Shown: positions 1-58,775 of the stretch, piece by piece
How positions within the stretch are numbered: the first letter of the stretch is position 1
How the letters are laid out: every line of letters starts with the position of its first letter
Notes under the pieces: generated by a model
What the model saw: the letters and a program-made list of their open reading frames with translations, nothing else
Database searches by the model: none
What the model was told of the DNA's origin: nothing
Assembly (NCBI GenBank): GCA_947632345.1
Contig: CANROW010000004.1
Span: 1 to 58,775, forward strand
From: an uncultured Bacilli bacterium
GTDB taxonomy: Bacteria; Bacillota_I; Bacilli_A; RF39; UBA660
DNA: 58,775 bases
Direction: 5' to 3'
Program-made: the position numbers and the translations under genes

Positions 1-1244
1 TCACTTAAAACTCGCATTGAGAAAAACAATGAACCACACATTGGAATTGTTAAACCAATACCGAGTATCAATATGACCGTTTTAGTCAAATTATCATTAG
101 GATTCTCAACGACTGGTTCACCATTTCTTAAAGCTATTACTTCTTGCATTTTCTTCTTACGAAGTAAAATAATTGTCATGATGAGGAAGATGAGAGAAAA
201 AAGAAGTGATGCCCAACTATAGGCAGAAATATTTTCCGCATAATTAGCAATTGTATCAACCAATCCCTCTTTTTGTAAAAGATCAGGAATACTGACAGCT
301 AAATCGTAAACGCCGTGTAAGAGTGCTGGTACCCAAACGCTACCCGTACGCAAATAAATAGCGGCAAAATAAATACCTATGAGAGTCGCTGAAAGGACTT
401 GAATGAGTACCCCTTGAAAACTGGCTCCGGTCGATAAGTTAGTAAAATGAATCATCCCAAATAATAAACTAGAAATGACGATTGATAACCAAATTCCTCT
501 CTTACTATTACCCAAACGATCAAGCAAGATATTGAGGGAAAGCCCCCTTAAAAGAAAATCTTCGAAGAAGCCCACTAAGAAATAAAAGGCGATGATGATG
601 AGGACATTAGAAAGAGGTAAAAATGGTACTCCTTCTAAAATATTGAGTGATAAGTGCACACAAGCAATATAGATTATGTAGATAATAAATGGCAAGGCAA
701 CAACAATTGATTCTTTTAAAGATTTTTGTTTTTCAAATAATATACGTTCTTTTTTACAAACAAAGATCATAAAAACAACAAAAAGAGCCGCCATTAATTC
801 ACCAAGCATTTCAAAGCCATAGAGCTGTTGTTGTAAATGGTCAAATATTGAACTTGAATTTAAAAAAGCCACACCCGCTAAAGTAATAGTTACTACTGAC
901 ATAAGAGGATATTTTTTTATAATATTGGTCAATTTTCCTTTTTCACTCACACTGGGGATTAGTAAGACGATCATTCCAATGGCCATCAATAAAAAGTTTT
1001 CAATGGTCAAGGACGAAAATAGACCTAAAGCAAAGAAAAAGGCTAAATGATAAAAAGATGTTGCCTTTTTATTAGTCAATAAAGTAATGGTTAAAAAGAA
1101 CGTTAACAAAGTATTAAAAAGACAAGCTAATAGCGTATTCATTGCCAAATTATTAACGATTGCTCTACCTAAATAAAAACAATACAAGATTGTTTCTATG
1201 ATTGTAATTGATAACAAAATAGTTTTTTTAGTAGTTATTTTCAT
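1..1244 (-). CDS. CPBP family intramembrane metalloprotease (partial; C-terminus runs off the window start)
   Basis: Minus-strand reading from ATG at 1244 with AGGAGG just upstream gives a multi-TM protein (MKITTKKTILLSITIIET...) with ...GFFEDFLLRG...FGMIHFTN...ALLHGVYD..., i.e. the Abi/CPBP motifs. Not in the ORF track because it is open at the window edge. Confidence 0.85.
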   Translation of the reverse strand, partial: MKITTKKTILLSITIIETILYCFYLGRAIVNNLAMNTLLACLFNTLLTFFLTITLLTNKKATSFYHLAFFFALGLFSSLTIENFLLMAIGMIVLLIPSVSEKGKLTNIIKKYPLMSVVTITLAGVAFLNSSSIFDHLQQQLYGFEMLGELMAALFVVFMIFVCKKERILFEKQKSLKESIVVALPFIIYIIYIACVHLSLNILEGVPFLPLSNVLIIIAFYFLVGFFEDFLLRGLSLNILLDRLGNSKRGIWLSIVISSLLFGMIHFTNLSTGASFQGVLIQVLSATLIGIYFAAIYLRTGSVWVPALLHGVYDLAVSIPDLLQKEGLVDTIANYAENISAYSWASLLFSLIFLIMTIILLRKKKMQEVIALRNGEPVVENPNDNLTKTVILILGIGLTIPMCGSLFFSMRVLS

Positions 1245-1327
1245 AGAAAAACCTCCTATTTATAGAATAACATATTATAATTCAAATAAAATTGTAAAAA
1301 TGAAAAGAAAATGTCAATTGACATTTT

Positions 1328-4021
1328 CTATTCACTCATATTTTTTAATTGTTCTCTAATTGAAGCAAAGATTTCATCGATGTATTCGCTTGTTTTTCCA
1401 CCACCTTGAGCAAATGTTGGTGAACCACCACCATTACCAAGGGAACGTTCAGAAGCACTCTTAATGGTCATACCAGCATTTAATGGACAAGTGCTGCGGC
1501 ATACAAAATTGACATTGTTATCATTAACATTAGCTAAAAGGACAAATGCTTTGCCAAGTTGATTAGCCAAGTTATCAGAAATGGATTTCAATGAAGGAAC
1601 ATCAAGATGATCAGTCTTTTGAAGAACAACCTTTATGCCGTTTATTTCTTCACAGTTATCCGTATATGTAGATAAATCACTAGTAACGGCATTCATTCTG
1701 ATTTGATTATAGGCTTTGTCAAGTTTTCGAACTTCACTTTGGACATATTCAAGCTGATTGCGATTATAGATGATAGCATTATAAGAATCCATTGGAATTT
1801 GATCAAGGATGATATCGAATTCCAAATCAGTTCCTAACTCTTTGGCTTCGCTCAAAAGCAATTTAGCCTTATCGAGTTGTTTCTTTATTTCGTTGACATA
1901 AACTTCAACAGCTTCCGTAATAATCTTTTCGATTCGTGGACCAGTTACCGCTTCAATTCGATATAAATTACTTCCCTTTGATTCTAATTTCAAGATAGCT
2001 ATTTTTTGAATTTCCCCACTATTTTTTACATGGGTTCCACCACATAGTTCAAGAGAATCACCAATTCTGACAACTCGAACGATATCTTTATACTTTTCGG
2101 TAAATAAAGCCATTGCTCCTAAAGCTTTCGCTTCTTCTAAAGGCATTTCTTTAATTTCACTATAAACCTTTTTATTGATGCGTTCATTAGCCAATTGTTC
2201 AACTTTCAAAATATCTTCTTCACTTATTTTACCAGTAAAAGTAAAATCGAAACGCAATCTCTCACTATCGACATAACTACCAGCTTGATGAACATTGTTT
2301 GATAAGACTTCTTGAAGCGTTTTTTGTAGGATGTGAATAGCACTGTGGTTACAAGCGGTCGCCTCACGTTCTTCAGCCATTATTTTGATGCTGCAACGTT
2401 CATTAATGGTAATTTTACCATCAACTAATTCAATCTTATGAAGATGTTGGCCATTTGGAGCTTTAATTACATCAATTACTTTAGCTTTGAAGTTTTCACT
2501 CTTCATAGCGCCTTCATCACAAACTTGACCACCACTTGTGGCATAAAAGCACGTTTTATCTAAAACAACATAACCATCACTATCTAATGAATCAGTAAAT
2601 TTACCATCTTTGATTAGACCAATGACCTTACTTTCCATTTGGGTTTCGTCATAAACGAATTCACTCTTCTCTTTAAAATTCAACAATTCTTCATTTTGAA
2701 TATTCATGGTTGATTCCTGATGATAAGTATCTTTAGATATCTGTTTCTGTTGTTCCATATATTTGCGGAACTCTTCGCGATCAGTAGTCATATTGGCTTC
2801 TTCTAAATATTCAAGAGTCAATTCGTAAGGAAATCCATAAGTATCATATAGTTTAAAGACGTCGTAACCACTAATAGTGCCATCGACACTCTCTTCAATT
2901 AATTGGGCAAGGCGTCGCTCACCAGAGGCAAGGGTCTTGTGAAACAATTCTTCTTCTTGAAGCACTAGAGCTTTGACATTACTCTTCGTATTCTCTAATT
3001 CTGGATAACTATCACTCATAATGGATACGACAATATCTACTAATTTATAAATGAATGGCTCATTCAAACCGAGCTTTTTTCCCATGCGCACACTGCGACG
3101 GAGAAGACGACGAAGAACATAACCGCGACCAGTATTTTCAAAAATAGCGCCATCGGATAAGGCCATCGTTATAGCGCGGATGTGATCAGCGATAACTTTA
3201 AATGGCATTTCTCCCTTGTATTCTTTTCCCGTCAACTCTTCAATTTTTTTAATGATTGGTACAAATAAATCCGTATCAAAAGTTGAATCGACATCCTGAA
3301 AGATGCAACACCAACGCTCAAGTCCAGCGCCTGTATCAATATTTTTATGAGGGAGCTCTGGATACTCGCTTCTTGATAATCCGGGTTGAGAATTGTATTG
3401 ACTGAAAACGTTATTCCAAATCTCCAAAAAGCGTTCTTGATCTTCATCCCGTCTAAATTTTTCTAAAGCATCGCCATTTGGATCATAAGCTTCGCCGCGG
3501 TCGTAAAATATTTCCGAATCAGGTCCACATGGTCCTTCACCAATTTCCCAAAAATTGCCTTCAAGTGGTACGACATGATCTTCGGCAAGACCTAATTCAA
3601 CCCATTTTTTTTGGGCCACGCTGTCATCTTTATAGACCGTTACATAAATTTTTTCTTTTGGTATACCAGCCCATTCCTCACTAGTTAAAAACTCATAGGC
3701 AAATTCAAGAGCTTGTTCTTTAAAATAGTCCCCAATTGAAAAGTTTCCCATCATTTCAAAAAAAGTTTGATGTCTTTTGGTAACTCCCACATTATCGATA
3801 TCATTTGTTCTTATACATTTTTGAATGGTTGCAATGCGCTTATTCTCGGGAACGACACTACCATCAAAATATTTTTTTAGTGGAGTAACACCAGCATTGA
3901 TAAATAATAAACTGTCATCATCATAAGGAACGAGCGGTGCACTTTCCATGACGTTGTGTCCTTTACTCTCAAAGAATTTTATCCATAAATTTCTTATTTC
4001 TGTACTACTTAACTTTTTCAT
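1328..4021 (-). CDS. alaS: Alanine--tRNA ligase
   Basis: 897 aa; class II aaRS start (KGHNVMESAPLVPYDDDSLLFINAGVTPLKKYF), editing domain motifs HSAIHIL and CGGTHVKNSGEI. Confidence 0.98.
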   Translation of the reverse strand: MKKLSSTEIRNLWIKFFESKGHNVMESAPLVPYDDDSLLFINAGVTPLKKYFDGSVVPENKRIATIQKCIRTNDIDNVGVTKRHQTFFEMMGNFSIGDYFKEQALEFAYEFLTSEEWAGIPKEKIYVTVYKDDSVAQKKWVELGLAEDHVVPLEGNFWEIGEGPCGPDSEIFYDRGEAYDPNGDALEKFRRDEDQERFLEIWNNVFSQYNSQPGLSRSEYPELPHKNIDTGAGLERWCCIFQDVDSTFDTDLFVPIIKKIEELTGKEYKGEMPFKVIADHIRAITMALSDGAIFENTGRGYVLRRLLRRSVRMGKKLGLNEPFIYKLVDIVVSIMSDSYPELENTKSNVKALVLQEEELFHKTLASGERRLAQLIEESVDGTISGYDVFKLYDTYGFPYELTLEYLEEANMTTDREEFRKYMEQQKQISKDTYHQESTMNIQNEELLNFKEKSEFVYDETQMESKVIGLIKDGKFTDSLDSDGYVVLDKTCFYATSGGQVCDEGAMKSENFKAKVIDVIKAPNGQHLHKIELVDGKITINERCSIKIMAEEREATACNHSAIHILQKTLQEVLSNNVHQAGSYVDSERLRFDFTFTGKISEEDILKVEQLANERINKKVYSEIKEMPLEEAKALGAMALFTEKYKDIVRVVRIGDSLELCGGTHVKNSGEIQKIAILKLESKGSNLYRIEAVTGPRIEKIITEAVEVYVNEIKKQLDKAKLLLSEAKELGTDLEFDIILDQIPMDSYNAIIYNRNQLEYVQSEVRKLDKAYNQIRMNAVTSDLSTYTDNCEEINGIKVVLQKTDHLDVPSLKSISDNLANQLGKAFVLLANVNDNNVNFVCRSTCPLNAGMTIKSASERSLGNGGGSPTFAQGGGKTSEYIDEIFASIREQLKNMSE

Positions 4022-4029
4022 AAATCCTC

Positions 4030-4572
4030 CTATATTTGCGCTAAAATCTCATCTAAACGCTCAGCATATTCTTCGACTGTACCATTATTTAAAATGTAGT
4101 AATCAGCTTCGGCAATTGGTCCTGCTTTAGCTATATTTTCAATCTCTGATAAATCGCGTTCAACAGCTTGTTCTTTGGTTAGAGGTCTAATTTCACGAAT
4201 GCTTAGACGTTGGTAACGTATTTCACGATCGACAACAATGGCCACCACCGTTAAACTTTCACCTAGTTCTTCCCTTAGAATTTTTAACTCATCCCAAGAG
4301 TATAGACCATCTAAAACGGTATTGCTCTCTTCCGCAAACTCTTTAATTCGTGGTAATAAAATCTTGGCATAGGCTCCCATTCCTAACTCTTTACGCAATT
4401 TCTCGCGCATCATCTTTTCATTAGCCGGATTAATTTCTAAACCACTCTCTTTTAGTTTTTCAAGAGTAACTCCACCAAAATAAACTTTTTTCCAATTTTT
4501 AGCTACGAGAATATCCGAAGCTACACTCTTACCACTTCCACACATTCCGACAATTGCCACAATTTTTTTCAT
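4030..4572 (-). CDS. P-loop nucleotide kinase, UPF0200 / dephospho-CoA-kinase-like
   Basis: From ATG at 4572 (MKKIVAIVGMCGSGKSVAS...), Walker A GMCGSGKS; AGGAGG upstream. The longer ORF start at 4656 lies inside the T-box leader. Confidence 0.75.
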   Translation of the reverse strand: MKKIVAIVGMCGSGKSVASDILVAKNWKKVYFGGVTLEKLKESGLEINPANEKMMREKLRKELGMGAYAKILLPRIKEFAEESNTVLDGLYSWDELKILREELGESLTVVAIVVDREIRYQRLSIREIRPLTKEQAVERDLSEIENIAKAGPIAEADYYILNNGTVEEYAERLDEILAQI

Positions 4573-4585
4573 TTTATCCTCCTCT

Positions 4586-4775
4586 ATAAAAATAAAAAGA
4601 CCAAGCCATAGGAGTGCTTGCGCACGGTACCATCCTACTCTGGTCTTGATTGACATAACGGTTTAACCGCTGATACTCGAAAGTAGCTTTCTGAAGTATA
4701 TCTCACTTTGTTCCACCAACCCAAAGCTCTCTCTAAAGATATTTAAATCATACTCCTCTTCGTCATCGCATCATC
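4586..4775 (-). promoter_or_regulatory. T-box leader (Ala-type)
   Basis: Minus strand: GATGACGAAGAGGAGTA (stem I), GGTTGGTGGAAC, specifier loop CAGAAAGCUAC (GCU = Ala), T-box core AGGATGGTACCGTGC, then terminator AAGACCA..TGGTCTTTTTATTTTT. Followed by kinase gene and alaS. Confidence 0.9.
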
Positions 4776-4783
4776 ACATATAA

Positions 4784-5929
4784 CTATTCTTCAACAGTCC
4801 ATAATTTATATTTCTTGATGAAGAAACTTGCGAGCACTTTACAACAAGAAATAACTGGTGTCGCTAACAACATACCAAGTATACCAAAGAAATGACCAAA
4901 TAGCAATAAGCCAATTATAATTGTTACTGGATGTAATTTCATCGTCTTACTCATAATGGTTGGTGTTAATAAATAGCTCTCAACTCCTTGACAGATCAAA
5001 ACGGAAATCAAAACACCAATTCCTACTCGTGGCGAAATAGTAAATGCCACGATGACGGAAGGTATTCCTCCAATATATGGTCCGAGATAAGGAATGATAT
5101 TCGTCACAGCACAGAATAGTCCAAAAACCATTGGGGCTTTCATACCGGCAATCGACATACCGACACTCTGACAAATAAATAGTAAGAACATGACAATTAG
5201 AGTTCCATAGACATAGTGACGCAATAGAACATTTAATCTATCATTCAACTTCGATACTTCATCACGATGCTTTACAGGGACAAGTTTCGCAAGACGAGCT
5301 CGGAAATCATCAAAATCTAATAACAAATAGAAACCAATTAATAGACCGATGACAAAATTTAAGCCACCACTAACAACTGTTTTAATGATTGTGATTATGG
5401 TTGATGGTCCATCAATCATGACGGAATCCAATATATTTTTGAAGACATTATCGACATTTTCTTTGACAACGCCAGCTTCAATACTATAGGTCTTAGCTAT
5501 ATTATTTATGAAGACATCTAATTGTGAATTGAGACTCTTAAGCGTTTGTGGAGCTGCTGCTACAATATCGTTAATCTGTTGAACTAATGCTGGAATCAAC
5601 AAATTACCAATCAATATGAAAAGCGCAATCAATAATACGTACACGAATAAAACGCCAATTCCTCTTTTAACACCTTTCGATTGGAAATATGTCACGATTG
5701 GATCCAAGAGCCAAGCCAAAATCACCCCAATGAAGAATGGTGATAAAATCGAAAGAACATCTCCTAAAATATGAATTATATTCCATTCTTTTCCAATATA
5801 AGTAATTAATACGATTAGCGCAACGACACTAACTCCGAAAATCAACTTGATCAAATTGCGACTGAATTTGATCAACTCATTCAATTTTTCATAATCAATC
5901 TTATCTGATAAACGTTTTTTACCAAACAT
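4784..5929 (-). CDS. AI-2E family transporter (PerM/YhhT-like permease)
   Basis: ~380 aa multi-TM, ...NIIPYLGPYIGGIPSVIVAF..., ...HPVTIIIGLLLFGHFFGILGMLLATP motif. SD AGGTG before ATG at 5929. Confidence 0.9.
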   Translation of the reverse strand: MFGKKRLSDKIDYEKLNELIKFSRNLIKLIFGVSVVALIVLITYIGKEWNIIHILGDVLSILSPFFIGVILAWLLDPIVTYFQSKGVKRGIGVLFVYVLLIALFILIGNLLIPALVQQINDIVAAAPQTLKSLNSQLDVFINNIAKTYSIEAGVVKENVDNVFKNILDSVMIDGPSTIITIIKTVVSGGLNFVIGLLIGFYLLLDFDDFRARLAKLVPVKHRDEVSKLNDRLNVLLRHYVYGTLIVMFLLFICQSVGMSIAGMKAPMVFGLFCAVTNIIPYLGPYIGGIPSVIVAFTISPRVGIGVLISVLICQGVESYLLTPTIMSKTMKLHPVTIIIGLLLFGHFFGILGMLLATPVISCCKVLASFFIKKYKLWTVEE

Positions 5930-6007
5930 AAAAATCACCTATCCTGAGTTAATAATATCATACATTATCATAATATGTTCTTTTTTTTCTTCTACTTTAC
6001 TAATCTT

Positions 6008-6040
6008 GACAAAAAAATATCAAGAGTAAACTCTTGATAT
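6008..6040 (-). terminator. Rho-independent terminator
   Basis: Minus strand ATATCAAGAG..CTCTTGATAT followed by TTTTTTT. Confidence 0.75.
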
Positions 6041-6042
6041 CA

Positions 6043-6198
6043 TTACATCATATTTTTATTCATTTCTTTGACTTTATTAGCCATTTTGTCTACAGAATTT
6101 TTTATATCTTCTTTATAATCAGGATTATATTTTTTGTATAGCATAAATCCACCATACCCCATAGCACCAATAGCTAACCATTTCATCATTTTATTCAT
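6043..6198 (-). CDS. Small membrane-anchored protein (YtxH-like)
   Basis: MNKMMKWLAIGAMGYGGFMLYKKYNPDYKEDIKNSVDKMANKVKEMNKNMM; one TM then charged helix. Function not identified. Confidence 0.5.
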   Translation of the reverse strand: MNKMMKWLAIGAMGYGGFMLYKKYNPDYKEDIKNSVDKMANKVKEMNKNMM

Positions 6199-6265
6199 AA
6201 AATCCTTCTTTCTAAAAATATGATTGGTATATATACCATTCATATTATGAGAGAATAAATTTTTT

Positions 6266-6781
6266 TTATACAGCATTATCTAATTTTTTTAGACGAACAC
6301 TCTCACTTCTTCCATATATGGAAGTCAATTCATCACTTTCACTTGTCAAATTGAAATGAATGGAGTCATCATCAATTTTTCGTTCTTCATCACTCAAAGA
6401 ATCTTGGAGAATTAAATCGTATAGATAAATCTTTTTGTCATTCATATCAATTCGATAGCGACCATAATAATAAGCTTTATGTTCACAATCACCGACATAA
6501 AATATCGCTGAATAATCACTATTTAAAACGAGATTAGTTGTATTACTACAGGAATTGTTTTCATCGTCAACATAACTATAAATTCCGATATAGTCATAGT
6601 TATCGGCGCTTTTATCTTTCGGAATCGTCTGATCCTGTTCACAATTATCGTTTCTAACTACCTGCTCTTTTTGATCATAATACATTTTCGTCATCAACAA
6701 TAATAGTCCTAAATTGACGACAACTAATAATAGAACAATTACTACTAAAACGCGATTTTTCTTTTTAATTCGATAATCCAT
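6266..6781 (-). CDS. Hypothetical membrane-anchored protein
   Basis: 171 aa, N-terminal TM (VLVVIVLLLVVVNLGLLLL), start overlaps the recD2 stop. Confidence 0.6.
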   Translation of the reverse strand: MDYRIKKKNRVLVVIVLLLVVVNLGLLLLMTKMYYDQKEQVVRNDNCEQDQTIPKDKSADNYDYIGIYSYVDDENNSCSNTTNLVLNSDYSAIFYVGDCEHKAYYYGRYRIDMNDKKIYLYDLILQDSLSDEERKIDDDSIHFNLTSESDELTSIYGRSESVRLKKLDNAV

Positions 6782-8972
6782 TTTTTTCACCACTCTTATT
6801 CATCAATGCGATTAAGCGCTCCTTGATGGATGTCCTTCTAACATCGGAGTTATTGTTCATCGCGGCCTTTTTTAAAGCTTGTATATTACCAATTATATAT
6901 AGTTCGCGCTTGGCCCGCGTCACGCCGGTATAATATAATTTGCGATACAACATCTTGTTATATTCCATAGTAACTGGTATGACAACAGTCTTAAACTCAC
7001 TTCCTTGTGACTTATGAATACTAATCGCATAACCATGTTTAAAATTGCTGAAATTGGATGGCGTAAAGCGGACATAATTGCCATCAAAATTGATGACCAT
7101 CTCTTTTTTATCAATGCTGTCAATGATACCGATATCACCATTAAAAATATTTTCTTCTGGCATATTAGTCAATTGGAGAACTTTATCTTCTTCGCGATAG
7201 ATGACATCACCAACGCGCAATTCTTTTTTTGTTGGTGAAGCTGGATTAAAAATTTCTTGAGCGACCTTATTTATATTATCTATACCATTTAAAGTCTTAT
7301 ACATCGGTACTAATATTTGAAAATCTTTATAATCCATCTTCTGATAACTGTGACATATTTTTTTAATTTCATCCATCACTGAACTCGCATCAGCTTCGCG
7401 AAAGAAGAGATCAGAGCTCTTATTAAAAGCTTCTTCATCGACAGTTCCACTATTGATATCATAAGCTAAATTGATAATATTTGAATCACTCACTTGACGA
7501 TATAAATAATTTAATTTGACGAAATTGATTTTTTCACTCTCAATCAAATCTTTTAAGACTTGACCAGGACCAACACTTGGAAGCTGATTATAATCGCCAA
7601 CTACAACTATTTTAGTATCCGTTTTAAGGCCCCGAAACAGAGAAGCAAAAAGGTTCGTATCCACCATACTTCCTTCATCAATGATGACAAATTCGACATC
7701 ACTGCGATTGTATTCATTGACTTGAAAACGATCATTTTCTTTATTCCATTTCAAAAAGCGATGAATAGTATAAGCTGGCAAATGCGTCGTTTCACTCAAA
7801 CGTTTCGCCGCTCTTCCTGTTGGAGCAAGAAGCGCTATTTTTTCATTTAAATTACTTCCTAAATCATTCAAGTCTTTATATAGATCAACGATGGCTTTAA
7901 CGATCGTCGTCTTTCCCGTTCCTGGTCCACCAGTTATTACTAAAAAATGTTTTTGAAGCGCATCTTTTATGGCTTGTAACTGCTCATCATTGTAGGTGAT
8001 GTTTTGATATTCCTCTAATTCTTGAATCATAATATCTAATTTTTTATATATGTCATCTTCTATACCCAATAAATACTTGATGCGATTCGCTATTAAAATC
8101 TCATCTTCATACATCGTTTTTAAATAATACTTTTCATTTTCTTTAATCAATTTCAAATCTAATATGAGACTGTTTAAAGCCGTAATAAAGTGCTCTTTAC
8201 TGATATCACTCATAAGACACCGATTGACATAACTATATATCTCATCAATGAATAAATAACTGTGACCAAACGTATTACAAACTTCATCGACAACATAGAG
8301 AGTTGCGGCTTTTAATCTTCGTTCATCATCAAAGGGATAATCACATTTTAAGGCAATGGCATCAATCTTTTTAAAAGGTATCTCTTTGATATCTTCATAT
8401 AATTTATATATATTGTTATCGATGACCTCTAGAGTCCTACTCTTATAACGATTATAGATGATCATACTATCTTTAGTCGTAAAACCTAAATCATTTAAAC
8501 TCAAGACAATTTTATAACTAGCTTGATATTCCTCAAGCGTATCGTGTAGAACTTCGATATTCTTGCGCGTGATACCAGGAATTAAGAGAAGATTATCAGG
8601 ATGCTCCAAAATGATGTTTAGAGATTCTTTTCCTAAAACATTGACGATCTTTTTAGCTTTATTTTCACCGATACCTTTAAACAACCCACTCGCTAAGAAA
8701 TCGACAATCGCATCTTTTTCTTCAGGCATACACCTCTCATATGATTCAACTTGAAATTGTTCCCCATATTTAGAATGAATGACATATTTACCATGAAGGA
8801 TATATGTATCACTATCATTTAATTCATGAAAATATCCCGTGAAAACGACTGTTTCACCAATGATATCCTGATTTTCATCATCAGCTTCTCGGATTTTAAA
8901 AAGGCCAACCATATACCCATTCTCACCTTGAAATAAGCTCTTGCGAAAATTACCTTTGATAAATGATTCCAT
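6765..8972 (-). CDS. recD2: ATP-dependent RecD2-like DNA helicase
   Basis: 735 aa; HhH region, Walker A GGPGTGKTT, VVVGDYNQLPSVGPGQVLKD, HKSQGSEF motif. Confidence 0.95.
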   Translation of the reverse strand: MESFIKGNFRKSLFQGENGYMVGLFKIREADDENQDIIGETVVFTGYFHELNDSDTYILHGKYVIHSKYGEQFQVESYERCMPEEKDAIVDFLASGLFKGIGENKAKKIVNVLGKESLNIILEHPDNLLLIPGITRKNIEVLHDTLEEYQASYKIVLSLNDLGFTTKDSMIIYNRYKSRTLEVIDNNIYKLYEDIKEIPFKKIDAIALKCDYPFDDERRLKAATLYVVDEVCNTFGHSYLFIDEIYSYVNRCLMSDISKEHFITALNSLILDLKLIKENEKYYLKTMYEDEILIANRIKYLLGIEDDIYKKLDIMIQELEEYQNITYNDEQLQAIKDALQKHFLVITGGPGTGKTTIVKAIVDLYKDLNDLGSNLNEKIALLAPTGRAAKRLSETTHLPAYTIHRFLKWNKENDRFQVNEYNRSDVEFVIIDEGSMVDTNLFASLFRGLKTDTKIVVVGDYNQLPSVGPGQVLKDLIESEKINFVKLNYLYRQVSDSNIINLAYDINSGTVDEEAFNKSSDLFFREADASSVMDEIKKICHSYQKMDYKDFQILVPMYKTLNGIDNINKVAQEIFNPASPTKKELRVGDVIYREEDKVLQLTNMPEENIFNGDIGIIDSIDKKEMVINFDGNYVRFTPSNFSNFKHGYAISIHKSQGSEFKTVVIPVTMEYNKMLYRKLYYTGVTRAKRELYIIGNIQALKKAAMNNNSDVRRTSIKERLIALMNKSGEKNGLSN

Positions 8973-9110
8973 ATATTCACCTCCAAACTTCTTTAATTCT
9001 ATCGCAAAACGTCAAAAAAAACAATCGAACAGGTAATCTATAAACTATAGTTGTGTCAATTTAACAAAATCCAAATAAACTATATTAGTAATAGTAAAGG
9101 AGGTTATGCT

Positions 9111-9275
9111 ATGTATTATTATGGTGGAGGATCAACTTGCTGTGGAAACAACAGTTATCCATTTTATCCATATTATCCAATGCAATACCAAAATAATAAC
9201 TCATCATACTATGCCATTATTTTAGTACTATTTATCTTACTAGTTATTGTAATTGGATCTAGATTTGCACGATAA
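9111..9275 (+). CDS. YjcZ-like small sporulation-type membrane peptide
   Basis: AAAGGAGG SD then MYYYGGGSTCCGNNSYPFYPYYPMQYQNNNSSYYAIILVLFILLVIVIGSRFAR; Gly/Tyr-rich head and terminal YAIILVLFILLVIVG-type TM as in Bacillus YjcZ family. Confidence 0.7.
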   Translation: MYYYGGGSTCCGNNSYPFYPYYPMQYQNNNSSYYAIILVLFILLVIVIGSRFAR

Positions 9276-9389
9276 AAACGTTTTGAGGAGTAGATTTTTT
9301 CTACTTCTTATTTTTATTTTTACCAAAAAAAAGTTATTTTTCTTTATTTTTAGACATTTTATGTTAAAATTGTACTTGTGGTGAAGTCT

Positions 9390-9938
9390 ATGTTAAAAAC
9401 AAAAGACATCCTAGATGAAAAGAATAAAATACTTCATACTAAAAGTAAAGATGTAACTTTTCCAATGGATGAAAAAGATAAAAAGATGATTGATGATATG
9501 ATTGAACATTTGACTTTAAGTCAAATCCCTGAAGAAAGTGAAAAATATGATTTGCGGCCAGGTATGGGAATGGCAGCGGTTCAATTGGGAGTTCCGAAGA
9601 GATTCTTTGTTGTCGTTCACGAATATGAAGAAGGAAAATTTAAAAACTATGTCTTAGTCAATCCCAAAATTGTCAGTTCATCAGAAGAAATGATTTATGT
9701 TGAAGAAGGCGAAGGATGCTTGAGTGTCAATCGTCCTACTGAAGGGATTGTTCCAAGACACGCTCGCATAACGATGGAGGGTTATGATGTCGATGGTAAC
9801 AAAATCAGTTATCGTGCCAGAGAAGAACTAGCGGTTGCTTTTCAACACGAGTATGATCACTTAGATGGTATCCTCTTCACCGATCGTATCGACAAAAAAA
9901 ATCCTTATAAAAATAAGGACAAATATCGCGCTATATAA
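9390..9938 (+). CDS. def: Peptide deformylase
   Basis: GMGMAAVQLGVPKR, EGCLSVN, QHEYDHLDGILF motifs. Confidence 0.97.
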   Translation: MLKTKDILDEKNKILHTKSKDVTFPMDEKDKKMIDDMIEHLTLSQIPEESEKYDLRPGMGMAAVQLGVPKRFFVVVHEYEEGKFKNYVLVNPKIVSSSEEMIYVEEGEGCLSVNRPTEGIVPRHARITMEGYDVDGNKISYRAREELAVAFQHEYDHLDGILFTDRIDKKNPYKNKDKYRAI

Positions 9939-9970
9939 AAATGAATGATCATTACCGATCATTCATTTTT
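9938..9970. terminator. Bidirectional terminator between convergent def and pbpB
   Basis: Perfect stem AATGAATGATC..GATCATTCATT flanked by A-run/T-run; overlaps the pbpB stop codon. Confidence 0.75.
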
Positions 9971-12166
9971 TTCATCTTTACTAGGACTGACATAATACTC
10001 TTTCATAGTCAGAGTCAAATTAGTATTCTCATCAATCGCTGTTCCCTTTTTAACGCTCTGTTTATCAACATATCCATTACCTTCTATTTCATAAGGAATG
10101 TCTAGATATGACAATACGACTTTGGCATGATTCAAACTCAAGCCATTGAAATCAGGCATAGTGATGTTGTCTTTGTCATTCGTCACGAGAATTACTAAAT
10201 CTTTTTTCGTCACAATCGTTCCCTGTTTAGGATACTGACTGATAATCTTATCACCTTGACCAATTACGATCGTTTTTACTCCAAACTCTTCTAAGCTCTT
10301 TGTAATATCTTCTGTCTTTTTATTGGTAAAACTGCTTAGAGTATATGTATCCAATTTTTCAGTTGTCTCTTCTTTACCATCGTAAATACCATAGTAATTG
10401 CTGATGTTAGCGACCATTTCTTTAATGACTGTCGTCATCGGTTTTACCCTTCCGCCACCACCATCATTTGGTCTTTTAGAAGCAACATAGAAAATTATTT
10501 CAGGATCATCTTTAGGAAACATTCCTGATATACCTTTAATTACTTCACCGGTATTATATCCAGTACTTGAAGCTACTTGCGCTGATCCCGTTTTGATGAT
10601 TAGGTCATATCCTTTCATATAATATGGATAACCAGTACAAGTACTACTATTACCATTGATAACATCGGCCATCAAATCTTTGATTTTATTGACGGTTTTA
10701 GTTGAAGCTACCTGATATAATTCTGTTCGTTCTCCTTCGTAGAGTACTTTGCCGCTACTATCGACTACTTTAGTGACGTAGAACGGTTTTAAAAGCATAC
10801 CATCGTTCGCTATCGAAGTTAAAGCTTTTATATTTTGGATTGGTGTCGTCGTTATTCCTTGACCAAATCCCGCATTGTAATACTCCGTTTCATAAGTGAA
10901 ACCGATTTTACCAGACGCTTCATTCGCCAGTTCAACTCCAGTTGGAGAACCAAATCCCATCTTGTTGAAGTACGATTTTAACGTAGCCTGGTTGAGATTG
11001 TTCCGCAACAACGAAATGACACCGGTATTACTTGACAGAGCGAAGCCGCGATCATAAGTGATATATCCCCATCCATTACGGTCCCAGTCACCGATTTCCG
11101 TACCATCTTTCGCTCTAAAAGTTCCAGATTTATAAGTATCACTACCATTATAATTACTATATTCCATTGCGGCCATATAGGTATAAACTTTCATCGTTGA
11201 CCCAGGTTCAAAAGGCACCGATACATTGTAGTCTAAGTAATTAGTCATATTCCGTTTATTCGGATCAAAAGATGGATCAGAGGCCGCTCCTAAAATAGCT
11301 CCCGTTTTCGCATCCGCTACCAAAATGGTATACCAATCCCAACGATAATTCTTAGCTTTAGCATTATCGAGAGCTTGTTCCAAGAATAGTTGGACATTAG
11401 CATCAATGCTCAAATAGATATCAGCTCCATCCACTGCTGCCACCGTTGTCTCTTTGGTACCAGCAATCTTGTAGCCATTACGATCTCTTTGATAGAAGGT
11501 ATAACCATCTTTACCGCGCAAAATTTCATCATAAGCTTTTTCGATGCCCATCTCTCCTACCAAGGTAGTTATCTCATTACCATTTTCATCGGTAATAGTT
11601 TTTTCTTTGGCATAACCAATGGTATAAGACAAGAAATCACCATATGGATAATAACGCTTTTGGGTAGCCATAAAATCAATTCCTGGCAAATTCAAATCTT
11701 TAATAGCGTCCTTCTGAAGCTCTGTCAATCCTCTTCCGGCTGAACCGAATTCTGTCTGATAGACATTAGTCTTCGATAAATATCTGACAATGGTGTCATA
11801 ATCAAGATTGATCACTTTCGATAATTCACTCGCTGTATATTCAACATCGACGACGTGTTGGGGATTGTTAGGATTAGTCGTTCGCGATGGCTCAAGATAA
11901 GCAATTAGCGTATATGAAGAAACTGTCTCCGCTAAAACATTTCCCTTCGCATCGTAAATCGTTCCCCGTTTTGCTGGTAGAGTTCGCGTCGTACTATTTC
12001 TATTTCGCGCAAAAGCCTGGATATCGATGCCATCAATTTTAGTCGATAGCGCTAAAACCGAAACACGAGCAATTATCACACCAAAACAAAGAAGGCAAAG
12101 TAACATTAGCCAAGCTGGAAATTTTACAACTTTTGAACTAACATTTGCCTTCTTTTTTTCTTTCAT
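9959..12166 (-). CDS. pbpB: Penicillin-binding protein 2 (FtsI/PbpB type) with two PASTA repeats
   Basis: 735 aa; PGSTMK, SSNTG, KTGSAQ active-site motifs; C-terminal PASTA repeats; located downstream of ftsL. Confidence 0.93.
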   Translation of the reverse strand: MKEKKKANVSSKVVKFPAWLMLLCLLCFGVIIARVSVLALSTKIDGIDIQAFARNRNSTTRTLPAKRGTIYDAKGNVLAETVSSYTLIAYLEPSRTTNPNNPQHVVDVEYTASELSKVINLDYDTIVRYLSKTNVYQTEFGSAGRGLTELQKDAIKDLNLPGIDFMATQKRYYPYGDFLSYTIGYAKEKTITDENGNEITTLVGEMGIEKAYDEILRGKDGYTFYQRDRNGYKIAGTKETTVAAVDGADIYLSIDANVQLFLEQALDNAKAKNYRWDWYTILVADAKTGAILGAASDPSFDPNKRNMTNYLDYNVSVPFEPGSTMKVYTYMAAMEYSNYNGSDTYKSGTFRAKDGTEIGDWDRNGWGYITYDRGFALSSNTGVISLLRNNLNQATLKSYFNKMGFGSPTGVELANEASGKIGFTYETEYYNAGFGQGITTTPIQNIKALTSIANDGMLLKPFYVTKVVDSSGKVLYEGERTELYQVASTKTVNKIKDLMADVINGNSSTCTGYPYYMKGYDLIIKTGSAQVASSTGYNTGEVIKGISGMFPKDDPEIIFYVASKRPNDGGGGRVKPMTTVIKEMVANISNYYGIYDGKEETTEKLDTYTLSSFTNKKTEDITKSLEEFGVKTIVIGQGDKIISQYPKQGTIVTKKDLVILVTNDKDNITMPDFNGLSLNHAKVVLSYLDIPYEIEGNGYVDKQSVKKGTAIDENTNLTLTMKEYYVSPSKDEKNE

Positions 12167-12179
12167 TTAAATCACTTTC

Positions 12180-12485
12180 CTATTTTGATGTATCAATAGT
12201 CTTGATATTATCATTATTATAACTCAATCCTTCACTCTTCGCAACTTCTTGAATTTTTTCTAAAGAAGCAAGTTCACTAATCTTCATTGATAAACTCTCA
12301 TTTTTCTTCTCTTGAGTAGTAATCTCTTTTTTCATTCTTTCAACGTCATAGTTCACTTTAGATAGAGTTGCTTGAGAAAAAACAATCGCTAAAGGAGCAA
12401 TCAAAACTAAAATGAGCGTAAAACTGTATAAAAGTTTCTCAAATTTAGAAAATTTATATCGACGTACCTTGATTGTTTTTTTCAT
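12180..12485 (-). CDS. ftsL: FtsL-like cell division protein
   Basis: 101 aa, single TM plus coiled coil, between rsmH and pbp in dcw order. Confidence 0.8.
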   Translation of the reverse strand: MKKTIKVRRYKFSKFEKLLYSFTLILVLIAPLAIVFSQATLSKVNYDVERMKKEITTQEKKNESLSMKISELASLEKIQEVAKSEGLSYNNDNIKTIDTSK

Positions 12486-12507
12486 AAAAATCCTCTTTTC
12501 TTCTTTT

Positions 12508-13437
12508 TTATCTTATTCTTTCGATGATGCGCAACTTACTACTGCGACTGCGATTGTTTTCGTCAAGTTCTTGTTCACTTGGCGTAATAGCTTTATTATT
12601 GACTAAACGATATTTAGGAAGATATTCTTCAGGGATATTGGGAAGACCTTTTACTTTGGGGTCGATTTCCGTAACTTCCTTAAATATGTTTTTAATAATG
12701 CGATCTTCTAATGAATGGAACGTGATGACCGCTAGTCTTCCACCAACTTTCAAAAGCGAAAGACTATCATGCATTGTCTTATCCAAAATTCCTAATTCAT
12801 TATTGACTTCTATCCTTATAGCTTGAAAAACTTTGCGAGCTGGATGCTTATCTCTTTTGGCTTTTTCAGGGACAGCCGACTTAATAATTTCAACCAACTC
12901 TAAAGTCGTTTCAATCTCTTTCTTTTCACGATATTTAACTATGTTTCGCGCAATACTTCGCGAATACTTTTCTTCTCCATATTTAAAAAAAATTTCTGCT
13001 AACTTCTCTTCAGGGTAAGTGTTAACAACAATATGTGCCGATAGTTCTTGATTTTGATTCATTCGCATATCCAATTTGGCATCATTGTGGTAACTAAATC
13101 CTCTATCTGATTCATCGAGTTGAGGTGATGAAACACCCAAGTCAAATAGAATACCATCTACCGATTCAACATTTCTTTTATTTAATTCTTCTTTTATATT
13201 TACAAAATTAGTATTTATGATCTCATAGTTATCAGCAATCGCTCTTAATTTTTTGTCGCTGAAGGCGATAGCTTCACTATCTTGATCAAAGGCGAAAAGA
13301 CAACCCCTTCTTACTCGCTTTAATATTTCGCTGGAATGACCAGCATAACCTAATGTGCAATCTACGTAGATTCCGTCTTCTTTCAAATTAAGACCTTCAA
13401 TGGATTCTTTCAATAAGACACTTATATGCATGTTCAA
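12508..13437 (-). CDS. rsmH: 16S rRNA (cytosine1402-N4)-methyltransferase
   Basis: HISVLLKESIEGLNLKEDGIYVDCTLGYAGHS, DRGFSYHNDAKLDMRMN, HPARKVFQAIRIEVN, TFHSLEDRIIK. Confidence 0.97.
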   Translation of the reverse strand: MNMHISVLLKESIEGLNLKEDGIYVDCTLGYAGHSSEILKRVRRGCLFAFDQDSEAIAFSDKKLRAIADNYEIINTNFVNIKEELNKRNVESVDGILFDLGVSSPQLDESDRGFSYHNDAKLDMRMNQNQELSAHIVVNTYPEEKLAEIFFKYGEEKYSRSIARNIVKYREKKEIETTLELVEIIKSAVPEKAKRDKHPARKVFQAIRIEVNNELGILDKTMHDSLSLLKVGGRLAVITFHSLEDRIIKNIFKEVTEIDPKVKGLPNIPEEYLPKYRLVNNKAITPSEQELDENNRSRSSKLRIIERIR

Positions 13438-13877
13438 TCACCATTTTCCCAATTTGAATCAAATAAATTTTCAGCAATATCTGACAACTCATCTTTATTG
13501 GTATTGTAGAAATTGTTCCATTTCTCCAAAGACCAAATTTCAAGGCGATCTCCTACGCCGATTATGACACAATCTTTTTGCAAACCGGCGTAAGAAATCA
13601 ATGGAGAGGTAATATTGATTCGACCTTGTTTGTCAAATACTGTTGCAGTAGCACCAGACAAGAAAAATCTCATAAAGTTACGAGCGTCTTTCTTTGTAAA
13701 AGGTAAATTGCTTAAACGGGATGTAATCTTAGACCATTCAGTCTTAGGGTAAACGAATAGACATTCTTCAAGTCCACGAGTAATGACGAATTCTTCGCCT
13801 AAATCCTCACGGAACTTAGCTGGCAAAATCAATCTGCCCTTCTCATCGATGCTATGATGAAATTCACCCATCAACAT
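13434..13877 (-). CDS. mraZ: Transcriptional regulator MraZ
   Basis: MLMGEFHHSIDEKGRLILPAKFRE...VITRGLEECLFVYP. Confidence 0.97.
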   Translation of the reverse strand: MLMGEFHHSIDEKGRLILPAKFREDLGEEFVITRGLEECLFVYPKTEWSKITSRLSNLPFTKKDARNFMRFFLSGATATVFDKQGRINITSPLISYAGLQKDCVIIGVGDRLEIWSLEKWNNFYNTNKDELSDIAENLFDSNWENGD

Positions 13878-13880
13878 TTA

Positions 13881-13910
13881 CATCCCCCACTTTTCACCAC
13901 AATTAACCAC
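13881..13910 (-). promoter_or_regulatory. MraZ operator-type repeats (three GTGG boxes at 10-bp spacing)
   Basis: Minus strand GTGGTTAATT-GTGGTGAAAA-GTGGGGGATG immediately upstream of mraZ; -10-like TATAAT at 13918-13923 further upstream. Confidence 0.75.
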
Positions 13911-13960
13911 TGCTAAGATTATAATACTATTTTATCCCCACTTTGTAAATAAGAAAAAAT

Positions 13961-13992
13961 AAAAAAAGACACACTTTACACAAATGTGTCTA
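13961..13992 (-). terminator. Rho-independent terminator downstream of thrS
   Basis: AGACACA..TGTGTCT stem followed by T-run on minus strand. Confidence 0.7.
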
Positions 13993-14016
13993 ATCATTAT
14001 TTTTTTTAAACAATTA

Positions 14017-15762
14017 TTATTTCAACAAGGCTTTAGTCGCAATTTTCTCTTTGATCATCGTTATGAATTCTTCGAGAGTTACAGTTGTTGTATCCTGTTG
14101 TCCATATAGACGATAAGTAACTGTTCCATTCTCTTGTTCCTTATCACCTAGAACTAAGCTATAAGGGATCTTAGCTGTTTGGCTCTCACGCATACGATAT
14201 CCTAGTTTTTCATTGCGATCATCAAGTTCTACTCTGATATTTTCTTGTTTTAAAGCATCTACTACTTTTTTTGCATATTCGCTATGAGCTTCAACATTAA
14301 CTGGGATGACATTTACTTGAACAGGAGCAAGCCAAGTTGGGAAAGCTCCAGCAAAGTGTTCAATCAAAATACCAATGAATCTCTCAATTGAACCGAAGAT
14401 GACGCGATGAAGCATAACTGGTCTTTGTTTAGTTCCGTCTTGAGCCACATACGTCAAATCAAAGCGTTCTGGCAAATTGGCATCTAGTTGAATCGTTCCA
14501 CATTGCCAAACTCTTCCCAAAGAATCTTTGATGTGGAAATCGAGCTTAGGTCCATAGAAAGCGCCATCACCTGGATTAATCTTGCAATCGTGACCTGCTT
14601 TATGACAAGCATCGCTCAAGATCTTTTCACTGCGATCCCACGATTCAATCGTTCCAATATACTTTTCTAAAGGACGCGTTGACAATTCTATTTCATAAGA
14701 AAGCCCAAAGATGGAATAAATGCGGTCGATGAAAGCGATTAAGCGAATGATCTCTTCTTCAATCTGATCATCACGCATGAAGATATGGGCATCATCTTGC
14801 GTAAAAGTCCGAACTCTGAAGAGGCCATTTAAAGCACCACTTGCTTCGTGCCGATGAACTTGTCCCAACTCACCACAACGTATTGGTAAATCCTTATAAG
14901 AATGAAGACTGTTCTTATAGACTAACATTCCTCCTGGACAGTTCATTGGTTTAATGGCAAAGTCTTTTTCATCAATTTTAGAAGTATACATATTTTCACG
15001 ATAATTGTCCCAATGTCCAGATACTTCCCAAAGTTCACGACTCAACATAATTGGTGTCTTAATGAAGACATATCCTTCTTTCGTATGTTCTTCATACCAA
15101 AAATTCTCTAAAACATTTCTTAAAATCATTCCTTTAGGTAAGAAGAAAGGAAAACCTGGGCCATATTCACTCATCATAAATAGGCCTAACTCTTTACCAA
15201 GTTTTTTGTGATCACGTCTTTCAGCTTCTTTTAAAAACTCTAGATATTCATTTAGTTCTTCCTCAGTCTCAAAACAAATACCATATATTCTTTGAAGCAT
15301 CTTGTTGTTGGCATCCCCCTTCCAGTAAGCACCACTAACCTTCAATAATTTAAAATGCTTCAATTCTTTTGTTGACGCAACATGCGGTCCACGACATAAA
15401 TCAGTGAAATCTCCTTGGGTATAACAAGAGATGACTTGTTCCGTATCATCCATCCGAGAAATTAAATCAATCTTGTACGGATCATTTTTAAACATCTCTA
15501 AAGCCTCTTCTTTAGAAAGCTCGTGACGAATAATATTTTTACCATCTTTGGCACATTTCTTCATCTCTTTTTCAATTCTTTCTAAATCTTCTTCTTTAAT
15601 GACTTCGTCTCCTAAATCAATGTCATAGTAAAAACCATTTTCAATAACTGGTCCAACCCAAAACAAAGCCTTTGGATATAGATGTTTAACTGCTTGAGCA
15701 AGTAAATGTGCACAAGAGTGATTCAACATATTCAATCTTTCATTTTCTTTAATATTTACCAT
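14017..15762 (-). CDS. thrS: Threonine--tRNA ligase
   Basis: 581 aa; HSCAHLLAQAVKHLYP, MNCPGGMLVYK, RVRTFTQDDAHIF, HRVIFGSIERFIGILIEHFAGAFP. Confidence 0.97.
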   Translation of the reverse strand: MVNIKENERLNMLNHSCAHLLAQAVKHLYPKALFWVGPVIENGFYYDIDLGDEVIKEEDLERIEKEMKKCAKDGKNIIRHELSKEEALEMFKNDPYKIDLISRMDDTEQVISCYTQGDFTDLCRGPHVASTKELKHFKLLKVSGAYWKGDANNKMLQRIYGICFETEEELNEYLEFLKEAERRDHKKLGKELGLFMMSEYGPGFPFFLPKGMILRNVLENFWYEEHTKEGYVFIKTPIMLSRELWEVSGHWDNYRENMYTSKIDEKDFAIKPMNCPGGMLVYKNSLHSYKDLPIRCGELGQVHRHEASGALNGLFRVRTFTQDDAHIFMRDDQIEEEIIRLIAFIDRIYSIFGLSYEIELSTRPLEKYIGTIESWDRSEKILSDACHKAGHDCKINPGDGAFYGPKLDFHIKDSLGRVWQCGTIQLDANLPERFDLTYVAQDGTKQRPVMLHRVIFGSIERFIGILIEHFAGAFPTWLAPVQVNVIPVNVEAHSEYAKKVVDALKQENIRVELDDRNEKLGYRMRESQTAKIPYSLVLGDKEQENGTVTYRLYGQQDTTTVTLEEFITMIKEKIATKALLK

Positions 15763-15766
15763 TTTA

Positions 15767-16213
15767 TCAATCCTCTCTTTTCTTTTTATTATACTTTTTC
15801 ATCATTTTTTTGATATATCTAACTGGGACGACATTATTATCTTTGGATGCTTTCGCCATTTCGTCTATTCTTAGTAGCACTAATTCTCTAGCTCGTTCTT
15901 TCGCACAAACATTGTCGGAAACAGCCAAATTCCACAAATCATCAGTGGATATATTTTTAAGTAACTTTTCCAAAGTATCGTCATCCATAAGACAATTTTC
16001 TTCAATTAAATACCTAGCCAAGACATCTCCTAGAGCTAAAGCTTGAATGCCATCGCTTTCACGATACATAAAACAGACCATTGAATAGGGATATGTTTTA
16101 TATTTATCATATAAAACTTTTCTTACTATTTGATCAAACTCCGAATTACTTCGCTGTTGCGAAAGAGCGATGAGCATCTTTGTATCATAATCATATAAGC
16201 TGGGTTTTCTCAT
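15767..16213 (-). CDS. Hypothetical protein, first gene of the Thr T-box operon
   Basis: 148 aa from MRKPSLYDYDTKMLIAL..., basic C-terminus (RYIKKMMKKYNKKKRED); AGGAGGT-like SD. No family recognised. Confidence 0.6.
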   Translation of the reverse strand: MRKPSLYDYDTKMLIALSQQRSNSEFDQIVRKVLYDKYKTYPYSMVCFMYRESDGIQALALGDVLARYLIEENCLMDDDTLEKLLKNISTDDLWNLAVSDNVCAKERARELVLLRIDEMAKASKDNNVVPVRYIKKMMKKYNKKKRED

Positions 16214-16221
16214 AATACCTC

Positions 16222-16425
16222 CAAATAAAAAACTCCTATTATTAGATATAACAGGAGTGCTAAGCACGGTACCATCCGGCATTTTACTTAATTAATTTAA
16301 CGGTTATCCCGGGAATCCTATTAAGGTCCTACTATAAGAAGAGTAACTTTATGAATTCATATTTGTTTCCACCAACCACAAACTCTCTATCAATCCACTC
16401 ATAAAATCATATTTCTTGTCAATGT
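16222..16425 (-). promoter_or_regulatory. T-box leader (Thr-type)
   Basis: Minus strand GATAGAGAG, GTGGTTGGTGGAAAC, specifier region AAAGUUACUCUUCUU (candidate ACU = Thr), core CCGGATGGTACCGTGC, terminator ACTCCTGTTAT..AATAATAGGAGTTTTTT. Confidence 0.88.
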
Positions 16426-16472
16426 ATTTAACTATTGTTATCTTATCATATTTTGTTTTTTTGTCAATACGC

Positions 16473-18401
16473 CTAATTATTTTTTATTTTAGTATATCGT
16501 TTCGTAAAATAGTCAATTGTCTTCTTTTTATTATTGATATACTTGCATCCCTCTTGGAGACGTTTTTCAAATTCCACAATCTTCTTATCACTTGGCCAAG
16601 TGTTGAAATAGAACAAATCCAATGCTTCGTTAGCTAGACAATCGGCAAATCTTCGTAATGGACTAGTCAAATGTGAATAATGTGGTAGACCTATTCCCAT
16701 ATGACCGATCGTACTATCAGTTGTATAAAAAGCGGTTGGATAAGTATCCCTTAACATTTTGACAAAGACATCATAATTTTCATTATTCGGATTATCGCGA
16801 AACTTTTGATCAAAGTAATCAATTTTTTCTAAATAATCTTTGCTCAACTCATGACCGCGATAGATGAAAGGGAAACCTTTTTTAGCCGCATAGTTAGCGA
16901 CGGTTGAATTGGCCGCGATCATAGCGTATTCAATAATTTTCTCGCTACTACTCGTACCAGTGACATTAGTACCACTAGCATTCTTAACTTCCCGATTAGC
17001 AAGTCGATAACGCTCATCAATATGAATTCTCTTACTTAGGATGTTCACAATTTCTTGAAGATTGATAATAGTCTCTTCAAGTCTTGGATCATCGCAACCT
17101 CTATTAGCTAAATCGTTAAAACTCTCATAAGTCATTTTTTTATTGACATTTGTGATCGTCTTTTTAAAGACACAGCTATCTAAAATTATTTCACCAGTAT
17201 CAGTAATTTCTATGTAATAACTAGTACTGAATCTATTTTCTCCCTCAGTTAAAGACATATAGTCTTTGGCGTGAGCCTCGGGGAACATCGAACTAGTCCG
17301 TTCAAGTGGTGAATATATCGATGTCGTTCGACGATAGGCTTCATCATATAAAATATTATTTTTACTGATATAACCTGATGGATCTGAGATGTGAACCCCT
17401 AACAAATAATTGCCATTTGGTAATCTACGAGCTGATAAGCCATCATCTATCTCTTCAGCGGTTTCATCGTCAACCGTTATGATGTACTCATCGTTATTGA
17501 GTTCGCGTCTTTGAGCCTCTTTCCGAAGCGATGCCACATTAAATCTGCGCGCTTCTGATAGAACGGCTTCATTGAAATCGACAACGACATCTGTTTTATA
17601 AGACAAGTGCGCTAGTGTTTCATTAGGATGCAACTCCTCTAATTTATTCTTCAATTCATTACTCCAAAAAGCTAATTTGTTTTTAGCCTCCATACTGATA
17701 CTTTGATAATCATAATTATTTAAAAATTTATCGACGATTGCTAGAGCTTGTTCCATTGTTTCTTCGTTATAATCAATGGTTTTATTCATCAACATATTCT
17801 CTAAAACTTGATCATAGAAGAAAACATCATCACTATAACACAAACCACTCTTTATGTACACATCAATTGCTTCAACATATTTCTCAACGACTTCTATAAT
17901 CAAAGATTTATTTTGGTCATCGCGGATATTGATTAGATGTGGATATTTTTCTAAAGCATATTTGACAAAAAACAAATTCTTTTCTTCAAATAATAAATAG
18001 CGAATCAAATTATAGGCATTACCATCATATTTATCGATGAAATTGTACATATATGATAGATTCATACCTTCAAGATTGTTGATTATTTCTTTAAGTTCTA
18101 AAAAATTATAATTACTTTTTGAAATATTTTCGGGACGTCTTTTTAAGATTTCGCGCACTTTCTGATGAAGTTTAGTTATCTCTCCATCAATAACTTTTTG
18201 TTTTTTAGCACTCAATCCTGGACGAATCTTATTTATCTTAATTAGAAAATGCGACAGTTTTTGATGATTACCTTCATAGTCAAAATGGGCTAATTCCTTG
18301 CGTAAAGCATTTAATAGCGTCAAAACTTTTTTGTATTCTTCTTGGTTGCCATCCATTATTTTTTTTATTCTTAGATCATAGTCCATATGCATAGTTATCA
18401 C
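16473..18401 (-). CDS. RNB-domain (RNase II/R-like) exoribonuclease with ankyrin-like helical N-terminus
   Basis: 642 aa; ITVDDETAEEIDDGLSARRL, YRRTTSIY, HYSHLTSPLRRFADCLANEA; N-terminal ~270 aa lacks obvious OB/cold-shock domains. Confidence 0.85.
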   Translation of the reverse strand: MITMHMDYDLRIKKIMDGNQEEYKKVLTLLNALRKELAHFDYEGNHQKLSHFLIKINKIRPGLSAKKQKVIDGEITKLHQKVREILKRRPENISKSNYNFLELKEIINNLEGMNLSYMYNFIDKYDGNAYNLIRYLLFEEKNLFFVKYALEKYPHLINIRDDQNKSLIIEVVEKYVEAIDVYIKSGLCYSDDVFFYDQVLENMLMNKTIDYNEETMEQALAIVDKFLNNYDYQSISMEAKNKLAFWSNELKNKLEELHPNETLAHLSYKTDVVVDFNEAVLSEARRFNVASLRKEAQRRELNNDEYIITVDDETAEEIDDGLSARRLPNGNYLLGVHISDPSGYISKNNILYDEAYRRTTSIYSPLERTSSMFPEAHAKDYMSLTEGENRFSTSYYIEITDTGEIILDSCVFKKTITNVNKKMTYESFNDLANRGCDDPRLEETIINLQEIVNILSKRIHIDERYRLANREVKNASGTNVTGTSSSEKIIEYAMIAANSTVANYAAKKGFPFIYRGHELSKDYLEKIDYFDQKFRDNPNNENYDVFVKMLRDTYPTAFYTTDSTIGHMGIGLPHYSHLTSPLRRFADCLANEALDLFYFNTWPSDKKIVEFEKRLQEGCKYINNKKKTIDYFTKRYTKIKNN

Positions 18402-19306
18402 TCCCTAATATTTTTGCTGATCAATTCAATTGGTACTGCAAGTTTTTTAATTCTTTCGATGATGCGACGCGCATTAATCATATCAATAGTTGTATTGGAA
18501 ATGATAAAATGCTTTTCTAATTCTTCCAAGTTCAAATTTGATGTGAAGAAAGTTGGAAGGTTTTCATTCATGCGATGATGTAATAAAGGCTCTAATACCT
18601 CATCTCTGGCCCAGGTAGTCAAATACTCAGCACCAATGTCATCCAGTAATAATATCGGAGCATTTTTAAGAGCACTGAAACGTTCACGATAATCGTAATC
18701 AAAAGCTTCCTTCAAACTTCGCAACAATTCTGGAACGTGAACGATAATACTCTTTACGTCTTTTTTAGCTAGTTCATTTAATAATGCCGAAAGTAAATAT
18801 GTCTTTCCCGTTCCAAAATTACCATAGAGATAAATCCCTTTATCAATATTCTCCGTGAAGTAATGATGGTAATAGTCTTTTATTTTTTTCAATATTTCTA
18901 CTCTATTTTTATCTTTGGTATAAACATTGCTCAAGGAAGCATTTTTAATCTCCCGAGATACATCAAATAGGACAACGTTTTCCTTATACTCCTCTTTCTT
19001 GGTATAAGAACAACCGATATAAGAAAAACTGATAGTGTTTTTATTTTTCTGTGGCGTTAAGACAAAACCACGAATTCGATTACGACATTCTAATAAGCCC
19101 TTGCAGCCATTACAATTATGACATTCAACAGCACAATCCTTTAATCTAGATGTATATTTCATCAAAATATTTTCATCCATTTTTAAAGATTTAGCTATTT
19201 TAGCAAATTGTTCATCTTTTAAACTATTGATAAATTCTTGTTGTAAAGAAAGTTTTATATCGTCATCGATTTTAAAAACACTATTAGCCTTATACATTCC
19301 TATCAC
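18398..19306 (-). CDS. dnaI: Primosomal DnaI-like helicase loader (AAA+)
   Basis: 302 aa; Cys-rich CHNCNGCKGLLEC, Walker A YGNFGTGKTYLL, LLLDDIGAE Walker B, FTSNL. Confidence 0.9.
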   Translation of the reverse strand: MIGMYKANSVFKIDDDIKLSLQQEFINSLKDEQFAKIAKSLKMDENILMKYTSRLKDCAVECHNCNGCKGLLECRNRIRGFVLTPQKNKNTISFSYIGCSYTKKEEYKENVVLFDVSREIKNASLSNVYTKDKNRVEILKKIKDYYHHYFTENIDKGIYLYGNFGTGKTYLLSALLNELAKKDVKSIIVHVPELLRSLKEAFDYDYRERFSALKNAPILLLDDIGAEYLTTWARDEVLEPLLHHRMNENLPTFFTSNLNLEELEKHFIISNTTIDMINARRIIERIKKLAVPIELISKNIRE

Positions 19307-19369
19307 CTAATAAAATTATAACATTTAATATGGACTGGTACAAACTTAAAAGAAAAAAAGTATATAAAA

Positions 19370-20137
19370 TTATATACTTAAGCCTAAAATTATACTCAAA
19401 TCTAATTGAAAGATAACAATTATCAAAGTTGCGATTAAAAGAAATGGTCCATAGGGAATGACACTATCTTTATTTTTAGCATATAAAAGTAATGATAGCG
19501 GTAACGCAATAAAGCTCGATAAGAAAATCGTAAATAGCGATGATCCTATGCCAAGACAACATCCCACAAAAAACATCAGTTTGATGTCGCCACCACCGAG
19601 TGATTCCTTTTTAAAAATAAAATTACCCAAAAGCATTAAACCATACATGATGAAAAAAGCAATAATGCCATATAGTAAATGCCAAAAAGCGTCTAATGGT
19701 CCATTCATGATCAAGCGAATCAAAATTATAGCGATTGAAAAGAAGATAGTCACTTCGTCAGGAATGATTAGATAATTAGAATCACTGACGACAACGATGA
19801 CAAAGAATGATGAGATCAATATGGATAAGGCACATTCAAAACTGAAGCCGAAAATCCAATATGATAACGCAAATAGTATTCCTGTCGTCAATTCAATTAT
19901 GAAATAGAACTTAGGAATTGGTGCTTTGCACTTCCGACATTTTCCTCCTTGAATCAAAAAAGAAAAAAGCGGAATCAATTCGTACCATTTCAACTTATGT
20001 TTACATTTAGGACAAAAAGACCCTGGTTTGACAAGAGATAATCCTTTTGGTAAACGCCATCCGACAACATTGAAAAAAGAACCAAAAATTGTTCCAAAGA
20101 TGAACATAAAAGTGGTTACAAATATTTTTAATTCCAC
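19370..20137 (-). CDS. pilD: Prepilin peptidase (type IV leader peptidase)
   Basis: 255 aa; FGSFFNVVGWRLP, CPKCKHKLKWYELIPLFSFLIQGGKCRKCK, VVSDSNYLIIPDE, GGGDIKLM (GxGD Asp pair). Confidence 0.95.
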   Translation of the reverse strand: MELKIFVTTFMFIFGTIFGSFFNVVGWRLPKGLSLVKPGSFCPKCKHKLKWYELIPLFSFLIQGGKCRKCKAPIPKFYFIIELTTGILFALSYWIFGFSFECALSILISSFFVIVVVSDSNYLIIPDEVTIFFSIAIILIRLIMNGPLDAFWHLLYGIIAFFIMYGLMLLGNFIFKKESLGGGDIKLMFFVGCCLGIGSSLFTIFLSSFIALPLSLLLYAKNKDSVIPYGPFLLIATLIIVIFQLDLSIILGLSI

Positions 20138-20148
20138 AAAAACTCCCC

Positions 20149-21573
20149 CTAAATTTGTCCATATAAATCAAACATTGGTAAAATGATTGACATTAGGATG
20201 AACCCTACAGCAACAGCAAGGAAAATGATAACTACTGGTTCAATTAAACTCTTAATTACCGTAACGGCATTATGATGAAGATTGCCAAAGTGCTCTGATA
20301 CTTTTTGCATCATTAGGGCAAGTTGTCCAGTTGACTCACCAGTGACAATCATCTCATAAGCAACTACAGGGAACGCCCACTCGCCTTTAAAAGTATCGCT
20401 CAATTTAGCTCCCTTACTCAAGCCAATCAAAGTTCTTGACAATATCTCTTTATATATCTCATTTTCAGTGACATTACTCAATACTTCCATACTGTCAGTA
20501 ATGAATACACCATGGTTTAACAAAGACGCAAAAGTTCTTGTAATAGTTGCGATTTGTCCATAGATGATAGTATTTCCAAAAGCTGGCATTTTCATTATAA
20601 ACACCTGCATTGCCCGCCTAAATGATCTAATATTTTTATATAGCCAAGAAAAGGTAAAGATGACAACCAACACACCAACTATAAGGAAAAGCCAATACTT
20701 TTGCAGAAATTCACTAGCCCCAATAACAAACTTTGTTATAGCTGGTAATTCAGCTCCTTGGCTAGAGAACATATCAACGAATTGCGGTACGACGAACATT
20801 ACTAAGAAGAAAACGGCACCGATACATAGAACAAAGATAACAGCCGGATAAATTAGTGCTGACATCATTTCTTTTCGCGTTTTTTCTGTATCTGTAAAGT
20901 AATCGGCCATTTCATCCAAAGTTCCAGCTAAATCTCCGGTCATCTCACTCGTCTTAACCATATTGATGAGGATACTTGGGAAAGCATTTCCCTGTTTTTC
21001 AAGAGCTACTGAAAAAGGCTCACCAATAACTAACTCATAGATTACTTTATCATAAATTCTTTTTAGATTGGCATTGGATGTCTGTTTAGTCAAAATGCGC
21101 ATTGAATCGATGAGCGGAATTCCCGCTTTAATATATGTTGATAACTGAATGAGTGCGAAAGACAAATCACCAGTCTTAATCTTTCCACTACCAAGACTGA
21201 TATCGATATCAAATTTTCCACGAGGAACGATATCAACAATCTCATATCCCTCATTTGTTAAAAAGACTCTAACAGCAGTTACATCAACCGCATCAAATAT
21301 TCCCTTAACGGTATCTCCCATTGAATTCTTAACCGTATATCTAAACGATGTCAACTTTTCCTTGCCATCAACTTTCTTTTCTCCGACATTAGCTCCTCTT
21401 TTAAATTCAGAACTCTGTTCTTTTACTCTCTCTAACTCTTTATCTAGAGCTACACCCTCTAATCGGTTCGGATCAAATTCAACTTGTTTTTTCGAAAATA
21501 AGCTTTTTAAATAGGAAAGCCCTTCTCCAGCTAGTGTCAATATTCTTAATGGAAATCTTAAAACATCTTTCAT
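20149..21573 (-). CDS. pilC: Type II secretion system F / PilC family inner membrane protein
   Basis: 474 aa; T2SSF repeats LSFALIQLSTYIKAGIPLIDSMRIL, SEMTGDLAGTLDEMADYF and second copy VTGESTGQLALMMQKVSEHF. Confidence 0.93.
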   Translation of the reverse strand: MKDVLRFPLRILTLAGEGLSYLKSLFSKKQVEFDPNRLEGVALDKELERVKEQSSEFKRGANVGEKKVDGKEKLTSFRYTVKNSMGDTVKGIFDAVDVTAVRVFLTNEGYEIVDIVPRGKFDIDISLGSGKIKTGDLSFALIQLSTYIKAGIPLIDSMRILTKQTSNANLKRIYDKVIYELVIGEPFSVALEKQGNAFPSILINMVKTSEMTGDLAGTLDEMADYFTDTEKTRKEMMSALIYPAVIFVLCIGAVFFLVMFVVPQFVDMFSSQGAELPAITKFVIGASEFLQKYWLFLIVGVLVVIFTFSWLYKNIRSFRRAMQVFIMKMPAFGNTIIYGQIATITRTFASLLNHGVFITDSMEVLSNVTENEIYKEILSRTLIGLSKGAKLSDTFKGEWAFPVVAYEMIVTGESTGQLALMMQKVSEHFGNLHHNAVTVIKSLIEPVVIIFLAVAVGFILMSIILPMFDLYGQI

Positions 21574-21676
21574 TTTGCTGCCTCCCTATCTTATTCTAAA
21601 TTAAATTATATCATACCTCCTCTTAATTTTAAACATTTTTTTATTAATTCATATAATAATGTAAAGGAGGAATAAA

Positions 21677-21994
21677 ATGTTCAATAACTACAATTACTTT
21701 CCTTTTCAAGGAATGCAACCACGTTTGTCTCTCTTTAGTGGCTTACGAAATTTGAACTTTGGTGAAATCCTTAATGGAGCTCAAAAGACCCTCAATGTGG
21801 TAAACCAAGCGATTCCTATTTTTTATCAAATTCGACCTCTTTGGAATAACACTAAGACTATTTTTAAAATAGCTAATGCCATAAATGATGATGACAAAAA
21901 AGTGGTAAATAACACAGCACCAAAGAATGAAGAAAAGATACAGGAAACTAAAAAAAGTGATGTCAAATACAATGAACCCGTCTTCTTTTTATAA
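21677..21994 (+). CDS. YqfQ/VrrA-like small protein
   Basis: 105 aa, AAAGGAGG SD; LNGAQKTLNVVNQAIPIFYQIRPLWNNTKTIFKI resembles the YqfQ family core. Confidence 0.6.
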   Translation: MFNNYNYFPFQGMQPRLSLFSGLRNLNFGEILNGAQKTLNVVNQAIPIFYQIRPLWNNTKTIFKIANAINDDDKKVVNNTAPKNEEKIQETKKSDVKYNEPVFFL

Positions 21995-22022
21995 AAAAAG
22001 AAAGAAATTACTTTCTTTCTAA
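21990..22022 (-). terminator. Terminator of ppaC transcript (convergent junction)
   Basis: Minus GAAAGAAAGTAATTTCTTTCTTTTTTT. Confidence 0.65.
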
Positions 22023-23642
22023 AGCATCCATTATTGCCACAATCATCTGTTTCTTTCGCGAAACGATATTTTTTAAGAAATGACCTTCTTCGATATTATT
22101 GACATTGAAAGCTAGTGCCATAATGTTTCGTGATTTCTCATTAAATAAGAGATATGAGCCATTAGTGATTATATTGGTGACAAAAAGACACACTATATCA
22201 TAATTGTTATTAGTAGCTATTTCATTTAATTCGCTAATATATGCCTCTTGTTTTTCTCTAATCTCTTCGTAATCGGTCGTAAAGACTTGACCAATACCAA
22301 TATTGATATCTTCATCACTAAATTTTTTAAAGTCTTGATAAATGATGTCTTCAATGGTTCGATTGCGCAAACTTGAACCGACTTTAAACATTTCAAGGCC
22401 ATATTCTTCATAATTGATATCTAGTTGTGAGCTCAAGTCAGAGACCGCCGTCCGATCATAACTGGTCGTCGTTGGACTCTTTAACAGTAAGGTATCAGAT
22501 AAAATAGCTGATAGAAGTAGTCCCGCTATATCGTTAGGAATTGCTACTCGATACTGCTTAAACAAACCAAAAATAATGGTACAAGTACTACCGACAGCCA
22601 TATTGCGGAAATTAATCGGTTGGTTAGTTGAAATGGCACCAAGGCGATGATGATCAATTATCTCAATAATTTCGGCCTCTTCTAGTCCATCGACACTCTG
22701 CGTTTTTTCATTGTGATCTACCAAGATCACTTTTTTTCTTTTCTTTTGATTGACATCAGTAATTCTGATCAAGCCTAAACACTTATCATTTTTACCAACT
22801 ACAGGGTAATTACTATAGGCAAGCCGACTATAGACCTCTTCAAAATCGGTTAAGAAATCGCTATCGTGAACGACCACCGGTTCGTATGAAGCGCTGATAT
22901 TTAAGGCATAATTGCATAAACTCAAAAGGTTCGTCACTTCAAAACTATCATAGTGAGTGCGGATGATATTGACGCCATTTTGACGCGCTTTTTCCAAGTG
23001 TTCTTCTTTGATTTGACCATTTCCAACTAAAATGATCAATTTAACGCCGGAGTTCACAGCATACTCCAAAATGCTATGGCGATCACCAATGACTAAAATG
23101 GTATCGTGGTGAAGTTCAACATCATTTAAAAAAGTTGTACTTTTAAAAGTCGCTGTTAAAACATTACCAACAATTTCTTCGTCAAAGCGTAAAACTTCTT
23201 CGCCCTGTAATCCTTTCAACAAATTATCATACGAAGTATAGAGATGACGCCGATCACCCTCGATTAAGTCTTTAGCTAATTCTTTTAACGTTATCAAACC
23301 AACTAATTTATTATTGTCACGCGAATCGACAATGGGAATGCCACTAGAACCGTTCGCATTCATCATATCATAGGCATTTTTTATCGTATCAAATTTATCG
23401 ACATAAAAATTCTTACTATAATTGACATCGCTAATTTTAACTTTGACATCATTTAAGTACCTTGGCACTTCAACATGAAAATGTTCTAAGACAAATTTCG
23501 TTTCATTATTGATATCACTCAAAATTCTTGGTACAACTTCAACATTCTTATATAGTAAATTGTGCAAGTACGCCACGGCTATTGTTGCACAAACACTATC
23601 TGTATCCGGTTTTTTATGTCCAAAAACATATATCTTTTCCAT
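22008..23642 (-). CDS. ppaC: Manganese-dependent inorganic pyrophosphatase with CBS/DRTGG regulatory insert
   Basis: VFGHKKPDTDSVCATIAVAYL, CBS pair, DHHRLGAI (DHH) motif, C-terminal DHHA2 SRKKQ. Confidence 0.93.
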   Translation of the reverse strand: MEKIYVFGHKKPDTDSVCATIAVAYLHNLLYKNVEVVPRILSDINNETKFVLEHFHVEVPRYLNDVKVKISDVNYSKNFYVDKFDTIKNAYDMMNANGSSGIPIVDSRDNNKLVGLITLKELAKDLIEGDRRHLYTSYDNLLKGLQGEEVLRFDEEIVGNVLTATFKSTTFLNDVELHHDTILVIGDRHSILEYAVNSGVKLIILVGNGQIKEEHLEKARQNGVNIIRTHYDSFEVTNLLSLCNYALNISASYEPVVVHDSDFLTDFEEVYSRLAYSNYPVVGKNDKCLGLIRITDVNQKKRKKVILVDHNEKTQSVDGLEEAEIIEIIDHHRLGAISTNQPINFRNMAVGSTCTIIFGLFKQYRVAIPNDIAGLLLSAILSDTLLLKSPTTTSYDRTAVSDLSSQLDINYEEYGLEMFKVGSSLRNRTIEDIIYQDFKKFSDEDINIGIGQVFTTDYEEIREKQEAYISELNEIATNNNYDIVCLFVTNIITNGSYLLFNEKSRNIMALAFNVNNIEEGHFLKNIVSRKKQMIVAIMDALERK

Positions 23643-23686
23643 ATGCATCACACTTTTCCCTATTCTTTTTAGATTATATCATACAA

Positions 23687-26600
23687 TTAAGATATTTCTA
23701 ACAAATTGTTGTTTAAACTTTGCAAATTATTATCAATGATGGAATAGAGATAGATATCTACTTCTTTTTTGGTCTTTTGTTGAATAAACTTGCGATAACC
23801 ATTCAATTGTTTATAGTAATTTTCATCATCGATATTTTTGAGTTTATAATCAATGATACTGATTCTGTCTGGATACTCTATCATCAAATCGATAATTCCG
23901 TGGCACAAGTTATCGGCATCCTCATAGATAAACTCATATTCTTTGTAGATATTGCCCGCAAAAGAAAGGCCACAATGTAAGAAATTATCTAAGTATTTTT
24001 GATACTTTTCGGGAATACCATCAAAATTAGGATTTTGAAAATCGAATACTTCAAATAAATAATGGATATAGGTACCAAACTCCATTTTCTTTTTCGTCTC
24101 TTCTTCGAGAAGCAAACTATTGCCCTTCGAGAAATGACTACTGATGGCATAAGTCCGCGGAATGTTTAAGGAAATATCATTAATCTGTTCCTCACAAACC
24201 TCTATCTTATCTTGATAATTGGTCTTTTTAATCAAATTATAGTCATGGGTCAATCCTAATTCCTCTAAATTGACAGGAACTATGTAAGGATTTAAAACAC
24301 TTTTTATACTGTTGATGATATCACTGAAAGATTTATAATTACTTCTGATATCTTGGGGAACGATTGAAGTAAATGCATTATCCTCATCTTTCAAATTACA
24401 AACTAAAATCATTTTTTCTTTACAACGCGTCAAAGCGACATAAAACAATCTTATTTTTTCACTGATTTCTTCTTTTAAGAAATCTTCTTTAAACATCAAT
24501 TTGTAAAAAGTATCGCCAATGCCTTCATCATAGTAGGGAGCGATGATACCATATTTTTCCGCAAAGAGAAAACGATTCTTTAAATCATCAAGATTAAAGC
24601 GACTATAAAAGCCAGCAAAATAACAGATATGATATTCAAGGCCTTTGGATTTATGAATAGTCATTATCTTGACACTGTCACTAATATTCTCACTGATTTC
24701 ACATTCCAATTTTTGCTCAGAAGACATTATATTGTCTAAATAATCCCAGAATTCGCGAATGCCAAAGCCCATTTTTTCCATACCTTGAGCCAAGTTGATG
24801 ACATATTCAAGGCGAACATTAACCTTTTCCATATCACCAACACTAATGCTCTTCATATAAAAGGCAAAACGATCAATTATTTCTTCAATGGTCTTTGCTA
24901 AAGACCAACTTGAAAGACAATTAGACAAATCTTTTAGGATGGCATAAAGTGTACTGTCTCTATATTTATCTTCCGTCAAATAATCAAATAGTTCACTGTC
25001 ACTATAATTGAATAAATAGCTACGACCAATAGAGGCGAAAGCATATTTAAAATCTACTCCATAGTCTCCATCCTTGAGACAGATTAAAAGTCCTAAAATA
25101 TTTTTAATGATGGCGATATCATCATCCGTTTTTATATTGGTTGACGTGTATTTAGTGAGGGGCACATTGAAATATTCAAATATTTTTTTATAGAGATCAA
25201 ATTTAGTAGAACGATCGATCAAAATACAAAAATCATTATAAGTGACATAACGAAGCGTTTTCGAATTTTTATCAAAGATTTGATAATGATTACTAACTTT
25301 ATCCTTGATATCTTTTAAAATGGTGAAGATTTCGACTTCATCTTTCGTATATTCAAAACCCTTTTCGAGATTATAGTTATATATTTCCATATCGTAATTT
25401 TGCGAAGTATGGCCCTCTTCACTATAAGCTGTATTACCAAAAATCATCCGATGTGATTCTTGATAGCGCGCTCCACCAATTTCATCATCCATAACGGCAT
25501 CAAAAATGAGATTGATATTGTTTAAAACTTCCGTCCGACTGCGAAAATTTTTCAAAAGATCAATTTTATAACCACCACGATTTAACGCATAGTTGTCATA
25601 TTTACTTTTAAAAATATAGGGATCAGCGTGACGAAAACGATAAATTGATTGTTTGATATCACCAACCATATACACATCATCATTCGCAATCAATTTGATA
25701 AAACTCTCTTGTAAGTACGACGTATCTTGATATTCATCGATCATTATTTCTTTAAAATAATATTTTAGTTCTTGTCGGACACTTTCATTATAACGAACAA
25801 CACTAATAGCCATATTGGCAATATCATTAAATTCAAAAGCATTGTTTTGGTATTTGAAAGCCATTATTCTTGCATCAAGTTTCTTTATCATTTTAACAAG
25901 AACCCGGCAATATTCTTTCGTTGCTAAAACGCGTTCTTTGACTTTAGATAAATTTTCTTCAACCATAAAGCTATCTAGATCTTCTTTAGCTTTAGTAAAG
26001 TCCTCTTTAGCTTGTTTCAAATCTTCAGCACTATTACGAGGAAGTGGTGGAATTTTTTGAGATAAAGATTTATAAATAGTTTCATAATTATCACAAGAAT
26101 TGAAATGATCGACAACATTTAATAAATCTTCACCAAAATCACCTTCCGCTAGAGCTAACAAGTCATTAGCTCGATCTTTAACTTTCGCAAACTTCTTCTT
26201 GATTATCTCTTCATATTCCAAAAGAAGCTTATCGATGAACTCATCACTAAAATAATGGTCCATATATGAATCTAAAAAATCTTTTTTATTCATCAATAGA
26301 TCCATTTTATCATTGAGACTTAGGACATATTTTTTAATATCATAATCATCTTTTACACATAAATCACTTATCAATTTGATAAAATCAGGATCTTTTTCGT
26401 GATACTCCTCTTCCATTATTGCATCAATGATTTTAATCTTTTCATTATAGATGATACTGGCATCTACTATTGATACATCTTTAGAGATATTTAATAGATA
26501 ATGATATTTCTTGACCATTGATAAACTAAAACTGTCAAAGGTTGTTATATAAGCCCCATCAATGAGATTCAATTGTTCTTGTAAACTAGCATCCTTCTTA

Positions 26601-26812
26601 ATCGCCGAACGAATGCGTTCTTTCATCTCGTGAGCAGCGGCATTAGTAAAAGTTAGGACTAAAATCTGATTGATGTTGATGCCACTTTTTAATTTGCGAA
26701 TAACGCGTTCAGTCAAAACCGCGGTCTTACCACTACCAGCTCCAGCTGATACAATGATGTTGCACCCTTCTTTATCAATAGCTTCTTGTTGTTCTTTGGT
26801 CCACTTAGGCAT
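23687..26812 (-). CDS. addA: ATP-dependent helicase/nuclease subunit A
   Basis: ~1041 aa; WTKEQQEAIDKEGCNIIVSAGAGSGKTAVLTERV, VGDIKQSIYRFRHADP, TIHKSKGLEY, IDYKL nuclease motif. Confidence 0.96.
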   Translation of the reverse strand: MPKWTKEQQEAIDKEGCNIIVSAGAGSGKTAVLTERVIRKLKSGININQILVLTFTNAAAHEMKERIRSAIKKDASLQEQLNLIDGAYITTFDSFSLSMVKKYHYLLNISKDVSIVDASIIYNEKIKIIDAIMEEEYHEKDPDFIKLISDLCVKDDYDIKKYVLSLNDKMDLLMNKKDFLDSYMDHYFSDEFIDKLLLEYEEIIKKKFAKVKDRANDLLALAEGDFGEDLLNVVDHFNSCDNYETIYKSLSQKIPPLPRNSAEDLKQAKEDFTKAKEDLDSFMVEENLSKVKERVLATKEYCRVLVKMIKKLDARIMAFKYQNNAFEFNDIANMAISVVRYNESVRQELKYYFKEIMIDEYQDTSYLQESFIKLIANDDVYMVGDIKQSIYRFRHADPYIFKSKYDNYALNRGGYKIDLLKNFRSRTEVLNNINLIFDAVMDDEIGGARYQESHRMIFGNTAYSEEGHTSQNYDMEIYNYNLEKGFEYTKDEVEIFTILKDIKDKVSNHYQIFDKNSKTLRYVTYNDFCILIDRSTKFDLYKKIFEYFNVPLTKYTSTNIKTDDDIAIIKNILGLLICLKDGDYGVDFKYAFASIGRSYLFNYSDSELFDYLTEDKYRDSTLYAILKDLSNCLSSWSLAKTIEEIIDRFAFYMKSISVGDMEKVNVRLEYVINLAQGMEKMGFGIREFWDYLDNIMSSEQKLECEISENISDSVKIMTIHKSKGLEYHICYFAGFYSRFNLDDLKNRFLFAEKYGIIAPYYDEGIGDTFYKLMFKEDFLKEEISEKIRLFYVALTRCKEKMILVCNLKDEDNAFTSIVPQDIRSNYKSFSDIINSIKSVLNPYIVPVNLEELGLTHDYNLIKKTNYQDKIEVCEEQINDISLNIPRTYAISSHFSKGNSLLLEEETKKKMEFGTYIHYLFEVFDFQNPNFDGIPEKYQKYLDNFLHCGLSFAGNIYKEYEFIYEDADNLCHGIIDLMIEYPDRISIIDYKLKNIDDENYYKQLNGYRKFIQQKTKKEVDIYLYSIIDNNLQSLNNNLLEIS

Positions 26813-29210
26813 TATCATCACCTCCTAAAAAAGACAAGTCTTCAAAGGCGCGCACTTTTTCGATATCTTCATTCTTACGATAACATATATCTTTATATTG
26901 ACAAAAATCACACCCAATTAAATCTTTGCCAATCTGTTTTGGATTGATGGAGAAATCGCCATTTAAAATAGCCGTTATATCTTCTTCAATAACTTTATCA
27001 ACGTAATCGACTAACGCATCTAAGACGTCATCCGCAATCGTCTTCTTCAAAGCATTGACGCTAAAATCACCATCTTTTTTAACCGACATACTACTGATGA
27101 ACTCACTCTTTTCATAAGTTGGATCAAATAGTTCCAATCTGGGTTTATCATCAGTTGAATAACCAACTAATTTCAACTTGTTCATCTTCATTTCTTGATA
27201 TGACTTCTTATCATCTCTTTTTAATTCCCCATTTAGAATTCTTTCTAAATAGAAGCCAACAAATTTCGGATTATCAAAGATATGGCCCTTCTTGATCAAA
27301 TACCAATATATTGGTAATTGCATATTGATACCATAGGCGACGTTGGATAAGCTAGTATCAACGGCTCCCGTCTTATAATCGATGATACTGATTAAAGTAG
27401 AATTGTCCTTTTTATGATACATACACTTATCAACAATCCCTTTGAATTGAATTTTGATATCTGGACAATCCTGGCGATCCTTGGATAAATAGATTTCATA
27501 TTCCATCAACTTATCAGTCAAATAAGTCTCGTGATGTAATTTTTTGACAAACTCGATAATTAAACGCAATTCTTCTTTTAATTTAATCAAGAAAATTTCA
27601 TCTTTTTCAGAGAGATTAACTGTTTCTAAATATTTATTCCATTCTATTTCCAAATCAAAATCATCATTAAAACAGATACTTAGTAAATGATGAAATAAAT
27701 TACCAACTAATTGGGGAAAAGTCTCTTCAAATTTATCAAGCTTTAAGATCTTGTCTAAATAATAGCGAAAATGACACTTATTATAAGTGTTGATTGAGGA
27801 ATATGACAATAATAGATGATGATTCAATTTCTTAAGTAATTGTTCTTTAGTTATTCCCGTAAATCTATTATCATAAGTCAAATAATCGATTTTATAGTTG
27901 TAATAATATTTGCCTAGTTGGGAACTGATCGTTCCGTACTTGATGAAATCATCTAAATATTTTGTCAATTTGACGTAAGCATATTCTTTTGAATAATTAT
28001 TATTGGATAGAGAAATATCTTGTTCTTCAAAGGCACATTCATTGATTAAATTAGATGGATAGTATTCATTTGATAGATGTTTTAAAGGATAAGATATGGT
28101 TAAATGTTTGACATTATTTATAAAATTTAATACTTTATCCCGTTCAACAATATTTTTAATAGCGGTATCTTCTAAAGAAACCTCTTCTTTTTCGCCATCA
28201 CTGATATAATCTTCATCACGATGGAGTTTAGGTAATTCATTTTGATTGAAACCGATCAAGAAAACATAATCATTTTCATCACATAAAAGAGGATTAACAT
28301 CTATAAAAGAAATCTTATCTCGATATTCACAAGTGATGATATTACTCTTTTGCAAATCATTTTTGACAAGTGCAAAAACATTATTAAAAGAATAATTTAA
28401 GTCATTATATTTATTAGAGACATTGAGAAGAATAGCGATTATCTTAGCTCCTAATTCATCATCGACATATTTTTCTTTTACTTTAGAAAAAGCCAAAGAA
28501 AAATCTTGAGTATCACTTAAGATAGCTAAATATTCTCTAACGATGTCAGTTGAATAGATAGAGTATCCTCGATCTTCAATTGGCATATCATAAAAATGGG
28601 CTAATTTATGAAAAACATTATTGTATCTTTCAGAATAATTAGCTATTTTAATATTATTAATAGAAATGCCACTATTTAGTAAATCACCGATCTTATTAAA
28701 GACAAAATCAACTTCTTCTTCTAAGGTAGAAGCTCGGTAAACAAGCTTATTATCATAATCATAATTTGGCATTTCCATTATTTGATAATCATGTTCCGTT
28801 AAATATTTTTTAAATAAATTATCGATGTATAAATAACCATATACATAGATTTTTTTATTTTCTAAAAAGCGATGAAACAAAGGATCAGTTGTAATGACAT
28901 CTTTATCAAGAAGTTCTTTTTTTAAAGCAAATAAAGAATTTAGCTTAGCATTGTGATAATGATCGTGTTCTACATAGCGCATATTTTCGAGTAAGACCTC
29001 GCTGACATTGGCGTCATTACCATAATTGTCCATCAGATAGAGAACAGCTTTTTCATCATATTCAAAAGTATGTTTATTGATGAACTCTTCTCTTGTCATA
29101 AATTTAATATTTAAGAGAAGCGATTCATTACTCATCTGTAATAAAAGCTTATTTTTTAAATTATTAGGAACGATTAAGAGACTGTTTTCTCGCAATAAAT
29201 CAAAATTCAT
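26805..29210 (-). CDS. addB: Compact AddB-like subunit (PD-(D/E)XK nuclease with 4Cys Fe-S motif)
   Basis: 801 aa; YNKCHFRYYLDKIL, ISIIDYKTGAVDTSLS, CDFCQYKDICYR; overlaps addA start. No Walker A in the N-terminus. Confidence 0.88.
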   Translation of the reverse strand: MNFDLLRENSLLIVPNNLKNKLLLQMSNESLLLNIKFMTREEFINKHTFEYDEKAVLYLMDNYGNDANVSEVLLENMRYVEHDHYHNAKLNSLFALKKELLDKDVITTDPLFHRFLENKKIYVYGYLYIDNLFKKYLTEHDYQIMEMPNYDYDNKLVYRASTLEEEVDFVFNKIGDLLNSGISINNIKIANYSERYNNVFHKLAHFYDMPIEDRGYSIYSTDIVREYLAILSDTQDFSLAFSKVKEKYVDDELGAKIIAILLNVSNKYNDLNYSFNNVFALVKNDLQKSNIITCEYRDKISFIDVNPLLCDENDYVFLIGFNQNELPKLHRDEDYISDGEKEEVSLEDTAIKNIVERDKVLNFINNVKHLTISYPLKHLSNEYYPSNLINECAFEEQDISLSNNNYSKEYAYVKLTKYLDDFIKYGTISSQLGKYYYNYKIDYLTYDNRFTGITKEQLLKKLNHHLLLSYSSINTYNKCHFRYYLDKILKLDKFEETFPQLVGNLFHHLLSICFNDDFDLEIEWNKYLETVNLSEKDEIFLIKLKEELRLIIEFVKKLHHETYLTDKLMEYEIYLSKDRQDCPDIKIQFKGIVDKCMYHKKDNSTLISIIDYKTGAVDTSLSNVAYGINMQLPIYWYLIKKGHIFDNPKFVGFYLERILNGELKRDDKKSYQEMKMNKLKLVGYSTDDKPRLELFDPTYEKSEFISSMSVKKDGDFSVNALKKTIADDVLDALVDYVDKVIEEDITAILNGDFSINPKQIGKDLIGCDFCQYKDICYRKNEDIEKVRAFEDLSFLGGDDNA

Positions 29211-29275
29211 ATTACCACATCTTTCAAGATATATTTTAACATGGTGAACTTACTTCGACAATTAAATTTAAAAAA

Positions 29276-29302
29276 TAAAAATACCCGAGGGTATTTTTAA
29301 AT
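29276..29302 (-). terminator. Rho-independent terminator
   Basis: AAAAATACCC..GGGTATTTTT with T-run on minus strand. Confidence 0.7.
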
Positions 29303-30523
29303 GACGTCACGAATATTTTTAACTTCTTTAATCGTATTAGCATTTTGACTATTTTTATCATAAAAGAAAGCATAACGGAAGATTGAGAAACCTTTATAGT
29401 TAGGAATATTTTGGGAATATAGAATCTGTCTTTTGATGATATCATCATTTTCTCTCCACTCATTCTTGCCACTGCCAGCATATTGATCATCAGTTCCAGA
29501 TTTGTATAAGGCCAGAGCGGGAATAAGCGCAATAGATTGATCTTTTATCATATTGCTCCACTCCTTAAGGGTATCAGCATAAGGGCGATTCTGGTTGAGA
29601 AAGCCATAGTACAATTGGGGCATGACATAATCAAGATAATTACTCGTGCTGAGCAATTTTTTAACATCCAAGAAATTAGCTGAATAGTTATTATCAATAT
29701 TTCCTTCAGGAGCTATACCAAAAAGGATCTTTTTATTGTTCTTTTTAATGACGTCATAAACGCGTGAAATCAGTTTAGTCGTATTATCAAGGCGATATTC
29801 TGAGCGCGATAAAGTCCCACCACTCTTTTGGTATGCATCATAATTGGCATCATCGATATCATCACTCGGATAAAAATAATCATCGAAATGAATGCCATCT
29901 ACGTCATAATTTTTTATAATTTCTTCGACCCCCGAAACAATTAGATCAATTACTTCTTCGCTAGCGGGATTATAGTAAACACCTTTACCATCTATCACTT
30001 TAACACTATTGGTATTTAAAAATTTATAGGCCGGATGCTTTTCATCAATGACAAAATTAGGATTACTAGAGATGCGATAAGGATTGATCCAAGCGTGAAC
30101 TTTAATTCCTGCGCTGTGAGCTTTTTCAATGAAATAAGCTAGAATATCAAAAGGTAATTCGCCATCGGTGACAACTCCACTATTAGGGAATATTTTTGAT
30201 GGATAAATACTGTCTGAGAAAGGACGAACGTGAAGGATTAGCCAGTTAAAACCATCCTTTTTCATATTGTTGATAATCGTATCAATATTACTTTTCGCAA
30301 CATCACTACTCTTGTCCTTGATGTATTCTTCTAATTCAATATATGATACATACATTGCCTTAACATCAGGATTGACAATACCATCCACCTCAGATATAGA
30401 ATTATTCGTCTTATTTTTTTTACTGTTGGATCCTGTGCTACTCTGTTTATCAGCTATGATAAAAAAAGTAGCAATGACAAACATTACTACAATTATTAAT
30501 ATATTTTGTTTCATTTTTTTCAC
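29297..30523 (-). CDS. Family 10 glycosyl hydrolase-like protein (GHL10/DUF187), secreted/membrane anchored
   Basis: N-terminal signal anchor; MYVSYIELEEYI..., NWLILHVRPFSDSIYPSKIFP, HAWINPYRIS, DGIHFDDYFYP. Confidence 0.9.
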   Translation of the reverse strand: MKKMKQNILIIVVMFVIATFFIIADKQSSTGSNSKKNKTNNSISEVDGIVNPDVKAMYVSYIELEEYIKDKSSDVAKSNIDTIINNMKKDGFNWLILHVRPFSDSIYPSKIFPNSGVVTDGELPFDILAYFIEKAHSAGIKVHAWINPYRISSNPNFVIDEKHPAYKFLNTNSVKVIDGKGVYYNPASEEVIDLIVSGVEEIIKNYDVDGIHFDDYFYPSDDIDDANYDAYQKSGGTLSRSEYRLDNTTKLISRVYDVIKKNNKKILFGIAPEGNIDNNYSANFLDVKKLLSTSNYLDYVMPQLYYGFLNQNRPYADTLKEWSNMIKDQSIALIPALALYKSGTDDQYAGSGKNEWRENDDIIKRQILYSQNIPNYKGFSIFRYAFFYDKNSQNANTIKEVKNIRDVI

Positions 30524-30560
30524 CAGTACATTTTATGTCGCACACCCCAAAATATGAGAA

Positions 30561-31601
30561 CTATTTATCGATGATAAACATACTATCACCAAACGAGAAA
30601 AACCGATATTTTTCTTTGACCGCTTCTTCGTAGGCTTTTAAGACTGTTTCTCTACCACATAACGCACTAATTAACATGATTAACGTTGATTTAGGAAGAT
30701 GAAAGTTGGTAATTAAATTATCAACAATTTTGAATTCATAGCCTGGATAGATAAAGATATCCGTATTGCCATAACAAGGCTTCATTTCACCAAAACGATT
30801 CATGACAGTCTCGAGAGTGCGCACCGTCGTCGTTCCAACCGCCACCAAACGCTTATTTTGTCTTTTTGTCTCATTGATGATGCGACAAGTCTCTTCACCA
30901 ATCTCATAATATTCACTATGCATATGATGTTCTAAGATATTTTCAACATTGACTGGACGAAAAGTTCCCAATCCGACGTGAAGAGTCACATAACAAATAT
31001 TAACGCCTTTTCTCTTTAGCTGGTCAAGCAATTCCTCCGTGAAGTGTAATCCGGCAGTTGGTGCTGCTGCACTCCCCAAATTTTTGGCATAAACCGTTTG
31101 ATAACGATTCTGATCTTCTAACTTTTCGTGAATATATGGTGGTAATGGCATCGTTCCCAATTTATCCAAAATCTCATATAAAATGCCATCATATATCAAA
31201 TCAAAAGTTCTTATTCCTTCTTCTTTTTCTTCGGTACAACGCATCTTCAATAAGCCATCGCCAAAAGAAACGACTGTTCCAACTTTAACTCTTTTAGCGG
31301 GGCGCGCTAAAGCCTCCCAAGTATTATCACTACTGTTCTTTAAGAGGAGAACTTCAATAACGGCTCCCGTATCTTCTTTTGTACCGATAAGGCGCGCGGG
31401 AATTACTTTGGTGTCATTTAAAACTAAAGTATCTCCTTCATTTAGATAAGATATAATATCCGTAAAATGGCGATGTTCAATTTCGCCAGTATTTTTATTT
31501 AAAACCAGTAAACGCGATGAAGAACGATCCTTAAGAGGAGTTTGGGCAATCAATTCTTCTGGTAAATAATAATCAAAATCCTCTAAATTCACATCAATCA
31601 T
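30561..31601 (-). CDS. queA: S-adenosylmethionine:tRNA ribosyltransferase-isomerase
   Basis: [55 protein letters not shown]. Confidence 0.97.
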
Positions 31602-32622
31602 CCTCTCTTTCCATATCAAATAATGTATTTTGATAAGTCATATTGACTTGCCGATATCCTTTTTCGGTAACGACTCTTCCTCTTGGAGTGCGTTTCAAGA
31701 AACCACATTGTAACAAATATGGTTCATAAACATCCTCAATCGTCGTTGCTTCTTCACCGATAACACTCGCAATGGCTTCAAGTCCAACTGGTCCCCCATT
31801 AAATTTTTCAATGATACCTCGAAGTAATTGATGGTCTGTTTCATCAAGACCGGCCTCATCAACTTTTAAACGTTTGAGGGCTTTCTTAGTAACCGCTAAA
31901 TTGATGGTATCATCACCATCAACTAAAGCAAAGTCACGAACGCGGCGGAAGAGACGATTGGCAATACGTGGTGTTCCTCTACTACGACTAGCTAGTTCAA
32001 AGGAAGCATCTTCATCAATTGGCATTCCTAAAACCCGCGAAGTCCTCTTAATTATTTCCTGCAACTCATCAGTCGTATAATATTGGAGTTTCGCAATTAT
32101 ACCGAAACGATCACGAAGAGGTGAAGTCAAATCCCCAGCCCTCGTCGTTGCTCCAACCAATGTAAATGGTGGTAAATTGATGCGCAAGTTACGGCTATTA
32201 CCTTCACCACCAACGATGATATCCAAAGTGAAATCTTCCATAGCGGGATATAGAATTTCTTCGACAAAACTAGGAAGACGATGAATCTCATCGATGAAGA
32301 GCACATCTCCCGGTTCAAGGGAAGACAAAATAGCAGCTAAGTCACCACTTTTTTCAATACTTGGTCCACTGGCCGTCTTAATGTTACTCCCAAGCTCATT
32401 AGCAATAATATAGGCAAGAGTTGTCTTACCTAAACCTGGTGGTCCATATAAAAGAACGTGATCAAGTGGTTCATCACGCATTTTTGCTGCTTCGATAAAA
32501 ACACCAATATTCTCTTTTACATCTTTTTGACCAATATAATCACTGAGAAGTTCAGGGCGAATTGATTCTTCAAATTCATCACCTTTTAATTCTTCACTTG
32601 TCACGATTCTTTCACTACTCAT
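31594..32622 (-). CDS. ruvB: Holliday junction helicase RuvB
   Basis: [47 protein letters not shown]. Confidence 0.98.
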
Positions 32623-32638
32623 GAAATACACCTACTTT

Positions 32639-33211
32639 CTAGTTATTTTTACTAGTTATATAATCATATATTTCTAACCAATTATCAACTCTTTTGAAAT
32701 CATGATTATCACGATTGTAAACCGTATCAAATAATAATACTTCGACACCCTTTTCACTAACTTTCGTGCAATTTTTGACATTATCATCAATAAATAAATC
32801 AAAATCTAATAAATCAGCATAATCACTCTTGCGTTTATCCCCAGCAATTATCAAATCATATTCGATATTATTCTTATTTAGCCACGTCTCAGTTAGCTTA
32901 TAACAATCTTCGATATAATCACCATCACGAGTCGTTATAAAGATGATATAATGACCATCTTGGCGCAATCTTTTGATGACATCAGGTACGTGTTCTTTGA
33001 CCTCAACATTCTCTAAAACTTCTACCATATACGTCTCAAAAAAATGAAGACGATCATTTTCATCCCAGTCATACATACCATTGAACTTATAACAATTTTT
33101 ATCAATGATTCCATGGCCCTCTTTGTACAATTTATCATACTTATCAGCATAAACTTCTAATAATTGATTAGTATTCGCAATCGTATCATCTATGTCAATA
33201 GCAATTCGCAT
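32639..33211 (-). CDS. 5'-(deoxy)nucleotidase-like HAD hydrolase (NT5C family)
   Basis: MRIAIDIDDTIANTNQLLEVY, FITTR, FIDDNVKNC. Confidence 0.8.
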   Translation of the reverse strand: MRIAIDIDDTIANTNQLLEVYADKYDKLYKEGHGIIDKNCYKFNGMYDWDENDRLHFFETYMVEVLENVEVKEHVPDVIKRLRQDGHYIIFITTRDGDYIEDCYKLTETWLNKNNIEYDLIIAGDKRKSDYADLLDFDLFIDDNVKNCTKVSEKGVEVLLFDTVYNRDNHDFKRVDNWLEIYDYITSKNN

Positions 33212-33218
33212 AACTCAC

Positions 33219-33776
33219 CTACTTCAACAATAATTTTAACGCTTCTTTAACTTGATCTTCAATGCTCAAAGAATTGTCAACTTTGCCAATGATTCCTTTA
33301 ATTTCTTTATCTTTATAACCGAGACCTTTTAATACTTCAATTAACTCATCACTTGAATTATCGACAAAGTCAGCACTGATTTGCATATTCAATTTTCCTT
33401 TTAAATCGAGAATGATCTGTTTAGCAACCTTTTCCCCAATCTTTGGAAATTTTTTCAAATATAAAATATTCTCACGCTCAATCGCATCCACTATACCACT
33501 GATAGAACCTGTAGCCAATATTGGAAGAGCCATTTTACAACCGAGTCCTTTAACACTGATAAGTTTTAAAAATAAATCTTTTTCTTCTTGTGTTTTAAAC
33601 CCATATAAACTATTTTCATCTTCTCTGATCAATTGGTATACATATACTTTGTATTCTTCCCCTTCATTAAATGCATAAGGATTAGGTGTATAAACCTGAT
33701 ATCCAATACCATTATTATCTATAACTATATAACTTCCTGTTATTTCTTCAATCTTTCCAAATATATAATTGTACAT
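33219..33776 (-). CDS. ruvA: Holliday junction DNA helicase RuvA
   Basis: MYNYIFGKIEEITGSYIVIDNNGIGYQVYTP, HhH VKGLGCKMALPIL and FPKIGEKVAKQIILDLK. Confidence 0.95.
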   Translation of the reverse strand: MYNYIFGKIEEITGSYIVIDNNGIGYQVYTPNPYAFNEGEEYKVYVYQLIREDENSLYGFKTQEEKDLFLKLISVKGLGCKMALPILATGSISGIVDAIERENILYLKKFPKIGEKVAKQIILDLKGKLNMQISADFVDNSSDELIEVLKGLGYKDKEIKGIIGKVDNSLSIEDQVKEALKLLLK

Positions 33777-33865
33777 AACTACCTCCTCTACCATTATATA
33801 ATAAAGAACGGCAAATGAAAATAAAAAGAGTTGAATAGTCTAAACTAATTTTGGCATTATTACAT

Positions 33866-33898
33866 AAAAAAGATATATAGTTTTCTTTCTATATATCT
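33866..33898 (-). terminator. Rho-independent terminator downstream of the giant-protein/pseudo-ProA cassette
   Basis: Minus AGATATATAGAAAGAAAACTATATATCTTTTTTT. Confidence 0.75.
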
Positions 33899-33945
33899 CA
33901 TTTATCTTTGTCGATATAATCATTTTTTTCTATTTAAATTTATGG

Positions 33946-34974
33946 TTATTCCTCTTCATTTAAACTGATATTTTCACTATTACCATCTAATTTAAAACTG
34001 AATGGATATATTATAATCTTTTCATTAATAAGATCTTCTTGTTTGATATCAATTATTCTTTCAATAGTTGGACTGGTATTGACTGTTACTATTTTTGATT
34101 TTACTTCTCTTACAAATTTGGATGCATTTTCTGGTGAAGAAGTAAATATAGCCGAACTATAACCACTACCATTATAATTGATTTGCGCTATGGCTTCATC
34201 AATATCACTTACCATTATAGCTTTATAATCATCTAATTTGGTATCATTTATATCATCATTAATATATAGTTGAAGGTTTAATCCCGAATTTATTATTTTA
34301 TCTATAAATTCTAGATGGAAAGTATCTTCAATATATAAATCAAAATTTTCAGATCCACTAATAAGGGTTTTATTTTTTGATTTATTTAAAATGCGCTTTT
34401 GTAAATTATGATCACCAATACAAACAACCAAATCGATATTAGCAAAATTTGATAATAATTCATCAAAATTTTCAGATATATATATTTGTACTAAATATTT
34501 AGATATATTAAATTGTTCTAAAACGCTTTGGATTATTTGAATTAATAATTGATTAGTTCCAAACATAAAACCTTGATTTGAAAAAATCGTTGTATTTCCT
34601 GCCATTAAATTTCTAATTGCCATTTCAATCATTATATATGGATTACCATCAGTAATTACTACTACATTTCCATAATCCATTACTTGCGTTCCATATATTA
34701 TCTTTTTTTCTTCATCTCTTTGGGAAAGAGTTACACCACCATATAATAATTTTTCCTTTTCTAAATTAGAAAATATATTATTAATAATACTAAAATCTAA
34801 TACGAAGCCATTATTATTTTTTTTATCTATTTCATTGGCAAACCTAATTGTTTCTCTATTACTTTCCAAAGCTTTTTTTATTTGATTTATTATAGGCTTT
34901 ATACTTTTACTCAACATATCTTTATTTACTTGTAAAGATTTTGTTATGATAGCACTAATATCATTATCTGGCAT
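33946..34974 (-). CDS. ProA-like aldehyde-dehydrogenase-fold protein lacking the catalytic Cys segment
   Basis: From ATG 34974 (SD AGAGGTG): ...YGNVVVITDGNPYIMIEMAIRNLMAGNTTIF..., NIDLVVCIGDHNLQKRILNKSKNKTLISGSENFDLYIED, DIDEAIAQINYNGSGYSSAIFTSSPENASKFVREVKSKIVTVNTSP: co-linear with ProA, but no Cys at the QRPSTCNTVE position. Confidence 0.7.
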   Translation of the reverse strand: MPDNDISAIITKSLQVNKDMLSKSIKPIINQIKKALESNRETIRFANEIDKKNNNGFVLDFSIINNIFSNLEKEKLLYGGVTLSQRDEEKKIIYGTQVMDYGNVVVITDGNPYIMIEMAIRNLMAGNTTIFSNQGFMFGTNQLLIQIIQSVLEQFNISKYLVQIYISENFDELLSNFANIDLVVCIGDHNLQKRILNKSKNKTLISGSENFDLYIEDTFHLEFIDKIINSGLNLQLYINDDINDTKLDDYKAIMVSDIDEAIAQINYNGSGYSSAIFTSSPENASKFVREVKSKIVTVNTSPTIERIIDIKQEDLINEKIIIYPFSFKLDGNSENISLNEEE

Positions 34975-37900
34975 GGCCAACACCTCTTTCCTTATCCATT
35001 TCATCTGTTAATCCTCTTACTTTGGCATATATTTTTTGTTGCTTTTTATTAAAAGGAGATATATCAATGTTTTTATCACCAGCTATTTGATCTAACGCTA
35101 AACGCATTTGCATTATGACTTGATTCTCAATATCTAATTGTTGTTGTCCATTATCAACTTTTGTGTTAAATAATAAATCGCCAATTTTTAGTTTATTATT
35201 ATTAATATCATATATGATAGCAAAGTTAGGATGCATTATTATTCTAGTTGTTTTAGGATTTAAGTAATAATTTTCGGCAATTTCAGTTACAAGATGCTCT
35301 GAGTCTATGTGATCTTCGCCAGAAATTTCTAAATGACTTGAATTACCTTTGGTTACTAATTCCAATCTTTCTAAGGCCAACAAATTTTTTCCGGTGAAAT
35401 TATCATCAGTATATTGAATATACGTATCGTTGTGGACTGGTAGTGTTTCACCTTCATACTTTTTTCTATCATTTCTTTCTTCTAAAATATATTGCGTAGT
35501 AGAATCACTAGTATATAATCCTCTAGATAATTTTACGGGAGCTCCAAAAGGTAATGGTCTTGAAACGGTACCCTTATCAACTACAGAATTTTGTTTTAAT
35601 GATTCTGCAATATCGTTATATCCTAAACCAACAGTTATTTTTCCTAATCTTAAACCATCATATTGTTCTTGAGTTATTTTACCGCTTTCAAGAAGTTCTC
35701 TATAGACTTTTTCATCCGCTTCAATTAAATCATGTGCTGCTTGTTTATATATTTCAAAAACTTCATCAGTAAATCCTTTTCTACCTAATTCCGGATGTTC
35801 TTTATCGGCTCTTGAAAATGCTTTATCAGGTATTTCAATATTATCAAAGCACAATACATCTTTATTCCTCCATACCCAACTCTGAGCAACGATATTTCCT
35901 TGTTCATCTTTTATAACAAAAACACGACCGTTTTTATCAACCATACTATGCTCCATACAAACTTCAGCACAATTGTTTAATTCTTGACAACAATCAGTTA
36001 GAGTTCCAATCGCCATAGCCAGTGGATCATCCAATCTTAAGATTTCATAAGTATATATACCACTTGTTTTTTCGGCACTCTTTTCAATCCTTGGAATACT
36101 ACTAAATGTTCTTTGTTTGCCATAATTATAAATTTGTTGTAACGTATTAAAATCTGTTTGACTATATCCTGCAATTGCTGATATTTCAGCAACTCTTTCA
36201 TTACCGACATTAACAGATGCAAATTTATTGGTTTGGACAAAACTCACAGCTAAATCCAAAGTAAGTCCTCTATTACTATTCATAGTTCTTATATCAGAAA
36301 ATTGTCTTTGTATACTCGAAACATAACTGACATATTCTGGATTTTTTAAAATCATATCCATATTCTTCAATAAAAATTCGCGGAAATCAGGATCATATTT
36401 TAATTCAAATCCACCAAATAATTGATGGGCTTTTTCTGGGGTAAGAATAGGAATGTCTCTAAATTTGTCTAACATACCTCTAATAACCTGTGCTGATTTA
36501 GGACAACTTTGGGGATTAATAGTTAAAGTATAAGATCCATTTCCATTTTGTCTATATATTTGCGTTAAGATTTCTTTTGAAAAATCTACATCAACATTTT
36601 CTTGTTTTAATGCTTCTAACAGATTTAGCAAAGATTGAGTATCTAACAAATTCATAAATGATGAAGCCTTTTTAATGTATTCAATCATTTCTTGATAGGC
36701 TTTTTCAAACTCAGAACTAGATAAAGAATCTCTTGTGGCACGAATTTCACCATATTTACTATCTAAATAATCTTTTGAGTTAGCAACAAAAAATGTATAT
36801 TTTTGACTATACACATCAATTTCATCATCTAGTTGTTTCAATATATATGCTTGGCTTGAATCAATTTTTTTAGGTAGCTCAGTTAATAAATCTAATAATT
36901 TTTTAATCCCTCTTTGATCTTGATCAAAAGCACCAAATGAATACGCCAGTTTTAACATGGCATCTCTTGCTTCTGGATTTTTAGAAAAACTTTGAATTCG
37001 CATTAAATTATTCCAATTGGTTCCCGATGCCAAAAATTTATCTGCTTCGTCAATGCTAAAGTTTTGCATTACAACAAAGTCGGGAATAAATTTGCCACCA
37101 GTTTTATCATACCAACTTTTCATCAAATCAACTTGATGAGCTTTCATCATTTCTATAACGGTTTCCGCTCTATCAATTCCAAGTTTTATTGCATTTTTTT
37201 CACCGAACACTTCTATAAAGTTAATTAGGTCTAGTCTTAAATCAGTATTTCTAAGTAATGAAGTGATTAAAGCTTTATCTTTCAAATATGGTAACCATTC
37301 TTTATGAGCTTGTAATATTGCAAATGTCAAAGGAGATTTGTATTTATAAAAGTAGCTTTTTAATTCTTCTGGGGCATCATCATTTAAAAATAGTTCAGGA
37401 TGACTCTCTCTTAAAAATCTAGGAGCATCATCTGGGCGATAATCAATACAACCTAATTTACTTTCCCTAATTATGATTTTTTCAATCCTTTTTGATATTT
37501 CTTCAAATGTTAAACCATCTAAATTTTTATTACCTAAATCCATATATTTTCCATTTTTTATAGTAATATCTCGATTCAAATGTTGTACAATTCCATTCAA
37601 ATATCTACCATATACAGAACATAATTGTAAAAATTTTTCATTGCCAAACACTTCTAGTAGTTCTAAATCACTATAATATTTATGACTTCCGATAGTATCT
37701 AGTATTATTCGCCCATCAGAATGATTACCATCTTTATTACCAAAAGCAATAAATAAGTTCTTATCTTTAAGAATTGGTATTAATTCGGGATATTTTTGTA
37801 TATCATCAAAATTTAAGTTTCTACTGTAAAATGCCTCAGTTAATCTTTGTCGCTCTTCTCGAGGAATACTTGTTAATTCATAAAAATTTACGAATATTTC

Positions 37901-39823
37901 GGGATATTCTCTTACCATATCTGGAACACTAGATAAATAAGAATAATTCATTTTTCCATTTATTATTTTATTATAAATAGAGCTTTTTAAAGATTTTTCT
38001 ATAGCTTGTTCATCTTCAATTTCATTATGAAGACTGGATATAGTGATATCAGAAAGTATATTTCCATATTTAGAAATTAATTTTAATAATTTTAAATTAC
38101 CAAACCTTGAAACATACTCATCTATAAAATTGACAGAAGTTGGCATTACGTATCCTCGCGCATCCATTAATCCTGGTATATTTAAATTTATATTTACATT
38201 TAAAATATTAGATAAATTTTTATCAATTAAATAAGGGATATATCTCTTTTGTAAAAATAAAAAATCTGGATTAATTCTATTTTTATAGAAAGCATTTTTT
38301 AGGTCATTTGGAGCATCAAAATCTATAAATATTTCTGGATGAGCATTCCTAAATTCGCCCCGAAGCCAATCATAATTGGGATAATTTGGGAAATCCCCAA
38401 AAAATTTATCTTTTTTCATAATATCTAAACATTTAGCTAATTGATCTAAAAATTCTTCATAAGATGAATCACCATTTTTAAAGTCTATTCCTATCTTAAC
38501 TAATGACTTTGGAGTGTGCTTGTGAAAAAAGAGACTAAATGCTGTAAACATTTCTAATTCTGAAGACCACGAATAACCTTTATGAGTAAAAAATCCGGTT
38601 TCTTGTTCAAATCTTTTGATATAATCTATATCAAGTGTCTCTAAAACTCTTCTTTCATCTTGATCAAGTACAAAAACAGAATCATTATATTCTAATAAAT
38701 CCTTTGGATACCTTAATCTATCTACAAATTTAAAATTCATAGATGATAACCAATCTGGCACATTATAAATTGTTTGACCATCCCTTACAACTTTAAATTG
38801 GTCTGGCAGACCACTATGTATAAAATATTTTTTAATGGCATCACTAAAAGCACGATCCAAATCTTTACCCTTTTTTAGGAAGGGAGGATATGAATAAAAG
38901 TCTTTTTCCTGTGCTATATGCGCAAAGACATCAGGATGTTTCTTAAGTAACTCTTGAAATTTTCCCATTCCATAATTATCTCTAATAAATTGCGATATAT
39001 ATGTCCATTCCATAAAGTAATCTACTGGAATTTTTTCAAAGACATCAGGATAATCAATTAAATCCTGAATTTGTAACTGTTTGATAAAAAATCTTTCTTT
39101 TACTTCCTCTGGAATATCAACACCTACCAAAAAGATGTTGGGATTTTCTTTTATAAACATTTCTGGATAGTCATCTACTTTTATCCATCCAGTAGAATTG
39201 ATGATTTGTTTTCTGGCAAAATCAAAGCAAGTATTTTTCAATTCTGAAATTTCAACCGTTTTTATTCTTTCTAAAAATTCTTCGACAGATGGTGCATTTT
39301 TACCTTTTTCACCAGTCCAATGATTGTCATAACATATGGCGATCAATTTATTGACAGCATCATATTCTTCTGGCGAATATTTATATAATTCCACAATCTT
39401 ATCAATGCCAAATGTTTTTAATAACAATCCTTCATCGTCATTTTTTTCATAAATCATATGTTTTTTAAGCTTCTTATGCTTTATTTCATCTAATTGTTGA
39501 TTAGATAAAGATGCCAAGTCTTTAATAGTTAAAACTCCACTATAATATTTATCTTTAAATGCTTCACTGAATATATCACTTAAAAAGATGGATGAATTGG
39601 CTTTTATTGTCTCTTCATCAAAATCCCTCCAATTTAATCTTCTTCTAAGTTTTTCTAAATTTCTAACATTACATCCGCGAAAATTTCCGTCTCCAAAATA
39701 TGCTATTAAATCAAAATCAATATTAGCTCTAGTTTTCGAAAAATCGGCAATGTGAGTTTCATCTGAAAATATTCTAAAGCCTTTCCACGCTTCAAAGGGA
39801 ATATCACTTAAATCATAATTCAA
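34964..39823 (-). CDS. Giant helical-repeat protein with CC...C C-terminal domain; natural N-terminus frameshifted
   Basis: 1619 aa open frame, annotated start is TTG without an SD. Degenerate repeats (e.g. HPEIFIDFDAPNDLKNAFYKNRINPDF, YPEIFVNF..IPREERQRLTEAFYSRNLNFDDI, HPELFLNDDAPEELKSYFYKYKSPLTF). C-term DDPLAMAIGTLTDCCQELNNCAEVCMEHSM..FVIKDEQGNIVAQSWVWR. Confidence 0.8.
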   Translation of the reverse strand: MNYDLSDIPFEAWKGFRIFSDETHIADFSKTRANIDFDLIAYFGDGNFRGCNVRNLEKLRRRLNWRDFDEETIKANSSIFLSDIFSEAFKDKYYSGVLTIKDLASLSNQQLDEIKHKKLKKHMIYEKNDDEGLLLKTFGIDKIVELYKYSPEEYDAVNKLIAICYDNHWTGEKGKNAPSVEEFLERIKTVEISELKNTCFDFARKQIINSTGWIKVDDYPEMFIKENPNIFLVGVDIPEEVKERFFIKQLQIQDLIDYPDVFEKIPVDYFMEWTYISQFIRDNYGMGKFQELLKKHPDVFAHIAQEKDFYSYPPFLKKGKDLDRAFSDAIKKYFIHSGLPDQFKVVRDGQTIYNVPDWLSSMNFKFVDRLRYPKDLLEYNDSVFVLDQDERRVLETLDIDYIKRFEQETGFFTHKGYSWSSELEMFTAFSLFFHKHTPKSLVKIGIDFKNGDSSYEEFLDQLAKCLDIMKKDKFFGDFPNYPNYDWLRGEFRNAHPEIFIDFDAPNDLKNAFYKNRINPDFLFLQKRYIPYLIDKNLSNILNVNINLNIPGLMDARGYVMPTSVNFIDEYVSRFGNLKLLKLISKYGNILSDITISSLHNEIEDEQAIEKSLKSSIYNKIINGKMNYSYLSSVPDMVREYPEIFVNFYELTSIPREERQRLTEAFYSRNLNFDDIQKYPELIPILKDKNLFIAFGNKDGNHSDGRIILDTIGSHKYYSDLELLEVFGNEKFLQLCSVYGRYLNGIVQHLNRDITIKNGKYMDLGNKNLDGLTFEEISKRIEKIIIRESKLGCIDYRPDDAPRFLRESHPELFLNDDAPEELKSYFYKYKSPLTFAILQAHKEWLPYLKDKALITSLLRNTDLRLDLINFIEVFGEKNAIKLGIDRAETVIEMMKAHQVDLMKSWYDKTGGKFIPDFVVMQNFSIDEADKFLASGTNWNNLMRIQSFSKNPEARDAMLKLAYSFGAFDQDQRGIKKLLDLLTELPKKIDSSQAYILKQLDDEIDVYSQKYTFFVANSKDYLDSKYGEIRATRDSLSSSEFEKAYQEMIEYIKKASSFMNLLDTQSLLNLLEALKQENVDVDFSKEILTQIYRQNGNGSYTLTINPQSCPKSAQVIRGMLDKFRDIPILTPEKAHQLFGGFELKYDPDFREFLLKNMDMILKNPEYVSYVSSIQRQFSDIRTMNSNRGLTLDLAVSFVQTNKFASVNVGNERVAEISAIAGYSQTDFNTLQQIYNYGKQRTFSSIPRIEKSAEKTSGIYTYEILRLDDPLAMAIGTLTDCCQELNNCAEVCMEHSMVDKNGRVFVIKDEQGNIVAQSWVWRNKDVLCFDNIEIPDKAFSRADKEHPELGRKGFTDEVFEIYKQAAHDLIEADEKVYRELLESGKITQEQYDGLRLGKITVGLGYNDIAESLKQNSVVDKGTVSRPLPFGAPVKLSRGLYTSDSTTQYILEERNDRKKYEGETLPVHNDTYIQYTDDNFTGKNLLALERLELVTKGNSSHLEISGEDHIDSEHLVTEIAENYYLNPKTTRIIMHPNFAIIYDINNNKLKIGDLLFNTKVDNGQQQLDIENQVIMQMRLALDQIAGDKNIDISPFNKKQQKIYAKVRGLTDEMDKERGVGHAR

Positions 39824-39876
39824 TAAATGGTTTTGAATGGATAAATATTGTTCAGTAAATTTCTCAAATACCTCAT

Positions 39877-39984
39877 TTACATTGTAATTTTCATCATTTT
39901 TATGAAGCTCATCATATTCCGTATATTGCTTGCTAATTGATTTTTAATTTGCTCAAATTGTTCTAAAGACATTTTTTCAACCAT
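39877..39984 (-). CDS. Probable original N-terminus of the giant protein, in a different frame
   Basis: ATG 39984 MVEKMSLEQFEQIKNQ...; adding one A to the A5 tract at 39941-39945 continues as ...FEQIKKSISKQYTEYDELHKNDENYNVNEVFEKFTEQYLSIQNHLLNYDLSDIPFEAW. Confidence 0.6.
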   Translation of the reverse strand: MVEKMSLEQFEQIKNQLASNIRNMMSFIKMMKITM

Positions 39985-40159
39985 ATAGAAGACCATCCCT
40001 TTTTTCTCAAATCTACTGCATATAATAACATATTTTTCATAAATTTCAATTTTATTATAGCTTTTTTGGATAGTTTTCCAAATAAAAGTAAAAACATTAC
40101 AAGACAAAGATAATTATGATTATTAAGATATTATAAAATACAAAAGAAATTTAAAGCAT

Positions 40160-40185
40160 CATAAAAGAATGACTTGCGTCATCCT
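40160..40185 (-). terminator. Terminator downstream of smc
   Basis: Minus GATGACGCAAGTCATTCTTTT. Confidence 0.6.
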
Positions 40186-40197
40186 CTATGATTGAAT

Positions 40198-43146
40198 TCA
40201 TTTATCAATTTTATCTAGTTTAACACTAACGAGTTTAGATACTCCTGACTCTTGCATCGTAATACCATATAGCGTATCAGCATATTCCATCGTTTTCTTT
40301 TTATGGGTTATGATTAAGAACTGCGTTTTATTTTTATAGTGATCTAAGTAAGTACCAAAATTGTCAACATTGGCTTCATCTAAAGCTGCTTCTACTTCAT
40401 CAAATAGACAAAATGGCACAACTCTAACATTTAAGATTGCAAAGATTAAACTGATAGCGGTCAAAGTTTTTTCACCACCAGATAATAGCGAAATAGATTT
40501 CAATTTTTTACCAGGTGGACAAGCACTTATCTCAATGTCTGTCTCTAAAACATTACTTGGATCGGTCAATTTTAAGTAAGCATTTCCACCTCTAAATAAT
40601 TCTTTGAATACTTTGCCAAATTCTTCATCAATTTGTTTAAATGTTTTGGTGAACTCTTCCTTCATGACTTGATCCATTTCAGCAATTATTTCAAGGAGCG
40701 TCTCTTTGGCATTAATCAAATCATTTCTTTGACTAGTTAAGAATTCATAACGCTCACTAACTCTTTTATATTCATCAATCGCTGCTAAATTGACCATACC
40801 AATTCTCTTAATATTATTCTTATAAGTAGCTACTAAAGTTCTAGCTTCATCAAGACTAACTTCTAAAGAATAATTAGCTTTAGCTTTTTCAAAAGTTAAT
40901 TCATATTCTTCGTTTAAAGTATTTAAATAATTATCAAGTTTTATATCCATTTTAGAATTGGTAATCTCTAACTCTTTTAACTCTTTTTCACACTTGTACA
41001 ATTCAGAATTATTGACTTTATTAATAGCTTCTGCTTCTTCAATGATACTCGTCAATTTATCTTTTTCTTTATTGCGTAAAGAAATAGTCTTTTGTAATTC
41101 TTCTTTATCACGTGATACTTCATAAAACAATTTCATAATTCGTTCTTCTTCTTTAGAAAGCGATTCATCAACCACGTGTCCTAAACTGTTCAATTCATTT
41201 TTGACATTGGTCAATTCACTACTCAAGAGATTGATATTATTCTTACAACTGCGAATCTTTTCTTCAATTTCAACTAATTTGGTCTTTTCTTGGTAAATTG
41301 CTTCTTCTTTTTGATGGATCTCATCATTATACGAATCTATTTGCGTCTCTAAATCTTTGAGTAAAACATTGATCTCGGACTTTTTGATCTGCATCAATTC
41401 TAAATCGCGTTTATCACTTATGATACTTCGCGTTACTTTCAAACTACCACCAGTGATACTACCACCGACGTTTATAACTTCACCCTCTAAAGTGACGATT
41501 TTATAACGATTATTGATTTTACGACTGATGCGATTAGCACTATCAATATCTTTAGCAACGATGACATTGCCAAGTTGATTAGAAACGACATTGTAGTACT
41601 TATCATCATACCTGACCAAATTGATAAAAATATTGACATAACCTTCTTCATTAACGATAGCTTCAATGACATCAGGATCAATTCCGCGGGGTTTAACAGC
41701 TGAAAGTGGGAAAAAAGTTGCTCTCCCTAGACCATTATCTTTTAAATAATTGATCGCGCGTTTCGCACTCTCTTCATTATCGACTACTATGTACTGCTTA
41801 CTTGCCAATAAGGCTACTTCTAAGGCAATGGTATAATCATTATCACATTCAATTATATTTCCTAAAACTTGATGAATGCCACCTAAACGCGGATTGTTTA
41901 AAACCGCTCGGACACTACTACTCAAATTTTCACCATTTTCAATATTGTTAGTAAGAACTTCAATTTTGTGATTGATGTCAATCAAATCTCTACTCTTATA
42001 ACCGCTTTCACTAAGCGTACTCGCATATTTTTCTTTTAGACCAGATAATTCCATATCCATTTTATCAATTATGTTTTTCTCGTCATCATAATCTTTTTTC
42101 AAAATATCATAGTCTTTTTCATGCAAATAAATGTCATTAGTAATGCGCATTGAGTTTTCTTTTAAAGAAGCAATGTTTTCATATACCCTTTGATCATTAG
42201 CTTGGTACTTACTGCGCTCTTTTAAAAGATTTTTTTCACCATTTAATTGTTCTTCTTTACGCGTCAATCCAAGTAAATTATTATTTAATTCCCCTATTTC
42301 TAAAGATAATTTGGATAATTCATTCTTTTTATCAATTAATTCCGTGTCGCTACTATTATTTTTGATATTTAAATTTAGAATATTATTATTCAATTCTTCA
42401 ACACGTTGTTTATTCTGTTCCAAAGTATAATTGATTTTTTCAATCTCCGTCGTTATTAAGGCGACTTCCACATTCTCAAGTTTTTCCTTGTTATCTAAAT
42501 ATTCTAAGGCTTGACGACTTTGTTCTTTCAATGGTTCAACTTGAACCTCTAACTCAGCGATGATGTCATCAACCCGATTCATATTATCGCGCGTCTTTTC
42601 TAGTTTATGAATAGCTTCTTCTTTGCGCTTTTTATACTTTAGTACTCCAGCAGCTTCCTCAAAAACAATTCGTCGATCACTGGCTGAATTAGATAAAATT
42701 TTATCGATTTCTCCTTGGGAAATGATATTAAAAGAATCTCTACCTATTCCGCTATCAATAAAGAGATCCGTAATATCCTTTAAACGACATTTTTCGCCAT
42801 TTAAAAAATATTCATTTTCACCACTGCGATAAACTCTTCTTTTAACGACAACTTCATTATAAGGAATATTTAAATAGTTATCACTATTATCAAACACTAG
42901 CGATACTGAAGCAACGTTGACTGGTTTCCGCGAATTACTTCCTGAAAAGATGACATCAGTCATACCACTCTCCCCACGAAGCGACTTAACTGATTGTTCA
43001 CCTAAAACCCAACGGACAGCATCAACAATATTACTCTTACCACTACCATTAGGGCCAACTATACAAGTAGTCTTATCATCGAGACTAATTGATAATTTAT
43101 CCGCAAAAGATTTAAAACCTGTAGCTTGTATTTCTTTTAAATACAT
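40198..43146 (-). CDS. smc: Chromosome segregation protein SMC (short-armed)
   Basis: 982 aa; TCIVGPNGSGKSNIVDAVRWVLGEQ, hinge ~LGGIHQVLGNIIECDNDYTIALEVAL, LSGGEKTLTAISLIFAI, FDEVEAALDEANV. Confidence 0.96.
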   Translation of the reverse strand: MYLKEIQATGFKSFADKLSISLDDKTTCIVGPNGSGKSNIVDAVRWVLGEQSVKSLRGESGMTDVIFSGSNSRKPVNVASVSLVFDNSDNYLNIPYNEVVVKRRVYRSGENEYFLNGEKCRLKDITDLFIDSGIGRDSFNIISQGEIDKILSNSASDRRIVFEEAAGVLKYKKRKEEAIHKLEKTRDNMNRVDDIIAELEVQVEPLKEQSRQALEYLDNKEKLENVEVALITTEIEKINYTLEQNKQRVEELNNNILNLNIKNNSSDTELIDKKNELSKLSLEIGELNNNLLGLTRKEEQLNGEKNLLKERSKYQANDQRVYENIASLKENSMRITNDIYLHEKDYDILKKDYDDEKNIIDKMDMELSGLKEKYASTLSESGYKSRDLIDINHKIEVLTNNIENGENLSSSVRAVLNNPRLGGIHQVLGNIIECDNDYTIALEVALLASKQYIVVDNEESAKRAINYLKDNGLGRATFFPLSAVKPRGIDPDVIEAIVNEEGYVNIFINLVRYDDKYYNVVSNQLGNVIVAKDIDSANRISRKINNRYKIVTLEGEVINVGGSITGGSLKVTRSIISDKRDLELMQIKKSEINVLLKDLETQIDSYNDEIHQKEEAIYQEKTKLVEIEEKIRSCKNNINLLSSELTNVKNELNSLGHVVDESLSKEEERIMKLFYEVSRDKEELQKTISLRNKEKDKLTSIIEEAEAINKVNNSELYKCEKELKELEITNSKMDIKLDNYLNTLNEEYELTFEKAKANYSLEVSLDEARTLVATYKNNIKRIGMVNLAAIDEYKRVSERYEFLTSQRNDLINAKETLLEIIAEMDQVMKEEFTKTFKQIDEEFGKVFKELFRGGNAYLKLTDPSNVLETDIEISACPPGKKLKSISLLSGGEKTLTAISLIFAILNVRVVPFCLFDEVEAALDEANVDNFGTYLDHYKNKTQFLIITHKKKTMEYADTLYGITMQESGVSKLVSVKLDKIDK

Positions 43147-43227
43147 ATCATCACCCTATTCACTATCTAAAATTATACACTAATTATCTTTATAAAGTAA
43201 ACGAAAAGAAAAATAACATTTCTGTTA

Positions 43228-43521
43228 TCACAAATTCAAAAATGCTATTAAAATCACTAACATAATTGCTAAAATAGAAAAAATATAAGCAATGATGACT
43301 TTTCTATTCCCATCATCATCAAAATCTTCTTCGTATTGAACTGATTCGTAATCATCTTCGTCATATTCAACGCTATTCGTATTAGTCAACGGACGATAAT
43401 TCTCATGCATATATTCTTCACTATTAGGAATAGCTCTTTCCTGTTCAAAATCTCTGTCATCACTAAAATAAAGCGTTTCATCATCATTTAAATTGATAAT
43501 ATCTCGATCATTATCATCCAT
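43228..43521 (-). CDS. Hypothetical acidic protein with C-terminal TM
   Basis: 97 aa; Asp/Glu-rich then KVIIAYIFSILAIMLVILIAFL. Confidence 0.6.
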   Translation of the reverse strand: MDDNDRDIINLNDDETLYFSDDRDFEQERAIPNSEEYMHENYRPLTNTNSVEYDEDDYESVQYEEDFDDDGNRKVIIAYIFSILAIMLVILIAFLNL

Positions 43522-43599
43522 ACAATCACCACTTACTATATTATGATTATATCAAATATCGACCTAAAATAAAAGACTAACTATCACAATTATTTAAAC

Positions 43600-43632
43600 A
43601 AAAAAATTAGTTTGATTTGCCAAACTAATTTT
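43600..43632 (-). terminator. Terminator downstream of rseP
   Basis: Stem AAATTAGTTTG..CAAACTAATTT plus T-run on minus strand. Confidence 0.7.
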
Positions 43633-43665
43633 AGTGTTTTTTTTGAATTTTTATTTTAAATTATA

Positions 43666-44745
43666 TCATTGAAATAACATAAAGACATCGTGACAAGTGA
43701 CATATAGAGCTAAAAGCATAATTAGAATGAAACCAACCGTATTTATTAAGTTCTCGGTTTCAGCTTTGATCGGTTTACCTTTTATTTTTTCAACTAACAA
43801 TAGGAAGATGCGACCACCATCAAAGGCTGGGAATGGAATTAAATTTAAGAATCCGACATTGATACTCAATAAAGCCGTCAATTGTAAAAGAGAAATAAAT
43901 CCATAAGATTTGGCTTCACCAACGACTGAATAAATTCCCACTGGTCCACTCAAACTGTTAATGCTCAAACCACCAGTAAATAAATTGCCAAGTACGATAA
44001 ACATCTGTCTAAAAAGAGCCCCAGCTTTAACAAAACTATACTTTACAGCACTGAAAAAGCCTTTTTCATAAGTCGTTTTAAATTCGACACCATAATAATA
44101 ATTTTCAACTTCTTTACCATCGACCACTTCAATAGTCTTTAAAGGAGTTATCGTGTAATTTTTTACTTTTCCTTCACTATTTTTTATTTTTAAATCGAGA
44201 TCACTTCCGACTTTATTTAATGTTATGTACAATTGAACATCATCGATAGTCTTAGTCTTATGACCATTAACTTCTAATATTTCATCACCAGCTACAATAC
44301 CAGCTTGAGCCATTGGATAATTTTCGGTGACACCACTGATAATTGGATCCATAACAGGCGCACCATTTCCTAATAGTCCAACTAGGAAGAGAAATATAAA
44401 GGCCAAAATGAAGTTATTTCCAGCTCCAAAGAACAAAATTAAGAATCGCTGCCAAATTGGTTTCGCAAACAACTTGCGTTGCCGAGGAATTTTTTTACCT
44501 TTATCATCAGTCTCTTCGCCATCTTCACCAGCTAAAGAACAAAATCCTCCAATGGGAATAGCTCTAACGGAATACTCTGTCTCACCCTTACGGCGACTGA
44601 ATAACTTGGGTCCCATCCCAATCGCAAATTCATGGACATACACACCAAACTTTTTCGAAAAGATAAAATGTCCAAATTCATGAACGAGAATGATTATTCC
44701 TAAAATGATTATAAAAAGAATTAATGTAATAATTCCATTCATCAT
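43666..44745 (-). CDS. rseP: RIP metalloprotease RseP (site-2 protease)
   Basis: HEFGHF, PDZ GIVAGDEILEVNG, NLIPFPAFDGGRIFLLLVE. Confidence 0.95.
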   Translation of the reverse strand: MMNGIITLILFIIILGIIILVHEFGHFIFSKKFGVYVHEFAIGMGPKLFSRRKGETEYSVRAIPIGGFCSLAGEDGEETDDKGKKIPRQRKLFAKPIWQRFLILFFGAGNNFILAFIFLFLVGLLGNGAPVMDPIISGVTENYPMAQAGIVAGDEILEVNGHKTKTIDDVQLYITLNKVGSDLDLKIKNSEGKVKNYTITPLKTIEVVDGKEVENYYYGVEFKTTYEKGFFSAVKYSFVKAGALFRQMFIVLGNLFTGGLSINSLSGPVGIYSVVGEAKSYGFISLLQLTALLSINVGFLNLIPFPAFDGGRIFLLLVEKIKGKPIKAETENLINTVGFILIMLLALYVTCHDVFMLFQ

Positions 44746-45545
44746 ATTAACACCACCAAGAATAATAATAATCCTAATACTACAAATATTACACTATCCA
44801 ATCTATCTAATATACCTCCATGACCAGGAATTAAATTAGAAAAATCTTTTTCACCATAGTGTCTCTTAATAGCTGAGAAAACTAAATCTCCTAATTGACC
44901 AATTATTGATAAGCATAATGTTATAAATCCAATCAAAATAACATTATAATTGGTATTGATAACTGTTACATAATAAACAGCTCCACAAATAGTTCCCGCT
45001 AAAGCTCCACCATAAAAACCTTCCCAAGTCTTTTTAGGAGATATTTTCGGAGCTAACTTATGTCTACCAATACACCGTCCTGTGATTAAAGCAAATGTAT
45101 CTGTGATGCAGCTGATTATAAATATGTAAATGACATATAATAAACTAAAGTTTCTAATCGTTATTAACAGATTCATACTGAAACCGATAAAGAGTGTTGC
45201 TCCTACTAAAAATAACGAATCATCGACATTATATTTTTTATTATCATTGATAAAGACAATTGGAAATAAAAATGCAAATATCATAAAAGCAACCAACTGA
45301 TAATCAATTTCAAGAATTAAAGCATGCGACTTATAATTATTTAAAGTTAAAAAGCCAACTAAGACATATGATAACAATTCCATTATAAATGGTATTTCTT
45401 TCTCTTTTCTTCTAACCTTAAATATTTCATGTAAGGCTATTAAAGATATCAAAAGCATCAATAGAGCAAATGGTACCCCACCAAGTATTAATAGTGGAAT
45501 AAATATGAGTAACATAATCGCTGCACTAATTATTCTAATTTTCAT
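44742..45545 (-). CDS. cdsA: Phosphatidate cytidylyltransferase
   Basis: TDTFALITGRCIGRHKLAPKISPKKTWEGFYGG; KRHYGEKDFSNLIPGHGGILDRLDS. Confidence 0.96.
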   Translation of the reverse strand: MKIRIISAAIMLLIFIPLLILGGVPFALLMLLISLIALHEIFKVRRKEKEIPFIMELLSYVLVGFLTLNNYKSHALILEIDYQLVAFMIFAFLFPIVFINDNKKYNVDDSLFLVGATLFIGFSMNLLITIRNFSLLYVIYIFIISCITDTFALITGRCIGRHKLAPKISPKKTWEGFYGGALAGTICGAVYYVTVINTNYNVILIGFITLCLSIIGQLGDLVFSAIKRHYGEKDFSNLIPGHGGILDRLDSVIFVVLGLLLFLVVLI

Positions 45546-45547
45546 AA

Positions 45548-46240
45548 CTAACCTCCAAATCTTCTCTTTCTTTTATTATATTCTATTACAGCCAAATCAT
45601 ATTCTTTTTCTGTAAAATCAGGAAAATAAACATCCGTAAAATACAATTCACTATAAGCTATTTGATACAACATAAAATTGCTAATGCGCTGTTCACCACT
45701 AGTCCTTATCATTAAATCGATTGGTGGTAGATCATTATATAAGTACTTACTAATATCGATATCATTTAAAGATATTTTTCCTTCTTTGTAATCACAGGCA
45801 ATTCTTTTGCAAGCATCTTCTAACTCCGCTTGACCACCATAGTTCAAGCAAATGTTTAAAATGCCATTCTGCCCACCTTTAGTTCGTTCCTCGATTTTTT
45901 CAATGGTTTTTAAAACATCGTTACGCAAATTATCTCTTCGGCCAGAAACTACTACTCTAATACCATTTTTGACAAACTTCTCATATGTAGTATCAAACCT
46001 TTTTACCAGTAAATCCATTAAATAGGTAACCTCATCAGCATCTCTTTTAAAATTTTCGGTTGAAAAAGCAAAAACGCTAAGTACTTTTACCCCTGTTTTA
46101 AAAATATACATGCCCGTTTGTTCAAGGGTTTTACTTCCTTGTAAATGTCCCATACTCGTTTTTTTGCCGTGTTCTTTCGCCCAACGCCGATTGCCATCCA
46201 TAATGATAGCAACGTGATTAGGTATTTTCATTTCATCCAT
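45548..46240 (-). CDS. uppS: Isoprenyl transferase (UPP synthase)
   Basis: PNHVAIIMDGNRRWAKEHG, FAFSTENFKRDADEV, LNYGGQAEL, DLMIRTSGEQRISNFMLYQIAYSELYF. Confidence 0.96.
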   Translation of the reverse strand: MDEMKIPNHVAIIMDGNRRWAKEHGKKTSMGHLQGSKTLEQTGMYIFKTGVKVLSVFAFSTENFKRDADEVTYLMDLLVKRFDTTYEKFVKNGIRVVVSGRRDNLRNDVLKTIEKIEERTKGGQNGILNICLNYGGQAELEDACKRIACDYKEGKISLNDIDISKYLYNDLPPIDLMIRTSGEQRISNFMLYQIAYSELYFTDVYFPDFTEKEYDLAVIEYNKRKRRFGG

Positions 46241-46336
46241 CTATACCACCTATAATGATAATTATAACACACTTTATAAGTATTTGGTAACAATTTACCA
46301 TAATTATTTAAACTACATAGAAAAAGAAGTTTCTAT

Positions 46337-46903
46337 TTAAGAAAAATCTACGCTAGGAACTTCTTTTTCACTTTCTTTTACTTCAAAATAATCAGCTTTT
46401 TCAAATCCAGCTATACCAGCAATAATATTATTTGGGATTGTCTTTATCTTTTTGTTGTATGTACTAACAGCATTATTATAATCTCTTCGAGCGGTAGCAA
46501 TACGATTTTCTGTACCAGCAAGCTCATCTTGTAGATTTATAAAATTCGTATTGGCTTTTAAATCTGGATAATTTTCAACGATGACCATTAAAGCGTTAAT
46601 AGCGCTAGTTAATTCAGCATCAGCTTCAGCTTTTTCAGACGCACCTGAGGCATTTATCAAATGCTCCCGTGCTGTCGTCACTTTTTCAATGACTGATTCT
46701 TCATGAGCAGCATAGCCCTTTACTGTATTTACCAAATTAGGTATTAAATCGGTTCTTCTCTTCAATTGAACATCGATATTAGAATATTCACTATCAACAT
46801 TTTCTCTCGCACTTACTAATCCATTATAACTTCCAACCAAACTTCCTATTACTACAACTAATACAACCGCAATAACAATTAATACAATATAACTTTTTTT
46901 CAT
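46337..46903 (-). CDS. lemA: LemA family protein
   Basis: YNGLVSARENVDSEYSNIDVQLKRRTDLIPNLVNTVKGYAAHE; YPDLKANTNFINLQDELAGTENRIATARRDYN. Confidence 0.96.
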   Translation of the reverse strand: MKKSYIVLIVIAVVLVVVIGSLVGSYNGLVSARENVDSEYSNIDVQLKRRTDLIPNLVNTVKGYAAHEESVIEKVTTAREHLINASGASEKAEADAELTSAINALMVIVENYPDLKANTNFINLQDELAGTENRIATARRDYNNAVSTYNKKIKTIPNNIIAGIAGFEKADYFEVKESEKEVPSVDFS

Positions 46904-46943
46904 TTTTTCCTCCTAATAATTTATTTTTATTTTATTTGTATTT

Positions 46944-47879
46944 TTAAAAACCTCTTGAGCTGCCACCTCCACCGGATGATCCTCCTCCGCCAGAGAATCC
47001 GCCAAAACTGCCACCAGAGAAGCCACCACCAGAAGATCCACCATAGAAAGTGAAATAAGAATTCCCACCACTACTTCCAGTAAAAGCATAACACAAGGAA
47101 TAGGCAAATACTTCAATAAATAATAATATAAAAACATCTGCACTATTCCACATCGTAACGGGATACAAGAAAAGATAACCGAGTAATCCGACATTAAAAA
47201 TCGAAGAAATAATAATAATCAGCAATGATAAAGTTGAATTCTTTTTATTCTTTTTCCTTTTGCGACGATTACCAAAATAATTTCCTAATCCGCCACCATA
47301 GAAGATACAGAAAAATATGATGCCGGCATCTATTAGTGTCATTTCGCTTTCTTCATCTTCAACGACCACAACGTCTTCAGCATCGATGTCATAATTTTCA
47401 CAAATCTTTTTGTAAAAGGCGGAATAACCATTTTTTATTCCTTCATCCCATTCATCGTTTTTCAAATACGGAATAATATATTCATCTTGATAGCGGCCCG
47501 TTAAACCATCTGGCAAAATTCCTTCTAAACCATAGCCGACCTCGACCCGAAATTGCCTTTCTTCTAGCGCCAAGAGAAGAAGTAAACCATTATTTTCTTT
47601 AGCATCACCGATTCCAAAATTGCGAAATAGATCAGTGGCATACTCTTCAATACTATTGCCTTCCAAATTTTTAACAGTTACGACAACGATTTGCGCTTTA
47701 GTCTGGTTGGCTAGAGATACCGAGTGTTCCAAAATGAATTGTTCTGTATCCTCACTCAAAATATCAGCATAGTCATTTATATAGAAGTCATCAGTCGGTG
47801 TAACTAATGCTTCAACATCAGCAAATTTAAAGAATGAAAAGATTATGAATAAAAATATAACTATTTTTTTGATATTCAT
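46944..47879 (-). CDS. TPM domain (YgcG-like) protein with Gly/Ser-rich tail
   Basis: YINDYADILSEDTEQFI, NNGLLLLLALEERQFRVEVGYGLEGILPDGLTG; C-term GGSSGGGFSGGSFGGFSGGGGSSGGGGSSRGF. Confidence 0.93.
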   Translation of the reverse strand: MNIKKIVIFLFIIFSFFKFADVEALVTPTDDFYINDYADILSEDTEQFILEHSVSLANQTKAQIVVVTVKNLEGNSIEEYATDLFRNFGIGDAKENNGLLLLLALEERQFRVEVGYGLEGILPDGLTGRYQDEYIIPYLKNDEWDEGIKNGYSAFYKKICENYDIDAEDVVVVEDEESEMTLIDAGIIFFCIFYGGGLGNYFGNRRKRKKNKKNSTLSLLIIIISSIFNVGLLGYLFLYPVTMWNSADVFILLFIEVFAYSLCYAFTGSSGGNSYFTFYGGSSGGGFSGGSFGGFSGGGGSSGGGGSSRGF

Positions 47880-47958
47880 ATACTCACCTATTAACCACTA
47901 TATCACAAAAAAAGGATATTTTCTATTTTATTTTAGAGCGTTGACATTTATCTGTAAA

Positions 47959-47985
47959 AAAAAGAACCTTTACGGCTCTAAAAAC
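47959..47985 (-). terminator. Terminator downstream of khpA
   Basis: Minus AGAGCCGTAAAGGTTCTTTTTTTT. Confidence 0.65.
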
Positions 47986-48226
47986 TATCAATATTAATTT
48001 TTACTTTTTTGTTATCAGATAGATAACTACTTGCTTGAACAAGAGTCCTAATAGCATTAGCACATCGACCATTTTTACCAATTACTCTTCCCATATCTGT
48101 TTCATCAATCATAACTTGAATGAGAATTTCATTTTCATCATCAGTCGGAAACTCTTTAACACTAACGGATTCTTTATTTAGCGCAAGCAATTTAACGATT
48201 TCTTCAGTCAATACTACTAAATCCAT
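47978..48226 (-). CDS. khpA: KH domain RNA-binding protein
   Basis: 82 aa; DMGRVIGKNGRCANAIRTLVQA. Confidence 0.92.
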   Translation of the reverse strand: MDLVVLTEEIVKLLALNKESVSVKEFPTDDENEILIQVMIDETDMGRVIGKNGRCANAIRTLVQASSYLSDNKKVKINIDSF

Positions 48227-48228
48227 AA

Positions 48229-48588
48229 TTACTTAGCTTCTTTCTTAGTCTTAGTAGCTTTAGTTGTCTTAGTAGTAGTCTTTTTTGGTTTAGCTTCCTT
48301 TTTTGGTTTAGTTGTAGAAGTACTTGCTTTAGATTCAGCAAATTTCTTCATAATACCAGCTTGACTCAATAGATTTCTAGCTGTATCAGTAGGCTCTGCT
48401 CCATTATTTAACCATTTCAATGCAACTTCTTCATTAATTTTAGTTGTTGCTGGTTGTGTCAAAGGATTATAAGTACCGATTAATTCAATATATTGTCCAT
48501 CTCTAGGACGTCTTGAATCGCTAGCTACAATTCTATAAACAGGTTTCTTTTTAGCACCCATTCTTGTTAATCTAATTTTAACTGCCAT
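48229..48588 (-). CDS. rpsP: 30S ribosomal protein S16 with Lys/Thr-rich C-terminal tail
   Basis: [43 protein letters not shown]; tail [31 protein letters not shown]. Confidence 0.97.
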
Positions 48589-48721
48589 GATAATTCCTCC
48601 ATTTCTTAATACATTGAGTATTATATAATATGTTTGATATACTGTCAACCTTTTTTGGTTAACAGTTGCTTTTTCTTTTTATTGCTCATATCTACGTTAT
48701 ACTATGTAAATCAATGCAAAA

Positions 48722-48745
48722 GAAAAAAAGTCTAAAGACTTTTCT
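48722..48745 (-). terminator. Terminator downstream of cotE
   Basis: Minus AAAAGTCTTTAGACTTTTTTTC. Confidence 0.7.
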
Positions 48746-48746
48746 A

Positions 48747-49301
48747 CTATTGTAAAAATTCTTCAACAACTTCAGAATCTATTTCTTTATTGGTCTGTTC
48801 ATCAAGAGTCTCCGTTGTACCATCAGCTTGATCATCATCTAAAACATCCCACTCTTCTTCTTCTTCATCAACGACTATTTTAACTTTAGTATTGCCAACT
48901 ATTTCAATACCTAATTCTTTTTCTATTGTGTAGATGATTGTTCCATCATTGATATCGGCTTGAATTACGGTCGGTTGTTTTAAACTTCTGACAATGATTT
49001 CTTCTTGATCGGTATCAAGTTCTTCTTTCTTGTTCAATTGAACTACTTCTTGATAGGTATTAGTTTTTCTAACAACGTCGGTTTTAGTGTTGTCATCATA
49101 TGAAAACCAAACATTTATGTCATAACTTCCATCAATTCGAATTTTACCATCATCTTTAACTCCCTTAAAGTTATGGTTGATTACCCAACATCCCAAAATG
49201 GTTGTCGGTTTTACTTCTGGTACAATCGTATTAGTTGAAGTAAAAGTCTTTTTTCCTTTTCCGATTACTGCCTTAGTAACAATTTCTTTATAATTTGCCA
49301 T
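48747..49301 (-). CDS. cotE: Outer spore coat protein CotE
   Basis: MANYKEIVTKAVIGKGKKTFTSTNTIVPEVKPTTILGCWVINHNFKG...DGSYDINVWFSYDDNTKTDVV; acidic C-terminus; synteny with ricA/miaB. Confidence 0.93.
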   Translation of the reverse strand: MANYKEIVTKAVIGKGKKTFTSTNTIVPEVKPTTILGCWVINHNFKGVKDDGKIRIDGSYDINVWFSYDDNTKTDVVRKTNTYQEVVQLNKKEELDTDQEEIIVRSLKQPTVIQADINDGTIIYTIEKELGIEIVGNTKVKIVVDEEEEEWDVLDDDQADGTTETLDEQTNKEIDSEVVEEFLQ

Positions 49302-49410
49302 TTTTTCCTCCCATTCTAGTTTATGCAACAGAATAAGAATAAGTTAAAATATTCCGAAAAAAGCAAAATCTTTTTTATTATAAAAAGAAGTTATAATTAT
49401 TCATAACCTC

Positions 49411-49761
49411 TTAATTCAATTTATTATCGATATAATTCTCTATAACGGAACGCACACTTTGAAAAGTATTATTTAAATCTTCTAATAGATAAGAATATTC
49501 CTGATAAATGGGATAAGATTGCAATTCCCCTAATAAAAGAGAAATCTCTTTTTCTTTTTCAGAACAGTCTTTTTTATCATATTCTAATTTGACAACTTCT
49601 TTTTGAAGTTTTTTTATTTTAGCTATTCGATCCATAATATCAGTGTTTTTCTGCATCTTTGTTTCAATGGCTTTAAATTTTTGATAGGATTCAGATCTTT
49701 CAATATAATCTACTATCTCATCCATTTTCGATAAGACTTCATCATTTAACGATTTCGCCAT
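49411..49761 (-). CDS. ricA: RicA/YmcA-like (YlbF/YmcA family)
   Basis: 116 aa; ERSESYQKFKAIETKMQKNTDIMDRIAKIKKLQKEVVKLE; between miaB and cotE as in Bacillus. Confidence 0.85.
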   Translation of the reverse strand: MAKSLNDEVLSKMDEIVDYIERSESYQKFKAIETKMQKNTDIMDRIAKIKKLQKEVVKLEYDKKDCSEKEKEISLLLGELQSYPIYQEYSYLLEDLNNTFQSVRSVIENYIDNKLN

Positions 49762-51157
49762 CTAAACTCCACGTCTTAGCTTCCGTTACTCTGACATTAA
49801 CAATTTTACCAATGAGATCCTCGTCACCTTTAAAATTGATTAGTTTTTTAGTCTCCGTATATCCAAATAATTCATTCTTCTTTTCACTTATACCTTCAAC
49901 TAGAACCTCATAAATATCGCCAATGTTTTTCTTATTATTTTCTAAAAAATATTTATTGACAACTTCATTTAACCGATGAAGGCGTTCTTCTTTTACTTGT
50001 TCGGGTACTTGATCTTGCAATTTAGCAGCCGGAGTCTTCTCACGTGGTGAATAAATAAAAGTATAAGCATTATCGTACTGACAGTGATTAACTAAATCAA
50101 TGGTCTCTAAGAAGTCTTCCTCTTTTTCGCCAGGGAAACCGACAATGATATCCGTTGAAACGCTGACGCGCGGAATTTTTTCTTTTATCTTATCGAATAA
50201 TGCAAGATAGCTCTCTTTGGTGTAACGTCTACCCATCAACTTTAAAATGCGGCTAGAGCCAGATTGAACAGGCAAGTGAATAAATGGCATGATGTTATCA
50301 TATTTCGCAATCACATCAATCATCTCATCGGTAAAATCCCACGGATGACTGGTCATGAAGAAGATTCTCTTGATACCCGTTTTACTGACATCTTCTAAAA
50401 GATTAGCCATATTGTATTCATAATCAAAATCCTTTCCATAGGCATTGACATTTTGACCGAGTAGCGTAACTTCTTGATAACCATCACGCACTAATTCTTC
50501 TACTTCCCGCACAATATCTTTAGGATTTCGACTGCGCTGTTTTCCACGCGTATAAGGAACAATGCAATAGGTACAGAATTTATCACAGCCATAGATGATA
50601 TTGACATAGGCTTTATAAGCATTCTCTCTTTTGACAGGAATACCTTCAATGATATTTCCTTCACGACTAAATACTTCAATCTCTTGTCTTTGACGTTGGA
50701 GTGAATCATTTAAAACATAGGGTAAGCGATGTAAGTTATGCGTTCCAATGACAAAATTAACCCATTTATATTTATTCATTATTTTGTTAACAACGCCCTC
50801 TTCTTGAGCCATACATCCACATAGTCCAACAATCAAATCAGGATTATTAAACTCTTTGACGTGTTTTAGTCTACCAAGCATTCCGAAAGCTTTATTGTGA
50901 GCATTTTCTCTAATTGAACAAGTATTTAATAATATCAAATCAGCTTCTTTATAATTGTCTGTCTCTTCAAAAGCTAACTCTTCAAGCATAGCTTTAATAT
51001 TTTCACTATCGTGTTCATTCATTTGACAACCATAAGTCTTTAAAAAATATTTTTTCCCACGACCGATTTGTCTTAAATCATCATCTAATTTATAAAATTC
51101 TTTTTCAACGACTTGTTTGCTTCGCTGTCTTGCTTTGACATAATCAGGTAATTCCAT
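49742..51157 (-). CDS. miaB: tRNA-2-methylthio-N6-dimethylallyladenosine synthase
   Basis: FLKTYGCQMNEHDSE, GCDKFCTYCIVPYTRGKQRSR, TRAM C-term. Confidence 0.97.
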   Translation of the reverse strand: MELPDYVKARQRSKQVVEKEFYKLDDDLRQIGRGKKYFLKTYGCQMNEHDSENIKAMLEELAFEETDNYKEADLILLNTCSIRENAHNKAFGMLGRLKHVKEFNNPDLIVGLCGCMAQEEGVVNKIMNKYKWVNFVIGTHNLHRLPYVLNDSLQRQRQEIEVFSREGNIIEGIPVKRENAYKAYVNIIYGCDKFCTYCIVPYTRGKQRSRNPKDIVREVEELVRDGYQEVTLLGQNVNAYGKDFDYEYNMANLLEDVSKTGIKRIFFMTSHPWDFTDEMIDVIAKYDNIMPFIHLPVQSGSSRILKLMGRRYTKESYLALFDKIKEKIPRVSVSTDIIVGFPGEKEEDFLETIDLVNHCQYDNAYTFIYSPREKTPAAKLQDQVPEQVKEERLHRLNEVVNKYFLENNKKNIGDIYEVLVEGISEKKNELFGYTETKKLINFKGDEDLIGKIVNVRVTEAKTWSLDGEIVK

Positions 51158-51217
51158 ACTCCCACTTCTTTCTTGTTATATTATACTAGAAATGCCCAAA
51201 AAGAAAAAGTAATATTT

Positions 51218-51913
51218 TTAAACATTACTCTCTCGTAAAACCATCTTAATGATATTATCCATTTTTTTAGTCTTATTATCATTAATAACTTCATCTTTTA
51301 TATGAGTATAATCTTTCTTAAAATAACTGACTAATTTTTCCATTCTTGGCACTAAATCTTTTTCTTCTAAAGAATCCATAATGATTTGTAAATTAGCTAG
51401 TTTCGTATACTTACCATACTTATCAGTTTTTATATAAGTATCATAAAATTTTTTAAAAGACGCAATATCTATACTATTAAATCTCTTATCTTCCAAAATC
51501 TTAACCGTTGTATTGATATAATTACTATTAATTGATCTATCTAGTATAGTCTCTCCTTTATTATTCTTAATATTTGGTAAAAATTTCTTATTTTTTCGCA
51601 ATTGTTTAATTATTTCTACAACATTCATACAATTAATCAAAACCAAAATATGAGCAAATGTATTACCTTCATTATTCTGATGATTGATATCCCATTCTTT
51701 ATTTTTCATATGTTTTAGAACTAATTCATATTGACCTTTTTTTAGCAATCGTACTAAGACATCATTACCATTTTCGTCGCAAACATTTATGTTCATTTTA
51801 TGTTTGCTAAGCAATTTATCTACTGTTTCAAAGTGTTCCTCTTTGATCAATTCAAATATCAGGGACGGATCTTCGCAACAAGCATCAATCGCTTTTTCTT
51901 CATCATAAAACAT
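51218..51913 (-). CDS. Ankyrin-repeat-like protein
   Basis: KHKMNINVCDENGNDVLVRLLKKGQYELVLKHMKNKEWDINHQNNEGNTFAHILVLINCMNVVEIIKQ. Confidence 0.75.
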   Translation of the reverse strand: MFYDEEKAIDACCEDPSLIFELIKEEHFETVDKLLSKHKMNINVCDENGNDVLVRLLKKGQYELVLKHMKNKEWDINHQNNEGNTFAHILVLINCMNVVEIIKQLRKNKKFLPNIKNNKGETILDRSINSNYINTTVKILEDKRFNSIDIASFKKFYDTYIKTDKYGKYTKLANLQIIMDSLEEKDLVPRMEKLVSYFKKDYTHIKDEVINDNKTKKMDNIIKMVLRESNV

Positions 51914-51987
51914 TGTATACACCTCTTTTTTTATCAGCGACAATTCATTATTTTACCAGTAAAGGTTTTATTTGTCAAATTTAAAAA

Positions 51988-52008
51988 AAGAAAAAGCCTT
52001 TCGGCTCA
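51988..52008 (-). terminator. Terminator
   Basis: Minus GAGCCGAAAGGCTTTTTCTTTTTTT. Confidence 0.7.
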
Positions 52009-52011
52009 ATT

Positions 52012-52572
52012 TTATAATTCATCATCTATAACTTGATCATCGCGCTTAATTGTATCACAGAAAGTATTTTCATCAGCTGTAGAATAATTGACGGTAATCG
52101 TCTTAATCGCAAATGATTTAGTGACTTCTATATTATATATGAAATATTTATTGGCTTCATTGTAATAATAGAATTTTTCGTTATCATCAGGACACCAATA
52201 TGGAGTAAATGCATCAGTCTCTAAGAATTCATCGAAGAATTGGCGCGTATTTGTTGACTTTCTCAAGGTCTTAAAAATAATCTTATTCTCATCAGAGCTG
52301 ACAAAATATGTAAATCTAGGCAAACTTATATTTATTTCACTATTTCCAACTTTTTTTACATAACTCGTTCTTAAAAAAGTTCTATTACATGACAACACAA
52401 ATACTAAGACGATTAATATACATAGAATAATAACTTCTACTATTTTATTTCTCTTCTTGTATCTCTCAATCAATTTTCTATATTTGCTAGTTTTTTTAAC
52501 AGGAGTGTGTCCTGCTGTATGAGAATTGCTCTTCTCATTAGTCTTTTCAACTTCTTTTTCTTTTTCAGCCAT
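52012..52572 (-). CDS. Hypothetical single-TM protein
   Basis: MAEKEKEVEKTNEKSNSHTAGHTPVKKTSKYRKLIERYKKRNKIVEVIILCILIVLVFVLSC...; AGAGGG SD. Confidence 0.7.
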   Translation of the reverse strand: MAEKEKEVEKTNEKSNSHTAGHTPVKKTSKYRKLIERYKKRNKIVEVIILCILIVLVFVLSCNRTFLRTSYVKKVGNSEINISLPRFTYFVSSDENKIIFKTLRKSTNTRQFFDEFLETDAFTPYWCPDDNEKFYYYNEANKYFIYNIEVTKSFAIKTITVNYSTADENTFCDTIKRDDQVIDDEL

Positions 52573-52633
52573 AGTCAATCCCTCTTTCCTACTATAAACA
52601 ATTATAATACATAAATAGACATAATTCAAGATT

Positions 52634-52789
52634 TTAATTTTTTTCAATCAATACAGTTTTATATAAATCTTGAGCTTGTTCTAAATCTAACTGCTTTTCA
52701 TTTTCAAAAGCATCATTACTATCATTATTTTCTTCTGTAGTACCCAAATCTTCAATATCTTGCCAATATGTTAGCCATTCATTATCCAT
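52634..52789 (-). CDS. Small acidic hypothetical protein
   Basis: 51 aa MDNEWLTYWQDIEDLGTTEENNDSNDAFENEKQLDLEQAQDLYKTVLIEKN; weak SD AGAGG. Confidence 0.4.
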   Translation of the reverse strand: MDNEWLTYWQDIEDLGTTEENNDSNDAFENEKQLDLEQAQDLYKTVLIEKN

Positions 52790-52886
52790 AGCATCGCGTC
52801 CTCTCAGCAAAACCATACCATAAAAGTTGGCAATAGTAAATATTGTGTAAACAATATATTGTAAATCAAATGTCAACGGAAATAAA

Positions 52887-55448
52887 TCATTTCACATACA
52901 TCCAATCATAAAATTGGACATTGTTTAGGCTATAATCAAAACAGTAATAACTAGTTTTAGCATTCTCATAGTATGGTGTTTGGCGAAGCATATGGACTTC
53001 TTGTTCTTCGCCTGGTAAGTTGGCATCATAGACTATTATTGTATATTCTTCTATACCTTTAGTCTTATAAATCTTGCTAACTAGTAAAGAATGACCACCA
53101 AAGGAACTATCAATTGATAATATAGCAGGTGAACCCAATTGTAATTCTTTGATCACTTCCAAAACATCGTTCTCATATCGATAAATTTTACCATCTAATA
53201 AAAGCTCTGACTTATTACTAACTTTATTAATCAAAGTCTTCTTTTGTTCTCGGAAATTGCGGTTGATCAATTGGAGGACTTGATAATCATCCGTATACTC
53301 ATCAGCAACCGTTGAATCATAAGCGTTAATGAACCCAATATCTTCAAAGCGTGAATAATATCCGGTCTTGCCATTAATATCAATTTTCTTTTTATTCGTC
53401 ACATCAATAACGGAAGGTCCATATCCCAAATTAGTTACTAAATCACGATATTTTGAGGATATCCGTGGTACTTTACCATCTATGACATAAAAATCTTTAG
53501 GGTAATCACCATACATTAAAGATGCCATATCATCATTGAGCTTGAGAGAAAAGGTTTTGCCATTGATGAGTCGTTGTTGATTCTTTTCGGTAAGACTATA
53601 GGCCAACAAAGCCGTATTTTCAATCTGTGTATCACTGACATTTGAGGCTTTCTCAGCTAAATCGTTCATATAAATTTTTTTAGCTAATGCGACAAAACCA
53701 TAACTATTACTTGATGTATCAACAGAAGCAAAATTCTTAAAAGAGAAGCCATCTTTGGTCACTTTAAAATTACTATCGATGACAGTTACCTCTTTGTCAC
53801 CAATACTTTCAAAATGTTGATTATTAATACTACTCTCAATTGTATCAACTAAATTTTCTAACATATCAGCATCACTGACAAATAAATATTTTCCACCAGT
53901 TTGAGTAGCTATTGTCTTCAAATAACTGCTGTTAACAGCATCACCTAGACCTATGGTCATTATTTTAATGCCATTCTGCTGAAATTTTGATAGCTCACTG
54001 TTAGTAAGTTTGTATTTGATTTTTAAGCCTGGATTTCCCTCAAAATTCCAGTTAAACCCTGGTCTAGTAATTATACCGGTATCGTTACCATCGGTCAAAA
54101 CAATCATATATTTAACACCTTGACTTGTCATATCAAATTTTGCAGCATATTCTCTAATCGCTCCTGACATATTGGTCCCATTAAAGTTTTGACATTTCTT
54201 TTTCAAGGAATTAATTCCTGTTTTTATCTCTTCTATATCTTTAGAATTTTCAACGATTTCACAAAGATCATCGGTAAAAGCGTAGACTGAGTATTCATAG
54301 TCATTAACACCCAAATTATCAACCAAAGAATTCATTAACGAAAGTCGTTTAAAGTCAGCATCTTTACCCAATGTCGAAACATTATCAGGCATCGTTTTAC
54401 CACTATAAACATATTCAGGCGAATACATTGAAGCAGAATTGTCAAGAATAATCACTATTTGATTCTTGTACTGATTCCCTGGCTCAAAATTAGTATTGCC
54501 TAAAAAGTAAACATTATTAAAATTAGATACTTTAGCATAGAAATAACCATCTTTATATTTTGTTTCCAACTTAGTTAAATCATTACCATCGTTACTATAT
54601 TCATAAATAGAATATTCTTTTACTTCATTTTTTTTAAAATAAATGATCATCTCTTGCGGCTTTTCTTCATTAGAAGTTACTAAAGTCATAGCATCACTAA
54701 CAATGAAATCTCGATTGAAGCCATTATTTAAATCAACTTTATCTAAAAACGTATTCGCAATATTTCCTTTTCCTTTAATAACTGCATAATTATTTTTAGA
54801 TTCATCATTGTCTTCATAGAACTCATAAGTACGAATCTTTTCATAACTATCTGCTTTTAAAGGATTTAAGCCCATAATCATTTCAACATTATCATATAGA
54901 CCATCACCATCTGTATCATTTAAATAAGTCGATAAATTCAATTCTTTTTCTTTAATGTTAGGAATGCCATCACCATCATAATCTAAATAATCATTAGCGA
55001 TCGTTAATTTATCATCATCTAATAAATCAATATCATTGCCCAAAATAGTAAAATTATATTCTTTACTAATTGAACCATTTGTGACAACTAAGGTATTTTT
55101 CCCCACTACAGCAGGAATAAAATCAACTTTTTTCCCCTTAAAAAAATCATATCCATTTATATTCCAAATGGTATTATTAGCATTGACAAGTAAACTGGTT
55201 TTAACTTTATAGGTCTGACCAACAAATTCTTGATAAGTGCATTCTTCATCTATATTTTCAATCAAAATCCAATGCGCACAAAATGAATAAACAACTAAAG
55301 CAATGAGTGATATAATTACCAAAATATCACAACATATTATTATCTTAGAATGCTTAAATAAAAAAGTTCGAATCATTAATAACCTTTTTTTAAATCCATT
55401 AGTTCTATTTTTTAAATCAGATTTCTCTATTATATTAAAATCGTCCAT
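52887..55448 (-). CDS. Membrane-anchored VWA domain protein with Ca-binding DxDxDG repeats and C39-like C-terminus
   Basis: N-term TM; DYDGDGIPNIKEKE and NDTDGDGLYDNVEM; MIDAS DNSASM / GTNMSGA / LTDGND; C-term GHSLLVSKIY..IIVYDANLPGEE. Confidence 0.82.
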   Translation of the reverse strand: MDDFNIIEKSDLKNRTNGFKKRLLMIRTFLFKHSKIIICCDILVIISLIALVVYSFCAHWILIENIDEECTYQEFVGQTYKVKTSLLVNANNTIWNINGYDFFKGKKVDFIPAVVGKNTLVVTNGSISKEYNFTILGNDIDLLDDDKLTIANDYLDYDGDGIPNIKEKELNLSTYLNDTDGDGLYDNVEMIMGLNPLKADSYEKIRTYEFYEDNDESKNNYAVIKGKGNIANTFLDKVDLNNGFNRDFIVSDAMTLVTSNEEKPQEMIIYFKKNEVKEYSIYEYSNDGNDLTKLETKYKDGYFYAKVSNFNNVYFLGNTNFEPGNQYKNQIVIILDNSASMYSPEYVYSGKTMPDNVSTLGKDADFKRLSLMNSLVDNLGVNDYEYSVYAFTDDLCEIVENSKDIEEIKTGINSLKKKCQNFNGTNMSGAIREYAAKFDMTSQGVKYMIVLTDGNDTGIITRPGFNWNFEGNPGLKIKYKLTNSELSKFQQNGIKIMTIGLGDAVNSSYLKTIATQTGGKYLFVSDADMLENLVDTIESSINNQHFESIGDKEVTVIDSNFKVTKDGFSFKNFASVDTSSNSYGFVALAKKIYMNDLAEKASNVSDTQIENTALLAYSLTEKNQQRLINGKTFSLKLNDDMASLMYGDYPKDFYVIDGKVPRISSKYRDLVTNLGYGPSVIDVTNKKKIDINGKTGYYSRFEDIGFINAYDSTVADEYTDDYQVLQLINRNFREQKKTLINKVSNKSELLLDGKIYRYENDVLEVIKELQLGSPAILSIDSSFGGHSLLVSKIYKTKGIEEYTIIVYDANLPGEEQEVHMLRQTPYYENAKTSYYCFDYSLNNVQFYDWMYVK

Positions 55449-55535
55449 ATCAATTAGCCCCTTCTATTTTACAATTATATCGTATAACAAAATTATCAAT
55501 ATAACAAGATACAAATATCCGAGTTGACACGATAA

Positions 55536-55563
55536 AAAAACATCAATTAAAAACTGATGTCCT
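55536..55563 (-). terminator. Terminator downstream of GT2 gene
   Basis: ACATCAGTTTTTAATTGATGTTTTTTT on minus strand. Confidence 0.7.
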
Positions 55564-55585
55564 TTTAAATAACTTTTTATAACTA

Positions 55586-56533
55586 TTATTTATCTATGAC
55601 TTTTTCAATGATATATCTTGGTCTTTGTTTAGTCTCATAATAAATTTTACCAATATATTCGCCAATTACTCCGATTGAAATCATTTGCAAACCGCCAATA
55701 AACCAAATCGATATAGTGATAAAGGTCCATCCAGGAACAGTCTCACCAAGAAGTTTGACAACAAGCGAATAAATCATAATAATGATGCTTATTAAAAGAA
55801 TTAATAATCCAAGACCTAGAATCATACTCAACGGTTTAATACTGAAAGAGGTAATCCCATCGAAAGCAAAAGTTAGCATCTTTTTTAAAGGATACTTTGA
55901 TTCCCCAGCGAAACGCACATTTCTTTCATAATAACAAATGGTACTCTTATAACCGACAAGAGGTACTAGTCCTCGCAAGAACAAATTGACTTCTTTATAA
56001 TTAGATAAAGCTTCAAGAGCTGGCTTGCTCATTAATCGACAGTCAGCATGATTATAGACGATATCCACTCCAAGCATAGTCATCAAACGATAGAATCCTT
56101 GAGCAGTAAATCTCTTGAAAAAAGTATCTTTTTTACGATTGCTGCGCACACCATAGACGATTTCATATCCCTCACTATTTTTCGCAACCATCTCGTCAAT
56201 AACATTGATATCATCTTGTAAATCAGCATCCATTGAGATGACTATATCCGCCTTTTCTTTAGCTGTCATAAGTCCTGCTAACAAGGCATTCTGATGTCCA
56301 CGATTGCGTGATAACTTAACACCAGCATAAATATCATCTTTTTTAGTCAATTCCTCAATGATAGTCCACGTCTGATCTTTAGAACCATCATCAACAAACA
56401 TAATTCTACTCTTCTTATCAATTTTCTTATTCTTAATTAACTTGTTCAATTTTTCTCTTAACTGCTTTGAAGTTTCTGGAAGAACAGCTTCTTCGTTATA
56501 ACACGGAATGACCATATAAAGTACTTTACTCAT
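55586..56533 (-). CDS. Family 2 glycosyltransferase (GtrB/DPM1-like) with two C-terminal TMs
   Basis: MSKVLYMVIPCYNEEAVLPETS, VDDGSKDQTW, SMDADLQDD. Confidence 0.92.
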   Translation of the reverse strand: MSKVLYMVIPCYNEEAVLPETSKQLREKLNKLIKNKKIDKKSRIMFVDDGSKDQTWTIIEELTKKDDIYAGVKLSRNRGHQNALLAGLMTAKEKADIVISMDADLQDDINVIDEMVAKNSEGYEIVYGVRSNRKKDTFFKRFTAQGFYRLMTMLGVDIVYNHADCRLMSKPALEALSNYKEVNLFLRGLVPLVGYKSTICYYERNVRFAGESKYPLKKMLTFAFDGITSFSIKPLSMILGLGLLILLISIIIMIYSLVVKLLGETVPGWTFITISIWFIGGLQMISIGVIGEYIGKIYYETKQRPRYIIEKVIDK

Positions 56534-58058
56534 TTTTATTATCCTTTCTTTTAAACAAATAGGCATAACGCCAATTATGTTCATTATTATATTTATCTTT
56601 CTTAATTAAATCATAATTTTCAAATAATTTTGGCTCTCTTTCATCTAATTCATCCAATTCTAGTGTTGTGCTATAGAGAATGAATTCGGTCTCTCTTTCT
56701 TCGATATACCTTGCAAAACTATCAAGATTATCTGGGAAACGCTCATAATCAAAATTTTGTTTTTCAAAGAAATATGTTGAAGGAATAATGCCTGAAGTAG
56801 TATATAGACCGCAATCCAAAGCATCCATATTGACTAAAGTTGGATGCGGTGATTGATTGACAATTTCTGCGTATCTATATTGAAACATCTCTTTTTTATC
56901 CATAAAGCGCATCTCTTTGTAATTGGCAAAGCACCACGCCAAACAAGTAGCTATAGTGACGGAAAATAGAATAATCTTTTTATCTTGTAATTTAACAAAT
57001 TTATGGAGCAGCATAAATATAGCAGTCATACTTATAATTCCAAAAATGAGCATTGGAAATAAATAATATTTATAAAATCTTAATCCCCAAAACACTCCTA
57101 AAATGGTCAATAAATATATTCCGACAACAGCTATTCTACCCTTCCATTTAATATCGAATTTTAAAGATAAAATTGGTGCCAATCCCACAAGGGCTATGGC
57201 AAAGACACCACGATGATAAATCATCGATGCAAATTTTCTATAAATACGATATAATCTTCTGATTATATGCACACTAGTACCATCATTATAAGCTGTCATA
57301 TTTAGGATGAAGTAAACGTTTATAAAATCATCTAAAGCATTATTAATTAAAAGATAGATAGCGGCGATGATGAATGGAATGATCATTCCGATCAAGAACC
57401 ATACACACGCTAAAAAACTCTTCTTGTACTTTTTTGAAAAGAATAAATCAAAGAAAATTATCGCCATAAAGCCGAACCAAAATCCTAATAATGTATATTT
57501 GGTCAAAAGGACAAGTCCCGCTAAAAAGCCCGCTATGAATAAACGCTTATATGTAATTTCACCATTTTTAAAATGATCGAGAAAATAATACAGCGTAATG
57601 GCCATAAATGGTAAACAGAATTCTTCCGCTCCACCACCATGAACAAAAGATAAACTAGTACATATAAACGTTGCATAAAGAGGTATGATTGTATAGGCAT
57701 AAATCTTTGGCAAAAAAAGATTTACGATTTTAAAACAATAGTACATACTGGTTGTAAAGAAAAGCAATTCAAAAACAAAAACCCCTAAAAAAGAAGTATT
57801 AGATATCAAGTAACCTAATCCATAAATAAAATATAAGAAAATGCCCTTCTGTTCAAAAATATCACGATATGGAACTACGTTGTTAAACATTGCTTTTCCG
57901 ACTGTGAAAAAAGCATTAGCGTCAACCCAATCGTTAAATGGATAAAAAAAAGAACACTTACTAGTTAGAGATAAGATAATTAGCGAAACGATAAAACAAA
58001 AACTAATAATTTTTATAGATTCTATATTTTTTTTTAAAAATGACTTCATACTTCTCAC
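56526..58058 (-). CDS. Polytopic membrane glycosyltransferase-like protein (GT39/ArnT-like)
   Basis: 510 aa multi-TM; YPFNDWVDANAFFTVGKAMFNNVVPYRDIFEQKGIFLYFIYGLGY (acidic first-loop motif); overlaps the GT2 start by 8 nt. Confidence 0.75.
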   Translation of the reverse strand: MRSMKSFLKKNIESIKIISFCFIVSLIILSLTSKCSFFYPFNDWVDANAFFTVGKAMFNNVVPYRDIFEQKGIFLYFIYGLGYLISNTSFLGVFVFELLFFTTSMYYCFKIVNLFLPKIYAYTIIPLYATFICTSLSFVHGGGAEEFCLPFMAITLYYFLDHFKNGEITYKRLFIAGFLAGLVLLTKYTLLGFWFGFMAIIFFDLFFSKKYKKSFLACVWFLIGMIIPFIIAAIYLLINNALDDFINVYFILNMTAYNDGTSVHIIRRLYRIYRKFASMIYHRGVFAIALVGLAPILSLKFDIKWKGRIAVVGIYLLTILGVFWGLRFYKYYLFPMLIFGIISMTAIFMLLHKFVKLQDKKIILFSVTIATCLAWCFANYKEMRFMDKKEMFQYRYAEIVNQSPHPTLVNMDALDCGLYTTSGIIPSTYFFEKQNFDYERFPDNLDSFARYIEERETEFILYSTTLELDELDEREPKLFENYDLIKKDKYNNEHNWRYAYLFKRKDNKNE

Positions 58059-58098
58059 CCATTTACAAAATGTATTTTAAACTTGTCTAGCATATTTG

Positions 58099-58602
58099 TC
58101 AATGTTGCCCTCGCTCAAAATTCAGTAAAATTTGTTTATTTTTAATTCCACCAGCATATCCTGTTAGATTGCCATTTTTTCCAATGACACGATGACAAGG
58201 AATTATTATAGATATCGGATTGTGACCAATCGCTCCACCAACGGCTTGACAAGACATTTTTTTATCAAGAATCTCTTCTACTCTTTTGGTTATTTCCCCA
58301 TAAGATGTAATTTGACCATAAGGTATTTCTAACAATAAATTCCAAACTAATTTTTGAAAAGGACTACCACTAGGTTTGAGAGGCAAATCTTTAGGATTGG
58401 GTCTTTGCCCAGCAAAATATTTATTTAGCCAATCTTTCGCCTTTTCAAGAACCATATCATTTTGTAAAACAATATCTTCTTTAATGACAAAATTTTTTTG
58501 TCCCTCAATAAAAAGGCCAAGCAAGTTATCACCATCACTGATAATCGTCAAATTACCAATCAAAGAGGCATAATTAATATAATGAACTATTTTTTTGTTC
58601 AT
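58099..58602 (-). CDS. ogt: Methylated-DNA--[protein]-cysteine S-methyltransferase
   Basis: GSPFQKLVWNLLLEIPYGQITSYGEI, IIPCHRVIG. Confidence 0.95.
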   Translation of the reverse strand: MNKKIVHYINYASLIGNLTIISDGDNLLGLFIEGQKNFVIKEDIVLQNDMVLEKAKDWLNKYFAGQRPNPKDLPLKPSGSPFQKLVWNLLLEIPYGQITSYGEITKRVEEILDKKMSCQAVGGAIGHNPISIIIPCHRVIGKNGNLTGYAGGIKNKQILLNFERGQH

Positions 58603-58697
58603 GTATCTCACTCTCAATTCTTTTTAATATTACAAAAGTATAACATCATCATTATTTATTTCCGTATAAATATTTTAAGTTTTAACCAAAATATATA

Positions 58698-58775
58698 TGG
58701 AGGCTAACTATAATAAGTCAAGTACTTTTTAATAGTTTGTCATAAATGGAAAAGAAACCCACGCCAAAAAGATTT
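58698..58775 (+). mobile_element. Possible left end of an IS3-like element, cut by the window edge
   Basis: TGGAGGCTAACTATAATAAGTCAAGTACTTTTTAATAGTTTGTC followed by ATG GAA AAG AAA CCC ACG CCA AAA AGA TTT (MEKKPTPKRF...), an orfA-like start. Only 78 nt visible. Confidence 0.22.

Follow-up and report, generated by a model that had tools for sequence, protein, structure and literature searches.

What does a protein do that resembles gamma-glutamyl phosphate reductase (ProA) along much of its length and lacks the catalytic cysteine of that enzyme? The question is raised by one gene in a stretch of 58,775 nucleotides (hereafter the window) from an uncultured bacterium of the RF39 Bacilli, for which a preliminary description proposed a ProA-fold pseudoenzyme with a non-enzymatic role, either in the sensing of a cofactor or metabolite or in binding.

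33946..34974, minus strand: ProA-derived pseudoenzyme gene, 342 aa (coordinates include the stop codon; ATG at 34974)

The derivation of this gene from proA is confirmed. Its product is best matched by the NCBIfam family PRK00197 (E 2.1e-20, 72.9 bits), followed by TIGR00407 (E 5.8e-18, 64.9 bits), with scores far below the curated cut-offs for membership of 289 and 317 bits, respectively; Pfam Aldedh is matched at 32.1 bits, above its cut-off of 23. The segments aligned by eye to Escherichia coli ProA in the preliminary description fall inside these HMMER alignments. ProA entries of the PDB are recovered by the single sequence at E 1e-9, and a profile of 16 relatives recovers E. coli ProA at E 2.4e-14. 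For an AlphaFold2 model built from the alignment of these relatives (mean pLDDT 73), the best Foldseek match is E. coli GPR (PDB 8zoo, E 2.5e-17), ranks 1–17 being occupied by ProA or P5CS without exception. Both Pfam Aldedh and Foldseek thus place the predicted fold and order of segments in the ALDH/ProA superfamily, as had been proposed. The protein is also matched by a phage family of PHROGs with no known function (phrog_13417, E 4e-11), and in PADLOC-DB by a weak SIR2 match only (E 0.014).

The resemblance to ProA (PRK00197, TIGR00407; PDB 8zoo, 1o20) includes fold, segment order, oligomerisation strands and a Rossmann-like domain. The parts that survive are the helices at the N-terminus, the oligomerisation hairpin (residues 81–98), the strands of the Rossmann-like domain and the C-terminal strand (residues 318–324), the domains being named after the P5CS structure (PMC8963878). 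The differences from ProA lie in the active site. Relative to three canonical ProA sequences of other Bacilli (L005, L006, L056) the catalytic domain has lost about 70 residues, comprising the AKxQRPxVCNxxET region and the helices that follow it, and the block with the catalytic-Cys motif QRPxxCN is gone from every aligned member of the ProA-like family. The preliminary description was right that the cysteine block is absent but took it to be exchanged for a shorter segment; QRPxxCN..ET is lacking because a large part of the catalytic domain is missing, which is more than a replacement. Its further claim that the C-terminal segment is replaced agrees with the alignment, in which the glutamyl-phosphate stretch TRFTDGGEFGxGAExGISTQKLHARGP of ProA gives way to SPTIERIIDIKQxDLxxEKxIIYP. 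The ProA motif EARPNVT reads DGNPYxxx in the family, and its Asn, taken to be catalytic as in the ALDH superfamily, is a Tyr that is invariant among close relatives. In the dinucleotide site the ProA residues (PRGS, LKGGKE, the ARPN motif and the Glu of EYLDL) are not conserved, and none of the NADP and substrate motifs ARPNVT, LKGGKE, PRGS and TRFTDGGEFG is found in the protein. Of 110 positions invariant across the three canonical sequences, 19 persist in at least eight of nine ProA-like members. The only cysteine left, C185 (in CIG), was considered as an alternative nucleophile and rejected, because it is replaced by Thr in L026. A role in the proline pathway is impossible by known chemistry.

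A comparable case is ALDH16 (human ALDH16A1), a pseudoenzyme of the ALDH superfamily that lacks the catalytic Cys and has been proposed to be a binding protein (PMC8160307). The two share superfamily and loss of the cysteine; ALDH16, however, is a long two-domain protein from another ALDH branch, whereas the protein described here derives from ProA, is shortened and is fixed in a bacterial module of two genes. No ProA-derived pseudoenzyme was found in the literature searched, of which coverage was partial.

The ProA-like protein is conserved among 16 close relatives and several more distant ones, has invariant motifs of its own and, with pairwise dN/dS values of 0.21–0.29, is under purifying selection. 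To judge from these sequences it is a maintained protein and not debris, and the conjunction of a predicted fold under purifying selection with lost catalytic residues would qualify it as a pseudoenzyme. Two short forms adjoin a large partner gene of the type described below.

L059, 1664–2251, minus strand: short ProA-like form, 195 aa, adjoining the big partner
L060, 6204–6689, plus strand: short ProA-like form, 161 aa, adjoining the big partner

Both stop at nearly the same point, near residue 185, and thus short of the latter half of the Rossmann domain; either half of the protein is dispensable or these copies are decaying. A further copy (L053) is truncated at a contig end. In L018 (3–935, plus strand), at a contig edge and near a serine recombinase, an N-terminus that by eye is RsmH-like is fused to the ProA-like gene; as a likely chimera it was left out of the comparison.

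RF39 Bacilli have been described as auxotrophic, with highly reduced genomes (PMC6784871, PMC7301438). A canonical proA elsewhere in the genome, which the preliminary description had suggested looking for, was not found: in this genome (78% complete) the sole other match to the ProA profile is an ORF of 748 aa, a length suggestive of AdhE, and a profile search that detected all positive controls found no canonical proA above cut-off in any of 99 genomes of the same family. Since the hosts are without ProA, the ProA-like protein cannot serve to make proline by the known route.

The best clue to that role is an overlapping gene that the preliminary description did not mention. The features of the unit are the following.

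34964..39823, minus strand: main frame of the upstream partner gene, listed at 1,619 aa, with repeats at the N-terminus, a middle region, a Cys-Cys domain at the C-terminus and an 11-bp overlap with the start of the ProA-like gene
39824..39984, minus strand: true N-terminal part of the partner gene, starting MVEKMSLEQFEQIKNQLAS, split off by a frameshift near 39.92 kb
34975..34993, minus strand: Shine-Dalgarno-like AAGGAAAGAGGTG, inside the last codons of the partner gene and just before the ProA-like ATG
34967..36586, minus strand: C-terminal 540 aa of the partner, consisting of the Cys-Cys core plus a tail module (about 150 aa)

Relatives read the start of the partner, MIEKMSLEQF...LLSYDLSDIPFE, in a single frame where the window requires two, and the frameshift is either natural or an assembly error. 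In each of the 27 loci whose upstream DNA is readable, a very large gene lies directly upstream of the ProA-like gene, and the pairing persists for ProA-like proteins of 25–41% identity (L057, L058, L061, L121). The two genes overlap by exactly 11 bp in 15 of 16 close relatives and by 17 bp in the remaining one, with a GAAAGRGG-type motif at the equivalent place within the final codons of the big gene. Seen from the other side, 18 of the 21 full-length copies of the Cys-Cys C-terminal domain in 390 genomes have a ProA-like gene downstream, and the remaining three each stand in tandem with a copy that does. The linkage supports the view that the ProA-like gene is an obligate companion of a modular giant protein. 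Pairwise distances of the two genes are correlated (r 0.69), a figure not used here as evidence because shared ancestry alone yields such a value.

The partner is an orphan at the level of sequence. It has no match in Pfam, in the PDB by sequence, in PADLOC or in PHROGs; its N-terminal repeats, recognised by pattern, have the form HPELFLxxxAPxELKxxFY, and the invariant residues of the Cys-Cys core are G194, C199, C200, E251, T318 and G320 (numbered as in our alignment A3). The AlphaFold model of the C-terminal 540 residues is uneven (mean pLDDT 68) with a well-predicted core, in which strands and helices follow the GNAT order. Nearly all of its top 50 Foldseek neighbours in the PDB are GNAT or FemX proteins, with E 0.013 at best, and among viral models (BFVD) the one match below 0.001 is an uncharacterised phage protein (E 3e-8), the other nearest neighbours being GNATs and PcfJ-like proteins. 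On the strength of this model the Cys-Cys domain may tentatively be called GNAT/PcfJ-like. It differs from GNAT acetyltransferases and PcfJ-like phage proteins in its invariant CC motif, in having no match to a GNAT sequence family in Pfam or the PDB, and in structural E values of at least 0.01 in the PDB.

The partner is also a mosaic, as a paralog in the same genome illustrates.

L033 (own-genome contig C31), 2264–7255, plus strand: partner paralog, 1,663 aa, with the N-terminal half in common and a different C-terminal half

The C-terminal half of this paralog carries a nucleotidyltransferase-like motif, GSTGRGTN...DFDFMMRLD, and no ProA-like gene is next to it. Over the first 1.6 kb it is mostly 82–96% identical in nucleotides to the window partner, which mostly exceeds the 76–84% between the window and its ortholog in L012, and identity then falls to background. 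The partners of L012 and L013 are mostly 80–88% identical before the core, 64–72% over the core and 86–90% after it. The tree of the ProA-like proteins and that of the partner C-terminal domains share one of 18 splits, in spite of the adjacency of the genes; identity to the window is 81% for the ProA-like protein and 62% for the C-terminal domain in L013, and 59% and 79%, respectively, in L026. The identity shifts and the discordant trees therefore indicate that modules recombine between cassettes and with the nucleotidyltransferase-type paralog, the ProA-like protein being the constant element. The tail module of the Cys-Cys type also ends nucleotidyltransferase-type proteins from other genomes, in L118 (378–5774, plus strand) and L119 (103–4128, minus strand). 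A 1,114-aa protein on own-genome contig C5 (L034, 4205–7549) is related to the C31 paralog; neither of the two has a significant Pfam match, and the C31 protein has none in PADLOC.

Within the family, 19 of 390 genomes carry the cassette. A sample of the class yielded no instance beyond the family, and none was found in viral contigs searched with both profiles or in plasmids.

33795–40197 of the window: smc-ruvA interval, which holds the ProA-like cassette

In congeners, where this interval is readable whole, it contains unrelated genes, mostly for a leucine-rich repeat protein and a transglutaminase-like protein. The interval is hypervariable in the genus (window; L080, L081, L082, L084, L085, L086). 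One congener (G008) has the cassette at another site.

Taken with the selection data, these features indicate that the ProA-like protein is, almost certainly, a former enzyme that now functions as a component of a system not yet described. The reading we prefer, to which we would give about an even chance, is that in a module of two proteins the catalytically dead ProA derivative is the second, non-enzymatic subunit and serves as an adaptor or scaffold to the giant repeat protein. The subunit would be translated from inside the end of the partner gene and would most likely bind a constant part of the giant protein (the middle region or the tail), perhaps through the retained ALDH-type oligomerisation strands, that is, the hairpin and the C-terminal strand. 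The N-terminal repeats of the giant protein may act in recognition or placement and the exchangeable C-terminal core as effector, Cys-Cys and GNAT/PcfJ-like here, or nucleotidyltransferase-like in paralogs devoid of the ProA-like subunit. The pseudoenzyme with a probable binding function of the preliminary description fits well with the fold, the loss of Cys, Asn and substrate site, the selection and the range of relatives.

Patchiness, the variable site and module shuffling form a pattern which suggests that the cassette is probably part of a conflict-type system (defence or competition). Like polymorphic toxins and other modular conflict systems it combines a constant N-terminal module, exchangeable C-terminal domains, a small companion gene and a patchy distribution; it differs from them in that exchange of the C-terminal domain is not followed by the companion and in that none of the big proteins matches a PADLOC-DB model of a known anti-phage defence system. 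No feature of secretion or delivery was found for the cassette. That giant repeat proteins with recombining effector cores make up an undescribed class of conflict systems, in one branch of which dead ProA is a fixed, essential subunit, can be put forward only as a tentative proposal.

GNAT toxins with antitoxins are known (TacT, AtaT), and the ProA-like protein might likewise be an antitoxin or immunity protein that keeps a toxic acetyltransferase-like C-terminal domain inactive until a trigger arrives. Translational coupling of two genes, patchiness and a mosaic partner would all suit such a pair. The identities of ProA-like protein and Cys-Cys core are nevertheless uncoupled in L013, L025 and L026, on which ground a cognate immunity protein was rejected; the gene lies downstream of the presumed toxin, and the tandem Cys-Cys copies have no ProA-like gene of their own. 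An antitoxin is accordingly unlikely, and a common subunit, be it adaptor, scaffold or folding partner, is the likelier reading because the ProA-like protein does not follow the exchangeable core.

A ligand sensor, in which a remodelled Rossmann pocket would bind a nucleotide or metabolite and gate the big protein, is likewise improbable. The predicted model retains a Rossmann-like beta-alpha pattern, and invariant or nearly invariant residues (DGNPY, CIGD, SGYENFDLYIED) surround the old pocket, but the NADP-contacting motifs of ProA are lost and the two natural forms ending near residue 185 are without the second half of the pocket. For these reasons the cofactor or metabolite sensing of the preliminary description is not upheld.

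It is quite improbable that the protein mimics cellular ProA or another ALDH as a decoy, offered as bait to an invader protein that targets such enzymes: a well-kept fold with a dead active site, joined to a repeat and effector protein, is what a decoy might look like, yet the hosts have no ProA to protect and the sequence has diverged far from ProA, with few of its invariants kept. A decaying proA pseudogene or annotation accident, which the lost active site and the few truncated copies (L053, L059, L060) could suggest, is refuted by the dN/dS of 0.2–0.3, the new invariant motifs, the conserved 11-bp overlap and a wide but linked distribution, and hardly deserves credence.

Aldehyde dehydrogenases are known to have dead relatives in animals; here one derived from ProA is fixed in a bacterial two-gene module of sequence-orphan, recombining giant proteins from uncultured gut bacteria, which offers a test case for the reuse of a metabolic enzyme fold as what may be a protein-binding part.

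Cys-Cys cores occur in other settings as well. Hypothetical proteins of the cyanophage MaMV (OP394178.1, 60867–61388; NC_029002.1, 57519–58040) match the core with 25% identity (E 4e-8 and 1e-7, respectively). On own-genome contig C3 two adjacent genes (L035, 1612–4638 and 4643–6907, plus strand) encode proteins that combine BspA-type leucine-rich repeats with the Cys-Cys core of the partner at the C-terminus, and the short-core type represented there occurs in many more genomes of the family.
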